NCBI GenBank assembly: GCA_010356995.1
Contig: ML996699.1
Location: 218,999 to 282,998 of the forward strand
Length of the DNA: 64,000 nt
Source of the DNA: Trichodelitschia bisporula
Taxonomy: Eukaryota > Ascomycota > Dothideomycetes > Phaeotrichales > Phaeotrichaceae
Reading direction: 5' to 3'
Shown here: one piece after another, positions 1-64,000 of the stretch
Layout of the letters: each line of letters opens with the position of its first letter
Numbering within the stretch: the first letter of the stretch is position 1
Position numbers and translations under genes: made by a program
The notes under the pieces: model-generated
What the model saw: the letters and a program-made list of their open reading frames with translations, nothing else
What the model was told of the DNA's origin: nothing
Database searches by the model: none

Positions 1-977
1 GAGAACGTCATACCAGGTCAAGAGGCGGCGCTTCGAAAGGCTGACTACCAGTGCTTTGACTCCAATGAAGCCTATGCTCGGACGGAGTTGGGCATATACT
101 TCAAGCGCACGTACCAGTCGCTGATGGACGATCCCGTCCCTCAAAGCGTATTTTACTGGGGTGGTAGGTGATCATTGCATTGGAGTCCTGGGCTTCAACT
201 GACGAAGTTAGGCGTCCAGGGATTGCGCGCAGTTCCCAAAGTGCCTTGGTATCTTTACGAGGTATATATATCTGCGCTGAGTTAGAGGCTACGCTAACAC
301 GTACATAGACAATCTGGGATGACGCGTCACCTGTGGAGCTCACCGACAGACTCGTCGAAAAGTACTGCGCTGCCGGACACAGCATCTATGTTTGTGGCTT
401 CCCCTACGTTGAGTGCATCGACTGACGTGAATAGTATGAGCGGAATCACCAGAAGCTGAATCACAGCGAGGAGTGCATCGCAGGACTTCCCGGCGCTTTT
501 GCCTGGCTAAGAGACCGCCACAACGGAATTCCCATCACGCTTGGTTGCAAGACCGTCCAAGTGGATCAGCCATTCTGGGGAGCGCTGACCGATAAGGGCG
601 GCTTATTGTTGCGCGGCTTGCTGGACGGATTCCTCGCATATCTGGGGCTTCCGGTCGGGCCGGGGTTGTCGCTAACGGCTCCGAAGCTCAAGCCTGCGCC
701 CGCTGTTTCGGCAGTGCCAGCGGCGGCTCCCAAGGCACCCAGCGCACAAGGAACCTTACCCAGCTTGCCCAAAGCAGCTACCGGACAAAGGCCAGCACCA
801 AAGGCGACTGCACCAAAGGCTGTTGCTCCCAAGGCGATTGCTCCAAAAGCAGCTGCATCAAAGGCGGCGGCTCCAAAGGGAACAGTTGCGAAGGGGGCCA
901 CGGCTCCAAAGACGCCCAAGGCGCCAAAAGGAGTTGGCTTCAGCTTTGATGGAGACGGGCTGGACGTGTATGAATAG
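1..977 (+). CDS. Unrecognised protein, 3' part, with Ala/Pro/Lys-rich tail
   Basis: The 5' end lies outside the window. I read four exons, 1-163, 212-261, 309-407 and 453-977, joined by introns of 48, 47 and 45 nt with GT..AG ends and CTGAC/CTAAC branch sites. The frame stays open through all junctions and stops with TAG. The globular part holds scattered Cys, Trp and Tyr residues (for example DYQCFDS, VPWYLYE, IYVCGFPY, EECIAGLPG). The last ~80 residues are low-complexity, with repeated APKA-like units (PKATAPKAVAPKA), and end in GDGLDVYE. I do not recognise the family. The tail could be a flexible or nucleic-acid-binding extension, but that is a guess. Confidence is good that it is a gene, low on any function. 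Confidence 0.7.
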
Positions 978-2035
978 TATGCATATAGAGGAATTCCAGT
1001 TGGGGATCAATAGATGCATAGAGAGGATATTCCCAATGCTTGGGACACCACAGACTACGCTTCCATTGCGGACATGAGAGTCGTGCCTGCTTCATGCCGC
1101 TCCGCTTTCAGTAAGTCGGCTTGGTAAACGGGATGCACACATAGTGTTGACGGGTGGCTGACATGGTGAAGACGGCTTGTAAAGATGTGCCTTGAGGAAA
1201 TGGAGTTGGAACATCCGTTCACCCAGTTGCAATGAGAAGATGTTTGTCGATATATGTCAGTCCAACTTGACGCAATGACTTGTCTCAGCAATGACGCTGA
1301 ATGATAAACACGTGACAAATTTAAGCCTGGTTGCCGCCTGCCTCTGGTCCTAGAAATGGCTGGATAGAGATTCGAAAGAGGCTGGCATGGAGCACTGGAA
1401 GTGCGATCCGAAACAGATGGTGGAATGAACGAGTCGGGACGAATGGCAAGTGCAGTGTGCAGAATAATTCCCACTACAACTTCCCAAAGAGAATGATCGC
1501 GATGCATCCAACTCTAAGGACTGCAACAGCAGAAGAGTGAATGATCAGGTTCATTGTTTTGGAGGAGTTTGATGTGGTCGACCAGTGACTTTCGTTGCTG
1601 TTGCCGTGGAGCCTGAACGCCATTGGCCTTTTCTTGCCTAGCGGCTGGCTTGCACGGGCCTTGTGGACAAGTGCCCCGGCGGACAAACAAAAGCTCGCGA
1701 ACCTGGTTAACGTCCAAGTCGCCAACCACCTTTCTCCTCCCCCTCACAAAGCCGTGTGTACCTCCACCCACTCACACGTACCTCCTCCTCCTCGCCACTT
1801 CTCTCCCCTTCCTTTCTGCTGCTGCTGTAGAGGTGCTGCCGCTTTCAACCCTCTCCTTTATCTCTGTCAATTTAATCCTCCTGCCATGCTCTAGTCACGC
1901 GAAAGGATCGCCCATCTCGACGTGTCGACCTCCAACCCGTCGCGTGGTGGACCCTCATCGTGGACCCCTCCCAAAACACCAGCCTCTCACCCCACCCTCT
2001 ACCATACTTCCGCTCGGCCTAGATCGAGTCTGGGT
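978..2035. other. Intergenic, DBF4 promoter side
   Basis: No convincing gene on either strand. Roughly 1730-1880 is pyrimidine-rich (runs of CTCC/CCTCC), as is common in fungal promoters and 5' leaders. The frame upstream of the DBF4 ATG is open for some distance but has no upstream in-frame ATG. Confidence 0.6.
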
Positions 2036-4356
2036 ATGGCGACTCTGAGGGTTCCTCCGTCCCCTCAACCGCCTTCCAACATGGCTCATCACCGTGTCCC
2101 ATTGACCACACTCGCGAATGGTCCCAATTCACCGTTTCGAAGCAATGCGATTACTAACGTCAAGCGATCTCGCACGCAGACCACTGTCACCTTGGACGGA
2201 TCCCTCGACAACCAACCGCCGCAGAAGAAGCAGGCTATCGCGTATGGTGAAAATGAATCACGTCGCCCCGCCGTGCTCAGGAAGGGGACATACCAGTCTG
2301 TCACGAAGGCTGCCGACGCGTTGAACGAAACGAAGCCGACAAAGCAGGTTGATAAGGGGAGCAAGAGAGAACAGGACAACATGGAGAGCATACGGCAGTG
2401 GAAGCGTCATTACCGCAAGGTTTTCCCGCAGATCGTCTTCTTCTTCGAGGGCATCCCGAAAGACGTGCATGCGAGGATTTCGCGTCAGATCCTGACCCTT
2501 GGAGCGGTACGTACTAAACTGCAACTGGTTGGCTGTTCCTAATATTCTGCAGCGCGAGGAAATCTTCTTCTCCAACAAGGTCACCCACGTTGTTACCACG
2601 CGGGATATTCCACCCGAGTCAAGCACGTCAAATACGGGATCTGCGCATTCAGAGGCACGCCTCCACGAGCAGACGAAAACCATTAACCCGTCCCTGCTGG
2701 AAACGCAGTCCCGCAACAAGTTTTCCTTCGAAAGCGCGCTCGCCCGTCGACAGGCATCCGCTGCCGGGGTTACGTATGTGTCTCAGCACCTTTCAGTTTA
2801 CTTGCGCTAACTGCATAGAACACGTCTTGAAAATGGCATTGTCCGCAAGCAAGTCGACGTTCTTCACAAAGCGAGGGAAATGGGGATGAAGATCTGGGCC
2901 CTTGAAAAGCTTGATCGCATGCTATCCACCTTGTTCAACACAGACACTGAGGATGCACCTCTGCCGCAAACCCGCACACAGTCTGCCACCGCTAAGTCAC
3001 GCGATGGCCTGGCGCAAATGTTGCACCGGGAGACCCAACAGGCAACCAACAATGTGGACTGGGCATGCGACATGGTCAACTTTAGAGGCTACTACCTCTA
3101 CGTCCATGACATGGACGAGCAGACGCGCCCTGCCATGATTCGGGAGTACTCGCGCGCAGCGCAGAAAGAGCAAGGAAAATGGCCGCAGCTTCGCGTAACC
3201 TCTCCTGGCAGATGCCCCTTCCTCGACGAGCCGCGGAGCAGGGTGTTAGAGAACCAGGCTGCGGAGAAGGCTCGTGAGGAGGCCAAGACGATTGCTAGCA
3301 GAACGCGTGCCGCGTCTGCTGCTCTCCAGGCCCACCGGCCACTGGCCGAGAATAATAATCTGGCTACCCGTCGGGCGACGTCCACTCAAGAGTCGTTCGC
3401 GCAGCCCAAGCCCGGCCCGATTCAGCGGACCAGCACCGATACTCTTCCGCCGTTTGGCTCGATGCCAGTGAATACACGTGTCGTGTCGCGTTACGGCGGC
3501 GAGCCGACCGCTTCTGGTATGCAACCGTCGAACATCACCTCGGCAATCCGCTCGCAAATGATTTCCTCGACGGCTCCGGGCATGGGCCACAAGGCTGCGT
3601 CTAAGGAGATGAATCAGCTCAAGCGCAAAGTCTTGGAGCGGAACAGCTCTGCGACCACTACGTCGTTCCTTGCTGACGCGAGGGCCGGTCTCGGTGACGA
3701 TGCTGGTGCATCGCGGCCCAGCAAGCGCAAGGCGGAAGCTTTGGAAGGCATTGCCGAGGAGGAGGTCATCGATGTGGCGAATGAGGTGCGGCCGAAGCGT
3801 AGGGTCGTCACGCGCAAGAGGAAGCAGGACAAGGAAGCGAAGCCGGGTTACTGTGAGAACTGTCGGGCTAAGTTCGATGACTTTGAAGAGGTCAGCTTAT
3901 TCCTGATCATTGTGATACAGTACTGACATTAATAGCACATTGCTTCGCGTAACCACCGCAAGTTCGCCTTGGCTCAAGAGAACTGGCGTGAGCTCGACTC
4001 GCTTCTCGAACAACTGGTACGCCCATTGAGGGACGAATAATTTTTGTACACCTGCATACCTCTTGGGCTTTGCATCTCATCATCTGATCCGCACCCGATT
4101 TTGGTCCTGCACCCGATTTTGGCTCTGCATCACCCACAACTAACGCTTTTATGATAAGTCTGATAGGGAAGAGAGTGATGGGCATGAGAACGTTGATGGT
4201 GGCTTGTGGCCTTCAACAGAGGCGAGAACCTCACCTGATGCGGTGTCCATCCCTGATATGCCTCCAACGAAGCGGCGGAAGAAGACGAGCTGGAAAGCGG
4301 CTGCCCGTGTTACCACGGTTGAGTGGCTTGTGAAGCATGTCCCTTGTACGCGTTAA
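2036..4356 (+). CDS. DBF4: Dbf4/Dfp1-type regulatory subunit of the Cdc7 (DDK) kinase
   Basis: Activating and targeting subunit of the S-phase kinase Cdc7/Hsk1 (Aspergillus NimO family), nuclear. Five exons: 2036-2506, 2553-2773, 2819-3890, 3936-4016, 4159-4356; about 680 residues. All three family motifs are visible: the BRCT-like motif N near residue 128 (FPQIVFFFEGIPKDV, then KVTHVVTTR), motif M near 350 (WPQLRVTSPGRCPFLDE), and the motif C zinc finger near 575 (GYCENC ... HIASRNHRKFA), which is split by intron 3. Basic, Ser-rich linkers lie between them. The start is the first in-frame ATG; a second ATG follows 46 nt later out of frame. Intron 4 is long (142 nt) and carries an 18-bp tandem repeat. 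If it is not spliced, the protein ends at TAA 4038-4040. I prefer splicing because exon 5 is open in phase for 65 codons and an ACTAAC branch site precedes its acceptor. Confidence 0.92.
4091..4126. repeat. 18-bp tandem duplication inside DBF4 intron 4
   Basis: Two adjacent copies of an 18-bp unit, GCACCCGATTTTGG plus TCCT or CTCT, differing at a few end bases. It sits between the donor and the branch site and probably explains why this intron is longer than its neighbours. Confidence 0.85.
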
Positions 4357-4995
4357 TGGTCATTTCTCGGGGTTCTTTGCTCGCGGGGTATGTCATCGGT
4401 CATGTTACGAGTTTGAACTGGGTAGGCTTCGGTTATGCTCATGGTTGCATATGTCTGGGTGGACTGCTGCCTGTGTTCTGCTGTATTTATGCTCTGCGGC
4501 TGTACATATTCACGGACTGCACGCTTTTGTATGGCATCGGAAGCAAGGGGAAGGAGGCGCTTTGACAGTTGGCGTACTTTTGCTATGGCAGCATTTGTGG
4601 TGGCGCATTTCTTCACCGGGAAAAGGGGACAACGGGGACGAGGGGAAGGAGTTTTGGGGGCCAGAGGGGGAACAACGCTTTTGCTGCATTTTCCGCAGCA
4701 TCTGTACTTTAGCACTGGGGAGAAGCTTGTATGAATTGAACAGTGAACAAGACTTGCGGCTCAACCTGCAATATGAGGGGGACTGCAGTGGAGTGATCGG
4801 CACCAGGTCGGGGTAGATCCGAAGCCAAAAAGCAACAGGGCGTCCCCCAACGGCTTCTGACAACGGTAGGCTACCGCTACCCCTCCAACCGTCATCACCA
4901 TCAACCCCGCCCTGCACTGCCCCGCAGCTACCACCTGTACCCGCACAAGCAAACGTCAGCAGCAAACGCTATTCACCGCGATAAAGGCAGCCACC
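4357..4995. other. Intergenic between DBF4 and ATG12
   Basis: DBF4 3' region and ATG12 promoter. Short overlapping open frames on both strands have no recognisable content. No element seen. Confidence 0.6.
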
Positions 4996-5600
4996 ATGTC
5001 CTCCCCTCCGCCCCCCGCCTCTCCTCGTCCCGACCCCGCCATCTCGCGCAGCTCCACCCCCGCCAGCCCCTACCCCGCAGAAACAGCCACGCCCCCCGCC
5101 GTGCCCATCCCGGACGACAACGAAGGCGCAGAGTTGCCGCTCACGATGGCGGCGAGTGTGGTCCTCACGGCGCTGCCGCGGGATACGCGTGCTGCGTTGC
5201 AGGGCGCGGGGGATGTTGGGGTTGAGAAGGGTGAGTCCGGCTTGCACATTCCCAGATGGTGTGGATGATGCTAACCGGGGGCGCTGTAGTCACGATCCGC
5301 TTCCAGCCTGCGCACTCTGCGCCGGCGTTAAGGCAGAAGGTGTTCAAAATCAGCGCGGCGCAGAGGTTCGAAACGGTGGTACGGTTTTTGCGGAAGAAGC
5401 TTGGGACGAAGGAGAGTGAGAGTGTGTTTTGTTATGTGAACTCTGTGTTTGCGCCGCGGTTGGATGATGCGGTTGGGAATCTTTGGAGGGTGAGTTTGGC
5501 CCCTGGTGGTGGGTGGGGTGTTGCTGATGGGTGTGTGTAGTGCTTTAAGGTTAAGGATGAGTTGGTGATTGCTTATGCTATGAATCCGGCGTACGGATGA
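4996..5600 (+). CDS. ATG12: Autophagy ubiquitin-like protein Atg12
   Basis: Ubiquitin-like modifier that is activated by Atg7, passed to Atg10 and joined to Atg5; the conjugate acts as the E3 for Atg8 lipidation at the forming autophagosome. Three exons: 4996-5230, 5290-5489, 5541-5600; 164 residues. A Pro/Ser-rich N-terminus of about 50 residues precedes the ubiquitin fold ([53 protein letters not shown]). The protein ends exactly in NPAYG, so the C-terminal glycine needed for conjugation is exposed without processing. The ATG lies in a good context (GCCACCATGTCC). Its 3' end faces that of panB, 244 bp away. Confidence 0.96.
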
Positions 5601-5844
5601 GCGAATACAGCGTGGGATGGGAAGGATGGGCCGGCGAGAACCTATGAGTTTGAGTTCAAGTTGAGTGGGCAGAACCGAGTAGGTCACTCCGGCAGCAGCA
5701 TACTGGACAACTGAAGACCAAGACATTAGACGGGCATTCATATCGCTACGCCTATCTAAGCAAAAGGCCACCATAATGCAGCAATCCTAACCAACACCAA
5801 GAACGAAGAGGGTATATCGAAAATCCACATCGCTAACCCGCCGC

Positions 5845-6963
5845 TCAACTCGTTTCCGCAATCACACGCTCAAACTCCTTCACATCCTCCTCCTTCATCG
5901 GATAAGTGTGCTCCCGAGCAGGGTACTCGCCCGCCTTAACTTCGTTCTTGTACTGCTCGATCGCCCGCAAGCTCTCACCCCACACATTCCCGTACTGCTT
6001 CACAAACTTCGGGATGTATCGCCCGGGCGGGAAGTTCCCAGCCATGTCCACCTGCACGAGCACCTGCCCGCTGCACCCCTTGCCCGCACCAATGCCAATT
6101 GTCGGTATGCGCAGCTTCTCCGTTACTACCCGGGCGACATCCTCAGGCACCGCTTCAAGCACTACACCAAAGGCACCGGCCTCCTGTACGGCACGCGCAT
6201 CGGCCAGCAGATCCAACGCGCCGGCTACACTCTTGCCCTGCACACGGAAGCCACCGAGGGCGTTTTGGCGCTGCGGCGTGAGACCGACATGGGCGAGAAC
6301 AGGAATACCAGCCGCGGTGAGGCGCGCGATAGTCGGGGCCATGGAGCGGCCGCCCTCCAGCTTGATAGCATGCACGCGGCCCTCCTTGACCATACGTATC
6401 GACGAGGCGAGTGCTTGTTCAGGTGATATTTCATAGCTGCCCATAGGGAGGTCACCGACCTAACGTGGCGCGTTAGCGGGAACGTGGGGTAGTGTGGGGT
6501 GCATATGCGGGTCGATTGCGCAATGCACGAATGCACAGGCGCACCCGCCCAGACAGCGTAGGGAAGCGCATACAATAAAAGCGCTCTGCGTCGCGCGCGC
6601 CACGGCGCGACAGCACATGAGCATTTCATCCAGTGTCACTTCGCTCGTGTCCGCGAGCCCTAGCCCGACCATCGCGAGGCTGTCCCCCACGAGCACCATG
6701 TCTACGCCGGCGTGATCGGCGACGTGCGCTGAGGGGAAGTCGTAGGCTGTTAGCATGACGATGGGCTCGCGCTTTTTGTACATGCTGCCTAGGGTGGTGA
6801 GGGTGATTTTTTTGCGAGGCGAGGCGGGGGGGGTGCCCATGGGGGAGTGGGAGGAGTGGCGTATGGTGGTTGTGGTTGGGGGGGTTGCGCATGGCTTGGG
6901 AGGGAGGGCGGTGAGACGGCGGCGGGAGAGGGGTGCGATGGTTTGGAGGAGGGCACGCGACAT
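5845..6963 (-). CDS. panB: Ketopantoate hydroxymethyltransferase
   Basis: 3-methyl-2-oxobutanoate hydroxymethyltransferase: transfers a hydroxymethyl group from methylene-tetrahydrofolate to 2-oxoisovalerate, the first committed step of pantothenate (CoA) synthesis. Two exons, 6574-6963 and 5845-6459, joined in phase 0 across a 114-nt intron; 334 residues. Residues 1-40 are Arg/Ser/Thr-rich without acidic residues, like a mitochondrial presequence. The TIM-barrel signatures follow: MLTAYDFPSA, VLVGDSLAMVGLG (metal-binding Asp), [24 protein letters not shown] and IPTIGIGAGKGCSGQVLV. Nothing is missing from the family core. Confidence 0.96.
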
Positions 6964-8850
6964 GGCGACGGTTTTGAGTGAGGATGTTCAAGGCGGGATG
7001 GGGATAGGGAGCGATCGCGGCGACGACGAGGTGTAGTACGGTGTTGAGGTGGGATCGGGGGTCGCGGTGCAGACTATGACGGTCTGTGGAGAAGAAGAGC
7101 CGAACGGAAAGGATTCGAAAGGCATTGTGGGCGAGCGGGGGCCTTTTTGACGGGATTGAAGGGGTGGTATGTGGTTTGCGCTGTAGAGCTCGTTCTGGTT
7201 GCTTCACTTTCGGCGAGGAATTTGTCGAGCTGCGCCTTGGGCTGGGGATCAGCCGGAGGAGGAGCTGCTTTGATCCGAGGTTCGAGGAGCTTGTGGCGGT
7301 GCACTTGCTTACCCTCCACGCCTTCTCAACGGTCAACCCGCAAGCAAGGGTATTCGGATGCAGGCTGTCACGGCTGTCACTCGGGGGGCGAAGATGAGGG
7401 CCGGTACGCTTTCAGGCACTGCCTGTCGGCTTCTCTGAGCCAGAAAGTTGATGACCAGCCGATCCTCTGCTTTCTTCTCTTTGTCTTTCCTCTTGTCGCG
7501 CTTCACCGAACACAGCACTGTTGCCTTCAAAGTTGCATCTTCACCAAGCGTATGTACTTGGTTCGCCCGTCCTCGCATGGTTTCTTGCGCACTTTACCGG
7601 GTCTCCCGTAAGCCGCGGCGAACCGCCCCATGTGCCGTGGCTCACGTTAACTTCGGGTATCTGTCGGCGTGTTTGCCGGGTAACCTGTCTGACTTCCGTC
7701 ACGAGACAGCAGCCATCACGCATCCGGAGGCGAATGACAGCTAACATAGCGATGACTACATCCGTACACAGGTGCAGTAAAGGTTCTTTAGCTGTGTCTA
7801 ACAGTCAGAATAGTTGTCCTTTCTTCATGGTCTAGTTCTGGATCATAATCGACTTTTATCATCTCATAGTCGGCGAATCTGAACTTCCAATTCCGACGTC
7901 ACGTCCACACCGTTGTAAGGTACAGGACATGCAGCGACGCGCAAGAGTTCTCCACACGTACGTAGACCCAGGGAATTATATTTCTACTGCAACTCCAATC
8001 GGGTATATAGAGGGCGGCTCGACCAAACCCCTCGCCATGCCAAACGGAACCGTTCCCTACTCTGAACCAGCCCTGCCAGCAAGGCTGAAGCAGTCGTAAT
8101 CCAGTACGGAGGTAATCCAGTACACAGCACGCAGGGCCAACAGAGACAGTTCCTTAAATTGAGGGGAAATAATTCAGCTTCGACGTTGTTATTGTGCCTT
8201 CTCTGAACCAGGTAGGCCTTACTCTAGCTGCACAAATTTGAGATTCATAATGTGGTGGCGACCGTTTGAGCCTTCTGCCGACTCCCACGATAACTAGCAA
8301 CCAGTGTACACTCCACTGGAGTCTAGTTCTAGGGCCTCAGGCAAAGGTCAGATATTGAAGGTGAATTTAGTAAGGGTGACTGAGTAGATTGCGGTGCTTG
8401 CCAGCTCAACTCCTTCACCCCACCAGCTTGTCGATGAGGCCTCATGCGCCACGCCACATTCAACCTGGCGGTTGCCAGCGCGGGGCCTAGCTGTCATCCC
8501 CGCTGCCCCGGTCGCGGCCACTCCTGCCAACTCCACAGCCCGCATCTCGATGTGAACGTCCTCCTCCTTTCACTCCCTCTACTTAAGCTCTTTTTCACGC
8601 TGTTGTTGTTGAGTTTTTTTGCCTTTTACAATAGCATCTTGCTTTTTTGCGCCTTAGCCGTTGCCGTACTATTCCCGCGCTCCGAACAAAGCCATCCAGC
8701 ACCCCGCACTTCCGCCTTTAACCGCATCGCCATCATCAAGCTTGTCGCCCCCCAACTGTTGCCGCCGAGTGTCTTTATGCACTACGTAGCGCCTGCTATC
8801 CCAGATTACAACACACTTTCTGCGTTTTAGCGTTCAACAAGCGGTCCAAA
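6964..8850. other. Long intergenic region, panB promoter to UBC8 promoter
   Basis: No confident gene. On the minus strand an ATG-started frame of 81 codons (7333-7578) has a basic patch (KRDKRKDKEKK), and a second basic frame lies at 7074-7319. Together they could be a small split gene, but I see no convincing intron linking them and no known domain. A 12-bp unit, GTAATCCAGTAC, is repeated at 8096-8107 and 8112-8123. The palindrome ACTCCA-C-TGGAGT lies near 8310. The segment just before UBC8 is pyrimidine-rich. Confidence 0.5.
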
Positions 8851-9794
8851 ATGAGTTCTCCAAAGCGTCGGATCGAGATGGATGTAGGTGGAACCCCGCA
8901 GTCCTTTGAATGTGGCAAAGCTAACAGTTCGCAGGTCATGAAGTCGGTGCTCCGTGTATACCTAACTCGTGGGAATGACTGAATTTGCCTAGGATGTGCA
9001 GTTCCGCCCACCGCGGTCGACCGGTCTGTACTAAGGGTGGATAGGCTCATGAGCGACTACGAAGTGACGTTAGTCAACGACAACAGTATGTGGATACTCA
9101 CCCTTGATCTTAGGATTGCTAACATGCATAGTGTTTGTATTCTGCTATCTTGCTCTCCCTAAACTCACACTTGTGTAGGCAGGAGTTTTATGTCCGGTTC
9201 AAAGGCCCCGAAGAAAGTACGTCATAACCATCCTTATCGTTCGTTGCTGACAGCAACAGCACCATTCGCCGGTGGTCACTGGAAGATCCACGTCGAGATT
9301 CCTGATCAATATCCGTACAAGAGTCCTAGTATTGGCTTCGTCAACCGCATTTTCCACCCGAACATCGACGAGCTGTAAGGAACCCTGTCGCCTCTCGCTC
9401 TCCCGGACATACTCTGACGGTTGGAAGCTCCGGATCTGTCTGCTTGGATGTGATCAATCAGACATGGTCCCCAATGTATGACATGATCAACATCTTCGAG
9501 GTCTTCCTGCCACAGCTGCTCCGATACCCGAACCCGGCGGACCCGCTCAACGGTGAGGCTGCGGCGCTGATGATGCGCGAGCCAAAGAACTACGAGGCGA
9601 AGGTCAAGGGTGAGTACTTCGTGCCGTAGCTTTCTTAACTAAGCAACGTAGAATACGTCCTCAAGTATGCCACCAAGGAAGCGGTGGATGAGGCGGGCAA
9701 CGAAGATGAGTCTGAGAGCGAGATCAGCTCCGTCGGTAGCTACGGAGAGGATGAGGAAGATGAGGAAGCAGCGGGTAACATGGAGGACATATGA
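8851..9794 (+). CDS. UBC8: Ubiquitin-conjugating enzyme E2, Ubc8/UBE2H type
   Basis: E2 enzyme; in yeast Ubc8 serves the GID E3 in catabolite degradation of gluconeogenic enzymes. Seven exons: 8851-8883, 8935-8942, 9036-9089, 9179-9216, 9260-9374, 9428-9609, 9652-9794; about 190 residues. It matches remembered yeast Ubc8 along its length: [59 protein letters not shown], then [18 protein letters not shown] with the thioester Cys near residue 88. It ends in an acidic Ser/Glu/Asp tail. Exon 2 is only 8 nt. The acceptor of intron 2 is uncertain: AG at 9035 gives KVDRLMSD and AG at 9044 gives KLMSD. Intron 3 uses an unusual GTGGAT donor, chosen because it yields NSMQEF as in yeast. Confidence 0.92.
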
Positions 9795-11928
9795 GGCCCC
9801 GACCAGCGGCAAGGGAGGGCCTAAACTTTTCATGAATCATCTGGTTTAGGGGCTTTACGGGTATACCTTTCGGTTTGTACTCAGGGGAGAATGGAGACTT
9901 GGCGCTTTTGCGACTGACTCTTGCCGTATTCAACTTCGGAAGGGGACGGAGTTTTATGTTTCGTCTGTTCGGGGGTCTGGTTTTAGGTACTCTATATCAA
10001 CGGTTCGCTGGCTCTGGATGATCGTCACGACTACATCGTCCCCTCTCTCCGGCTAGCAGCCATGTACCCACACCTTTTAACAGCTTCGGAGTCATCCTTG
10101 ACTTGAACTTTCAGACTCACATGTACGATGAACAAATGGCCGGCACCGAGAGATTCTGTGATAGAACCCCCCAAAGGAGTGATGGCGAGCAGTAAGATGG
10201 TCAAGGTGACCTAGGTGCGTCTCCTTGACAAAGCCATGACGGTTCGGAGCCAGGCAGGCACAGCGGATGGTTTGAGAAAGGTCAGAGATCTGGTTCTTGC
10301 TGCCTGATATGACTATCTTGCGAGATCGTTGTTCGCTTGTTCTCACGAGCGGCGGGAATCAGCACTCTTCTAAGAAGAAGTGTAGTTCATGTCACGCGAT
10401 AGAGACCCTGTCAGCAACCCTGGTGTGTCTATATGCGGAAAGGTGGCATCCTTGGATTTGACAGAGCATCGTACGGCAGGCTTATGATGTTGCAGCACCT
10501 TACACCGGCAACGGATGTCTGGTTCTAGACGGCCCTGTGGTGACATTCTAAATAGCAGTGCTAAAATATCGAGCAGCTTCCGAGTCTGGGCTATTGTATG
10601 CGGCGCACAATGGAACACAGAAGCAAGCGTCCGATCCGGATATCAGTTATGTCACAGCAGATGCCTCAATGATTATACGTTACTTGCATTGGGGCTTGTC
10701 GTCCACTCGAACCATATTCTGGCGCACAACGTCTTCAAATGTGGGATATATAAAGCACGCGGGTGGGACGATAACTGGACACAGCATGAGGGGCGGTTCG
10801 CGTGCCCAGCCACGATACTGTACGGTACTGTGATACGTACCGGAGACACCGCCCGAAGCGCACAACATCAGACTATTGGCCATTCCCCCACTCAACCAGC
10901 CGTGAAATCTCAAACGCAACAACCAGAATAACCTCCCGCACAGCAGCGAAAACAGCGGAGATATAATTGTAAGCGAAGTCTAATCACCCCGCCATTGGGG
11001 GAAGACTCTGCTCAGCCCTCTGTCCCCGCACCCAATCATACTACCCGTGCCTCTCTCACGGAGTCCCAGCGACCGCCGGATAGCATGACGTCGGGCGCAT
11101 CGAACCAGCTGAGTGCACCAGACACCCAGCAACCCCTCTCCACTCCGACACCTGGATACGGTTCCTGCGCTCACTCCCCCGTCAAGACGAACGCACGCAC
11201 GCCGCAGCCCCCGCCGTTGCGGTGTGCCGTCGCAACCCTTGTCACACCCGTGCCCACTCCCCCGTTCCATTCGGCAAGCCCGAAAAGCAACCAGTCTACC
11301 ACGGCAGCTTGACCGACGGACCCAGTGCCGCTCTGGGGATGTGGGGGCTTTGGGGGCTCGGCATGTGCTTCGGGGCATCGTGTCTGACCGCGGTCGTGCG
11401 CGGGGATTGAAGGTGAGAGGGGGCCCGGGAATGTGGGCGAGGCTGATGTTAGGATCGGGAGCTGCAGCATGCATGGCGAGAAGGAGCGACGGGGGCAAGG
11501 GGTGGCGAGATGTTTGTCAGACTGTGAGGGGCGTGAGATGGGGCCCGGGGGGCGGTCTTCTTGCAGACCTCTCGCGGGCGATTGCAGGCATGGCGAAGTG
11601 TGTTGCCCGTTTGTGGCCTGCGCTGAGCGGCCTGCGCTGAGCGGCCTGCGCTCTTTCTCGAGCTGCATGCGCCATGCAAGCCACCCGGCTTCTAGCGCGG
11701 CCGTCCCGTCTATCTTTACCGCCTGCCCCGCTCGGCCCGTCGTAGGAGCTGAGGCGGGCAACGGATGCGCGGAAAGCATAACTACATAAGCGGCGCCGCG
11801 GGGTTGCGTTACTTCCCTAGCTTGCCTTTTGTTGACAGTCGAGATACCCCATCTTTCTTGAATATCTCGTTCTGGGTAAGCGTTTGCGATCGAGGATATC
11901 GTTCCTCGCAGTGTCTCTTCTTTCCCCT
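9795..11928. other. Long intergenic region between UBC8 and the calpain gene
   Basis: No gene I can support. GC-rich open frames on both strands at about 11000-11780 look like composition artefacts: they overlap each other and have no domain features. A 14-bp unit (GGCCTGCGCTGAGC) is repeated 2.7 times at 11615-11652. Confidence 0.5.
11615..11652. repeat. 14-bp tandem repeat, 2.7 copies
   Basis: Two complete GGCCTGCGCTGAGC units and a 10-nt partial third in GC-rich intergenic DNA upstream of the calpain gene. Confidence 0.9.
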
Positions 11929-14900
11929 ATGGTTGCCACTGTATCTTCGCCGCCCCTCGAAATGTCAAAAGCAGACCTCGCAATGCGCTCCGGCGCCGCG
12001 CCTATCCGCCCCCCCGCCCCGACTCACCCCTCTGCTTCGCACTCTATCCCCCTCGCCGCGACCCCGCAGCCCATCTCCCGCCCACCGACACCCCCCGCGC
12101 AACCCTCGCGTCCGCAGTCAATCATCGTACACCCCGCGACCGTGGGCCCGCTTACGGGGCAATCCCGGGCAGCCGAGAAACGCAAGCGGCACCAGCCGGC
12201 GCAAAAGACGGTCGACGACTTCTGGTCCGCGTTCAGCAGCAAGACGCCCGGAAAGCCGTACTGCGTTCTGCCGGACAATTTCTATGCGCGCAAGGCGGCG
12301 GCGCAGGCTTACCTTTTCTCACGGGCGGCGAATGCGCTGGCGAGTTATGATGAGGCGCGGGCGAGTTGCGAGGCGAAGGTGGCGAAGATCGTGAAGGAGT
12401 GTCGGCGATTGAATGTCAAGTATCGGGATCCGCATTTTGATATTGAGGCGGATTTTCGGAGATGGGTGGGCGATGTTCCGTATTCGGATTGTTTGATGGG
12501 GTTGATGGATCAGAGTACGCAGCTCAGGCCGGCGAGTGTTAAGAGAGTGGAGGATATATTTGTGGATCCGCAATTCTTTGTCGAAGGGCCGACGGCGAAC
12601 GATGTGCGGCAGGGTAAAGAGGGGGATTGCTGGTTCATGTCGGCGCTGTGTACGCTGAGCAATAAGGAGGGCCTCATTGAGCGGGTGTGTGTGGCGCGGG
12701 ACGAGCAGGTTGGGGTGTATGGGTTTGTCTTTCACAGAGGTTCGTCTGATGTTGAAACCCTGTGGACGATTGCTAAATACCTCAGATGGCGAGTGGATGT
12801 CGGAAGTCATCGACGATAAGCTCTACCTCATCAAGGAGGACTTCAACGAAGCGACGCTCGAGCGCAACAAATGGCTAGAGCTCCAGAACCGCACGAGTCC
12901 CGAGGAGGAATACCGCACGGTGATGCAGACTGGCTCTCGCGCGCTTTACTTTGCTCAGTGCAGCGACCCAAACGAGACCTGGCTACCGCTGCTGGAGAAG
13001 GCATACGCAAAGGCACACGGAGACTACTCGGCGCTTGAGAGCGGGTTCGTGGGAGAGGGTATCGAGGATCTTACGGGTGGCGTGACGACAGAGCTGTTTT
13101 CGACAGACATTCTCGACAAGGAGAAGTTCTGGAGAGAAGAGTTGATGAACGTCAACAAACAGGTGTGTTACAACGCCCGCGCCCTGGTAAAAGAGTCGCA
13201 AGAAGCTGACAATCAACAGTTTCTATTCGGGTGCGGGCAAATGGGTGGGAAGCACGGACAGCGCAACGGCATCCTGGAGAAGCATGCCTATTCCATCATG
13301 GAGGCGCGGGAGGTCGGGGGTGAGAAGCTACTGAAACTGCGGTATGTGAGGCCACCGAAGACTTTGCTTTTGCTTACATATCAGGAATCCCTGGGGTAAT
13401 ACCGAGTGGAGAGGAGCGTGGAGCGATGGCTCTGCCGAGTGGACGCCCAAGTGGATGGAACTCCTTGACCACAAGTTCGGCGATGATGGCGTCTTCTGGA
13501 TCTCATACAAGGACCTGCTCCGGAACTATCAGCATTTTGACCGCACACGTCTCTTCGGACCGGAGTGGACCATAACCCAGCAATGGACCAACCTCTACGT
13601 GCCCTGGTCCTCGGACTATCTCGATACGAAGTTCAGAGTCACGCTTTCCAAGGCCGGCCCTGTCGTCATCGTGCTCTCCCAGCTCGACGACCGCTTTTTC
13701 CGCGGACTCGAGGGGCAGTACGAATTCCACCTGCAGTTCCGGCTGCACAAGGACGACGAGGAAGAGTACATCGTGCGCTCCAACCAGAGCTACTACATGA
13801 AGCGCTCCGTGTCCACCGAGCTCGACCTTGAACCCGGCAACTACACGGTGCTCCTCAAGATCACAGCCAAGCGCTACCCCGAACTGCCGACCGTGGAAGA
13901 GGCCGTCGCCGCAACCTGCCACTTCCGCCGCGAGAAGCTCCTCTCCATCGGCCTTTCCTACGATCTGGCCCACGCAAAGGGCGCCTTCCGCGAATCGGCC
14001 GCCGAAAAGGCAGCTTTAGAGCGCGCAGAGCGTCGCCGCAAGCGCCGTGAGGAGGCATTCAAGGCACACAGCGCCCGCCGCCACGAGCATCGCAAGCGCA
14101 AGCTGCGTCAGATGAAGCAGGACGCCAAGCGGGCGGAACGGGGGGGCCATGGGGAGCGTGTGGGACTCGGTATTGTTGAGCGGCAAACCAGCTTTGACCG
14201 CCGGCTTGAGACGCTACATGCGGCGCAGGAGTCGATGCGGACGATTGGGGATGGGCCGTTGTTGGATGAGCCGGAGGGGCTGGCGACGCCACCTTTGGGC
14301 CCTGTGGGGCCGGGGCTGGTCAAGAGGGACAGCTTGAGTTTCCATGTTAATGGAAGGCGGGATACGCTTCTTGGGAGGAATTCCCGCTCTGGAAGTCCGG
14401 CCGGAAGGCGCGATCGGCGGGATACCTTGAGTGTCAGGCCGCCGGGTGGAGGGAGTGGGAGCAGTGCTGGTGCACCTGGGATTCGGCTCCAGCGGGCGAG
14501 TTTCAGCAGCGGGAAGCCAGGGCTGTCGCTGGCGGATGTGAGCGACGATGATCTAAGCTGGGACGATGAGCTGGATGCGCCGGACGACAGCGAAGATGAT
14601 GAGGAGATTGGGTTTAAATCCGGCTCCGTATCTGCTTTTGGGTTCGGCGAGGGGCGCGGACGGCGGGATGAGGAGGAGGTGGAAATGGAGAATCCGTGGA
14701 ATGCGGTTTGCGTCGTTGGGCTTAGGGTTTACTCGAAGGACCCGGAGGTCAGAATTCAGGTTGTGCGCGGCTCCGAGGACCATGAGGCGAATGGAGAGGG
14801 GAGAGTTTATAAGAGCTTGGATGTGGATGATGCCAGCAAGGATCCGTCGAGGGAGCCGGTTAGTCCGATCAGTGCCGGGGCACATGGGCCGACTAAGAGC

Positions 14901-14936
14901 TTGTTCGAGATGCTGAAGGGGAGCGAGTTCGATTAG
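11929..14936 (+). CDS. Calpain-type cysteine protease
   Basis: Intracellular cysteine protease of the calpain (C2) family. Exons 11929-12739, 12786-13162, 13220-13341, 13385-14936; 953 residues. A Pro-rich N-terminus is followed by a helical region (about 95-190), then the CysPc domain with a complete triad: Cys234 in EGDCWFMSAL, His418 in EKHAYSIMEA and Asn438 in NPWGNTEWRGAWSD. A calpain beta-sandwich (domain III-like) follows at about 500-640 (TKFRVTLSKAGPVVIVLSQ, LDLEPGNYTVLLKI), then a highly basic helical stretch (RAERRRKRREEAFKAH) and a Ser/Gly-rich, locally acidic tail. The start is the first ATG in frame; another in-frame ATG follows 11 codons on. Intron 2 (57 nt) is stop-free and a multiple of three. 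It could be a PalB/Rim13 relative, but I did not recognise PalB-specific features. Confidence 0.9.
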
Positions 14937-15662
14937 ACTTGAAGGTTTAGGGTGCCAGTTCGGGTAGTTATCGGGCAAGCGGGATTGAGAGCGTTTGGGT
15001 GCTTTTGGCGAGTACCCGTATCTTTCTGTACCTTGCCTGTTGTAGTGAGCCACATATTAATACTATTCTTCAACGTAGAATGGTATTCTCCAGGGACGAA
15101 AGAAAGGAAATCCAAAGCAAGTGACGTCGATAATGGTTTGGAAGTGAGGTCGCTTTTGTACCAAGCGAGAGCGCCCGAGACTTGTTTGTGCCTTGTTGAG
15201 GCCTCGACGATATTGATTGCCTACGATTTCAGAAACCCAATCTCCTGACGCAGAATACTGTACAGGTAGGAAACACCGTCTAAGACTGGGAACTTTTTCA
15301 CTCTGGAGAAAATCCGGACCCATAGACTTCAAGGTGGTAAACTGTTGACTTGAGGCTCTGGAACTTGCAGCTGGAGTGGAAAGGCTGTGGCGGTTGCTCA
15401 ATGATGACGATTTGAGGACGCGCGGCCATTGGCCTGCTCCGCCCAGACAGGTGTGGCTTGACGGACCAAGTGGCGCGCGACCTGACCTCATTAATCACCC
15501 CCCCCCAGAGCTTCACCTTCGCTCTCATCTCAAGCACCGGCGCACTTCACCATCTGCTTCTACGTCACCCACTGGCTCTGTTCCATTAGTACACCTCGAC
15601 CTCCCTCGCTTACTGCGTATCACCTTCTTGCCTCCCTTCCTCTCCCCCTACCCGCGCCAGCC
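14937..15662. other. Intergenic between the calpain gene and HSE1
   Basis: Calpain 3' region and HSE1 promoter; 15500-15660 is C/T-rich. No gene or element seen. Confidence 0.6.
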
Positions 15663-18172
15663 ATGTTTCGCGCGCAGCAAAACGCCTTTGACGCCGTGGT
15701 TGGTGAGTAGCAGGCACCCGTCAAACATGCCGCCAGTTCACGGTATCTTGGAAGGGCTGGTCTGACTGTTACGTGTAGGCAAGGCAACCGACGAGAACCT
15801 CACGAGCGAGAACTGGGAATATATTCTGGTACGACCTTACCCCGCCTTCGATCGAGAGCCGGCGGCTTGCGGCGCAGTACAGCGTAAAGCTGGTTGGGAC
15901 ACTTGCTAAGTGTGATGTGACTGCAGGATGTTTGCGATAAAGTCAGCGCAGAGGATACTGGGTGAGAAGCCCCTTCGGCATGCGACTCGGGTTACAGATC
16001 GAGTTCGATAGCGCCCGGCATGGTTCATTACTGACTTGCGGACTTCGTAGTGCGAAAGATGTCGTGGCCGCCCTTATCAAGCGCCTGGCACATCGGAATG
16101 CCAACGTTCAGTTGTACACTCTCGAGGTACGCTCTGCTGTGGCTGACAAGTTGAGTGTCGACTGACTGAACAGCTCGCCAATGCTCTCTCACAAAACTGC
16201 GGCGTCAAAGTTCACAAGGAACTGGCATCGCGCAGCTTTACCGAAGCGCTCCTGAGGTTGGCTGGAGACAGAGTTTGTACTCCTCCTATGTTCTGGCCCT
16301 AGCTAATCGACGAAGAACACCCACCAGCAGGTCAAGTCTAAGATCCTTGAGCGCATGGAGGAGTGGGCGGAGATGTTCTCCTCCGACCCGGACCTTGGAA
16401 TCATGGAGCAGGCATACATGAGGCTGAAGACGCAGAGTATGGCTCCTTGGATAGGGAGACGTGCCCGCTAACGCAACAAGATCCGAATCTGCACCCACCG
16501 TCGAAACCCGTCAAGACGCTCATTACTGACGCGGACCGCCGACGCGAAGAAGAGGAGCTTCAAATGGCGCTTGCGTTATCCGTTAAAGACCGAGCAACTG
16601 CATCAACGGCTGCATCTACGGCCACCTCCCAACCGCAATCTTCCTACCAGCCCGAATCCTCCCAGGCCCCCCAGCTGGAGCCGCAGCCCACTCACCAAGG
16701 CACCACGGCAGCGACTGTTTCGCGCGTCCGCGCCCTCTACGACTTCCAGCCCTCGGAGCCTGGTGAACTTGCCTTCCGTAAAGGTGACGTCATCGCGGTT
16801 CTCGAATCCGTCTTCAAAGACTGGTGGAAGGGCTCGTTGCGTGGCCAAACGGGTATCTTTCCGCTCAACTATGTGGAAAAGCTACAGGACCCCACTAGGG
16901 AAGAACTGGAGCGCGAGGCGCATATGGAGTCCGAAGTATTCGCCGAGATGAAGAACGTGGAAAAACTACTGGCGTTACTGAGCACTAGCTCGGAACCCGG
17001 TAGGGGGGATGTCCGCGACAACGAAGAAATTACGGTAGGTTTCCCTTCTATTTTTGTGGACGACCTAACAGTCTAGACTTTGTATCATTCAACTCTCGCC
17101 ATCCGGCCTAAGCTCATTGAACTTATTGGGAAGTATTCGCAAAAGAAGGGTAAGGCACTTAGCCCTTAATGCGCAATAGCTCACATCTTTAGATGACTTC
17201 ACGCAGCTTAACGAAAAGTTTATCAAGGCTCGCCGCGATTACGAAAACCTCCTGGAGGCCTCCATGTCTCAGCCGCCACAGCCAACCTATGGGCGACCTG
17301 CTTACACCTATGGTGGGGCTCCAACGACCGCGCAGGCCCCTGGCTATTCTGTAGGCGGTGCATATCCCGCTCAAGCACCAAACCCAGAAGGTCGCTACTT
17401 CTCTCCCGCGCCGCAGGAGCCGAATTATCCACCGCAGAACGCCCCGCAGCCGTTTTATTTCGTCCCCCCGTCACAACAGGCTCAGGGCCAGCCGCCTCGT
17501 CCCTCCTCCAATACTAATGCTTCTAGTGACGACCTCTACGCCAACCCTCCTTCTCGGACAAACACCGATAGTGCCCGTCCGCAAACTATGTACGACACCA
17601 TTCCGGCTGCCGGTGGACTTAGCGCTCCTGGGGCTGCTGCGCCAGCGGCAGGACTCGGTTTGCCGCAGGAGCTGGCAAGCGGCTCCTTTGACAGCCCCAT
17701 CGACAACCGCCACAGCTACGCCGCCCCGCCGAGCCAGCAGTACGGTGGCGCCCCCCCGGCTCAGACGTCCCAACCCTGGCGCCCCTACGGAGATCCCGCC
17801 GCCAACCCCGGCCCTGCCCCGCACTCTCCCTCCTCCCAGTATTCAACCCAGGCGCCATCCGCCATCGGTGCGCTACCCTCGCAGAAGCCCAGCCACCCGC
17901 CAGGCGCCTCGGACCCCTTTTCAGATCCCTACAGCCAGGCCCGGCCCGGTCAAGCGCAGGTGAGGCCACCGACCGGATCTCCGGGCGCAGAGTCGCCGAA
18001 TGCGAAGCCCTCTGGCCCGTATACGGCGTATCAGCAGCTCCCGCCTTCACAGGGCCAGCCTCAGCCTCAGGCACCCGGTTACCAGGCATATGCGCCGGCC
18101 GGCGGTGCGCCGGGGAGGTGGAATGGGGTGCAGGCGGGTGCAGGTCGTGACGAGGAGCAGTATTACCGGTGA
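15663..18172 (+). CDS. HSE1: ESCRT-0 subunit Hse1 (STAM orthologue)
   Basis: Partner of Vps27 on endosomes; binds ubiquitinated cargo for sorting into multivesicular bodies. Nine exons: 15663-15702, 15779-15828, 15927-15961, 16051-16126, 16174-16272, 16316-16436, 16481-17034, 17077-17149, 17193-18172; 675 residues. Domain order is as in the family: VHS domain (about 5-140; ENWEYIL, VCDKVSAED, KDVVAALIKRL), UIM (about 160-178; EEELQMALALSVKD), SH3 (about 219-272; RALYDFQPSEPGELAFRKGD and GIFPLNYVE), a GAT-like helical region spanning exons 7-9, then a long Pro/Gln/Ser-rich tail. Every exon junction preserves both frame and domain continuity. Most introns lie in the VHS part. Confidence 0.96.
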
Positions 18173-18668
18173 TGAGCGCCTGGGGACAGCAACGTGCTTG
18201 ATGTGATGTATTCCCCCAGGTCGGCTGCGCTAGGAGTCTGGTGTATTGATCCTGGGTTCTTGTTCATTACGGCGGGGATGGCAGGGGTGAGGTGTTGGTG
18301 GGGTGGATTGTTTTCTGTTTTCCTAGGCTTGACTGCGGATTAAGTATGATGTCTATGTGTATATGCCTGGAAGTGCGGGGTATGTCTTCTATCTGGCAGC
18401 GACAGCTGTTCTTAGCAACCTTTGAAGGCCTATGTCTGTGTACTTATGATGTGACCGCAAATGCAATGGCAGCATGATGCCCCAGCCGGTTGAACCCCTC
18501 TTTGGGACCTTTTGAGGAGTCACGGCTGACGTCATTTCCAGCGCCAAATGCCAAAGTCTGAGCTCGGAGCGCCGTTTAGCTTCTCCCTTCCATTCAAAAT
18601 GTTTTGCACTATATATACTCAGGGTGCGGAGGGTCCAACACCACACTACGACGAGCACAGCTCGCCCA
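18173..18668. other. HSE1 3' region, upstream of the tRNA gene
   Basis: No gene seen. HSE1 transcript end and tRNA upstream flank. Confidence 0.6.
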
Positions 18669-18740
18669 TCTTCCGTAGTCTAGTGGTCATGATTTCCGCT
18701 TGTCACGCGGACGGCCCGGGTTCGATTCCCGGCGGGAGAG
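18669..18740 (+). tRNA. tRNA-Asp (anticodon GTC)
   Basis: 72 nt, no intron. Acceptor arms TCTTCCG and CGGGAGA pair with one G-T wobble. The anticodon stem TCCGC/GCGGA encloses the loop TTGTCAC with anticodon GTC. The T arm CCGGG-TTCGATT-CCCGG is perfect. Internal promoter boxes are visible: A box (TAGTCTAGTGG) and B box (GGTTCGATTCC). G is the discriminator base. Confidence 0.97.
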
Positions 18741-19133
18741 ATTCTTTTTGCTCTCATCCTTTTCACAAGAGTGCACAAAGTAAACTACTGTGGCTAGATA
18801 TTGCTATGTTTCAATTTTTTGATCTGATATCAACTCTGGGCGTTGTGGTCCTCTGAATTTGTACTGAATGATCCTAGAGATACGGCTCAATTTACAGTAC
18901 CACTGGATCATTAGCCGACAAGGCTTACTCGTTGAGAGCTTTCCCAGCTTCTGTCACGGGAAGTGAACGAACAAGGCTCGGGAGTCTATTCTTCATGCTA
19001 TTAATGCCAACTGCCTCCCGTACGGTTGGAAATCGAGCTACAAACTTTCCTTCCAACCCAGATGAAGCTTGAATTCTCCAGCCCACGAAAGCACATCGCA
19101 GATGCCACCAGTCCCACTTCGTCAATGCAGCCG
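18741..19133. other. Intergenic between tRNA-Asp and the KH-CVNH gene
   Basis: Apart from the T-run terminator I see nothing here. Confidence 0.6.
18745..18749 (+). terminator. RNA polymerase III terminator of tRNA-Asp
   Basis: A run of five T residues starts four bases after the tRNA end, the usual Pol III stop signal. Confidence 0.8.
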
Positions 19134-20588
19134 TTACTGCTCCATGAACACCAACTCCCCATTAACATTCTCGATCCTCTCATCCAACTCCACCTTCGCC
19201 TCCCTCCACCTCCCACTACGATCCCTCAGCAGCGCAACCAGACTCCCGCCCTCAAGACACACCTCCTTCGCACTAGCCATGAAGTTCCCATCCGCGTCCT
19301 CAGGGCCGACCCACGCAAACGTCCCGTCATTATTCGCCAGCCAGCGGTTTAACGAGAGCTCGGACCAGTAGTGCTCTCCTTGCACGCAGCGGCATCTGGC
19401 CGAAAGGGTGCAGTTCCAATTCTGGGACGTCCTGTCCTGGGAGGTGCCGATGCGGATGTCGCGCGAAGTGTGGGAGAAGTTGCCGCGTTTTGGGCCTACG
19501 ACTGGGTCGCTCCCTGGGGCCAGGGCGGGCATGTGAGGTTCGACGATGGGGACTGGGAGCTCGTGGGATGGGGGCTCGGGCTCCTGGGCGAGTGGGACTT
19601 GTCGGACCCCCGCTACATATTGGCGAAGGTAGGCCACGTAATTGGGAGGCGCGGACTCCTGGGAGAGTTCGTTGGGGCGGGGGGGCGCCGTTGCTTGGGG
19701 GGCGGTATTGAGGCCTGCGTTGTCGATAATGTCCATGATCAGCTCCTTAGCATACGCACGGTTGGCCTCGGTGCCAATCAAGTTGATGACGGGACGCAGG
19801 CCATTGATGTCCTCATCCGCCCAAATGATACTGATGCCGCATCCACTGCGTTCCCGGAGGTCTGCGAAGGTCTGACTATCAAGGCCGAGGAGGCCAAAAG
19901 CCCAGTGCGGCACCATGATCTGCTCTTGGTTCTCATCTTCTTGGAGGGGCTGCTGAGCGGCAGCCGGGTTCGCATCACGGGGCGGAGGTTCTGAAGGCGG
20001 GGCGCTGGTGGCGAGCGCCTGGGAGAGTTCGGTGGGATTGGGAGGCGCCGTCGCTTGGGGAAGGGTGTTGATGCGCTCATTGTCGACAATCTCCATAATC
20101 AGCTCCTTAGCAGCCGCACGGTAGGCCACGGGGCCAATAATGTTGATGGGACGTAGGCCATTGTTACTCTTGTGCGCACCAAGGATATTGATGTCGCATC
20201 CACTGCGTTGCTGGAGGTCCGCGATGGTCTGACCGCCACGGCCAACGATGAGGCCAATAGTCCGGTCCGGCACCATCATCTGCTCCTCGCGATCATCTTC
20301 TTGGAGGGGCTGCTGAGCGGCAGCCGGCTTCGCATCACTGGGCTGAGGTTCTGAAGGCGGGACGATAATGAAATTGTCCCGGTTGTTGAGGGGATATGGA
20401 AGCCGAACGGGTAGAGAATAGCCCGTAGCTGCCGGGAATTCGCGCCCTACGTCTTGGTGTCCGGTATACGCGTCGGAATACACGCCGCGGGTGTATGAGC
20501 GAAAGCCATGTGGGACGGCGGGCTGGGGTGCTGGGTCCGAAGCGCTAGTTGCGTCGACCGACGGACTAGGCGTAGGCTTCATGACCAT
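19134..20588 (-). CDS. Protein with two KH-like domains and a C-terminal cyanovirin-N (CVNH) domain
   Basis: Single exon, 484 residues, starting MVMKPTPSPS. Residues 1-100 are Pro/Ala-rich without a signal peptide. KH1 (about 101-172) has the RNA-binding loop GRGG at 116-119 in the context TIGLIVGRGGQTIADL, plus the helix RAAAKELIMEIVDN. KH2 (about 221-292) is a copy of it, offset by exactly 120 residues, in which the loop has decayed to GLDS. Residues 369-483 match the CVNH pattern: GNFSHTSRDIRI, NCTLSARC, LSLNRWLANNDGTFAW, GNFMASAKEVCLEGGSLVALL, WREAKVELDERIENVNGEL. KH domains bind single-stranded nucleic acid; fungal CVNH domains bind mannose-type glycans. Lack of a signal peptide suggests the cytosol or nucleus. 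The function of the combination is unknown to me. Domain calls rest on remembered patterns. Confidence 0.85.
   Translation of the reverse strand: MVMKPTPSPSVDATSASDPAPQPAVPHGFRSYTRGVYSDAYTGHQDVGREFPAATGYSLPVRLPYPLNNRDNFIIVPPSEPQPSDAKPAAAQQPLQEDDREEQMMVPDRTIGLIVGRGGQTIADLQQRSGCDINILGAHKSNNGLRPINIIGPVAYRAAAKELIMEIVDNERINTLPQATAPPNPTELSQALATSAPPSEPPPRDANPAAAQQPLQEDENQEQIMVPHWAFGLLGLDSQTFADLRERSGCGISIIWADEDINGLRPVINLIGTEANRAYAKELIMDIIDNAGLNTAPQATAPPRPNELSQESAPPNYVAYLRQYVAGVRQVPLAQEPEPPSHELPVPIVEPHMPALAPGSDPVVGPKRGNFSHTSRDIRIGTSQDRTSQNWNCTLSARCRCVQGEHYWSELSLNRWLANNDGTFAWVGPEDADGNFMASAKEVCLEGGSLVALLRDRSGRWREAKVELDERIENVNGELVFMEQ
19638..20357 (-). repeat. In-frame 360-bp tandem duplication (two copies) within the KH-CVNH gene
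   Basis: Identical landmarks recur exactly 360 bp apart: TTGGAGGGGCTGCTGAGCGG at 19941 and 20301, and AGCTCCTTAG at 19741 and 20101. Each unit carries a linker (AAAQQPLQED) and a KH domain. One codon lost in the loop and one gained 30 codons later keep the period at 120 codons. Unit boundaries are approximate. Confidence 0.9.
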
Positions 20589-20659
20589 TTTGAAGGCGTG
20601 GAGGAGTGCAGTTTGGAGTTCAGATGGTAGACAGGGCGAACAACCATGGGGGCCTGGCT

Positions 20660-20741
20660 GCTGGTATTAAGTATTGGCGGTGGTGAGGGATCCGGATCCT
20701 GCTGGTATTAAGTACTGGCGGTGGTGAGGGATCTGGATCCT
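20660..20741. repeat. 41-bp tandem duplication upstream of the KH-CVNH gene
   Basis: Two adjacent 41-bp copies (20660-20700, 20701-20741), beginning GCTGGTATTAAGTA, differ at only two positions, both C/T. The rest of the interval 20589-20890 shows no gene; it is the 3' flank of the large membrane protein gene and the promoter of the KH-CVNH gene. Confidence 0.9.
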
Positions 20742-20890
20742 GACTTGGCGGGGTGGGCGTTAGGCTGACGCGTGTGGACCCTTGGACCACGGGGCGGTGC
20801 GGGGTTGGGGCTGTGTCGGTGTAAGGTTGAACCCCATGAAGTGGTACAGTATGACAGGTACAACAACCGGACTCCGGTCCATCTCGACTT

Positions 20891-23800
20891 CTATTCATGT
20901 TTGTTCTTCGCACTATCCTGCGAAGTAGATTGCATGATTGTCGATACCGTATCATCCCTCGACGGCTCTAAGATGCCGCCGGTGATGTGGAACGAAAAGT
21001 CGAGCTCGCCAACCAATTCTTTAACATTTCTACCTTGCTCAGTTTCATCCAGTTTCCAGGACGCGAAACCTACGTGAGTAAGACCTCAAGGTCGGAAATG
21101 ATAGACTGCGTCGAAATCTGGGTCACTGCAAAGGCAGCGTACCCGGGCTCATGAATGTGCCGCACGCTCAAGATGTCGCGGTCTAAAGCCTCCATCTTCG
21201 ATGTGAGCCCATACGGCGCCGGCGCGCGGAGATATGGCGGAAGTGGTTGGGCGCTGATGATGCTGGAGGAGAGAATGGAGAGGAGGGAGGTGATTTCATG
21301 AGAGGTAGGACGAACGGAAGACATGACTCCCTGGAAGTCGCGGCACCACTGTGACTTGCGGAACTCTGCAGATGCCAGGAAAGTGCTGGAGGAGTAGCCC
21401 ATGAGAGTCGTGTAGCTTGCAATGCTGTCAAGAAGTCAGCTCTGTCCGCCTGCAGACCCGATGTACATACTTTTCTGCTGCGGTGATGATGGCGTCATAT
21501 CTTGCCTTAGGAAATTTACCACCTAGCATCAGCTCCCATTTTGTCATCTGAGAATACATCTTCAGGCGAGAGATGAGGATCATCACTTTAGAATAGACCT
21601 TAAGTCGGGCCGCGTCCAGGGGCCTGAGGGAATTGTTCTCCGGGTCCTCCAGAATCAACTCGGCCGTATCCTGTTGAATTCTCGACTGAATGGTTTCATG
21701 GATTATCGAATAGTAGCTTGCCAGGAGGTAAAGCGTTGCTCCTACGTCCTTTCGCAGCTGCGAGTGCTCAGTGATGGGGTAAGGCAGCATCGTCCAGATG
21801 AAGGCAACGAAGAGACCGCCAGCCACCGTGGCAAGGCGGAAGACCCCAATCAGCGTGATCGAGAAATACTTCTGGCCGTTGGCAGTTATCGCAGCAACGC
21901 CAATCTTCCTGACTTCCAGTTCGTACCCGATGATCAAGACGCTAGTCACGATGGATACCATACCGACGCTGACGAGCTGCGGCATTTTCAGCAGTACGTA
22001 TATTGCAAGGCTGACAAAAAACCAAAGGAAGACGAGGATGCCAGCTGTTTGCCCATCTGGGATGTAGTAGATCAGGAACGAAGCGAGCATGGCGATGACG
22101 GTTCCGATGACCCGGAGGACGTAACTGAAGAGACTCTGCCCAGCGGTTGGTGCCATTGAAATTGCCACCATAATCATGGACCAGAGGAGACGATTTTCAA
22201 GGAAGAAAGTCTGCGTGTCATGCAGGTATGAGATGATCCCAATGGAAAGCGTGGCCAGGGCAACCCGAAAGCCAAATGCGGACTCCGAAGACCGCAAGCC
22301 CGCCGCGAGGGCACGGAGGAATTCTCCTATCCGTTCGACTATGTTTTGAGGTGGAAGGTGTTCCGGATCCCGACGGGCGGAGTATGCTTGTCCCATGGCA
22401 ACTACTTTGTCGGACTCGCGAAAGCGCTCGTCATAGCTATCGCCATCGTCCCGAGAGTAAAACGTGCTGATTATCCATTTCCGGAGGCGCTTTGCTCCCG
22501 GTAAGATGAGGTGGCTTCGCGAAAGCTTTCCACTATCCATGAGGCCGTCGGCGAAATGAACCATATCAAGAACGGCCAGTCCAGTTTTGAACATGAGGTA
22601 CTCCAACTGGAGATGTCAGCAAGAGTACCAGAACTTAGCATCCACACTCACGTATAGGAGGACATAAAGCTGTCGCTGGTGGCGCTCCGGCCCATGCGTG
22701 AACCAGGTGATGTCAAAGTTGTCGATACCGAACCGAGGCTCGTTCTCATAGACCTCCTCTTCCACCTTCAAGCCCCTGCGCTGGCACCATTCATCAAGTG
22801 CAACGTTTTGGTCCTCCTTGAATTGCTTGATGATCTGATCCATGTACGCCGCAAATCCAGTATCTCCGGGCCTCGTCACATCTCCCTCAGCCTCAACGTC
22901 TGACTTCCGAGGCCGTGGAAGCATTGAAAACTGCAGCATGATGTGCTCTAAGCCTTCCTGCACGGCCTCAGTGATGGCCGTAAAAGAGTTGTGAAGGAGC
23001 TTCATATTGTCGGACCACTCCGTGGTAAGCCGCCGTCTCTTTTCTTCCTCGACTGGATCTAAGCCCTCCTCAACATTATGCTCCGTCCAGTCATTCGCTG
23101 CAGCGATCCTTTGGAAGATGTCCGTCACGGCACCCAACCCCAGAACCGGAATCATGATCTGGCGGGTCAATTTGTTCATTTCTTTGAGATCGTCAGGGCC
23201 CAGCCTGCCCCAGGCAATCTCACGCTTTGCGAACGGCAAATCGCCTTGGAGCTTGCTGTGCAAACCCATCATGGCGCCGACGGCAGCTTTGACGGCTTTA
23301 GCTTCTGGGTGCAGGCTGCTTCCCCTGTCATCGACTGTGATGTTCTTGGTGAAATCGCTCGGCTTTTCGAGACTTTGTAGGTACGATCTTTGGGTCTCGA
23401 CGCATTCCTGTAACGATTTCAGGAACCCCGAAAATTCCATCATCACGATCTTGCGGGAGCTCGTCGGGAATACGACGAAATGGACTCCGGTGGCGATGGC
23501 GAAGCCAGTGAGGAAGCAGTAGAGAATCTTCAGGATGAACCGAATCCCAGCGGTCATGTCCTGTAGCAGGGAGGAATAGATGCTGATGACGATGACGAAA
23601 ATGGAATAGATGATGGCAGGTACAACGAGTTGCGGACTGCGAGCTCGGAGGGAATTGATGACATAGACCTGCATGAACATCCAGATTCCAGACACTGCTG
23701 AAGCAGACGAGTTGTACGTCGTGAATCCCGTTGCCGTTCGGGGGGGTGGTGGTTCACCTGAATGCTTCCGCGCCTGCGTCACGCAGTAGACAGAGAGCAG

Positions 23801-24279
23801 CCCAACGGCCGCCGCTAGACATGCAGTGAAAGCGCTGAGCAGAGTGTTCTGGACAAATTTCGCTCGTGGTTGGACACACATAGCGATGACGGAGATGATG
23901 GCGACTAAGTATCCGAAATTGCCATAAAACTGCGCAACTGTAGTCGATTGATACCTTGAATGATAAGTCCAAGTTTGGCAGAAGATCTCAGAGTAGCACT
24001 TACATTGCTAGGGCAATGGTTGGTGGTACGCCTCCCCTACGGCTATCAGAAGAGTTCGGTAACAAGTTAAATCGTCACTTACTTGGCCATGAGAAGTAGC
24101 AAAGGAACACTGAGACCCAAACCATTCCAGATGGCCGTCGCCTTTTTGGTGATCACATTATCCAAACGCTTTTTCACTGATGGCTTTGTCCGACTTCTGG
24201 TCAAGGTGATATTCTGGCCAATGCCCAATGGAACATCGGCCGCCAGGGAAGGAACCTGGTGAAGAGGATCCGAAGCCAT
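20891..24279 (-). CDS. Large multi-pass membrane protein, DUF2421 / BRE4 / ArAE-like
   Basis: Member of the fungal FUSC-like family (aromatic acid exporter or brefeldin-sensitivity type; substrate unknown). Six exons in gene order: 24083-24279, 24004-24036, 22652-23954, 21471-22606, 21074-21424, 20891-21029; about 1052 residues. Hydrophobic blocks flank a long soluble middle region: an N-terminal set from LGLSVPLLLLMAK through AIISVIAMCVQ to ILYCFLTGFAIATGVHFVVF, and a second set in exon 4 (MIMVAISMAPTAGQSLFSYVL, VFLWFFVSLAIYVLL, LATVAGGLFVAFIW). The conserved HEPGYAAFAVTQIST lies in exon 5. Exon 2 is only 33 nt. The last exon is inferred: without splicing, exon 5 runs into TAG at 21070. A 44-nt intron with a GTAGGT donor keeps a 46-codon frame open to a TAG at 20891. 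Confidence 0.88.
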
Positions 24280-24887
24280 TGTTTACATGCGTGGTGGGGG
24301 GAGAGCAGGTGGATTACTTTGCACTGCGATCAAAAAATGCAGAGAGGTTCGATCTTCTATTGTTTTCCGCTTTGCCTTGTTGTTGCGTGGGGAAGACTCA
24401 TCTTGCAGCGTTGCTTTGCAGCTTGCACTCGCCGCCACATTTACCGAGGTGGTGGTTGGTACCTGTGCTGTTCGATTATTGGTGCGCTTTTGAGCGAAAC
24501 GTCATGGAACCTAGCGGGAGGGGGCAGAGGGCAACGGGATGCATGGCTTAGTGAGACGAAAGTCATGCCGGGTTTCAGGGCGTCGCCGCTGACTGAGAAG
24601 GGACGAGAATGGACAAGAAATGCGGAGTCGCCGGACCGCCGAACGTTTGATGCGAGTCAACAAAAACACATCCCACTTGGCATCCAGGAACAAAGGAAGT
24701 GTTCCGAGAGCTAGGACACCCAACAAGGGTAGAGTACATTCCAGCTGAATTTCTCGGTAACTCTTAAGGGCGGAGTCTCGTCCGTCAGCACACCCGAGAA
24801 CCAAACCCTGTTAGCAATATACCGTAGAACGCAGAGCGCTAAGACCACTATAAAATTGCACCGCCACGTTCGAATCCATATCAGTCA
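24280..24887. other. Intergenic, promoter of the DUF2421 gene
   Basis: Open frames on both strands lack recognisable content. No element seen. Confidence 0.6.
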
Positions 24888-26350
24888 TCATTCATCCCAT
24901 CCCTCTGCATTATTCCATCCCTCCTCTGCGCTCAGAATGCCGACCGGCGGCCCAGAAACCGCTTCCTCTTTGCTCTCCTCATGGTTCACAATGATGAAGC
25001 TCGTGAGCACGATCGCCGCTCCAAGCCAGTATAACGCTGTCACGTACTGCCCATGGATGATCATCTGCCCTATCAAGGACAGTGGAATCGACATACTGAG
25101 CCCCACAGTTGTAACAAGAGGCGACGTCAAAAGGGCTGCATATGCCCAGCAGAAGTCCGATAAGAGGGAGCTCAATGCGTTCACCTATCAACATTAGCTC
25201 AACGGCCATTTAACGAGAGCCTGGGACTTGCCAGTATGATGGTCAAGACGCGCCCCTTTGGAGGGAGCTCGAAGGGCTCAATTCCCGTCCAGTTCAAGAT
25301 GAAGAAACCTGGCCACAAGAGCAGCATATTGAGGAGGCCCACGAAGCCAAAGAACAGCGGCATGTTCACGCGTCTTTCATCTCCGATCTTCTTCTTCATG
25401 ATGACGATGTACAATCCGTAAAGGATAGCACTGAATAGCGCCTGCACATCGCCTGTCGCAATTTCCTTTGGCGACTTGTGCGGGAACGTGCCTCTGTTTC
25501 CGTCGTTCTTGCCTGTGATATCAACAGAAGAAACGAGTATGATGCCTAAGACGGATGCCAGCACCCCAAGCAGCTTTCTCACAGTAAACTTCTCAACATG
25601 GAGCAGCGTTCCAACAACCAATGTCCATATGCTACTCGTAGACGTGAGGATCGTTGTACTTGCGACCGTGGTATATTCGAGACAAGCCGAGGACATGTAA
25701 TTCGCTGCAAACCACAGGATGGAGAAGTGCAGGCTGAGAAGGAGCGTTCCCGACGGACTCAACTTGCTGTCGCCCGTTCGTAGTCCGCTCCGCATTGACA
25801 AGCCTGACCCCGCGAGGGGATCTAGCGCATCGAAATCGTCGTCCGAGGCAGACGATTCCCCATGGTCCAGTATTCCTTCTCGCAGCTGCTCATCGTCCGG
25901 CTTGATAAATGCCTCGCGCTCGCTCTCGCGCCCACAAGAATCGCAGCGAAAGAGGTTCCTGAGGCTCTGCATCGGGGACTCGAAGTCGGAGGGCCGTAGC
26001 CAGTACTGTCGGAGCAGCATGGGACCCAGAGGAAGTATAAAGAAGCAAGAGTTGACATAGGTGACAAAGTATGGCTTCGAGTAGGTATTGTCCGCGAAGA
26101 TGGTCTGCAAGCGTGAGATGCGGGAGCAACATCAACATTAGAAACGTACGCTCGCGAGGAAGTTCGACAGTGTCCAAAGGCACACAACCATGGCCAACGC
26201 ACATATACCCAATGTGTGCCTCCATCGGCTGTCCCACGATCTCTTCGTCGACATGTTGCTGCTCCAGCTTCGTCGCGATCGGACTGAATGCTGTCTTGCG
26301 CCGTACGAGCGCTGCGATGCGTCGCTAGGGAAAGAATCTCGGTGGGGCAT
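24888..26350 (-). CDS. DMT/EamA-family transporter (SLC35F5 / yeast Thi74-like)
   Basis: Drug/metabolite-type transporter with about ten membrane helices; yeast relatives are vacuolar and of uncertain substrate. Exons 26150-26350, 25232-26104, 24888-25184; 456 residues. N-terminal Ser/Arg-rich tail (about 1-45), first helix LGICALAMVVCLWTLSNFLA, an acidic cytosolic loop (about 115-180), then helices such as SLHFSILWFAANYMSSACLEY, LLGVLASVLGIILVSSV and TTVGLSMSIPLSLIGQMII. The family signature SSLLSDFCWAYAALLTSPL is complete. The second intron (25185-25231, 47 nt) begins GCAAGT rather than GT. This is the only donor that joins TIIL to VNALSSLLSDF in frame, and it matches the rare GC-AG class. 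The start is the ATG giving MPHRDSF; an upstream in-frame extension has no ATG. Confidence 0.9.
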
Positions 26351-26831
26351 CGTTTGCGGGGTTACATAGGCAATTTCGCGATGACAGTGGCATTGAACAC
26401 GTAACAGCACGGCACGACGGGAAGGTCTCAAGGGTTATGTCGGTTTGGAGAGCCGTAGGCAACAATATTCGTATCATGGTGGTCGCTCAAGTCCGAGCGC
26501 CTACTGCCCCGCCGGGATGAGACGCCGCATCCCTGCAATGGGAAGCACGAGATGATAACATTGTGGCTGGTGACGCAACTCAACGGCTTCAAGTTTGATC
26601 GAATAAGCTAGTATGCACATGGAGCGCTTCCACAAGAACCCAAAAGGCATGACCTCAAAAATGAGACTTGTGATGCTTATAAGACAAAACGAGCAGTACC
26701 AAGTACATGGCAACCAACATAGATAGCATGAATCAAAGCAAACCGTGGTTTCTTCCTCTGTGCTACACCGGACGCCCAAACAACCAGGATAGCTCGCACA
26801 TCTGGCTGCTATCCAACACCCAAAGACATAA
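26351..26831. other. Intergenic between YPT7 and the DMT transporter
   Basis: YPT7 3' region and transporter promoter. Nothing identified. Confidence 0.6.
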
Positions 26832-27811
<980 letters not shown>

Positions 27812-28116
27812 CGCTGCTGTTTTGTGCTTGACAAACGTTCAGAGAGGATCTAGAGTGTAGTGCTCTGCAGGAGATTGGAGAACAAGCACCACAGGGGAGC
27901 TGTTGAGACCGATGTCATTGCATGAGCTTTGGGCTAGGCGCCAACAGGCAGGAGCACGTGCCCACCCATAACGCCTTTTGTTTCTCTTTGGCACAGCACA
28001 TGAATGTGATTGGTCGATAAGGACTGCGTAGCCTCGTGGTCTTCGATGCTTCATTGTCTACGGAATGAACGCCGCGCTACATCAACACTCCAGTAAGGGC
28101 TATCCAGAAAGACACT
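27812..28116. other. YPT7 promoter region
   Basis: About 300 bp between YPT7 and the end of the upstream PPPDE-Trx-PUL gene. Nothing else seen. Confidence 0.6.
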
Positions 28117-30162
28117 TCATAATCCCTTGCCTAGAAGCTCCCGCTGTATCTCATGAATGGCCATATCACCAGCGCATAACGATTCCTTCGCTTCAACCGC
28201 CTTAAACGCCTCCAACGCCCGGCATACGTCTAGCACTTCGCCTTCAACGGGCGCGCAGTACGCGAGCAAACCCAGCGCCAACACCAACCTCTTGATGATA
28301 TCTTTGCTCTGCTTTTCTCGATTGATCGCTTCGATAATGCCGGCTGCAATCTCGACCTGCTCGTGCTCGAGAAGGGCATCGTCCTGCTGCTTGATCCTAG
28401 CGTGATGATTCGCGGAGGCAAGGTTGAAGGCAAGAGTCGCTGCAGCCACCCGCACATTTTCGTGAGTTTCATCAAGTAAGCCCGTCGTTACGAGCTCGAT
28501 CAGCTCTTTTCGGAGGTTCGGTAGTTCCAATGCTACGCGCCTTGACATTGGCGATGCAAATATGTTGCATGCGAGCTTTAGAGAGACGATTCGGAGAGAG
28601 TACGGCGCAGCAGGCTGAAAGCTGTTGACATGGTGCAGAACGGTATTGAGCGTCTTCGTTTCCGGTTCTTCGATGAAGAAAGAAGCCACGCGGGGGTCTG
28701 CAATAGCAAGCCGCAAGAGATCAAAAGCTGCAAAGAGCGAGTCTGGAGGCAGCTCATGAACGCTGGCCTGCAGGATGAGGCCAAACTTGGGTAGAGGCGG
28801 AAGTGGAGATTCTAGTCACTTTAGCCGACTTCCGGTGGGGGTACGGAAGACAGCCTACCTTGAGGAACTTTGTTATGAACTGCCGAGATGAAGTCCTTTA
28901 CAGCCACGATTGTAGGGTCATGGGCGTAAGGGCCAAGTTTCGCAACCACCTTGTCGAGAGGCGGAACTTGGACATATTTGGCAGGAACAAGAGCCTCTCT
29001 CTGCAAATGTGGAACCCGCAAGATCATATGGGGATGCGTGGGGTGAGCAGATTCTATCAGCAGCCTGACGCTTCCCCGTAACCGTGCCACGTCGGCACCG
29101 GACCACTTCTCTTCGACCTCGCCTTTGAGGAATGTCATGATGGTTGGCGTTGCTCTCACGCCGTACCTCGTGGCAATTTCCGGGGCGTTGTTGATATCGA
29201 CTTTGATCAAAACAGCCCTGTGTTTAGCTTCCGCGGCGAGCTCGTCGTACGTTGGATACAGGACCTTGCAGGGGGCACATGTGGAGCTGGTGAAGAAGAT
29301 GACTGCACAGGTGTGAGAGGCGGACTGGAGCAGTCGGTCCAAAGCATCCAATGTTGTGACATTCTGGACACGGCCTTCAACCGGGATCTGTGGAACAGCC
29401 TGTGGCGGAACAGGGGCCTGTGTTACTCCTCTCATGGCTTGATCTAACTGCGGCTTGAGCATCTGGCCGAAGGGAGTCTCCAAAACTCTTTGCGGAAGGG
29501 ATGTTATATGGTCCGGAATTCCACGGCCTACCAGGAACATGGCGAAGTCATTGGAGCTTTATGGTCAGTGACAGCCGGTGAAACGAAATGGACAGCAAAG
29601 GGCAAACGAAGCAACAGAAATGGCTACAGGGGAACCGGGGGTCACATACAAATTGTTGCAGTTGTGCATGAAGAGATCGTATGACTGGAGAGGTTAGCAA
29701 ACGCATGGATTGGTAAAGGGCTACTGACTTCAGCCGTGTAGATTCGTTTCAACGACTCCAGATACTCCAAGATAACTTCTATGGGAAGCTGCGTCTTTCC
29801 AAGATCAACGATCTCCATGGGCTGTCCATGATGGGTCGAGCCAGCGTAGGCAGTTTGAACACCAGCTCCGAAGAAATACTCCACACCTTCGAAGACTACA
29901 GCCGTGTGATATACGGCATCTGGGTGGCGGTTAGTCGCGGTAGCAACTGCGCAAGGCAAATGAGTTTCATGTACCAATGTGAGTACCGAGAAACTGCCTC
30001 GAGAACTTGAGGAGTCAATACCAGCAATCACACTGAGCTGATGCTATCTCCTACCTGTCTGGCAAGACCCTAGGTTGGTTAGCCTTTTGCTTTCCGGCGA
30101 AGCAGGCTGATGCTACTGGTACGTACCTTCGAGAGATCATAAACGTAGAGCTTGACATCCAT
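28117..30162 (-). CDS. PPPDE peptidase - thioredoxin - PUL domain fusion protein
   Basis: Seven exons: 30127-30162, 30055-30069, 29987-30005, 29729-29919, 29650-29684, 28859-29556, 28117-28811; 562 residues. Residues 1-110 form a PPPDE (DeSI-type deSUMOylase/deubiquitinase) domain with the catalytic pair His28 (AVYHTAVVF) and Cys96 (FMHNCNNFSNDF). A thioredoxin domain follows at about 160-260, with active-site CAPC at 192-195 and the cis-Pro segment RATPTI. The C-terminal ~260 residues form a PUL (Armadillo-like) domain, known in Doa1/Ufd3 to bind Cdc48/p97. The fusion suggests ubiquitin- or SUMO-related processing near Cdc48. I recall this architecture from other fungi, so it is probably conserved. 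Exons 2 and 3 are 15 and 19 nt; they are supported by the joined reading GLARQ-FSRQFL-DAVYHT. Confidence 0.92.
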
Positions 30163-30755
30163 GGCGAATCACAAGGGAGCAACTGAGCAAGGGAATGGGC
30201 AATCTAGTAGAGTTCAATATGGGAAGTGGTGCGTGATTCTTATGTATTTCATGGGATCTTGACCTATTACGCGGCTGGCGGATGCCTGCTTACCGCTGCT
30301 ATCGCATGCTAGTTGCAGTGACCGCGTGTGCAGCCCTGTGCCTGCGTTGACCCGTTTGTGGCGACATCAGCGGCGAAAGACCAGCCAAGAGCAGTTGGGC
30401 GGCGTCCCTAGCAAGACGAGCGTTAAAGGGGGCCGTGCACTCCCGTCCTGTCGTTCTCTGAGGAACAATTTGGCCCTTGGCTTGTCTGGCAGGAAAAAGG
30501 AGGGAAAGCGATGTTTAAACGTAGCATCAACAACAGTCTCCAATTGCTTGCTTGTTCGCCCTCCCTCTATCCTGAGACTGTGTCCCTTTGAAAACAGATA
30601 GCACACATTCAATTTGTCCTTCTGTCCTTGAAAGAGAAATCAAGCAACTAGCCTCCTTGCTTGGCCAAATAATGCTTCCTTCGTTGTCCTCAACATTGCC
30701 CCCCTCTTCGCCGTAGATAACTTTTCTCCTGCGCCCGCCGCGCCGCCAACGCCCC
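30163..30755. other. Divergent promoter between the PPPDE fusion gene and GDA1
   Basis: The two genes point away from each other, so this ~590-bp segment serves both. The GDA1 side is C/T-rich near 30680-30750. No gene seen. Confidence 0.65.
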
Positions 30756-32603
30756 ATGCCGTCGAGCGCCGTCGACGTCCACCAGCGCTCTGGAATCTGG
30801 TCCTACTTCAACTTCAATTCCTCACCTGCCACCACTAGGAACCGTCGCACGTCGTCCGTCTCCCTCCCCACTCGTAATCAGGCCTACCCCTTCGAGCGCA
30901 GCGACAGGCGCTCCGATACGGCCTCCTCTGCCTTCTCGCATGACGGCAAAACCGCGTGGATGAATCACGGACAGCGAGCCCGCTACCTCAAGGCCGGCGG
31001 CCTGATCGCCTTTGTCCTGCTCTTCTTTTTCTACTTTGCGCCCGGCGACCGCGTGGGTCAATACGTTGGTGGTTCGTGGGGTTGCCTTCGCTGTTTCTTC
31101 ATCGCTAACGCTGCCAGACCATGCGCCCTCATTGCACTCCGGCGACCATGGCCACTCTCATGAACATACGCCTGTCGACCCCTCTGCCGATACAACAAAG
31201 TGTTCGAAGCCCTACCGTCCTCACAAGCCCCTCGTACAGTATGCGCTCATGATCGACGCCGGCAGCACCGGCTCTCGCATCCACGTCTACAAGTTCAACA
31301 ACTGCGGCCCGACCCCCGAACTCGAAGAAGAAATCTTCGAGCAAACTGCCAAGCGCGAGGGCGGCTCTGGCCTCAGTTCCTATAAGGAAGACGCCGAGGG
31401 CGCCGCGCGCAGTCTCGATCCCCTCATGGACGTCGCGGTCAAGAACGTCCCGAACAAATTCAAGTCCTGCACTCCCGTCGCCGTGAAAGCCACCGCCGGG
31501 CTCCGCAAGCTGGGCAAAGAAGCCAGCGAGCGCATCCTCGAGGCTGTGCGCCACCGCCTCGAAACTGCGTATCCCTTCCCCGTTGTTGCGGAGGACAAGG
31601 GCGGCGTCGAGGTCATGGACGGCAAGGACGAGGGCGTATACGCTTGGATCACGGCGAATTACCTCCTCGGCAAAATCGGGGGTCCCGACCACACGCCCAC
31701 GGCAGCAGTGTTCGATCTCGGCGGCGGCTCGACGCAGATCGTGTTCGAGCCGACGTTCCCGATGCCTGGCGGGGGTATGCCCGAGACGCTGGCCGAGGGC
31801 GACCACAGGTACGAGCTCGACTTCGGAGGCCGCAAGTTCACTCTTTATCAGCACTCCTATCTGGGCTACGGCCTCATGGCAGCGAGGGAGAATCTGCACC
31901 GCGCGGTCGTCGAGGCCATGTACGAGAGCCACAAGGACGACAACAGCTGGCTCGAGCGCCCGGTCATGAATCCCTGCATTGCGCCGGGCATGAGCCGCGA
32001 AGTGACGGTCGAGATGTCCAAGGGCCATGCGCTGGGCGACAAGGTCAAGGTGCAAATGATGGGGCCGAAGGAGGGTGCGCCGGTGCAGTGCCGCGCGCTG
32101 GCGGAGCGCACGCTTAAGAAGGATGCGGAGTGCACGTTGCACCCTTGCGCGTTTAATGGCGTGCACCAGCCGAGTCTGGATAAGACGTTTGCGCGCGAGG
32201 ATGTTTACCTGTTCTCGTACTTTTATGATCGTACTCAGCCGCTCGGTATGCCGGAGAGCTTCACGTTGCGCGAGTTGAAGGATCTGGCGGACCGGGTGTG
32301 CCATGGGGAGGGACATTGGGATGTGTTCCAGAGTGTGAATGGGGCGATGAAGGAGTTGCATGGACGGCCGGAGTGGTGTCTGGACCTTAACTTCATGCTG
32401 GCGCTGCTGCATACGGGGTATGAGATGCCGATTGAGCGCGAGGTGAAGATTGCGAAGAAGATTAAGGGGAATGAGCTTGGGTGGTGTCTGGGTGCTAGGT
32501 ATGTCTTAACACTGTTGAAGGGATCACAGCTAACGTGCGAAGCTTGCCTCTGCTCAGCCAGGAATCAGGCTGGAAGTGTAAGATCAAGGAGATCACGAAG
32601 TAA
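30756..32603 (+). CDS. GDA1: Golgi guanosine diphosphatase Gda1
   Basis: GDA1/CD39-family nucleoside diphosphatase; hydrolyses GDP to GMP in the Golgi lumen so that GDP-mannose import and glycosylation continue. Exons 30756-31068, 31118-32498, 32543-32603; 584 residues. It is a type II membrane protein: a cytosolic tail of about 80 residues, then one membrane helix (AGGLIAFVLLFFFYFA, about 88-103). The apyrase-conserved regions are in order: MIDAGSTGSRIHVY, VKATAGLRKLG, GVYAWITANYLLG, VFDLGGGSTQIVFEP. The short last exon contributes the conserved end SGWKCKIKEITK. A His-rich spot (HSGDHGHSHEH) follows the membrane helix. The 3' end faces the NOPCHAP1-like gene, 231 bp away. Confidence 0.96.
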
Positions 32604-32834
32604 TTCTGGTGGCATTGGATCGAAAAGGAGTTGGCGCATCGGGCTACGTAATCATGCATTCTTAGACGTCCATCGCATATGCTCTACCCGAGCCTTGAAG
32701 GTTCAGCGACTTGATGTCTCTATTAGATATTACGTATTATGTGGTGACGTAGCCGATACTCGGCGAGCCTGCGAGTTGGCAAAGGTTAGGGCGTTATGGG
32801 TATCGATAGCGGCTCGCTTCTGATCCTTCATTCC

Positions 32835-33895
32835 CTAATCCTCCACCTCCTGAATCTGACCTGGCTTACGCTCGGCCTTCTTGCCCAACAGCTTGCCCAT
32901 GACATCCTTTTCCTTGGGCTTATCGTCGTCTTCTTCTTCCTCGCTCTCGCTGTCACTGCTTTCCTTGTTTGGGTCCTTCTCCTCCAGCACACCAAGTCCG
33001 AGATTCTGTCCTCATTAGCGTCTGCAATATACGAAATAAGGCTCTCACAAACCAACTCAATGTACTGGTCCCCTTCATCCACATTCTCAATCACCCGCTC
33101 GTCCAACTTGCCCTCCTCGCGCGCCTTCTCGAGCTCTTCGTTCGCAGCCTTGAGCTGGGGAAGGAAGCCACGCAGCTGCTGCAGTAAAGGGGAAGGGCGT
33201 GCGGCGTCGGCGGTGATGGTCGGTTTAACACCGGGGCGGACGTTGGTGATAGTCTCTGGGGCATCATCATTGGCATCATCCTTGGCTTCATCGTCACGAC
33301 CGTCGTCAACGTAGTCTTCATCGTCGTCGCTATAGTTATGAAAATCAACAATGGGCCAGGTTTCCCCAGTTGGGCCGACATAGTGGGCCTCTGCAGGGGG
33401 CCCATCGGGCACGTAGTCGCCGTCTTCGTTCCTGTGCCACCCTTCAAGAGATGGATTCGCGTCTTCTAAGTGGGAGTGCATCCCGGGGTAGTCTTGGGTG
33501 AGTATCCTGTCCCACCCGGTTGTTGAGTCCTCAGACTCGTAGTCGGAGTCGGCCTCGGGGTCGGAGTCGATCTCGGAGCAGGCGTGGGCCATATTGTTGT
33601 ATGCCTCATCATCCATTTGGCTCTCCCTCTCGTAATCCGAGTTGTCGGCCTCGGACTCGGGCTCGGATGCAGTCTCTGCGATATCCTTCTCGGGCGGCGA
33701 GGGTACCTCTGTGTCTTGCGGGGCGGGATCGGACTTGCCAGTCTTGTTGCTCGAGGTCTTGTTGCCGGTCTCGCTGCCGGGAGCTTCGTTGCTTGGAGCC
33801 TTGTTGCTGGGAGTAGGGTTGGCTTTGGGGCGGACGGAGCGCGTAGGCTTGATTTCGGACTCATCTTCAGAGCGGATACGCTTTTCGGCTGCCAT
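32835..33895 (-). CDS. NOPCHAP1-like protein (DUF4598 family), acidic
   Basis: Probable fungal relative of NOPCHAP1, a box C/D snoRNP assembly cofactor in human cells; the fungal function is inferred. Exons 33053-33895 and 32835-33005 around a 47-nt intron; 337 residues. A very acidic Ser/Asp/Glu-rich half (about 55-210) is followed by the family core PSPLLQQLRGFLPQLKAANEEL and EGDQYIEL-NLGLGVLEEKD. The splice lies exactly inside this motif, which fixes the intron. The end is acidic then basic (MGKLLGKKAERKPG). If the intron were retained, a different Arg-rich end would result. Confidence 0.85.
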
Positions 33896-34632
33896 TTTTC
33901 CAGAATTGAAGTTGGCGCTGAAGGGATTCAGGATAGAATAGTTGGATGACGTGATGGACGCGTTGCGGATGGTGGAGGTTTGCGAGGCTGGGAATCTTTT
34001 TGGCGGTGGGAGGGGGCAGAATAGTGAGCGCTAGGCGCCACGGCGCCAAGTGCTCAGGTGTGGCTCATGTGGCTGATGCAAATGAATGCCGTCTGATTGG
34101 TAGATGTGGATGAGGTGGGGTGAGGACGGGCGGCTGAGCGAGGCACAGCGAAGAACGGCGAGAGACAAGAGAAGGCGGGACAAGGGAGGGGAAGCGGAGG
34201 CGAGTGGAGTTGCTGCAGGACAAGCCAGGGCGATGCTGCGGCCGCTCTCGTAGCCGCCCTTAGGTAATGCTACGGTAGTACCTCCACAGCTTCTCAGCTG
34301 AGAAGCTCCTGTACCTGTTCTCCCTTGAATCTCTACAACCCTCTTCGCCCTCCCCTCTGAAACGCCCCGCATCCCGTTGCCTCCTCCGTCTAGCCTTTCG
34401 AGCAGCTCGTATACCTACCTGCCCGCCGTCGAATCAGACCGGCGACTCCGGAAACACCAACACCACTCCAATACACACCTGCATGGTCGCTGAAGTTTAA
34501 GTCAGGCCGGCCCCCAAAGACACGCCGTCTACCTTCACCTCGCCTCTCCTCCCGTCTCCTTCCAGCTTCAAAGCCACCGCGATCATCATTTCAACCCCGC
34601 TCATCCAGCTCCCTCCCAACCCCACCACCACT
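33896..34632. other. Divergent promoter between the NOPCHAP1-like and eIF4E genes
   Basis: No gene seen. The right half (34380-34630) is strongly C-rich, continuing into the eIF4E 5' leader. Confidence 0.6.
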
Positions 34633-35533
34633 ATGGCCGCCCCCCACTCCCTCCAGACCCAAAACATCCCCCCCTCCATCCGCGAACCCAGCACCGCAAC
34701 CCCCGACAGCGCCTCGCCCGCGCGAGGCAAAGCCATGGTCGCCGCCCTCCACCGCCGCCTCCGGCCAACCTACCCCCTCGTGCACGGCTGGGACTTCTGG
34801 CACGACCGACAAAACCGCAAAGCCGGCAGCGAAGCCTCAACCACGCGGTACGAAGACCGACTCGTAAAACTGCACTCCATCACCGACGTCAAGCACTTCT
34901 GGGAGCTGTACAACAACTTCGATCTCAGCGACTTGCCGCTGCGGGATAGCGTGCATTTGTTTAAACAGGGTGTGAAGCCGCTGTGGGAGGATGCGCGGAA
35001 TGTAAGGGGGGGCGCGTGGACGTTTCGCGTGCCGAAGGAGAGGGCGGGGGAGTTTTGGCAGCATGTTAGTTTGCTGGCGATTGGGGAGAAGTTGCAGGAT
35101 GCGGTGTCGAGCTCAAGGACGAGTACGTTACCCCCTCCCTGGCGTCATTTTCGTTCCCTACTAACGCCCCGCAGCCTTCGTCGACGACATCTGCGGCTTA
35201 TCCTACAGCGTGCGCTTCAACTCCGTGCTCATCACCATCTGGAACCGCGACGCAGACCACGCAGAGGGCATACAACGCATCCTAGACACCACCCTCGAGA
35301 ACATGCCCGAGGGTCTAGTGCCCTCCACCCCCACGGGCTATTACTACAAGAAGCACTCGGAACACTCCGGTTTCACCGCGCCGGGCGTAGCTAGGACGTC
35401 AGCGTCCGCACCAGCCTCCACTCCGGCTCCGGCGCCGATACCGCGGTGGGGACCGGGAGCTTCCCCGCTCGCTGAGGAAGTCGAGCCCGAACTCGAAGCT
35501 TCGGCCGGAGCAGAGCGTGCGCCGAGTCCGTAA
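34633..35533 (+). CDS. eIF4E-family cap-binding protein, 4EHP (class II) type
   Basis: mRNA cap-binding protein. Exons 34633-35122 and 35175-35533; 282 residues. The eIF4E fold spans about 48-225: HGWDFWHDRQ, the binding-partner Trp90 in KHFWELYNNF, cap-stacking Trp118 with Glu119 in KPLWEDARNVRGGAWTF, and Trp186 in VLITIWNRD. The first cap-stacking position, Trp56 in human eIF4E, is Tyr73 here (TTRYEDRL), as in 4EHP/class II proteins, which usually repress translation. A Pro/Ala-rich tail of about 50 residues follows. The start ATG in CACCACCACTATGGCC is the first in frame. Confidence 0.9.
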
Positions 35534-35834
35534 TGCCGCCTGGATGAGCGACTTTTTGGATAATCAGCATTTCGGGAGTTTGGGCTGGGATTCGAAGGGA
35601 ATCTGGACGCATATGCTCCATGGCAGGGCACGGTATAGGTTAGGTAGGCGAGGCTGGATATCACGCTGGTAGCTTTAGTAGCGTTTTCGCCCCCAAAATG
35701 GAGGCCTGTTCGTGAATTCATGCCTTGTACGCTGTAGCCGTGCGCCGCGCTCTGTCCCTAACCGGCATATATGCGCCATCAAAATCCCAACGCCACGCTC
35801 CCATAAAACATCCCCTCCCCATGCACAGTCCAGC
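35534..35834. other. Convergent 3' flanks of the eIF4E and EF-hand genes
   Basis: About 300 bp, nothing seen. Confidence 0.6.
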
Positions 35835-36407
35835 CTAGCCAAAAACCCCCGCCCTCCGCATAACCCCCTCGAACTCCTCCCTCCCCACCCCCCTCTTCCA
35901 CCCTTCCCCATTCTCCCCACTCGCCTCCCGCAACATATCCACCAAAACCCCCTCCTCCACCTCCTCCCCCAAATCCCTCGCTATCCGCCTCAAATGCCCC
36001 AGCGTAATCGGGCCCTTTGTCCCACGCGTAAACAACTTATACGCCGCATCTATCTCCGCCCTCTCCATCCTATCCGCGCCTCCTTCCTCGGCCGCGTCGC
36101 GCAGGCGCAGTGCTGCATAGCTCGCGAACGGCGCGAGGGGCACAAACCCCGTACTCAGCGGGTCGAGCGTGGAGAGCAGGTCGGGCATCGAGGGCGGGGG
36201 TGGAATGTCCAGCGCCACGAGGCAGCGGCGCACGTCGACGGCGCGCAGGACGCCGTCTTTGGCATCTGGGTAGGAGGGCGCGTCAACGGCGAAGAGCGCG
36301 AAGGCGGTGCGGATTGCTTCTTGGGTTGCTTTTGGGAGGGCGCGTTTGCGGGGCGGCTGGTGGCGGTTAATTATCAGACCGAAGGAGACGGTTTTGGAAC
36401 TTGCCAT
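35835..36407 (-). CDS. Degenerate EF-hand (calmodulin/centrin-fold) protein
   Basis: Single exon, 190 residues from the only plausible ATG (MASSKTVSFGLIINR); the frame is open further upstream but without ATG. After a basic N-terminus the spacing is that of paired EF-hands: QEAIRTAFALFAVDAP..., LLSTLDPLSTGFVPLAPFASY, EIDAAYKLFTRGTKGPITLGHLRRIARDLGEEV, then a final GVGREEFEGVMRRAGVFG. The calcium-ligand positions are largely replaced (TRGTKGPITLGHL in place of a D-x-D-x-D loop), so calcium binding is doubtful. The helix pattern and the LGHLRRIARDLGE segment resemble centrin/Cdc31-like proteins. Specific function unknown. Confidence 0.75.
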   Translation of the reverse strand: MASSKTVSFGLIINRHQPPRKRALPKATQEAIRTAFALFAVDAPSYPDAKDGVLRAVDVRRCLVALDIPPPPSMPDLLSTLDPLSTGFVPLAPFASYAALRLRDAAEEGGADRMERAEIDAAYKLFTRGTKGPITLGHLRRIARDLGEEVEEGVLVDMLREASGENGEGWKRGVGREEFEGVMRRAGVFG

Positions 36408-37078
36408 GATTGAGAGACGGAATGAGGGCGACGCGGGCGCGGATGTAGATTTAGGGCCCTGGAAGCGGGGAAGCTTCTTTGGCTTCTTTGTGGGGTGGGG
36501 CGCCGGAGGGCTTTTGTTCGATGTCGTAGTGATAGACGCGGAGATGGAAGCGGCGATGGACGCGGCGGCGGAGCGGGCCAGGCGCTTGGACTTCTCTGCG
36601 GCGGTGGGGTCGGGCGTACAATGTTCCGGGTGCGGAGGGCAGGTATAAAATTTCGGATGAGCTCGAAGCTTCAACGACAATCGTGGCCCGCAGTGCCTTT
36701 CGACAGCAAACTTCTTTTCTCTTCATATCTGAGAATGCAGACCTGGATATGCCTTCATGTGCTATTCAATTGTCGGATCACACTCGCCAGTGCACGTCTG
36801 CAACGTGCAGCCACGCCGTAAGCCGTATTTTATACGCTCCATCATAGCTAGAGCTTGCCATCTCCATTTCTAGGATGAGCAAGTGTGGACAATGGAGCAA
36901 AAGCAACTACTTTCAACTGCGTCTCCGCTCCCTTCTTTGCGGGGTGTTGTGCAGCGCGTGTCATGCGCCGGAAGGATACATCTCAGTTGTGATTCATCAA
37001 TTGGCTATTTTGTGATATCTGGAGCGGAGTTGCTGCATCACACCATAAAGCATCTAGAATTACCCTTCAGCCTTACAA
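36408..37078. other. Promoter of the EF-hand gene and 3' flank of the DUF1264 gene
   Basis: The frame upstream of the EF-hand ATG is open on the minus strand to about 36680 without an ATG. No other content seen. Confidence 0.55.
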
Positions 37079-37854
37079 TTACTTCGATTTCGTCTTCTGC
37101 CAGGCCGCATCCGCGTCTATACGTCATGTCAGCTTCGCTTCGTCCATGAAGAGTCGACCAACCTGGATGGATCTGCGGCTCCGGTATATACTTCCTCGCC
37201 TCTTGCTTGCGCTTGTAGTCACTGCCAAACTTCTTGTCCCGCGCTGAAACCACCTTATCAAAGTCCATCTGACTCACCTCCGTGAAGCTGGTCATCAGCT
37301 TCGGCATGCCCATGGGCAGCTTGTGCCCTTTATCCGTCTGCCACAGGTGAAAGACCTTGCCGTAAACGGTAACGAGGTCCTCCATCTCCTTATTTTCAGC
37401 CACTTCCCACGCAGCCTCGGGCACCCCAGCTGGCTTGGGCATGATGAGCATGCCTGACTTGACCTCGAACACATGACTATGCCACAGCGTGCGCTCCTCA
37501 GGCGGCAGCGTCTCGAACAGCTTCGCGCTAACCATGTACTCGATGCCGATGAGTCGCGCATCCTTCTCGGGGCTATCGTACAGCAGGCACTGGCGGACAT
37601 CTGCAGGTGATCGGTTAGGCTGAAGGTCTGTAAAGGTGAAGACATCTGATACCATCGTTGAGGTGTGCGCAGTAGTGATTCGTCTCCACGCAGCGGGTCG
37701 GGTCTTCGACGTACGAGTGGAAGGCGTTCAGGAAGCCGCAGACGTTCTTGAGTGGCCGGAAGTCTTGCGTCATGCCAGCTGCGGTGTCGAGGACCTTGTT
37801 CGTGGTGGAGAGAGGGCAGCCGGGTGCGCCGTGGGTAACAGGCATGGAGTCCAT
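37079..37854 (-). CDS. DUF1264 protein (oil-body-associated protein-like)
   Basis: Member of the DUF1264 family, called oil-body-associated proteins in plants; the fungal role is not established. Exons 37653-37854, 37163-37600, 37079-37116; 225 residues. Family hallmarks: VCGFLNAFHSYVEDPTRCVE followed by TNHYCAHLNDDVRQCLLYDS, RLIGIEYMVSAKLFETLP, EERTLWHSHVFEVKSG, and FHLWQTDKGHKLPMGMPKLM. Introns of 52 and 46 nt restore the frame at both junctions. The last exon adds only DADAAWQKTKSK. His and Cys are notably conserved in the first block. MDSMPVTHG was taken as the start. Confidence 0.92.
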
Positions 37855-39354
37855 GATTGCGTGGTGGTATGCGATGCTCTGATGAGAGTATCAAGACTGG
37901 AATTAGGGAGTGTAATGGTTGAAGATGCTGACTGCTTCTGGAGAAGGTGAGGGTGCGGGGAGCGGGCAAGTTTATTGAGCTGCTTGATAGCAATTGCGAT
38001 GGAGACATCCGACAAATGCCAGTTTTCTCATGGCTACGTCACACGTCATGGTTGCATCCCCAGGGAGAAGGCGCGGCACACGCTTGGTGGTTGACGATCG
38101 AGATTATGGGCCAAAAGGCATCCACAACCCAGCTGCACGGGTGCCGGCCTTGTCCTTGTCAAAAGCACATCCCCGCTCCATGGCGAGAGTCCCACCGCAC
38201 ATGCAAAGGTTTGCTCCAACTCACGAACCAACAGTCCCGGTTGCATGTGCCAGTGGTGGTCCAAATTAGGCCTGCCTGGAGATTGATATGATTGAGGTTC
38301 GCCGACGTGAGACTTTACCTATCAGTTCAACTGCAGCTCGTTCTTCCTGCAGGATGCTTCCGTCAGCCGCTACCGAGAGGACGTCCTATCCTCGACATCC
38401 AGAACCGCCGACGATAGCATGCCTACGAGAACACTCATAAGTTGATATCGTCAGTTGGTACCGCACTCTCATGCCGATAACTGAAGACACTCGCTGTCCT
38501 GTGCGCTCGATGGACGCGAAGAGAGTGGAGTTCGACTTTACCGCAAGATAACAATGAGCATCTGGTCTCCACGGCCGTACCACAGCACAGTCATATCGCC
38601 CTCGCCTGTTGAGCAGAAAGGTGGAGCTTTATTCTCGTCCAGCGAGTGAATCATTGCCATTCTTCGGAGGGCGAACGGCAACTTCGGCGGACTACCGAGT
38701 GTCCACCAAGAATGCTCGACCTGCCATGCGTAGCCTTGCAACAACCATCCCCAACACATCTCCACCATGGCCACAGCCGCCTCTCAGATGCAGGAACTGT
38801 GGGATCTTACGCTTATCGACGGAGCTCCTCGTCAATTTATACTGCGCTCGTGTGGCCAAGACTCCCGCATATCGATATCACTGGCGTCTGGATCCAGGGT
38901 AGCGGAATGTACTGGAACCCGTACCATTGACAGCCGTCATGTACCGCAATTCCCCCGGCGACTGCCGACCTAGACTCGATCAGATGTCCGATTTTTCCGG
39001 CCGGACTCGAAGAATACTAAGCCATGACGTGGGGTAGCCACTTATCCACCATTCGTTGACTGTGTCTTGAGCACGTTAGCAGCGATGCTGATGGTACCTT
39101 CTTCTACTACAATCTTCGTATTGCTACCATCTGTTACTTCCGTGCAATCTCGTTGGACACCCGTTCTCATGAGAATTCTGCATCCGTCCTGTGTTCGCCC
39201 AAAACAGAGAAAATATTTGTCGTCGAGGTATTTCTTCCCATTCCTCCTCCTAGATCAGGCACAACAAAGAACCCGTCGATCGGAGAGTGTACATTCATTC
39301 CTATATCCATAGCTTTAATCCTCCTCGCCGTGCCACGGCAGTGGCCGTGGACTA
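37855..39354. other. Long intergenic region between the DUF1264 and ThrE-type genes
   Basis: A small plus-strand frame at 38767-38973 (68 codons, MATAASQMQELWDLTLIDG..., ATG context CCACCATGGCC) could be a short gene, but it has no recognisable domain. I give it about 0.2. Nothing else supported. Confidence 0.5.
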
Positions 39355-42300
39355 ATGGATCCTCCCACAGGCGACGAGAATTCCAAGCTTAGTGTCAGCG
39401 GCGGCCGTTCTCCAGAGGCGGAATCATCACAGCAGCCCTTGGCTATCCCCTCTGATATGAGCACAGCAGAGGGGAAGCGAAAGAAAGTCGAATTCTCAAG
39501 AGATACCGCCCCGCCTTCGCCCGAGGAACCATTATCCCCCTTCGAACATGTCTACCCAGTCAGCCCCCAGGGGAACACGACACCGAGTCCGTCCCGTCCG
39601 AGCCCAACGCTCTCGGATAGCCCGCAACATGACGAGCCGCCCCTCGTCCGCCGGAACTCGGTCTCGGATCAGGAGCTTTCAAGGCAAATCCACCATGCCT
39701 TTGGTAAGCCGTATCATCCAAAGAAGCCCGCGATCCGCAAGTCCACCTTCGTCAAACCCCCGGAGCCAGAACTCGCCGAGGAGGAGCTCCACGGCACGGT
39801 GAAGTCCCGCTCCGTCGTCGAAGCTCAGGAGCGCGCCAAACGCCTAGCAGCCAGAGTAGGGACCTACTCCGCCAACATATCGCGCGTCAACTCAACTGAC
39901 ACCATGGGCGATCAGATAGCCGTAGCCGGACCAAGCAGCCACGCCCCAGCAGCCGAAACCGACACGGATGACGATTCAGAGGACGATCTATACCTACGAA
40001 ACGTCGATCGAAGCAAGCGCACCGGTGGAGACGGACCCGTCGAACGCGCCACAACCGAAACACGCAACCTCGTCAGTACGTTCGGAGGCGCCCAGTCCTC
40101 CGGCCGCAAACGCCCCACCCCCATCCAGGCGCCCCCCTACGAGCCGCGACCCTACCAGTCCCGCTCCCGCAATCCGGACGAGGAGGAGTACTTGACGTCC
40201 GGTCAGGTCACGCCCATGACGGAGGGGGGCAGCATCACCGAGGAATACGTCCCCCCTCCTTCGACGTACCGCCCCGGCCTGCTTGCGGACCTGCTCACTT
40301 TGCGCGGGAAGCGCGAGCGCTATGCTTACGGCCGGTCGCGCGACTCGAGTGCCGAACCCAGCTTGACTAGTACGCCGCCGCGGTCGGGGGCGTCGACGCC
40401 GACGGGCCGTGGGAGGTTCTTCCGCCGGCGCACCCGCGAGGGGCTGCCGTATTCGGGGTCCGTTGCGCAGTTGATTGGGTCATCGTCGACGCTTGCGCTA
40501 CCGACGCTTCAGTCGGCGGAGGGGTTTGCCGAGCAGGCCAAGCGGCAGCGGCCGAAGCGCCCGGAGAACCGGAAGCGGACCAGCAGTGCGTTTACCACGG
40601 CGTTGAACCGCATGTACCGCGGTCGGAACGAGGATGAGGTGCGAATCACGGTGCATATTGCCGAGACCATCGCGCGCCAGAAGTACCTGGTGAAGCTGTG
40701 CCAGGCGCTGATGATGTACGGGGCGCCGACACACCGCCTCGAGGAGTACTTGAAGATGTCAGCCCGCGTGCTCGAGATCGAGGGCCAGTTCCTGTATATC
40801 CCCGGGTGCATGATCATCGCGTTCGATGACTCCTCCACGCACACCACGGAGGTCAAGCTTGTCAAGACGACGCAGGGCGTTGACCTCGGCAAGCTGCGCG
40901 ACACACACGAAATATACAAGGAAGTCGTGCACGACATGATTGGCGTCGAGGAGGCGACGCGCCGGCTGAACGCGGTCCAGCGCCGCAAGCGCAAGTACCC
41001 GCTGTGGTTCATCGTGTTCACGTACGGGCTGGCGTCGGCGTTCGTCGGGCCCTTTGCCTTCGAAGCGCGTCTCATTGACATGCCCATCTCCTTTCTCCTC
41101 GGCATCCTCCTCGGCACGCTGCAGCACGTTTTAGCGCCCAAGTCGGACCTGTATGCGAACGTTTTCGAGATCAGCGCGGCGGTTATGTCGTCCTTCCTGG
41201 CGCGGGCGATGGGGTCCATCCGTAACTCCCATGGCGAGTTCATCTTCTGCTTCTCCGCGCTGGCGCAAAGCGGCATCACTCTCATCCTGCCGGGCTACGC
41301 CGTGCTCTGCGCGTCCCTTGAACTGCAATCCAAAAGCATAATCGCCGGCTCCGTGCGCATGGTCTACGCGCTAATATACTCCTTCTTCCTCGGCTTCGGC
41401 ATCACCGTCGGTACCGTAGTCTACGGCCTCATGGACCACAAAGCCAGCAGCGAAACCACGTGCGGGAACAAAATCCCCACGGGCTACTACATCCTCTTCG
41501 TCCCCGGCTTCACCATCTGCCTCATCATCATCAACCGCGCGAAATGGAAACAAGCACCCATAATGATGGTCATAGCCCTCTCGGGCTACGTCGTCAACTT
41601 CTTCGCCAGCCGCCACCTCCACGGCAACACCCAGGTCATAAACACCCTCTCCGCCCTCGTCATCGGCATCGAAGCGAATCTCTACTCCCGCCTCGGGCCC
41701 CGCTGCGACAACTACGTCTCCCACAAATGGGCCCGCTACGTACAACCCTGGCTTAGGCCGCGCCTCCGTCCCGTCCGCCGCTTCGCCCGCCACTTCGCCC
41801 GGCACACGCGCCGCGCGGTCCGGCGTGCCGAGCGCTACGTCCCCCGCACCGCCCGCCTGCCATGGATCAAGTGGCTCAAGCGCGTGCCCAAGCTACTGCG
41901 CCGCCGCAAACCCCTCCCCGAAGATCCAGAGGAAAAGGCCCGCGAGGAAGAAGCGGCGGACCGGCGGGACGCGCGGCTGAAGAGGCGGGCGGAGCGGCGG
42001 GCGGCACGCGGGGATGGGTACCCGCTTAGGCGGGCGCGAGTGCGGAAGGAGCGGGGGAGCGATGAGTCCGGGTCGGAGTCTGAGTCTGAGGGGAGTAGTT
42101 CGAGTTCGGAGAGCCCGGAGCGGCCGGTGCGGGACAAGGTTGGGTTTGGGCTTGCGGCGGCGGCGATGTTGCCCGCTATTTTTGTGCAGGTGCCGAGTGG
42201 GCTCGCCGTAGGGGGCAGTTTACTGAGTGGTCTGGCGAGTGCGGATGAGCTGGTTAATGGGGAGGGTCAAACGACGGTGGTGAGCAATGCGAGGGACGCG

Positions 42301-42438
42301 ACGGTGATGAATGGGACGGCGTTTAATGTCGGGTACAGCGTTATTCAGGTGGCGATTGGGATTACGGTTGGCTTATTCCTGAGCGCGTGGATTGTGTATC
42401 CGTTTGGGAAGAAGAGGAGTGGGCTGTTTAGCTTTTAG
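39355..42438 (+). CDS. ThrE / PRM10-type multi-pass membrane protein
   Basis: Fungal member of the threonine/serine exporter (ThrE, DUF1212) family, related to yeast Prm10; substrate in fungi unknown. Single exon, 1027 residues. Residues 1-420 are a disordered Ser/Pro/Arg-rich cytosolic region. The ThrE domain starts near 430 (VHIAETIARQKYLVKLCQALMMYGAPTHRLE), with the soluble core IEGQFLYIPGCMIIAFDDS and the VKLVKTTQGVDLGKL segment, followed by about ten membrane helices (for example YPLWFIVFTYGLASAFVGPFA, FTICLIIINRA, NLYSRLG). A strongly basic insert (about 795-905, runs such as RRFARHFARHTRRAVRRAER) followed by an acidic Ser stretch splits the last helices from the rest. The final helix precedes the end KKRSGLFSF. 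Confidence 0.93.
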   Translation: MDPPTGDENSKLSVSGGRSPEAESSQQPLAIPSDMSTAEGKRKKVEFSRDTAPPSPEEPLSPFEHVYPVSPQGNTTPSPSRPSPTLSDSPQHDEPPLVRRNSVSDQELSRQIHHAFGKPYHPKKPAIRKSTFVKPPEPELAEEELHGTVKSRSVVEAQERAKRLAARVGTYSANISRVNSTDTMGDQIAVAGPSSHAPAAETDTDDDSEDDLYLRNVDRSKRTGGDGPVERATTETRNLVSTFGGAQSSGRKRPTPIQAPPYEPRPYQSRSRNPDEEEYLTSGQVTPMTEGGSITEEYVPPPSTYRPGLLADLLTLRGKRERYAYGRSRDSSAEPSLTSTPPRSGASTPTGRGRFFRRRTREGLPYSGSVAQLIGSSSTLALPTLQSAEGFAEQAKRQRPKRPENRKRTSSAFTTALNRMYRGRNEDEVRITVHIAETIARQKYLVKLCQALMMYGAPTHRLEEYLKMSARVLEIEGQFLYIPGCMIIAFDDSSTHTTEVKLVKTTQGVDLGKLRDTHEIYKEVVHDMIGVEEATRRLNAVQRRKRKYPLWFIVFTYGLASAFVGPFAFEARLIDMPISFLLGILLGTLQHVLAPKSDLYANVFEISAAVMSSFLARAMGSIRNSHGEFIFCFSALAQSGITLILPGYAVLCASLELQSKSIIAGSVRMVYALIYSFFLGFGITVGTVVYGLMDHKASSETTCGNKIPTGYYILFVPGFTICLIIINRAKWKQAPIMMVIALSGYVVNFFASRHLHGNTQVINTLSALVIGIEANLYSRLGPRCDNYVSHKWARYVQPWLRPRLRPVRRFARHFARHTRRAVRRAERYVPRTARLPWIKWLKRVPKLLRRRKPLPEDPEEKAREEEAADRRDARLKRRAERRAARGDGYPLRRARVRKERGSDESGSESESEGSSSSSESPERPVRDKVGFGLAAAAMLPAIFVQVPSGLAVGGSLLSGLASADELVNGEGQTTVVSNARDATVMNGTAFNVGYSVIQVAIGITVGLFLSAWIVYPFGKKRSGLFSF

Positions 42439-43386
42439 CTTTTGGGCATTGGGTGGTGTTTTGGTGCGGTGGGTGGATGGGCATATAGATTTTTGCTTTG
42501 GATGATTCCCTCGACGTCTCGCGAGCGCGTCGTGGAGACTGATGCATGGCATAGCATAGAACTGGACGTAATCAGCAGATGAACCGCGAGGCTCGGAAGA
42601 GCACCCACCGCAGTCCCGTACCAAGTATCCCGAAGCAAGCTCCACCATTACCGCAGCACGCATCACTCAAACCACCAAGTCTTTCAACACTGATGTCCCA
42701 CTCGAGACCGCAGTCCCGCCTGAATTACTCTCCGTACCTAACTAGCAGCGCGCGTGCGTCGACAACAAAGCTGATACCCTCGGCTAGCGTCTGATGTGAT
42801 GGATAAAGGCAAGCGAGGGATGAGTGCGAATCCCCAGGCGCACGAGGCGCAAAGTGCAAAGCAAAGAAAAGACGCTGAACCTCCCTCGATCACCATATAG
42901 GGCCTGTCCAGCCCGTCAGTCCCACCCCAACCTCCCACAGATTGCTGATATGCGCGAAAAAGAAACCATTCTTGTGACCAAAAGGGGAATAACAGGCGTG
43001 AAGTGAACATAGAAAAACGGTACCACATCTCATCAGCAAGGGAGTATGCGCGCAAAAAAAAAATAGATGAGTTAAAGGAAATAACGAGACTGGTACATCT
43101 CACGCTCCGCCGCCATGATAACCCCCGCTCACGCTGCAAACGCAAGACACGCCATCTCGCAGCGCCAATAAAGTGTAAATGTCGCCATTGAAGATGAATC
43201 GAGAACTCAGAACGCCCTAGTGGTAACAAGTTACAATGAAATAAATCGACCATCCAGCAACGTCCCAACTGCCGGACTGCTTAGCCAGTCCATGAAATCA
43301 TCGCGATCGGCTGAATCCCAGCACTTTTCCCACCCATCGAGGTCGTAGGTAATGAAGCTGCCATACTATAGGCCGTTGCGGTTGAC
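42439..43386. other. Convergent 3' flanks of the ThrE-type and G-alpha genes
   Basis: About 950 bp without a supportable gene. An A-run (about ten A) lies near 43055. Confidence 0.6.
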
Positions 43387-44595
43387 TTAGATCAGACCGC
43401 ACATCCGCAAGTTCTCTTGAATGATGATATCTACGAAATTAGTAATTGTATATAGAGTATACGGAAAGGATTATATACCATTCACCGCCGCCATGACGAA
43501 GCGGATTTGCATAGTGTCGGTCGCGCACGTAAAGTGCGTATAGATCTGCTTCGTCTCGTGCTGGTTCAGCGACACGAAACGGTTCAAGATGTAGTCGCAC
43601 GCCGCCTGGTAGTCTGAGCCGCCCTCATAATCGGGGAAGTAGTTCTTCATCGGGCTGATAGGAAGCTTCTCCTTGAAGCGATCGATCTTGTTCAGGAAAA
43701 GAATGATTGATGTCTTGATGAACCACCGCGAGTTGCAGATGGAGTCAAACAGTGTCAACGCCTCTTGCATGCGGTTCACCGTCTCGTCCTCAAAGAGCAA
43801 CTGATCGTACTCGGAGATGGCGACAAGGAAGAGGATAGTAGTGACGTTCTCGAAGCAGTGGATCCACTTCTTCCGCTCTGACCGCTGGCCACCGACGTCG
43901 AACATGCGGTACGTCAGGTCGCCGATGATGAAGGTGGTCTCGGTGATACCGGTGGTCTTGACACGCGAGCGCAGGACGTCTTGGTCATTGGGGATGTAAT
44001 CGGGAGCGGCGATGCGGTCAATCGAATCAAAGTAGCTGTGATAGGTCAGTTACCGCAATCGTCAACTTATCGTTGGTAGTCAAACGTACTACTTGGCCGA
44101 GTCATTCAGCTGGTATTCCCGCGACCGTTGGAAGCAGGATTGGACGCCAGCATCCTTCCAGAGCACGGCAATGGCGTTGCCAACCTCCGTGGGTAACCGA
44201 TCGCCTTCGATTTGCGAGGGTTGCATGAAGATGGTCTGCACATGGTAGTCGGCGCGCTGGTCGGCAAGCGGGAGTTCGAGCGACTCCATGGCTTCGAGGA
44301 TGACGCGCATCGATTGGACGGTGTTGGAGAAGATTATTTCCTTGAACGACTCTCGCTCATCCCTCGAGTAGCCGCCCTCATGGATGAGCTTCATCTGCTT
44401 CAGAATCGTGGACTTTCCAGATTCACCGGCACCTAAGACGATAAGAAGAGTGTAGTCGGTGGTCAGGGTCTACGCACCTAGGAGCAGCATCTTGATCTCA
44501 TTGCGCTGCATCAAGCGATCCTTCTTGAGCTGGTTCTCAATCTCCTCATTCCGGGCCTTGCCCTCCTTCTCCTCTGTGCTCATACCACAACCCAT
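43387..44595 (-). CDS. fadA: Heterotrimeric G protein alpha subunit, fungal group I (FadA/GPA1 type)
   Basis: Signal-transducing GTPase controlling growth, conidiation and mating in moulds. Four exons: 44478-44595, 44090-44432, 43479-44035, 43387-43430; 353 residues, the exact family length. N-terminal MGCGMS carries the myristoylation Gly2 and palmitoylation Cys3. GTPase motifs: GAGESGKST (exon 1/2 junction), RSRVKTTGI (switch I Arg), [19 protein letters not shown] and TCATDT. The end ENLRMCGLI has the pertussis-type Cys four residues from the C-terminus. The exon 2/3 junction is set by the conserved [12 protein letters not shown], which needs donor TA|GTACGT. Symbol used by analogy with Aspergillus. 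Confidence 0.97.
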
Positions 44596-47500
44596 TGTGA
44601 AGGGTGTATGCAGGGACGACTGTGTGTGGGGGAGAGAGATGCGACGATAATTGGTGACCCAAGGTCCAACGCGAATGGTCCAGTCAAGTGAACTATAGGA
44701 AGAGGTTGTAAGCGTTGGCGGCTGCGAATAGTATTGAGTTTGCCTTTCGGTGTTGTGATGTGTGGAGTTGGTGAACAAAAAGTTGGGGAAGCGCGAGTTT
44801 CGGGGGTGCAGTCCAAAGGGGGAAGGACCGACGGAGTCCACGAAACAATGACTAGGGCTGGAGGGGGTGTGAATGGGAAGTGGAGCGACGTACCTAACAA
44901 TGAACTGGATCAATCGTGATCGTGAAGAAGGACAAACAATTGTTGTGATGCCGAATGGGTTGGGAGTGGTCGGGGAGTGAAAGATGGGGTCGGGATTTGG
45001 AGATTGGGATGCGTGGAGACGGGAGAAAGAGAAGCAGCGGTGGATTCGGGAGGCCGAAGAGGAGAAGCTTGGCGGAACCGGGGGATGTGGGAGGGGGAGG
45101 GGGGAGAAGAGAGAGAGGCAGCGGAAGGCGAGAACAGGAGAGCTGGATTGACGAGCGACAGGGAGGAGCGAGAGAGGGCGGTGGAAGAACTCTTGGTCCG
45201 ATGGGCTGCAGTCAATTGTGGACACCACAGCTCTACTTGCACCTTGCAGTCTGCAACTTGTTGCTGCACCTCTAGAACTAAACTGCAGATGTCTTGCCTG
45301 CAAACTGCAACACTACTCGCCTAGCTGCTTTGACGCTAAATACAACTTTATTGGGGATCTTTCCCGCTTCGTTTGCTTCACTTGAAGCTGATGGATCTCC
45401 GAAATATGCCGGCAGGTGCAGGATCTCGGAGGTGAAAGGCGATATTATGGCGACACAAGCTTACAAACGCAACGGCAAGCTCCTCTCTCAATTGGATGCG
45501 TGCAGTGCATTATTCAACGGGCAACAGCTGAAGCAAGCCTCCAGTCTCACCTCCAACGTACCGTACTCTTGCATGTTTTTATCTCTTATCACTGCAGGTT
45601 TCTCTTTGATGCTGCAAGATGCAGTCTTCAGCTTAGGCTGTCCGATATCCTCTAATCTCATCTCCTCGTTGAACTATCGGCGCCTCATTCACCACTTCCA
45701 CGCGGAAGCCGTCAATGTCAAAATCTGTGCCTGGTGCGGAGGAGCCGGGGGCGCACCCTAAAGGAGCATCTTGGACACCAAGCGACCCGACGCCAAACCT
45801 TAAATGATGCCGCCACGCTGCACTCGCTCCTCCAGGCATGAAAAAGTATCCAGCCGAGCTAGCCGTGCCAGCCTCCCGGGTTTCTTTGCTGGCAGTTTGC
45901 GTGAAGGGCCAAAGTGAAGAATGACATTGTTCAACTCGTTGAACTGAGAACGTGAGCCCTGTTTCGCAACTCTCTCAATTCCCCAGATATCCTGAGCCGA
46001 AGATCAGTGATCCGACCCCGTCTGACTTGCTTCTTCAAAAGACGCAACAACTCCTCATTACCGGCCCGCCCGCCACGAGGCCCACCGGCCCACTACGGTA
46101 AGAGCAGCAAAAAAAAAAGCGTCGTCAACGCTTTCTAGAAGCGCTCTAGAAAAGGGGGCGCTCATTGCCATTATTACCAAGCAAACCAACCTCTTTTCGT
46201 CTGACCCGACTCTCTCCCCCCTCCCTGCCGTCGATCGACGGAGAACGAGCAAAAGAAGCGGACGCAGGCAGGACAATGAATACGATAACCCTATGGGTAA
46301 GTACAGTAGTATCAGCGCAGGCACCAAACCCGCAGAACACCTGATGCCCACCTCCTCTTCCCGCCGCCGCACTACGTCCCATCCGTGTTTCAAACGTCCG
46401 CCGCCAAGCCGCCGCCTCCATGCACCCCTCCCCGCCCCGCCCACCCAGGCTCCATTCCGCCACCGCTCTCCGCTCTCCACCATTTTCCCGCCCAGGCACT
46501 CCAGCCAAAGCCCCGTGCAGCCCTTTTCTTAATAATGGGTGCTCATTGGCTAACTTCCTGATATCCGTCACAGCGTCGCGCGCGGCCCCAGGGGAAAAGG
46601 CGCGGACCTCCGTGTGCGCCGAGCGCAGCCTTTTGCGGGGGCCCGGGTTTTGGGCTTGAGGTCACGGGTGCGCGGCTGGAGCGGAGATATCAACATCGTT
46701 GATGCGTTGTTCGAGTCCACAGAGCACCAGAATGGATGAGCTGGTGCTTTGATAGCCTGATAACTAACCGAAGTCCCCACCTCCGGAGGTAGAGATCGTG
46801 AGGCCTTCTGCACTCGGAGACCCCCACGCCCAAGTGAGTCAGCCGTCAAACAGCGCGGCCTCCGCAACGGCGGCATCAAACAGGACGACGTACAGCAGCA
46901 GTACTCTCGCATAAACCCCGCTCTCCGGGCATTAGCCCACTCCGCATCGCCTTACATCGGCGTACCCCCACCCCGCGTCCCTTGCATAGGGTGCTGCTCG
47001 GCCCGCCGGTAGGAGCCGAGAGCCCCGCCTCCCATTACCGTACGACGACACATCATCATGGCGAGATGTCACTGTTTGAACCTGCCCGCGCAAGTGTACA
47101 GAAGCGCTTTGCCGCCCTTACATGCCCACAGAGGTGGATGGCGAGGGCGTGTATGATCGCCGCCAGCATACCCCCAACACGCAGCGGGTAGATTGCGTCA
47201 ACGCGTTAGCCGCGCTTACCCGCGCGCTGAAACGGCGAAACGGCGGGACCTGCCTTTCTCAGCCTCGCATGTGAACAGTAACTCCAGGCATCTACTGTAG
47301 TGTTCTACATCGAACTATACACGCCTGTATGTCCATGGTAGCGTCACCGCCGCAGCCGTGCTCGCCTACTCGGGCCTTAACACGCAGATATAAGATCGCC
47401 AGCCTCAGGCTAGCCGATGCCGTGGCGGCTTAACCGCCGTCATATACCCATCCCAGGACTAGCAGCTGCACAATCAGGGGAAAACGGACGAGTCTGCTTT

Positions 47501-47889
47501 GTACAGCACAAGGCTCGTACACGCAAGGGACGAGCTCACAGCCTCAGCACCTAGTCAGTTCCCCAACTACTCGTCGTACTCAAGGATGATAGTATCTAGC
47601 CGCAAACCGCAGCAAAAATGTTGAATTCTTTTTCTCCCTTTTGTTTAGGCCCTCAATATGTACCCGCTACTCCCCCAAACATCCCTCTGCCTTTTGTGCA
47701 AAAACACGACAAAAAGAGGCCGTTAGGGCGCGCGGAAGAATCGTAGAACAAACGTGCGCCAGATCCAAGCCACCAACCCACACATATACGAGTATGCGCC
47801 GATCGGGCAAGCAGCGATGGTGGCCGGCGTCCTAGCCCTCCACGCCATTAGCCCATGTGAGGAAACCCAGACGCTCCCCCAAATCGTCC
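44596..47889. other. Large intergenic region between G-alpha and PSD2
   Basis: About 3.3 kb. The G-alpha side is C/T-rich on the coding strand; the G-alpha frame is open upstream of the ATG to about 45303, which I treat as 5' leader. I see no gene, tRNA, terminal repeats or transposase-like frame in the rest. Overlapping frames of 60-150 codons on both strands at 45294-47191 have no recognisable content. A large regulatory region or unannotated non-coding RNA cannot be excluded. Confidence 0.5.
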
Positions 47890-50800
47890 TTACATGCCCT
47901 GATAGGGCGCCGCGCCCGGAATCTGCGGCGCCAAACTGCCCCCAATGCGCCGCTGGGCATCCTGCTTCTCCTCCTGCGTCGGGTTTGACTTCTGCATATC
48001 CTCGGTGTGGGCGGGGTGGTTGAGGGAATGGCCGACCGACATGCCGACGCGGATCTGACCGGTTAGCCGATGCAACTAGGACATAGCCGAAGCAACTTAC
48101 CAGAGTCTCCAGCGCGCTCCGCGAGTTATCGACCAGGTCGTCGTCCCACTGCATCACGCCGGGCTCGAAGAGAAGCAAGATCGTGCTGCCGCCTACGGCA
48201 CATTAGCCCGCTGCCGTATATACACAGCACCGCACTCACCAAACTTAAAGTACCCCAGCTCCTCCGCGCGCGCCACCTTCTCACCCGGCTGTCTCGTAAT
48301 AACCGTGCTACCCACCATCATGGCTCCCACGCAAACCACCATAACGCGCCCATGCGCCACAGAGTCAATTGGCACCAGCACGCGGACGTTCTCACCATAC
48401 ACATCCAGCGCCGAGCGAATCGCCATCGGGTTAACAGTATAATACTCGCCCTCGATGAGTTTCGGCTCGCCCATGATGCCATCGACAGGAATATGGAAGC
48501 GGTGATAGTCCTGCGGCGCCAGGCGGAAGATACCCAGCGCGCCGCCGGCGAAGCGCTTCGCGTCCTCGGGGTACGCATTGCCGAGCAGACGCTCAACGGT
48601 GAAGTCGCGGCCCTTGACCCAGATGGTCTGCGCTTCATCGAGCTTATTGAAGACGACGGAGCGGCAGTCGGCGGGCGAGGTGACGATCTGCGGGCGGTCG
48701 GGTGCCGAGCAAGGCCGGGCGTCGGGTTTGAGCGCGCGGTAGAAGAACTGGTTGAAGTTCTTGAATTGCTCCTTGGGGAGCAGGACTTCGCTCATGTCCA
48801 GCTGGTGGAAGTTGATGAAGTCGTCGATTTGCACCGCCGAGGCTGGGTCGTCGTACTTCTTACCCTGCTTGATACTCAGGCTACGGAGCAGCTTTTTGAC
48901 TGTGCAGCCGGTAAGAAGAAGGTCTGGTAATAATAGTTGGGGGCAGCAAAGGTAATACATACTTTTCTTCTTCTCCATGCTACTTGCCTTGAGGCCCTTG
49001 TAGAGCAGACGGATACCTAGACGGACGTACACGCTCATGCGCTCCTCGTTGATCTGGCCGGTAATACGATCCTGGACGAGAATGTTCGCCGAGTTGGCGC
49101 CGAGTTTATAACCACCATAGCTGATCTTGGTAATGACCTTCGAGTACCACTTGCGCTGGGCCTGGCTCGCTGTAACAAAGCCAGCCATCACGATGTTGTT
49201 AACTTGTCTCCAATCCTGGCTGGCACACGTCGCGACGTGGGTAATGATGTCAGCATCGGATTTCTTGTTAAGGCGCGGCTGGTGGCAGATCGGACATTCG
49301 CGGATCTCAATGACGTGCTCCTCGCCGCGGTCATCAATGAGATCATTTTGTCCCAGGGTGCCACCTTCTTCACCTTCGGTTTCTTGTTGCGGTTGCTGGA
49401 TGATGGGTATGTTCGTCTGAGAGTCGACAGCAAGGGTCTTTTCCGTGGTGAAGGAACTCGACTCGGACGGCGTCTTGGGGTCAGCAGCAGGAGTAGCAGG
49501 AGTGGTGCCGCCGAGGATCGGTTGGGTGATGGCAGTCGGTAAGTTACGCTTGAGCCAGTTCGTCTTGGATGACTCCGTCTGCTGCAGCTGGTCCTCCAGA
49601 CATATGACCGCTTCGTCAAACGACAATGTTGGTACATCTCCAGGCTCGGAATTTGGGAACCGTTTGAAGAAGCCTTCAATAGTGGACTCGTGGAGAGTAG
49701 ACCCCAACGTGTCCAACATGGTCGTCAGCTCCACCAGGTCGATCCTACCGCTGTCATCGGCATCATATTGCTTGAGCATTGCGCGCCAAAATTGCTGCCG
49801 TAAGGCCTTGTACGGAAGATATTTGGCACGGACGTAGATGGTGGGATTATGCTTAGCCTCCCAGCGTTCCTTGTTCTTCAACTCCAATGGAAGAACATAG
49901 GATTTCAGCGCTGGGTCATCCAGACCATCGGCAGTGGCTGGGTTCATAGCCGGCAGCACCATAGAGCTATCGGCCGAGACGGAAGGCGCGCTGGTTGGAG
50001 CTGCAGGGGTCGTGGTACCGCTAGCCCAATCCTCTTGTGTCGACGCAGGTGACAGATGTGGACCAGTATTTTCACGCTGGACCACAGGCCGGGCCGCCAT
50101 CTTGGAAAGGCTCTGCTGCGATGCGGACCTCGACAAAGGCAGTCTGAACCGGGACCGCTTAGCTTCTTGCTGCGTAGATACCAACCCAGGTTCCGGGATT
50201 TCCGGCAAGTCATAGAGACCTGTCTCGGGGTCGGCTTCAGGAGCTGCATTGACGACACTCTCCAGGGGGAAGTTGACAGCTCCGACGTAGTCGTTCCCGG
50301 AGAATTTATCTCTGTCTACAACGGTAAAGCTCATCTGATATTTGATCTCATGGCGCATAACCTGGAAGACGAGTTTCTCATCGTAAACAGGGTTCAGGCA
50401 ATGGCGAACGACACGAGTGCGGTAGGTTTTCCGTCCGAGAGATGTAACGACGAACGGGTCCATATCGAACGAGGTGCGTGTAACTAGATAAATTAGTACG
50501 GGCTCGAAGGCTCAAGATATACCTACGGTTCTTTTCAGGGGGCAAGTCCGTAATCTTCTGGATCTCCATGAACAAGACACCAGCCACATCGGAGCCGCTG
50601 CTGAACTCGTAGCCGTGCTCTTTTGCCTTGCGCTTGAGACGTGCAAGACGGCGACGCTTCTTCTTCTTATCCACCGTCTCCGGCGCTTTGTTCTCATCAA
50701 GCTCTCCAGGAGTCACTGGTTCTTCAAAATCTTCATCTTCATCCTCGTCTCCTTCTCCTTCTCCTGCAAATTCATCGCTCGCCTCGGGGCTCGGAGACCC

Positions 50801-51546
50801 GCCCAAGCTCGCCAGTTTAGCGAGGATCTGCTGTGGTGTGGCAGTCGGGTTCGTGGGGTCAATCAAGGTGAACTGCAATTGGACCGCACCGGTAACGACC
50901 GCCGATTTCTTGCCGGTCCGCTTTGAGGACAATGGGTACCAGTGAGGCTACGTCTTGTCAGCCATATCTCCGGCCTTGTCCCGCAATCTGTCCCTACCTC
51001 AGTGGCAACTTGGCCAGTTGTGAAGAGCTCCTCGACAGCCACGTCAAGCTCGCCCATGTAGTCTTTCCCGAACCGGTCTTTATCCCAGCACACAGCTTCG
51101 AGCACAAGGCTCTGCACGCCCACGATAGGCAGTTCGAAAGTCTGATTCCATTCCGGGTTGAGGGTCTTGTTGATGGTAGAGGTCGCCTCTTTGGCGTCGC
51201 CGAGGGTAAGAACCAGATACTAAGTCCATCAGTATGGCGCCGTGGGTGAGTTCTGTGTACTTACAGGATCGCTCGTACCGCTCTTATCCTTAGCCGCCAA
51301 ATCCTTCCCCTGATGATGTCAGTCGCCGATGCCCAGCCCGCACCGCAGCAGCGCAAAGTAGCCCACCTTGAACACAGTAACTCGCAAAACTAGAACAGTC
51401 GTCATGGCAGCGTTTTCTCCAGCTCCAGGTCTCGGGCTCAAACTTCGGGTCGGGGTTTTGCTTGTAGGCGACGAAGCTTGGCCCGTTCCACCTTTTAAAC
51501 GCGCGGGGAGCCCGCTCAGCCGCACGGGAAGGGTGGGACGCACCAT
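47890..51546 (-). CDS. PSD2: Phosphatidylserine decarboxylase, C2-domain type (PSD2)
   Basis: Converts phosphatidylserine to phosphatidylethanolamine on Golgi/endosome/vacuole membranes. Eight exons: 51367-51546, 51265-51309, 50998-51219, 50527-50947, 48963-50483, 48240-48899, 48101-48192, 47890-48054; 1101 residues. First C2 domain (about 48-145; LVLRVTVFK-GKDLAAKDKSGTSDPYLVLTLG), an acidic then basic linker, second C2 domain (MEIQKITDLPPEKN, then FDMDPFVVTSLGRKTYRT), an EF-hand loop DADDSGRIDLVE, and the decarboxylase domain (RLLGNAYPEDAKRFAGG, YHRFHIPVDG). The self-cleavage motif reads FGGSTILLLF, with the Ser that becomes the pyruvoyl group, and spans an exon junction. Intron 5 (48900-48962, 63 nt) is stop-free and a multiple of three. 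The start MVRPTLPVR gives a Ser/Pro N-tail before C2. Confidence 0.95.
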
Positions 51547-53913
51547 TGCGTTGGCGGGGGAAGGAGAGACGAGGGCGGGGTACTGAGGAGCGGGGGTGGG
51601 TGGGATGCTGCGACGAAGCAGGGCAGCGGAGGCGTCAATTCGGGCCTTGGTTGGTGGGCTACCCAGGTCCGTCTGCTCAATACACCTGGGCGGCCGTGAT
51701 AACCATGGCCTTGCTGCAGGGGGCCGTTAAGGAATGCGGATAGATGACGATTGTTGGCTCTAGGAGGTGACGTCTCGCGCTTGCTGATCACTAGAACTAG
51801 GTGGGAGAGTAAGGTTATGGGATTGACGGTGAGAGAGATCGGAAGAGATCCGGAGCAGAACTTATGCGTATTTGGAGTGCGTCAGGTCGGCAGGATGCGG
51901 GAGGGATATTTTGGGGGTTTGAGCGGAGAAGCGTAGCGAGAGGGGGGAAGCAAGCAGAAGATCTGTGGGGGTTTTGGTGAATTGCAGGGAAGAGGAATGT
52001 CAGAGCTGGGGAAGAGTGGGGTATGATGATGATGATGGGAACAGGGAGGTGAGAACGACGAGCAAGAAAACAGTTGAAGAGATGTAGAACTAGGATAGGG
52101 ATGGGGTTATGTAGTGGGTTACTGTAGGGAATCGGTTGAGAAAAGAATAGATGCGGTGAGACTCAGACAATACATGAAAGTCTCTCTTCAGCTTTTCTCC
52201 TGGAGCTGAGGACAGAAAGCTTTCCCACCAATCCTCCCTTCGTCAATCGTCATTGCTCAAATGCGGCGCAACAAACGCCAGACGCTATTTGAGGACATGA
52301 AGTGGCCCCTCCCCCACCCTTCACCTCCACATGCACCACACACCACACATCACACAGATCACTTCGGAGCCTTTCCCCAATAATCACCCGAACAATTCAC
52401 CCACTATAACCCCAATTGCCCTCAATTGCCCTCCATTTCCTCAGTTCCCTCCAACCTAATATACGCCAAGCCGGCGACTAGATATGGTAGGCAAGCACTT
52501 TGCCCGTGATTTTCGTCCCGTCACAGCTCCCGGTCTCAGTCTCAGCCCCAGGCATGAGAACCTGCATCTCAGTCCGAAAGAGGGACGCGCTCGCTGATGT
52601 GCGAAGGATTTGTCTCCGCTATCCGAACGCCTCAGAAAACCCCTCAACGCATCGGCTCGCTACGGTCCGTATTCCCTTCGGCGTACCCACTATGACCCCT
52701 ACTACGTACTACGTACTTAAACACATTGGCACCCTGAGGCTCAGCCACAGCCGTCTTTGCCTCCGCCATTCCCCCGGGCCGAAGCCATGGATTGACATGG
52801 ACGGTGCGGCGCATTCCCGCCGTAATGCCTTGCATGACGCCGGGAACACCACGGGAGCGTCTGCGGGAAGGAACAACCCCAGCTGCTCGGCCTCGTAGAC
52901 AGAGGATCATGTCTTGTCGTACGTCCTGGCAGCACAGCCTGCATATACGATACTCGTACATTGATGTGCCTTGTGCCTATCCGCCGAGCGCTGCGGACAT
53001 ATCTGCCCGCAAGTACCGGGATCATCCCCAATCCGCCCCCGGATCCCATCCCATCCGTCTACCGAGTCTGGCCAAGCTGCCAGGCACACAGTCCGCAGGG
53101 CTCATACGCAGTAGAGCCAAGGCAAATGTGAAATGTGGCTAGTACTCCGGCCTGTCGTTGCGGAAATGCGGAGAATGCCCTGTCGGGGCTTGCGTCATTT
53201 GAGGCGGTGGGTGGCCTCTTTTGTCGTTATTACGTACCCGTGGATCGGGTTCTGGGAACCGATGCTTGTGGGGAAGTTGTTTGAGCCTCTTTCCCAACAA
53301 GAGAGCATCACCTGCTTGACACAAATTTATCCTCCGAACGAGGCCCCTGGTGGCAATTATCACGAAACGAGGCCTGAAATTGGACTCAACACTCGGCCAG
53401 ATTGGCCAGATGGCTCTGAGCGACCAGGCTCTGCCAAATGAGTGGTGCGCTGTCATTTCGTCGGGAGCGGCGAGGGCTAAGGATCATGTGTTTTGCTTCG
53501 GCTCGGTGATGGGAGCAAAGACTCATTACGTGCTAAGGCAACTGTAATGCTGAAGATTGAAGTAGAAGACCAAGAGAGGAAGAGACTCTCGAGACTTAAA
53601 TACACGATGCCAAGTATCATCCTTTGCCCCTTCCTTCTATCATGCGCTCATTGCATCATGTCCCTTGGTATGCGCCTTCCTGACATAACAATGCTCCTTC
53701 CATGTCCACATCACTCAGTGTCCAGCATATGCTGCTTGTACCTTTGGGCGTTTGAGACGTGGATATGGACGCGGTCACACGAACGCAAACCGACTCCGTT
53801 GTCAAGCATAACACTGGAGAAGGCGAACTGGATCATTATGGCATACGAAAACTTCAACGAACGTAAATACCAACATCAACACCAGCGCCGAACCCCCTTC
53901 ACTCGGAGCCCAG
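51547..53913. other. Large intergenic region between PSD2 and the ADGF-like gene
   Basis: About 2.4 kb. A short ATG/GAT microsatellite lies at 52023-52037 and a CAC/CACA-rich stretch near 52320-52360. Frames of about 100 codons on opposite strands at 52500-53550 overlap each other and show no domain. No gene supported. Confidence 0.5.
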
Positions 53914-56011
53914 TCAACTCGGCTCCGAGCGAACGAAGTAGGGTATATCCTGGAACTCCTTGTCTGCAAACTCCTTCCCGTACGTGTCTACGACGAAGTG
54001 ACAGAAAGTGACCCACTCCTTCTCCAAGATCTGCTTCGCCTGCTCCTGCTCAGGCTTGCTCAGACAGCTGTACTGGATACTCCAATTGACAAGTTGGCGC
54101 CAACCGTAAAGACTCATTGACATTGATCCAACCATGACTTGATAAAATTCATGTGAGACAGAGTTACTGTAACCGCGATTACTCAAATTAGTTAGTGCCA
54201 ATTGATGTGTGAGTAGGGGGGTCTGGGAGAGTACGTACGTGAAAAGAGAAGGGTTGTCGCTGTTAATGGTACAGGGAATGCCGGCAGCTAGAATTTCGGG
54301 ATACGGATGCTCCTTGACGTTCCGGCAGAGGTGAAGCAACTCGTTAGAAGTCGGGCACAGTTCGACGCATATATTCTTCTTCTTGAATTCCTCAACCAGC
54401 ACCGGGTGCTTGAGCAGCGAGAAGCCGTGGCCGATACGTTTCGCCTCAAAGAGCACCGAGTCATACAAGTTGGAGTTCTCCGGATTCTTCGAGCCGCCCG
54501 TATCGAGCAGAGACTCGCCCGCATGAAACATGAATGGAATTGATATTCCAAGATCATGGCAGGTCTGCTGCATTGCGACCAGTTCCTCTTGGTAAAATCC
54601 GATGTGGTTTGCTCTGTCCTCGGCGCCCACAAGATCAAAGCCTAGTTAAATTAGCGAAGCTCAACATGCCCACTATTCACTTACCGCAGATGAGATCATC
54701 ATATTCCAACTTCAGTTTGATACAGTCCACGATTTCGCGCTGCATCATGGGCTTAGGAATGGATCTCGGCGCGCAGTATATGATCTTCAACCCGAACGGG
54801 AACTTGTGCAACTCGCCCTTTGCCCCGAGTTCCTTTTTTTTCTCAGTGACCTGGTCAATGATGATCTGCATCTGTGCTCGGTGGTCCAGCATCTTTTTGC
54901 CGTCGTTGCCGGGAATCTGCTTGTCTAACAGCATGGGCCGCAGTTCGGCATACATGACGCGATCCCGGATCATGTTGTCGATGGCCTCACCGATGTACCA
55001 GCTATACACCGACTCGTAGTTCATCAAACCTTTAAAACAGCGAGTAGCTTGATTGAAACGAGCCCAGATCCTACGGACGTTAGAGATGTGCCGGAGGATA
55101 TCGGCAACTTACCCGTTGGTGGTCTGCGACAGACCGTACACTGCTTCTTGGTCGAGAATCATCTTATGAAGAACCCATTCTTCCGCATCTCCATAGCAGT
55201 GGGACTTGCTGTGCTTGTTCCGCTCCCGAAACTGGACCCTGAAATCAGACCACAGCATCCAGGGCTGTACGCCATCCCCCCGAAAAGCGGGCTTGTATGT
55301 TGCAGAAAAGATATCCACGCGGGGGGTAGTAGAGACAGACATAACGTTGAAAACTATCTCTGAAGTGGCATAATTTTCATCTTGCACGAGGGGCTCGGTG
55401 CTCCGAACGAACATATTTGGGACGTCCTTGGCCTTCTGGAGTAATATGACGGCTGGTAGTTCTGCATTGAAATGGAGATGCAAATGTGCCCCTTTGGGCA
55501 ATTCCTGGGCGATCTTGAAGAGCCTGCTCCGCTCAATACGATCCCTGTTCGTCAAGAACTGGCCGCCCAGATCCAGAGTCTCGGGGCCGGGAATGGCTTC
55601 TGATGCTTGATTGCCGAAATCGACGTCCCGTTCGTGCTCCCGAACTTTCCAGATGATGAGAGCCGCTTGCTGTTCTATGGCAGTCGCCCTTTCTCGTACG
55701 GGCTTGTCCCATGCCATGTCACGCTCCTTCTTCAACAGCTTAGCTCGCTCTGCCCTATGGGCCGCCATTTCGTCAGAACTCTTGATACGCTCCATGTACC
55801 CTTTGAAGACGGACTCCGGATCCCGGCGAGCAGCCCCATTTTGGCCATTGGCCAGCTGTTCATTGCCGTTTCTGGGCAAAAAGGTACGGGGCTGCTCATG
55901 CCGTGAATTTTGAGAGTCGGAGATTGGAGAGGCAAAAGTAGGGACGGGCGTAGGCGACTGATTAGAGGTTGAAGGAGCTCCCAGGGACATATCTTCTTTC
56001 TCTTCGTCCAT
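53914..56011 (-). CDS. Adenosine deaminase-like protein, ADGF/ADA2 family
   Basis: Metal-dependent purine deaminase family. Exons 55113-56011, 54685-55070, 54239-54641, 53914-54166; 646 residues. After a disordered N-terminus (about 1-60) the core begins near 150. Motifs: the zinc site HLHLHFN (176-182), TTNGIWARFNQATRCFKGL, YAELRP, the catalytic HAGES, KRIGHG, ELCPTSN and CTINSDNPSLF. No signal peptide is visible, whereas animal ADGFs are secreted. Intron 1 (42 nt) is fixed by the ADGF-like join GIWARFN. The last intron (54167-54238, 72 nt) is a stop-free multiple of three; I chose the acceptor that gives SLFTNSVSHEFYQ. An alternative acceptor adds NRGYS. Substrate (adenosine or another purine) not decided. 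Confidence 0.9.
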
Positions 56012-57682
56012 TTTGGTTTTCTTGATCGAAGAATCTTTTGAATCCTTTTTTCTTCGCCACCTCGGCTTCCGAGACAGCTTCTTTCCGAAGACCGCAAGGA
56101 GGGAGGCCGTGAAAAACGATGGAGTCCTCTGTTCCTCCAGCGTAGCCGAGTGATATCCAGGCTGTGACGTATTGAGGTCTGCAGAGAACGTGATCAGAAT
56201 CGAGAATCAGTGGGCATAAAATAGCAAGCGGCTTTGTGACGCGGAAGACCCAAATTCACCAGCACTTGCGCAGTTCACAACTGAGAACTCGCCCCAAGTG
56301 CATCCGGCGGAAACGAGACGAAAAGGAGTGAAATACCCAAAACAAGTTGCAAATCCCAAATGGCAGGTAAATAACACGTGATCCGTCGTTCATCGCTCGG
56401 CCAGTGCCGAATATGCGTCGCTCCGGTATCATCGACAAGCAAAAGTTCAATCTGGATATTCCACAAGAGGCCGCCAGAATGACCACTTTATGACTTGGAA
56501 TGGTGATCGCGATAGAGGATGAAAAAACACCCCACGATGCACGGAAATGATATGTCCCTTCAAGGCAGAAAAAGGGACGTCACAGGGTAGATATCAACGA
56601 GGCGGTGCCAGACAAGGCTGCTTCTCGTTGATCTAGAACCTGGGGAGGAAATGCGCAGGGGAAATTACATAGAAAGATAGAGCCGGCCTCATTATTAATG
56701 CGCACACAGCTACGCGCCGAGGATAGAAGATGAGGGGTGATTGCGACAAAGAGAACAGGCTCCTCGTTCGTACCTTAGTTACCACCCAAGGCTCCAGCCT
56801 GAAGTGGTTGTAAAAGCCAAGCCGGCCCGAAATATATGCGCAGCGACGCAAAAAAAAAGTTGCGCTTGAACTTGGCCTGCAGTTATACGGACTCTGGGCA
56901 CTTGCGATTGAGGCTCCGAAGGGGTTGCGATGTGAGATGAAGGAGGAGTGAGAGTTGCGAAAGATGAAGAGGGCGCAGCAAGTCCGCCTTTCTGGGGAGT
57001 CACGGCGCCGGAAAAGTGTATTTCCCTTCCGTTCAGGCCGTGTGGCTTGAAGTCAAGATCATGAGTCGCTGTCATGGCGACCTTCCTTGTAGCTTCAACG
57101 ATTGTCGCTAGGGCAAGCTGCGAGTTCAGCCCCCGCCCCCGGTCTTTTGTAGCCTTGCGTTGTTGATGCACAGCCCCCTTCAAAGGTGGTGAAACTGGAA
57201 GAGCTGTATGTTATGCCGCGCTGAATTCTACCACAGCACAAGGCGTAACAGCAGAGGCGCAGTGCTTGCACAGATGCACCACGTTCAGGGTTAGGATAGG
57301 CGTTGTGCTGGCCAACCAGTCCCCTCCATAGAAGGCGCACGCACGATTTTGACCCCTCCTTCTCATGGCGTTCGTTAGCGGTAAATGTTGGAGGCGGGGG
57401 TGGCCCGTGGCGTACTGCATGGGGCTGATTTCGGCTCTTTTCTCAATCTGCAAATGGACGCCGCATTGTGTGCCGGACTGAAACTGACGGGTTGGGTTCA
57501 GGCGTCCCGCATGTTTTCCAGCGGGTTTCTCCGTCTTCAAATCGTCTCTTTGAGGCTCAACAGAGCAGAGCTTCTCTCTTTAACCTTTGAGCTCCCCCGA
57601 CGTCAAGAGGTTGTAGGAAATTGGACAATACATCCGTAAACTCTTCCCAACCGCATGCTTCACTGTCTCTCTTTAGCCCACC
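56012..57682. other. Divergent promoter region
   Basis: About 1.7 kb between the ADGF-like gene (leftward) and the next gene (rightward). Short frames only; no domain, RNA gene or repeat seen. Confidence 0.55.
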
Positions 57683-59083
57683 ATGTTTTACACGCTTAGC
57701 TGGATCAGTGGCGGGTTCGACAATATCCAGCTCGATATCGTTGGTTTCCTTGCCATCTTGGGAGAGGGCTCGATCGAGGCCAATGCACAAGTCGCAACAT
57801 TATCCCGAATCATCTACTTGCCTCGATTACTCCCCGCACCTCAGGCTCTGCTCAGACCGACGCGTCCGTCCAAGCTGGCCCCTATCCCAGGCTATGTGAC
57901 TGGAATTTATTCTGGAAACTCACGGGACTATATCAACCACATTGGGAACGTTGTCGTGTAAGTAAGCTCAGGTTCATTCGGAATCGCTGCTGACACAAAC
58001 AGGGAAGCAGAATCTCTCCCCGAATTCTCCGTCAAATGCGTTCAGATCAACAAGCTCCATAAGAAGCAAGCAATAAATAAGAATAAACGTTGGGGAAAGA
58101 GACCGTCTGAGGATGTCAAAGCAATGGATAAAGATGAAAAGGGGGGGAAGAGGCAGTATGAGGATGTTAAAGCAAACATGTATGGCCCACTTGCGGGGCT
58201 AGCTGTTTTCGGATGCATGGAGTCGTGTGTTCTCCTCAGCCTTTCCTTCTGGAGAAAGGACGGCATGGCCTTGATGGCCACGCTGCTGCTTTCGCTGCTT
58301 TCCACCCTCATCGGATTCGGAAACAAGTGGGAACTCAAGCTTCCAGAGAGAAAGGACAGTATCGACAACCTTCCTCCCGGCAATCTTGTCATCCGATACC
58401 CCAAGGGCAACTTTCTCGTCATCGAATGCGATGAGAACGTGGCGCGCGAGCTGTTTTTTGCCCCAGAGAACATCAACTACCGGATCGCCAGTCCATGGAA
58501 ATATCGCATGGTGTCACTTGTGGGCACTTTAATGCTCATGTTCGGCGTCATCTTCCTGGGTAACGCCACGACTTGGATGCAAGTGGGATTCGCTGTCGCA
58601 TTCATGCTCCTCAATGCCGCATACTGGATCGTCGCTGCCCTGCCATCGAAACTGCACTGGAATACTGCTTGCTACCAGGTGACCGAGCTGGCTTTTGAGA
58701 GAATGAAGACCCCTGACGAAGCCGCGCCGCCGGAGGGGATCAAGCCCAAGTGGGGGGTCGAATACTGTAAAACCTTTACAGAGGCCCTGTGGAAGGTCAT
58801 CTGTGCCACTAGGAATATTGACTGGGTCCAGCGCAGTGATGCTGCTCCGAAGACACAGGAATGGGACGATTGGCTACACGAAGCACTGGAAATAGCCAAG
58901 AGCGTACCTTCACGGACAGAAAATCAACAGCCAGAAAAGCAGCAAACTGAAATTCAACGGGCAAAGAAAAAATGGGCCAAAACCTTGCGGGAAGAAAATG
59001 CGAAATTTCAGGTTCCGGCCTGGGATCCGAGGAAGGCACTTAAGAAACTCTACAGCGATACGAAAGCGGCCAACTCGGTCTAG
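57683..59083 (+). CDS. Unrecognised fungal membrane protein
   Basis: Two exons, 57683-57957 and 58003-59083, around a 45-nt intron that restores the frame (VV-EAESLPEF); 451 residues. I do not recognise the family. The N-terminal third is soluble (TLSRIIYLPRLLP, YINHIGNVV). A Lys-rich patch (KKQAINKNKRWGKR) precedes four probable membrane helices: GPLAGLAVFGCMESCVLLSL, GMALMATLLLSLLSTLIGF, MVSLVGTLMLMFGVIFLG and VGFAVAFMLLNAAYWIVAAL. Between the second and third is a soluble segment (NLVIRYPKGNFLVIECDENVA). The C-terminal 130 residues are soluble and highly charged, probably helical (KQQTEIQRAKKKWAKTLREE). The layout recalls lineage-specific Pezizomycotina membrane proteins without known role. 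Gene call is firm, function unknown. Confidence 0.75.
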
Positions 59084-59552
59084 GCCCGGCCTGCGGCGAC
59101 CTGTCTCTGCATTAGATCGTGTTCTTTGTATGGTTTTTGGATAGAATTCTCTCACCTGGATGGGCGTTCATGAAGTTTGGATAATGATTTTGAAAAGCGT
59201 TGAGCGTGTTCTATCATGAAGTAGCACAATTTTTCGAGAAGCTAGACCTACAATATGGATAGTAGTAGATACCCTTTGGATATTCGATAATCACCACGCT
59301 GTTAGGTGTCGTCTGCGTAGCCGGAGATTTGATGGTATATCAACTCGGGATGATAAATGATGTAATATGACTGTTTCCATGTATTTCCGGCGGTGGCTAA
59401 AGGCAGGTCGTCAGAGTCTTGGCCTGCTTGTGTGACCCAGTGGGTGACTAATTTAAAAGGCAACCTAACCCACGGCACCTCGGAAGAAAGGACGCCCATA
59501 CACTTCTCCCCTACAATCCATCATCGCGCGACCCACAAAGACCACCGACAAC
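59084..59552. other. Intergenic
   Basis: About 470 bp, AT-richer than average for the window, nothing seen. Confidence 0.6.
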
Positions 59553-59849
59553 ATGTCTTATCCTTACGAATACGTTCTGAAAACAGCTATCCAAACTCGC
59601 GAAGCATGTCCTGTGAAGATGATCGTCAGCCGTTTTGGAGGTTGGGCGTGCGCTCACTAGGTCCCTTCCTGGAACCCCGATCTGGACTCTCCGGACACCA
59701 TGGACCTTCACGAGGACTCTATGGCCTGCTACGCCAGAACTATTGAGCTTGAATTTGACGACGTCTGCTCCGTGGACGTGAGCCGATATCTCTTTCACCT
59801 TATTTTGAACATCTGCGCTCTTTGCGGTGCGAATACTTGCAAGGCTTGA
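59553..59849 (+). CDS. Possible small hypothetical protein
   Basis: ATG in context CAACATGTC. The frame meets an in-frame TAG, but a 48-nt intron (59613-59660, GTGAAG..CACTAG) removes it in phase, giving exons 59553-59612 and 59661-59849 and 82 residues (MSYPYEYVLKTAIQTREACP, then VPSWNPDLDSPDTMDLHEDS). The end is Cys-containing (ILNICALCGANTCKA). No family recognised. It may instead be the 5' part of the following gene, joined by another intron. Confidence 0.35.
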
Positions 59850-59990
59850 GCATCACGAGCCAGCTTGTCCGGCCTCAAGAGAGACGCGGGTCGCTTGGCT
59901 GGGGGGCATATTGCAGAGCATCCCGAAGAAGTCTTTGCTGCAGCCTTGCTCTTGTCTGAGTCTGCTCCAAGCCATCTCTCGCCATTCACA

Positions 59991-61199
59991 ATGACACAAC
60001 ACCGGCGCTTGGCGCCTGTCCATCCGCGGACCTGTAGTTCACAGGTACACATTCACCACTTTTGTCCACCATATCTCTGGCAACGATTGTCGACCTTCAA
60101 GTTTGTCTCCTTTCCCAACCACCCTATGTTCAGCACATACACAACTAAGGCACTGAACGAATCTGCTCCAACCACCTCCACTCCTCCAACCACCTCCACT
60201 GTTCCCACTAGGTCCACTGCTTCCAGATACAGCAGCATATCCAAACGCGCCAATATGCCCTTGTTTGCTGTTAATTACCGGCGCTGGCGGGTCAAGGTAT
60301 CCAAGGATGAAGTTAGGCAGATGACCAAATTCCTCACCAAACGCAACAAAGGCTCAGCTGTGCCGGTTGATGCCCGCCTGGACGAACTAAGTCTGGAACT
60401 TGCATGCTCTCTCGACTTCGACCATGAACCTGCGCCCCAGGAGCCATCCAAACCAGCCAGGAAGGCGAAATCTGTTCAGTGGGCCGAAGAGCCCAAGAAG
60501 TGGTCCCAAGAGAGGTCGAAGGGTTCTCGGCGTTTGTTCAGTGAAACTGTCATGGGCCGTCATGCGGAAATATTGCTCGCACTCAGAGAGCAGGAATGGG
60601 AAGACATCGATGATGGAGTTGACAGGGAGTGGGACGACGGAAAAGGCTGGGAGGTGGTCAAAGACGACGAGCTCGGGAATCCAGCTGCACCCACTAGGAT
60701 TCAGGAGAATGTCCACCTTGATGAAGGATCTCCCAGCGAGCTGGAGGCCTCTTCACACACTCCAGAGCTCGCGAACATCCAAGACCCCGTGCGCACTGTC
60801 CAGGAGCCCGAAAGGCCTACCCAGCTGGTCCATCCTCCTACAAAGCGCGACAAGCCCCTTGCCGAACCGCAGCACCATATCATTACACCTCGGATACTTT
60901 CTACGGCAAAGAGCAATGACCGCCGACGCCCAACGGCTTCTCCAAAAGAACAGGCAACAAGACATCGGCTGTCGATCACCATGAGTGCCTCTCTCACGGG
61001 CAACAAACTTGAGCCCACCACTGGCTACTTCTTCACCAATCCGCTCGCCGTTGCGGCGCGCTCTCTTTCGGAACACTCCTTGGTCATCACCTGGATGAAT
61101 CTCGGGCCGATAGTGCCGCTCTACTATGACGAGTGGGGCGGGTTGTTCGCCCACACGCCCCTTCCCCCAACCTACTTCGACACCCTGGAGATGTTGTAA
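59991..61199 (+). CDS. Unrecognised hypothetical protein, charged and disordered
   Basis: Open frame with stop TAA at 61197-61199. The first in-frame ATG gives 402 residues; later ATGs (MFSTYTTKALNES, MPLFAVNYRRWRVKVS) are also possible starts, and the frame is open upstream to about 59865. Thr/Pro/Ser-rich near 55-80, then a basic segment (YRRWRVKVSKDEVRQMTKFLTKRNK). An acidic-aromatic part follows (REQEWEDIDDGVDREWDDGKGWEVV), then a Pro/Glu/His linker. The C-terminal ~70 residues look more ordered (SLVITWMNLGPIVPLYYDEWGGLFAHTPL). No known domain recognised. The long open frame with biased composition supports a gene. Confidence 0.55.
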   Translation: MTQHRRLAPVHPRTCSSQVHIHHFCPPYLWQRLSTFKFVSFPNHPMFSTYTTKALNESAPTTSTPPTTSTVPTRSTASRYSSISKRANMPLFAVNYRRWRVKVSKDEVRQMTKFLTKRNKGSAVPVDARLDELSLELACSLDFDHEPAPQEPSKPARKAKSVQWAEEPKKWSQERSKGSRRLFSETVMGRHAEILLALREQEWEDIDDGVDREWDDGKGWEVVKDDELGNPAAPTRIQENVHLDEGSPSELEASSHTPELANIQDPVRTVQEPERPTQLVHPPTKRDKPLAEPQHHIITPRILSTAKSNDRRRPTASPKEQATRHRLSITMSASLTGNKLEPTTGYFFTNPLAVAARSLSEHSLVITWMNLGPIVPLYYDEWGGLFAHTPLPPTYFDTLEML

Positions 61200-62544
61200 T
61201 GAGATTGTTGAGGCGGGGCCAGATATCAGAGCTTCCGGCGATACGCCTTTAGCGGCGCCCTGTTCTCGGCTCGCGTCAAAGCAGCCCTTGGATGGTCGAG
61301 TTGAGAGAGGGCATGTGGAGGAATAGGAGTGGGGATACTAGCAGGCAGGAGACCGGTAAGATGTGCACTCTGGGCACAAGGTACTGGCTAAGGCATGAAT
61401 GTCATGAATATCATGAATGTCATGAATACGAATACGAATACCACCACATCTTTCGTCTGTCAATGGCATTGATGAATCAACATTCTTGTATGCTCGCTGG
61501 AAGATTTGATACCCCTTTTGACGTTTCGAGGCACTTCCGGTGGACATGAGTGTCAATATGTCCGCTCCCGAGGACTATATATTTCGTAGCACATCCTGCA
61601 CTCCGATGGACTGAACTAGGCCACCAAAACAACCCTGAAGTCTCGCATGAGTAGCAAAGGCAGGGTCCACAGGCACAGCAATCTGAGCGTTATGCTGTTC
61701 GAGACCATAGTCCTTCTTATACAATGGGACAAAGACACTATTAAGCTCGCATTCTTACTGGCATATAGCGGACGAATTTACGCTGAGTGTCTTTACTTAG
61801 GCACCTCGCTATGAGCTGCTTCCTGCATCATGGAAAGATATCAAGGACATGACAAGGACGGTGGATAGGCGCGTACAGAATCTGAACGAGCTGAACAAGT
61901 TGTAATTAGGAGCCGGCCGCATTTTCGGTTGAGTATTTTCGAACAGCAGATTATCATAATAGCTAGAAATCGCAAACGAACTTGTTGTTCTACTGTACTG
62001 TAGTGGTGATGGCAGTGGAATGAATGCAGACACGAAACCGAACGATACGATGGTACGCTATCACGTGAGTGAATGTAAGTGGTCATTGCGCAGTGGAAGC
62101 GGAGCCGGTTCCCAGCGCAACGCGACGAGCGGCGACTTTGGTCCCACTACTTTGACGCAACAACCTCCATCCTGCTGGGCTTCCCTCACAAGCTTTTCCA
62201 TCTCCTCATCTCTCGAAACTGAAGCACTTAATTCCCATTGCTCCCTTGTGCTGGCTTCTCTTACCTTCAGCCGTAAAAAGCACTCGTCATCCTACGGAAA
62301 GCTGTGCCATCATCAGGTCACGTCGGACCCCGGCTAAATCACCTGCCTTGCGCTTTCGCGTCGTGCGCGCGACACGCGACGACGTACCACCACTTTAGCT
62401 CCCACCGCACATCTTAACCTCAACAACCACACAACCTCCACACCTACCAGCCCACTGCTGCATTCCACAGTACCAGTACATCACGAAACGACACAGAACA
62501 TACATTTCGCATCTCAAGGTTGATATATCAACCTCGAATCGGTA
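61200..62544. other. Intergenic, upstream of the Cdt2-like gene
   Basis: Contains the 9-bp minisatellite at 61394-61441. The 62340-62544 part is C/A-rich 5' leader of the next gene. No gene seen. Confidence 0.55.
61394..61441. repeat. 9-bp minisatellite followed by 6-bp repeats
   Basis: Four CATGAATRT/CATGAATAC units in a row, then two GAATAC units. Confidence 0.9.
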
Positions 62545-64000
62545 ATGGCGGACGAGAACCGGCGAGAGCCCGCCATGGAGCCCCCATCCAGCCCCCCACA
62601 GTCGACCAAGCCCAAGCGGCCACCGCCCATCACCCCGAAGCGCTTCTCCAAGTTCTTCACACCGAGGAATACGTCCGGCGGCAGTCGAGTCACCAAGCGT
62701 AATGTCTCGCAAAGCCGCGACTTCCAGCGTCAATTGCGCACGATTTCCGGTAACTCGGCTTCCATCCCTCGGCAAGCCGATGCGGATCCTCTCACCCCCC
62801 ACAAGACTGTGGCTTTTGCGAACCTCGCCACGCCCTCGACCGTCCGAACGACTCTCGACATGTCTGCTATACCGCACGTGGCGGCCCCTGGCAATAAACG
62901 CAAGGCGCCGTTTTCTCCTCCTCCTTCTAGCTCGCCGATGCGGTCGTCACCATGCAAGCGATTCCGCCAGGATTCATTCTGTTTTGAGAGCTCGCCGCCT
63001 CCAATTCCCGAGGAATTAGAAGAGGATGTCGATATGCCTGTCAACCGGGCGCGTATGCCAACCTACAGCATCTACCATGATCCGATCGAGCGTGTCACTG
63101 CTGGCGGAATAGCTGGGCGGATCCTTCAGCGTTCTTTTGGGGGGTTGGAGTGTTTAGGTCGCGGTCGTCGCAAGGACATCTGCATTGATTGGCAACCATT
63201 GACTGCAAATTTCTACACCGTCAAGGCGCAGTCACATACGATGGGACCCGTGCCGTTTTCCGTTGCGGCTCGCAATACATCAGCAATGGTCGCTGTCGCA
63301 GCGCAAGATGGAGAGATTCGCATGCTTGAGACGGACGAACAGTACGACCCTCCGTTCACCTCAATGGCGTACCGGATTTGGCCGCATGACAATGCCATTA
63401 TGGACATGACGTTCTCTCAGGATGACTCTATCCTCCTCACAGCGAGCGGCGATCAAGAGACTCGGGTCATCGACGTAACGACCTGCCAGACGAAGCATAT
63501 ATTTAAGAGTCATGAGACGTCAGTCAAGCAGGTTCGGTTCCAGCCAGAAAATGAGAGTGTGATCGCGACCTCGAGTCGGGACGGCAACGTACATATCTGG
63601 GATCTTCGATGCGCTCCGCTGAGGGCAAACGTTGCGGAGTCGGAGCCCTCGGTGAACAGACGTAATGTCCGAGTCGACCACGAGGTGTCGCACCACCGCC
63701 CAATTAACACGATCGCGTCTGCGCACTCTCACGCTCGGCGCATGAGCCGACAGCAAGGGTACGACGAGGAGCGAAGCGCATATCCCAGCCGTGCCGGTGA
63801 CGTCTCAGTCACATCCTTGACCTTCCTCACGGGAAACACAAACCTCATCGTCACCGCTTCCGAGGCAGAGACATCAGTTAAAGTGTGGGACATTCGCTCC
63901 CGCTATAACAGCAAAGGCGCCACCCCTCTAGCCACGGTCGAGGAACCTCAGGCCCACAAGAACTACCGCTCTTTTGGCGTAACTTCCATGGTGCTCAATG
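62545..64000 (+). CDS. CDT2: Cdt2-like WD40 substrate receptor of CRL4, 5' part
   Basis: Open and intron-free from ATG 62545 to the window end (485 codons seen); the 3' part is missing. Probable orthologue of Cdt2/DTL, the DDB1-Cul4 adaptor that destroys replication-licensing and S-phase proteins on PCNA-loaded chromatin. The N-terminus (1-175) is disordered and basic, with a PIP-box-like KRFSKFFTPR at about 32-41 and CDK-type TP/SP sites. WD40 repeats start near 180 (CIDWQPL, MVAVAAQDGEIRMLE, MTFSQDDSILLTASGDQETRVID, VRFQPENESVIATSSRDGNVHIWDLR, IVTASEAETSVKVWDIRSRY). Two WDxR boxes (WDLR, WDIR), typical of DDB1-binding WD proteins, are present. Another WD40 family cannot be excluded without the C-terminus. 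Confidence 0.85.
   Translation, partial: MADENRREPAMEPPSSPPQSTKPKRPPPITPKRFSKFFTPRNTSGGSRVTKRNVSQSRDFQRQLRTISGNSASIPRQADADPLTPHKTVAFANLATPSTVRTTLDMSAIPHVAAPGNKRKAPFSPPPSSSPMRSSPCKRFRQDSFCFESSPPPIPEELEEDVDMPVNRARMPTYSIYHDPIERVTAGGIAGRILQRSFGGLECLGRGRRKDICIDWQPLTANFYTVKAQSHTMGPVPFSVAARNTSAMVAVAAQDGEIRMLETDEQYDPPFTSMAYRIWPHDNAIMDMTFSQDDSILLTASGDQETRVIDVTTCQTKHIFKSHETSVKQVRFQPENESVIATSSRDGNVHIWDLRCAPLRANVAESEPSVNRRNVRVDHEVSHHRPINTIASAHSHARRMSRQQGYDEERSAYPSRAGDVSVTSLTFLTGNTNLIVTASEAETSVKVWDIRSRYNSKGATPLATVEEPQAHKNYRSFGVTSMVLN

Follow-up and report, generated by a model that had tools for sequence, protein, structure and literature searches.

A probably young chimeric gene in Trichodelitschia bisporula joins KH cassettes related to a resident three-KH gene to a CVNH domain

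One reading frame in the genome of the dothideomycete fungus Trichodelitschia bisporula appears to couple RNA-binding KH units to a cyanovirin-N homolog (CVNH) domain, which raises the question of whether such a protein is made, where its parts came from and whether selection keeps it. The frame lies in a 64,000-nt stretch (hereinafter the window; contig ML996699.1 of assembly GCA_010356995.1) and had been described in a first-pass annotation, made from the letters alone, as uninterrupted at 19134-20588. That description is right in its coordinates and in its length of 484 codons plus stop; the strand, which had not been named, is the minus strand, a single ORF running from 20588 to 19134, and the plus strand read from 19134 contains stops. 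Upstream of the fusion ATG about 20 further codons remain open without a second ATG. The frame is readable without introns, and a loose motif scan of the gene returned seven intron-like candidates; five of these would break the frame, but removal of either of the other two (129 and 147 nt) would leave it intact, so an intron is possible. The features of the locus are collected in Table 1.

Table 1 Features of the fusion locus (positions in the window).
Feature	Positions	Strand	Evidence
Whole frame: tail, KH cassette A, KH cassette B, Pro-rich linker, CVNH	19134..20588	-	ORF, Pfam, codon usage
N-terminal tail, residues 1-69	20382..20588	-	ATG context TTCAAAATGG, A at -3, G at +4
KH cassette A, 305 nt	20077..20381	-	76% to linker plus central KH domain of the three-KH gene on C1, gapless
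KH1 domain, residues 102-166	20091..20285	-	GXXG present (GRGG), 55.2 bits alone
KH cassette B	19721..20012	-	75% to the C1 stretch matched by cassette A; one 3-nt deletion, one 3-nt insertion
KH2 unit, residues 222-286	19731..19925	-	GXXG lost, below Pfam cut-off alone
360-bp tandem duplication behind both KH units	19658..20361	.	2.0 copies, 81% matches
Pro-rich linker KH2-CVNH, residues 287-370	19479..19730	-	23% proline in residues 297-369
CVNH domain, residues 371-480	19149..19478	-	All 102 profile positions, no LysM
C17-shared stretch (69%)	19065..19353	-	CVNH from residue 413 onwards (its final three-fifths) and 69 nt after the stop codon

The surroundings of the gene hold several further features. 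Two 41-bp direct repeats (95%) at 20658-20739, just upstream of the fusion start codon, represent a second local tandem duplication. A tRNA-Asp (GTC) gene occupies 18669-18740 on the plus strand, 393 nt past the fusion stop codon. Adjoining frames at 21428-23881 on the minus strand carry FUSC_2 and ArAE_2_N (putative ER transporter) domains, and a plus-strand frame at 16363-17076 carries an SH3 domain together with a ubiquitin-interaction motif that scores below its own cut-off, a pairing which we take to resemble the Hse1/STAM type.

Profile searches place both folds named in the first-pass annotation well above their cut-offs. CVNH (PF08881) scores 73.6 bits against a cut-off of 24.5 (E 2.5e-20), with profile positions 1-102 of 102 aligned at residues 371-480, so the C-terminal part belongs to this family by profile. 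KH_1 (PF00013) scores 65.7 bits against 21.5 (E 3.2e-18) over two stretches, the better at residues 102-166, and beyond these two families the Pfam scan of the fusion protein yields zero matches above cut-off. Among PDB sequences, the CVNH part matches the cyanovirin-N homolog 2kjl (E 2.4e-10) and the MoCVNH3 variant 5c8o (E 5.7e-9), and the KH part matches a KH domain of FUBP2 (2jvz, E 3.5e-9); the KH relatives of the N-terminal part are FUBP/KHSRP, NOVA, IGF2BP and PCBP proteins. AlphaFold, run on the fusion protein alone without relatives, returned an unusable model with a mean pLDDT of 35.

The two KH-like domains that had been proposed are two KH-derived units, but they are not equal, only the first being intact. 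KH1 retains the GXXG loop as GRGG and, with 55.2 bits on its own, qualifies as a type I KH domain on both loop and profile. KH2 scored alone reaches 19.7 bits, short of the 21.5-bit cut-off, qualifies on neither count and is absent from the KH_1 matches listed for the genome, of which there are at least 21. Its loop has a GLDS stretch, one codon shorter, in place of the GRGG of KH1, and the alignment to the parent gene described below reveals a one-codon deletion at the GXXG region, a later one-codon insertion and radical changes round the loop. The GXXG loop is required for RNA binding by KH domains. KH1 is functional-looking, and RNA binding is predicted for it from its sequence.

To judge translation we used codon usage and start context. 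The whole ORF scores 0.195 in its own frame, the best of six, with the next at 0.08 (antisense), and lies inside the range of 0.154-0.297 spanned by nine window ORFs used for training, which were hand-picked from 18 listed, one of them shortened, and scored without leave-out. The CVNH part scores 0.21 in frame versus -0.02 for the best other frame, and the two cassettes exceed their antisense scores by small margins (0.275 vs 0.24 and 0.24 vs 0.17); the N-terminal tail is weak (0.03) and residues 313-369 of the linker are ambiguous (0.09 in frame vs 0.12 antisense). The measure is coarse, since the parent exon on C1 itself scores only 0.06. The start codon M1 has A at -3 and G at +4, whereas the internal M353 has C at both positions (CAC ATG C). 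Codon usage and start context together lean towards a translated gene.

The same data bear on whether the locus is one gene or two. If an upstream KH piece were followed by a stand-alone CVNH gene starting in the linker at Met353, the shared frame would be accidental; M353 lies 18 residues ahead of the CVNH domain, solved single-domain cyanovirin-N homolog chains are small at 106-114 residues (2jzk, 2l2f, 2kjl and 2jzl), and the linker coding score is ambiguous. We consider such an arrangement quite unlikely, given the poor context of M353 compared with that of M1 and a proline share in the linker before CVNH (0.23) that resembles those of the other linkers of the fusion protein (0.19 and 0.21).

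The relatives of the KH units were sought in the 25.65-Mb genome (30 contigs), for which the copy counts of CVNH (3) and KH_1 (21) are lower bounds. Residues 70-188 find their best relative at C1:320539-320889 (58% identity, E 4.7e-34), with the next KH locus outside the fusion gene itself at E 1.5e-5; cassette A alone matches C1 at E 2.0e-27, with the next such locus at E 7.3e-6. The C1 stretch corresponds to the second of three KH stretches in a single frame, and the best PDB match of that frame is FUBP2. At the DNA level, cassette A is 76% identical to the C1 gene over 305 nt with no gaps and cassette B 75% identical, both indels of the latter being whole codons. Homology covers the parent linker before the KH and probably part of the linker after it, suggesting that a linker-KH-linker segment was copied rather than a KH gene. 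A tandem duplication (360-bp unit, 2.0 copies, 81% matches) in turn relates cassette A to cassette B. By DNA alignment, then, the KH part is related to the middle KH, with its flanking linkers, of a resident FUBP/KHSRP-like gene that has three KH stretches, and we infer that this gene was the source of the cassettes. Synonymous divergence is 0.65-0.72 between the cassettes and the parent and 0.21 between cassettes A and B; the KH-CVNH chimera is probably young and made by segmental copying. The N-terminal tail (residues 1-69) has no second copy that we could find in the genome, and DNA searches of the genome with the CVNH-linker and N-terminal stretches returned the window only, a weak result in that the CVNH-linker search also missed the C17 copy described next.

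CVNH sequences occur in at least three places in the genome, complete in the window and on C23 and partial on C17, and among these three KH_1 adjoins only the window locus. The C17 sequence (L032 4757-5051) sits in a 194-codon open frame with an abrupt mid-domain start and resembles both the window CVNH and the flank 3' of it: identity is 69% across the final three-fifths of the domain and a further 69 nt after the stop codon, and the C17 sequence, which lacks the beginning of the domain, scores 28.8 bits over profile positions 30-99 of 102. It is no more than a possible CVNH parent, because the first two-fifths of the domain are missing and the C17 stretch may itself derive from the fusion gene or from a common ancestor. 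At sites that differ between the window and C17, the C23 CVNH agrees with the window at six and with C17 at one. Farther afield, none of 16 pattern matches in viral contigs was confirmed as a fusion relative, and none of 108 in prokaryote contigs was confirmed with a two-row CVNH alignment, which detects near relatives only.

Of the cyanovirin-N (CV-N) glycan contacts considered, the fusion CVNH is identical at four of 11 in site B (N42, D44, N53 and R76) and at two of six aligned contacts in site A (N93 and G96), the N-terminal site-A contacts falling outside the alignment. Site B may still bind a glycan.

Rates of change within the gene were estimated as dN/dS (Nei-Gojobori, rough values on 67-119 codons). 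Against the parent, cassette A gives 0.41 (95% interval 0.25-0.64) and cassette B 0.37, and the KH1 domain alone 0.26 (0.12-0.47), comparisons that include the parent's own branch. Cassette A against cassette B gives 0.95 (0.56-1.85), or 1.07 (0.52-2.65) for the KH parts alone, and the window CVNH against C17 gives 1.02 (0.48-2.41). Parent-polarised parsimony assigns 13:4 nonsynonymous to synonymous changes to cassette A, 21:4 to cassette B and 17:24 to stem plus parent, a count that drops eight three-state sites and all gapped codons and that mixes the parent branch with the stem in the last figure. The pooled cassette branches (34:8) differ from stem plus parent (Fisher P 2.9e-4) yet not from a simulated neutral ratio of 3:1 (P 0.48). 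Thus, with a dN/dS of 0.95 and a neutral-like 34:8, no amino-acid constraint is detectable on the KH units since the tandem duplication, and the significant but neutral-like shift implies that constraint was relaxed, or offset by positive selection, after that event.

Positive selection as the driver of the fast change, perhaps through an arms race in which a mycovirus or some other partner took part and KH2 was reshaped to bind a new ligand, would account for the higher nonsynonymous share on the cassette branches. We regard it as highly improbable, because relaxation explains a ratio no higher than the neutral one equally well and no partner is known.

A weightier challenge, which we rate as a substantial possibility if a less probable one than the reading favoured below, is that segmental copying joined the KH cassettes to a CVNH gene to form a transient chimera, a product without a selected role whose frame is drifting towards loss. 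In its favour, both KH units have changed near-neutrally since the duplication, KH2 is already degenerate, and C17 carries a truncated relative of the CVNH stretch. Against this, the 484 codons contain neither a stop nor a frame-breaking indel, the KH1 and CVNH profiles are well preserved, and codon usage is coding-like. For the whole frame, the chance of staying intact is 0.22 if 50 neutral changes are assumed, falling to 0.048 with 105 and to 0.007 with 200, and the chance of no stop under neutrality in the two KH units is 0.39; as proof of constraint, the open frame is suggestive but not decisive. Given the near-neutral change in both KH units, a selected function of the fusion is putative, and judged from these alignments the post-duplication rates count against a firmly conserved one.

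The combination itself has few points of comparison. The first-pass annotation knew of no KH-CVNH combination, and a literature search covering few subscription papers found no paper that names CVNH or cyanovirin together with a KH domain, and none on a fungal fusion of an RNA-binding KH domain with a lectin domain. The fusion shares the full profile with other CVNH proteins (PF08881) and has cyanovirin-N, the cyanovirin-N homolog and the MoCVNH3 variant as PDB relatives, but differs from CVNH proteins in having the domain C-terminal to KH units, from MoCVNH3 in a 10-residue stretch near the start of its CVNH that MoCVNH3 lacks, and from CV-N in that most of the contact residues considered are changed. 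With MoCVNH-LysM (type III CVNH, 2l9y) it shares a CVNH and a second ligand-binding domain in one protein. There, LysM is inserted inside CVNH (PMC4392113), whereas the partner in the fusion is an RNA-binding fold ahead of CVNH; a Pfam scan at E<=1 finds no LysM, so the protein is not a type III CVNH. The FUBP/KHSRP-type multi-KH proteins are exemplified by the resident C1 gene, to whose middle KH and linkers the cassettes are related, and this gene and the fusion both match FUBP2 2jvz; unlike that gene, the fusion represents one of the three parent KH domains, in two copies, and adds CVNH. With one intact KH, as opposed to several in a row among the three KH stretches of the parent, it does not belong to the FUBP/KHSRP type. 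Other reports describe the CVN fold in fungal lectins (PMC6359319) and two CVNH genes among Neurospora lineage-specific genes (PMC10684091).

The annotation also saw no signal peptide, and a Kyte-Doolittle scan agrees: the fusion protein has no hydrophobic N-terminal stretch, the best 11-residue mean near the N-terminus being 0.73. An intracellular location is presumed on this ground. Secretion signals were absent from the fungal CVNHs of earlier surveys, which recognised only three architectures (PMC4632110), so the missing signal peptide, a feature shared with those proteins, is not odd; more architectures have since been found, including one with a signal peptide, SsCVNH (PMC4632110). As to the self/non-self sensor and stress roles that the annotation suggested, the present evidence weighs on neither side.

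Taken together, we tentatively favour, short of an even chance, a young chimeric protein-coding gene whose most likely present role is that of an RNA-anchored CVNH adaptor under weak constraint. Translation would begin at the start codon of the frame itself and yield a single intracellular KH-KH-CVNH protein. KH1, which keeps its RNA-binding loop, would still be able to hold short single-stranded RNA, and KH2, having lost the loop, would serve only as a spacer. The CVNH fold, if kept as its profile suggests, may display a surface for a glycan or protein ligand and be anchored to RNA by KH1; with KH1 sitting on Pro-rich linkers, the simplest model would be a CVNH tethered to RNA. This adaptor reading is favoured by a C1 match far above those of other KH loci, the 360-bp tandem unit, the whole-codon indels, the in-frame codon usage, the M1 context, the full CVNH profile, the six-to-one agreement of C23 and the dN/dS values of cassette A and KH1 against the parent. 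It is weakened by the dN/dS values near one for cassette A against B and for CVNH against C17, the possible intron, the coarseness of the coding measure, the few CV-N contacts kept and the chance of an open frame. A bolder version, in which a newborn RNA-tethered lectin-fold protein arose in one fungal lineage out of a CVNH gene and a copy of a KH segment, and is expressed and selected, its KH2 remodelled under positive selection, we hold to be unlikely.

Because the likely KH source can be traced within this genome and the fusion is fairly young, the locus allows direct tests of how a fusion gene is born, begins to decay and may be rescued. The chimera also raises the question of which ligand an intracellular cyanovirin fold would have when it is tied to RNA.
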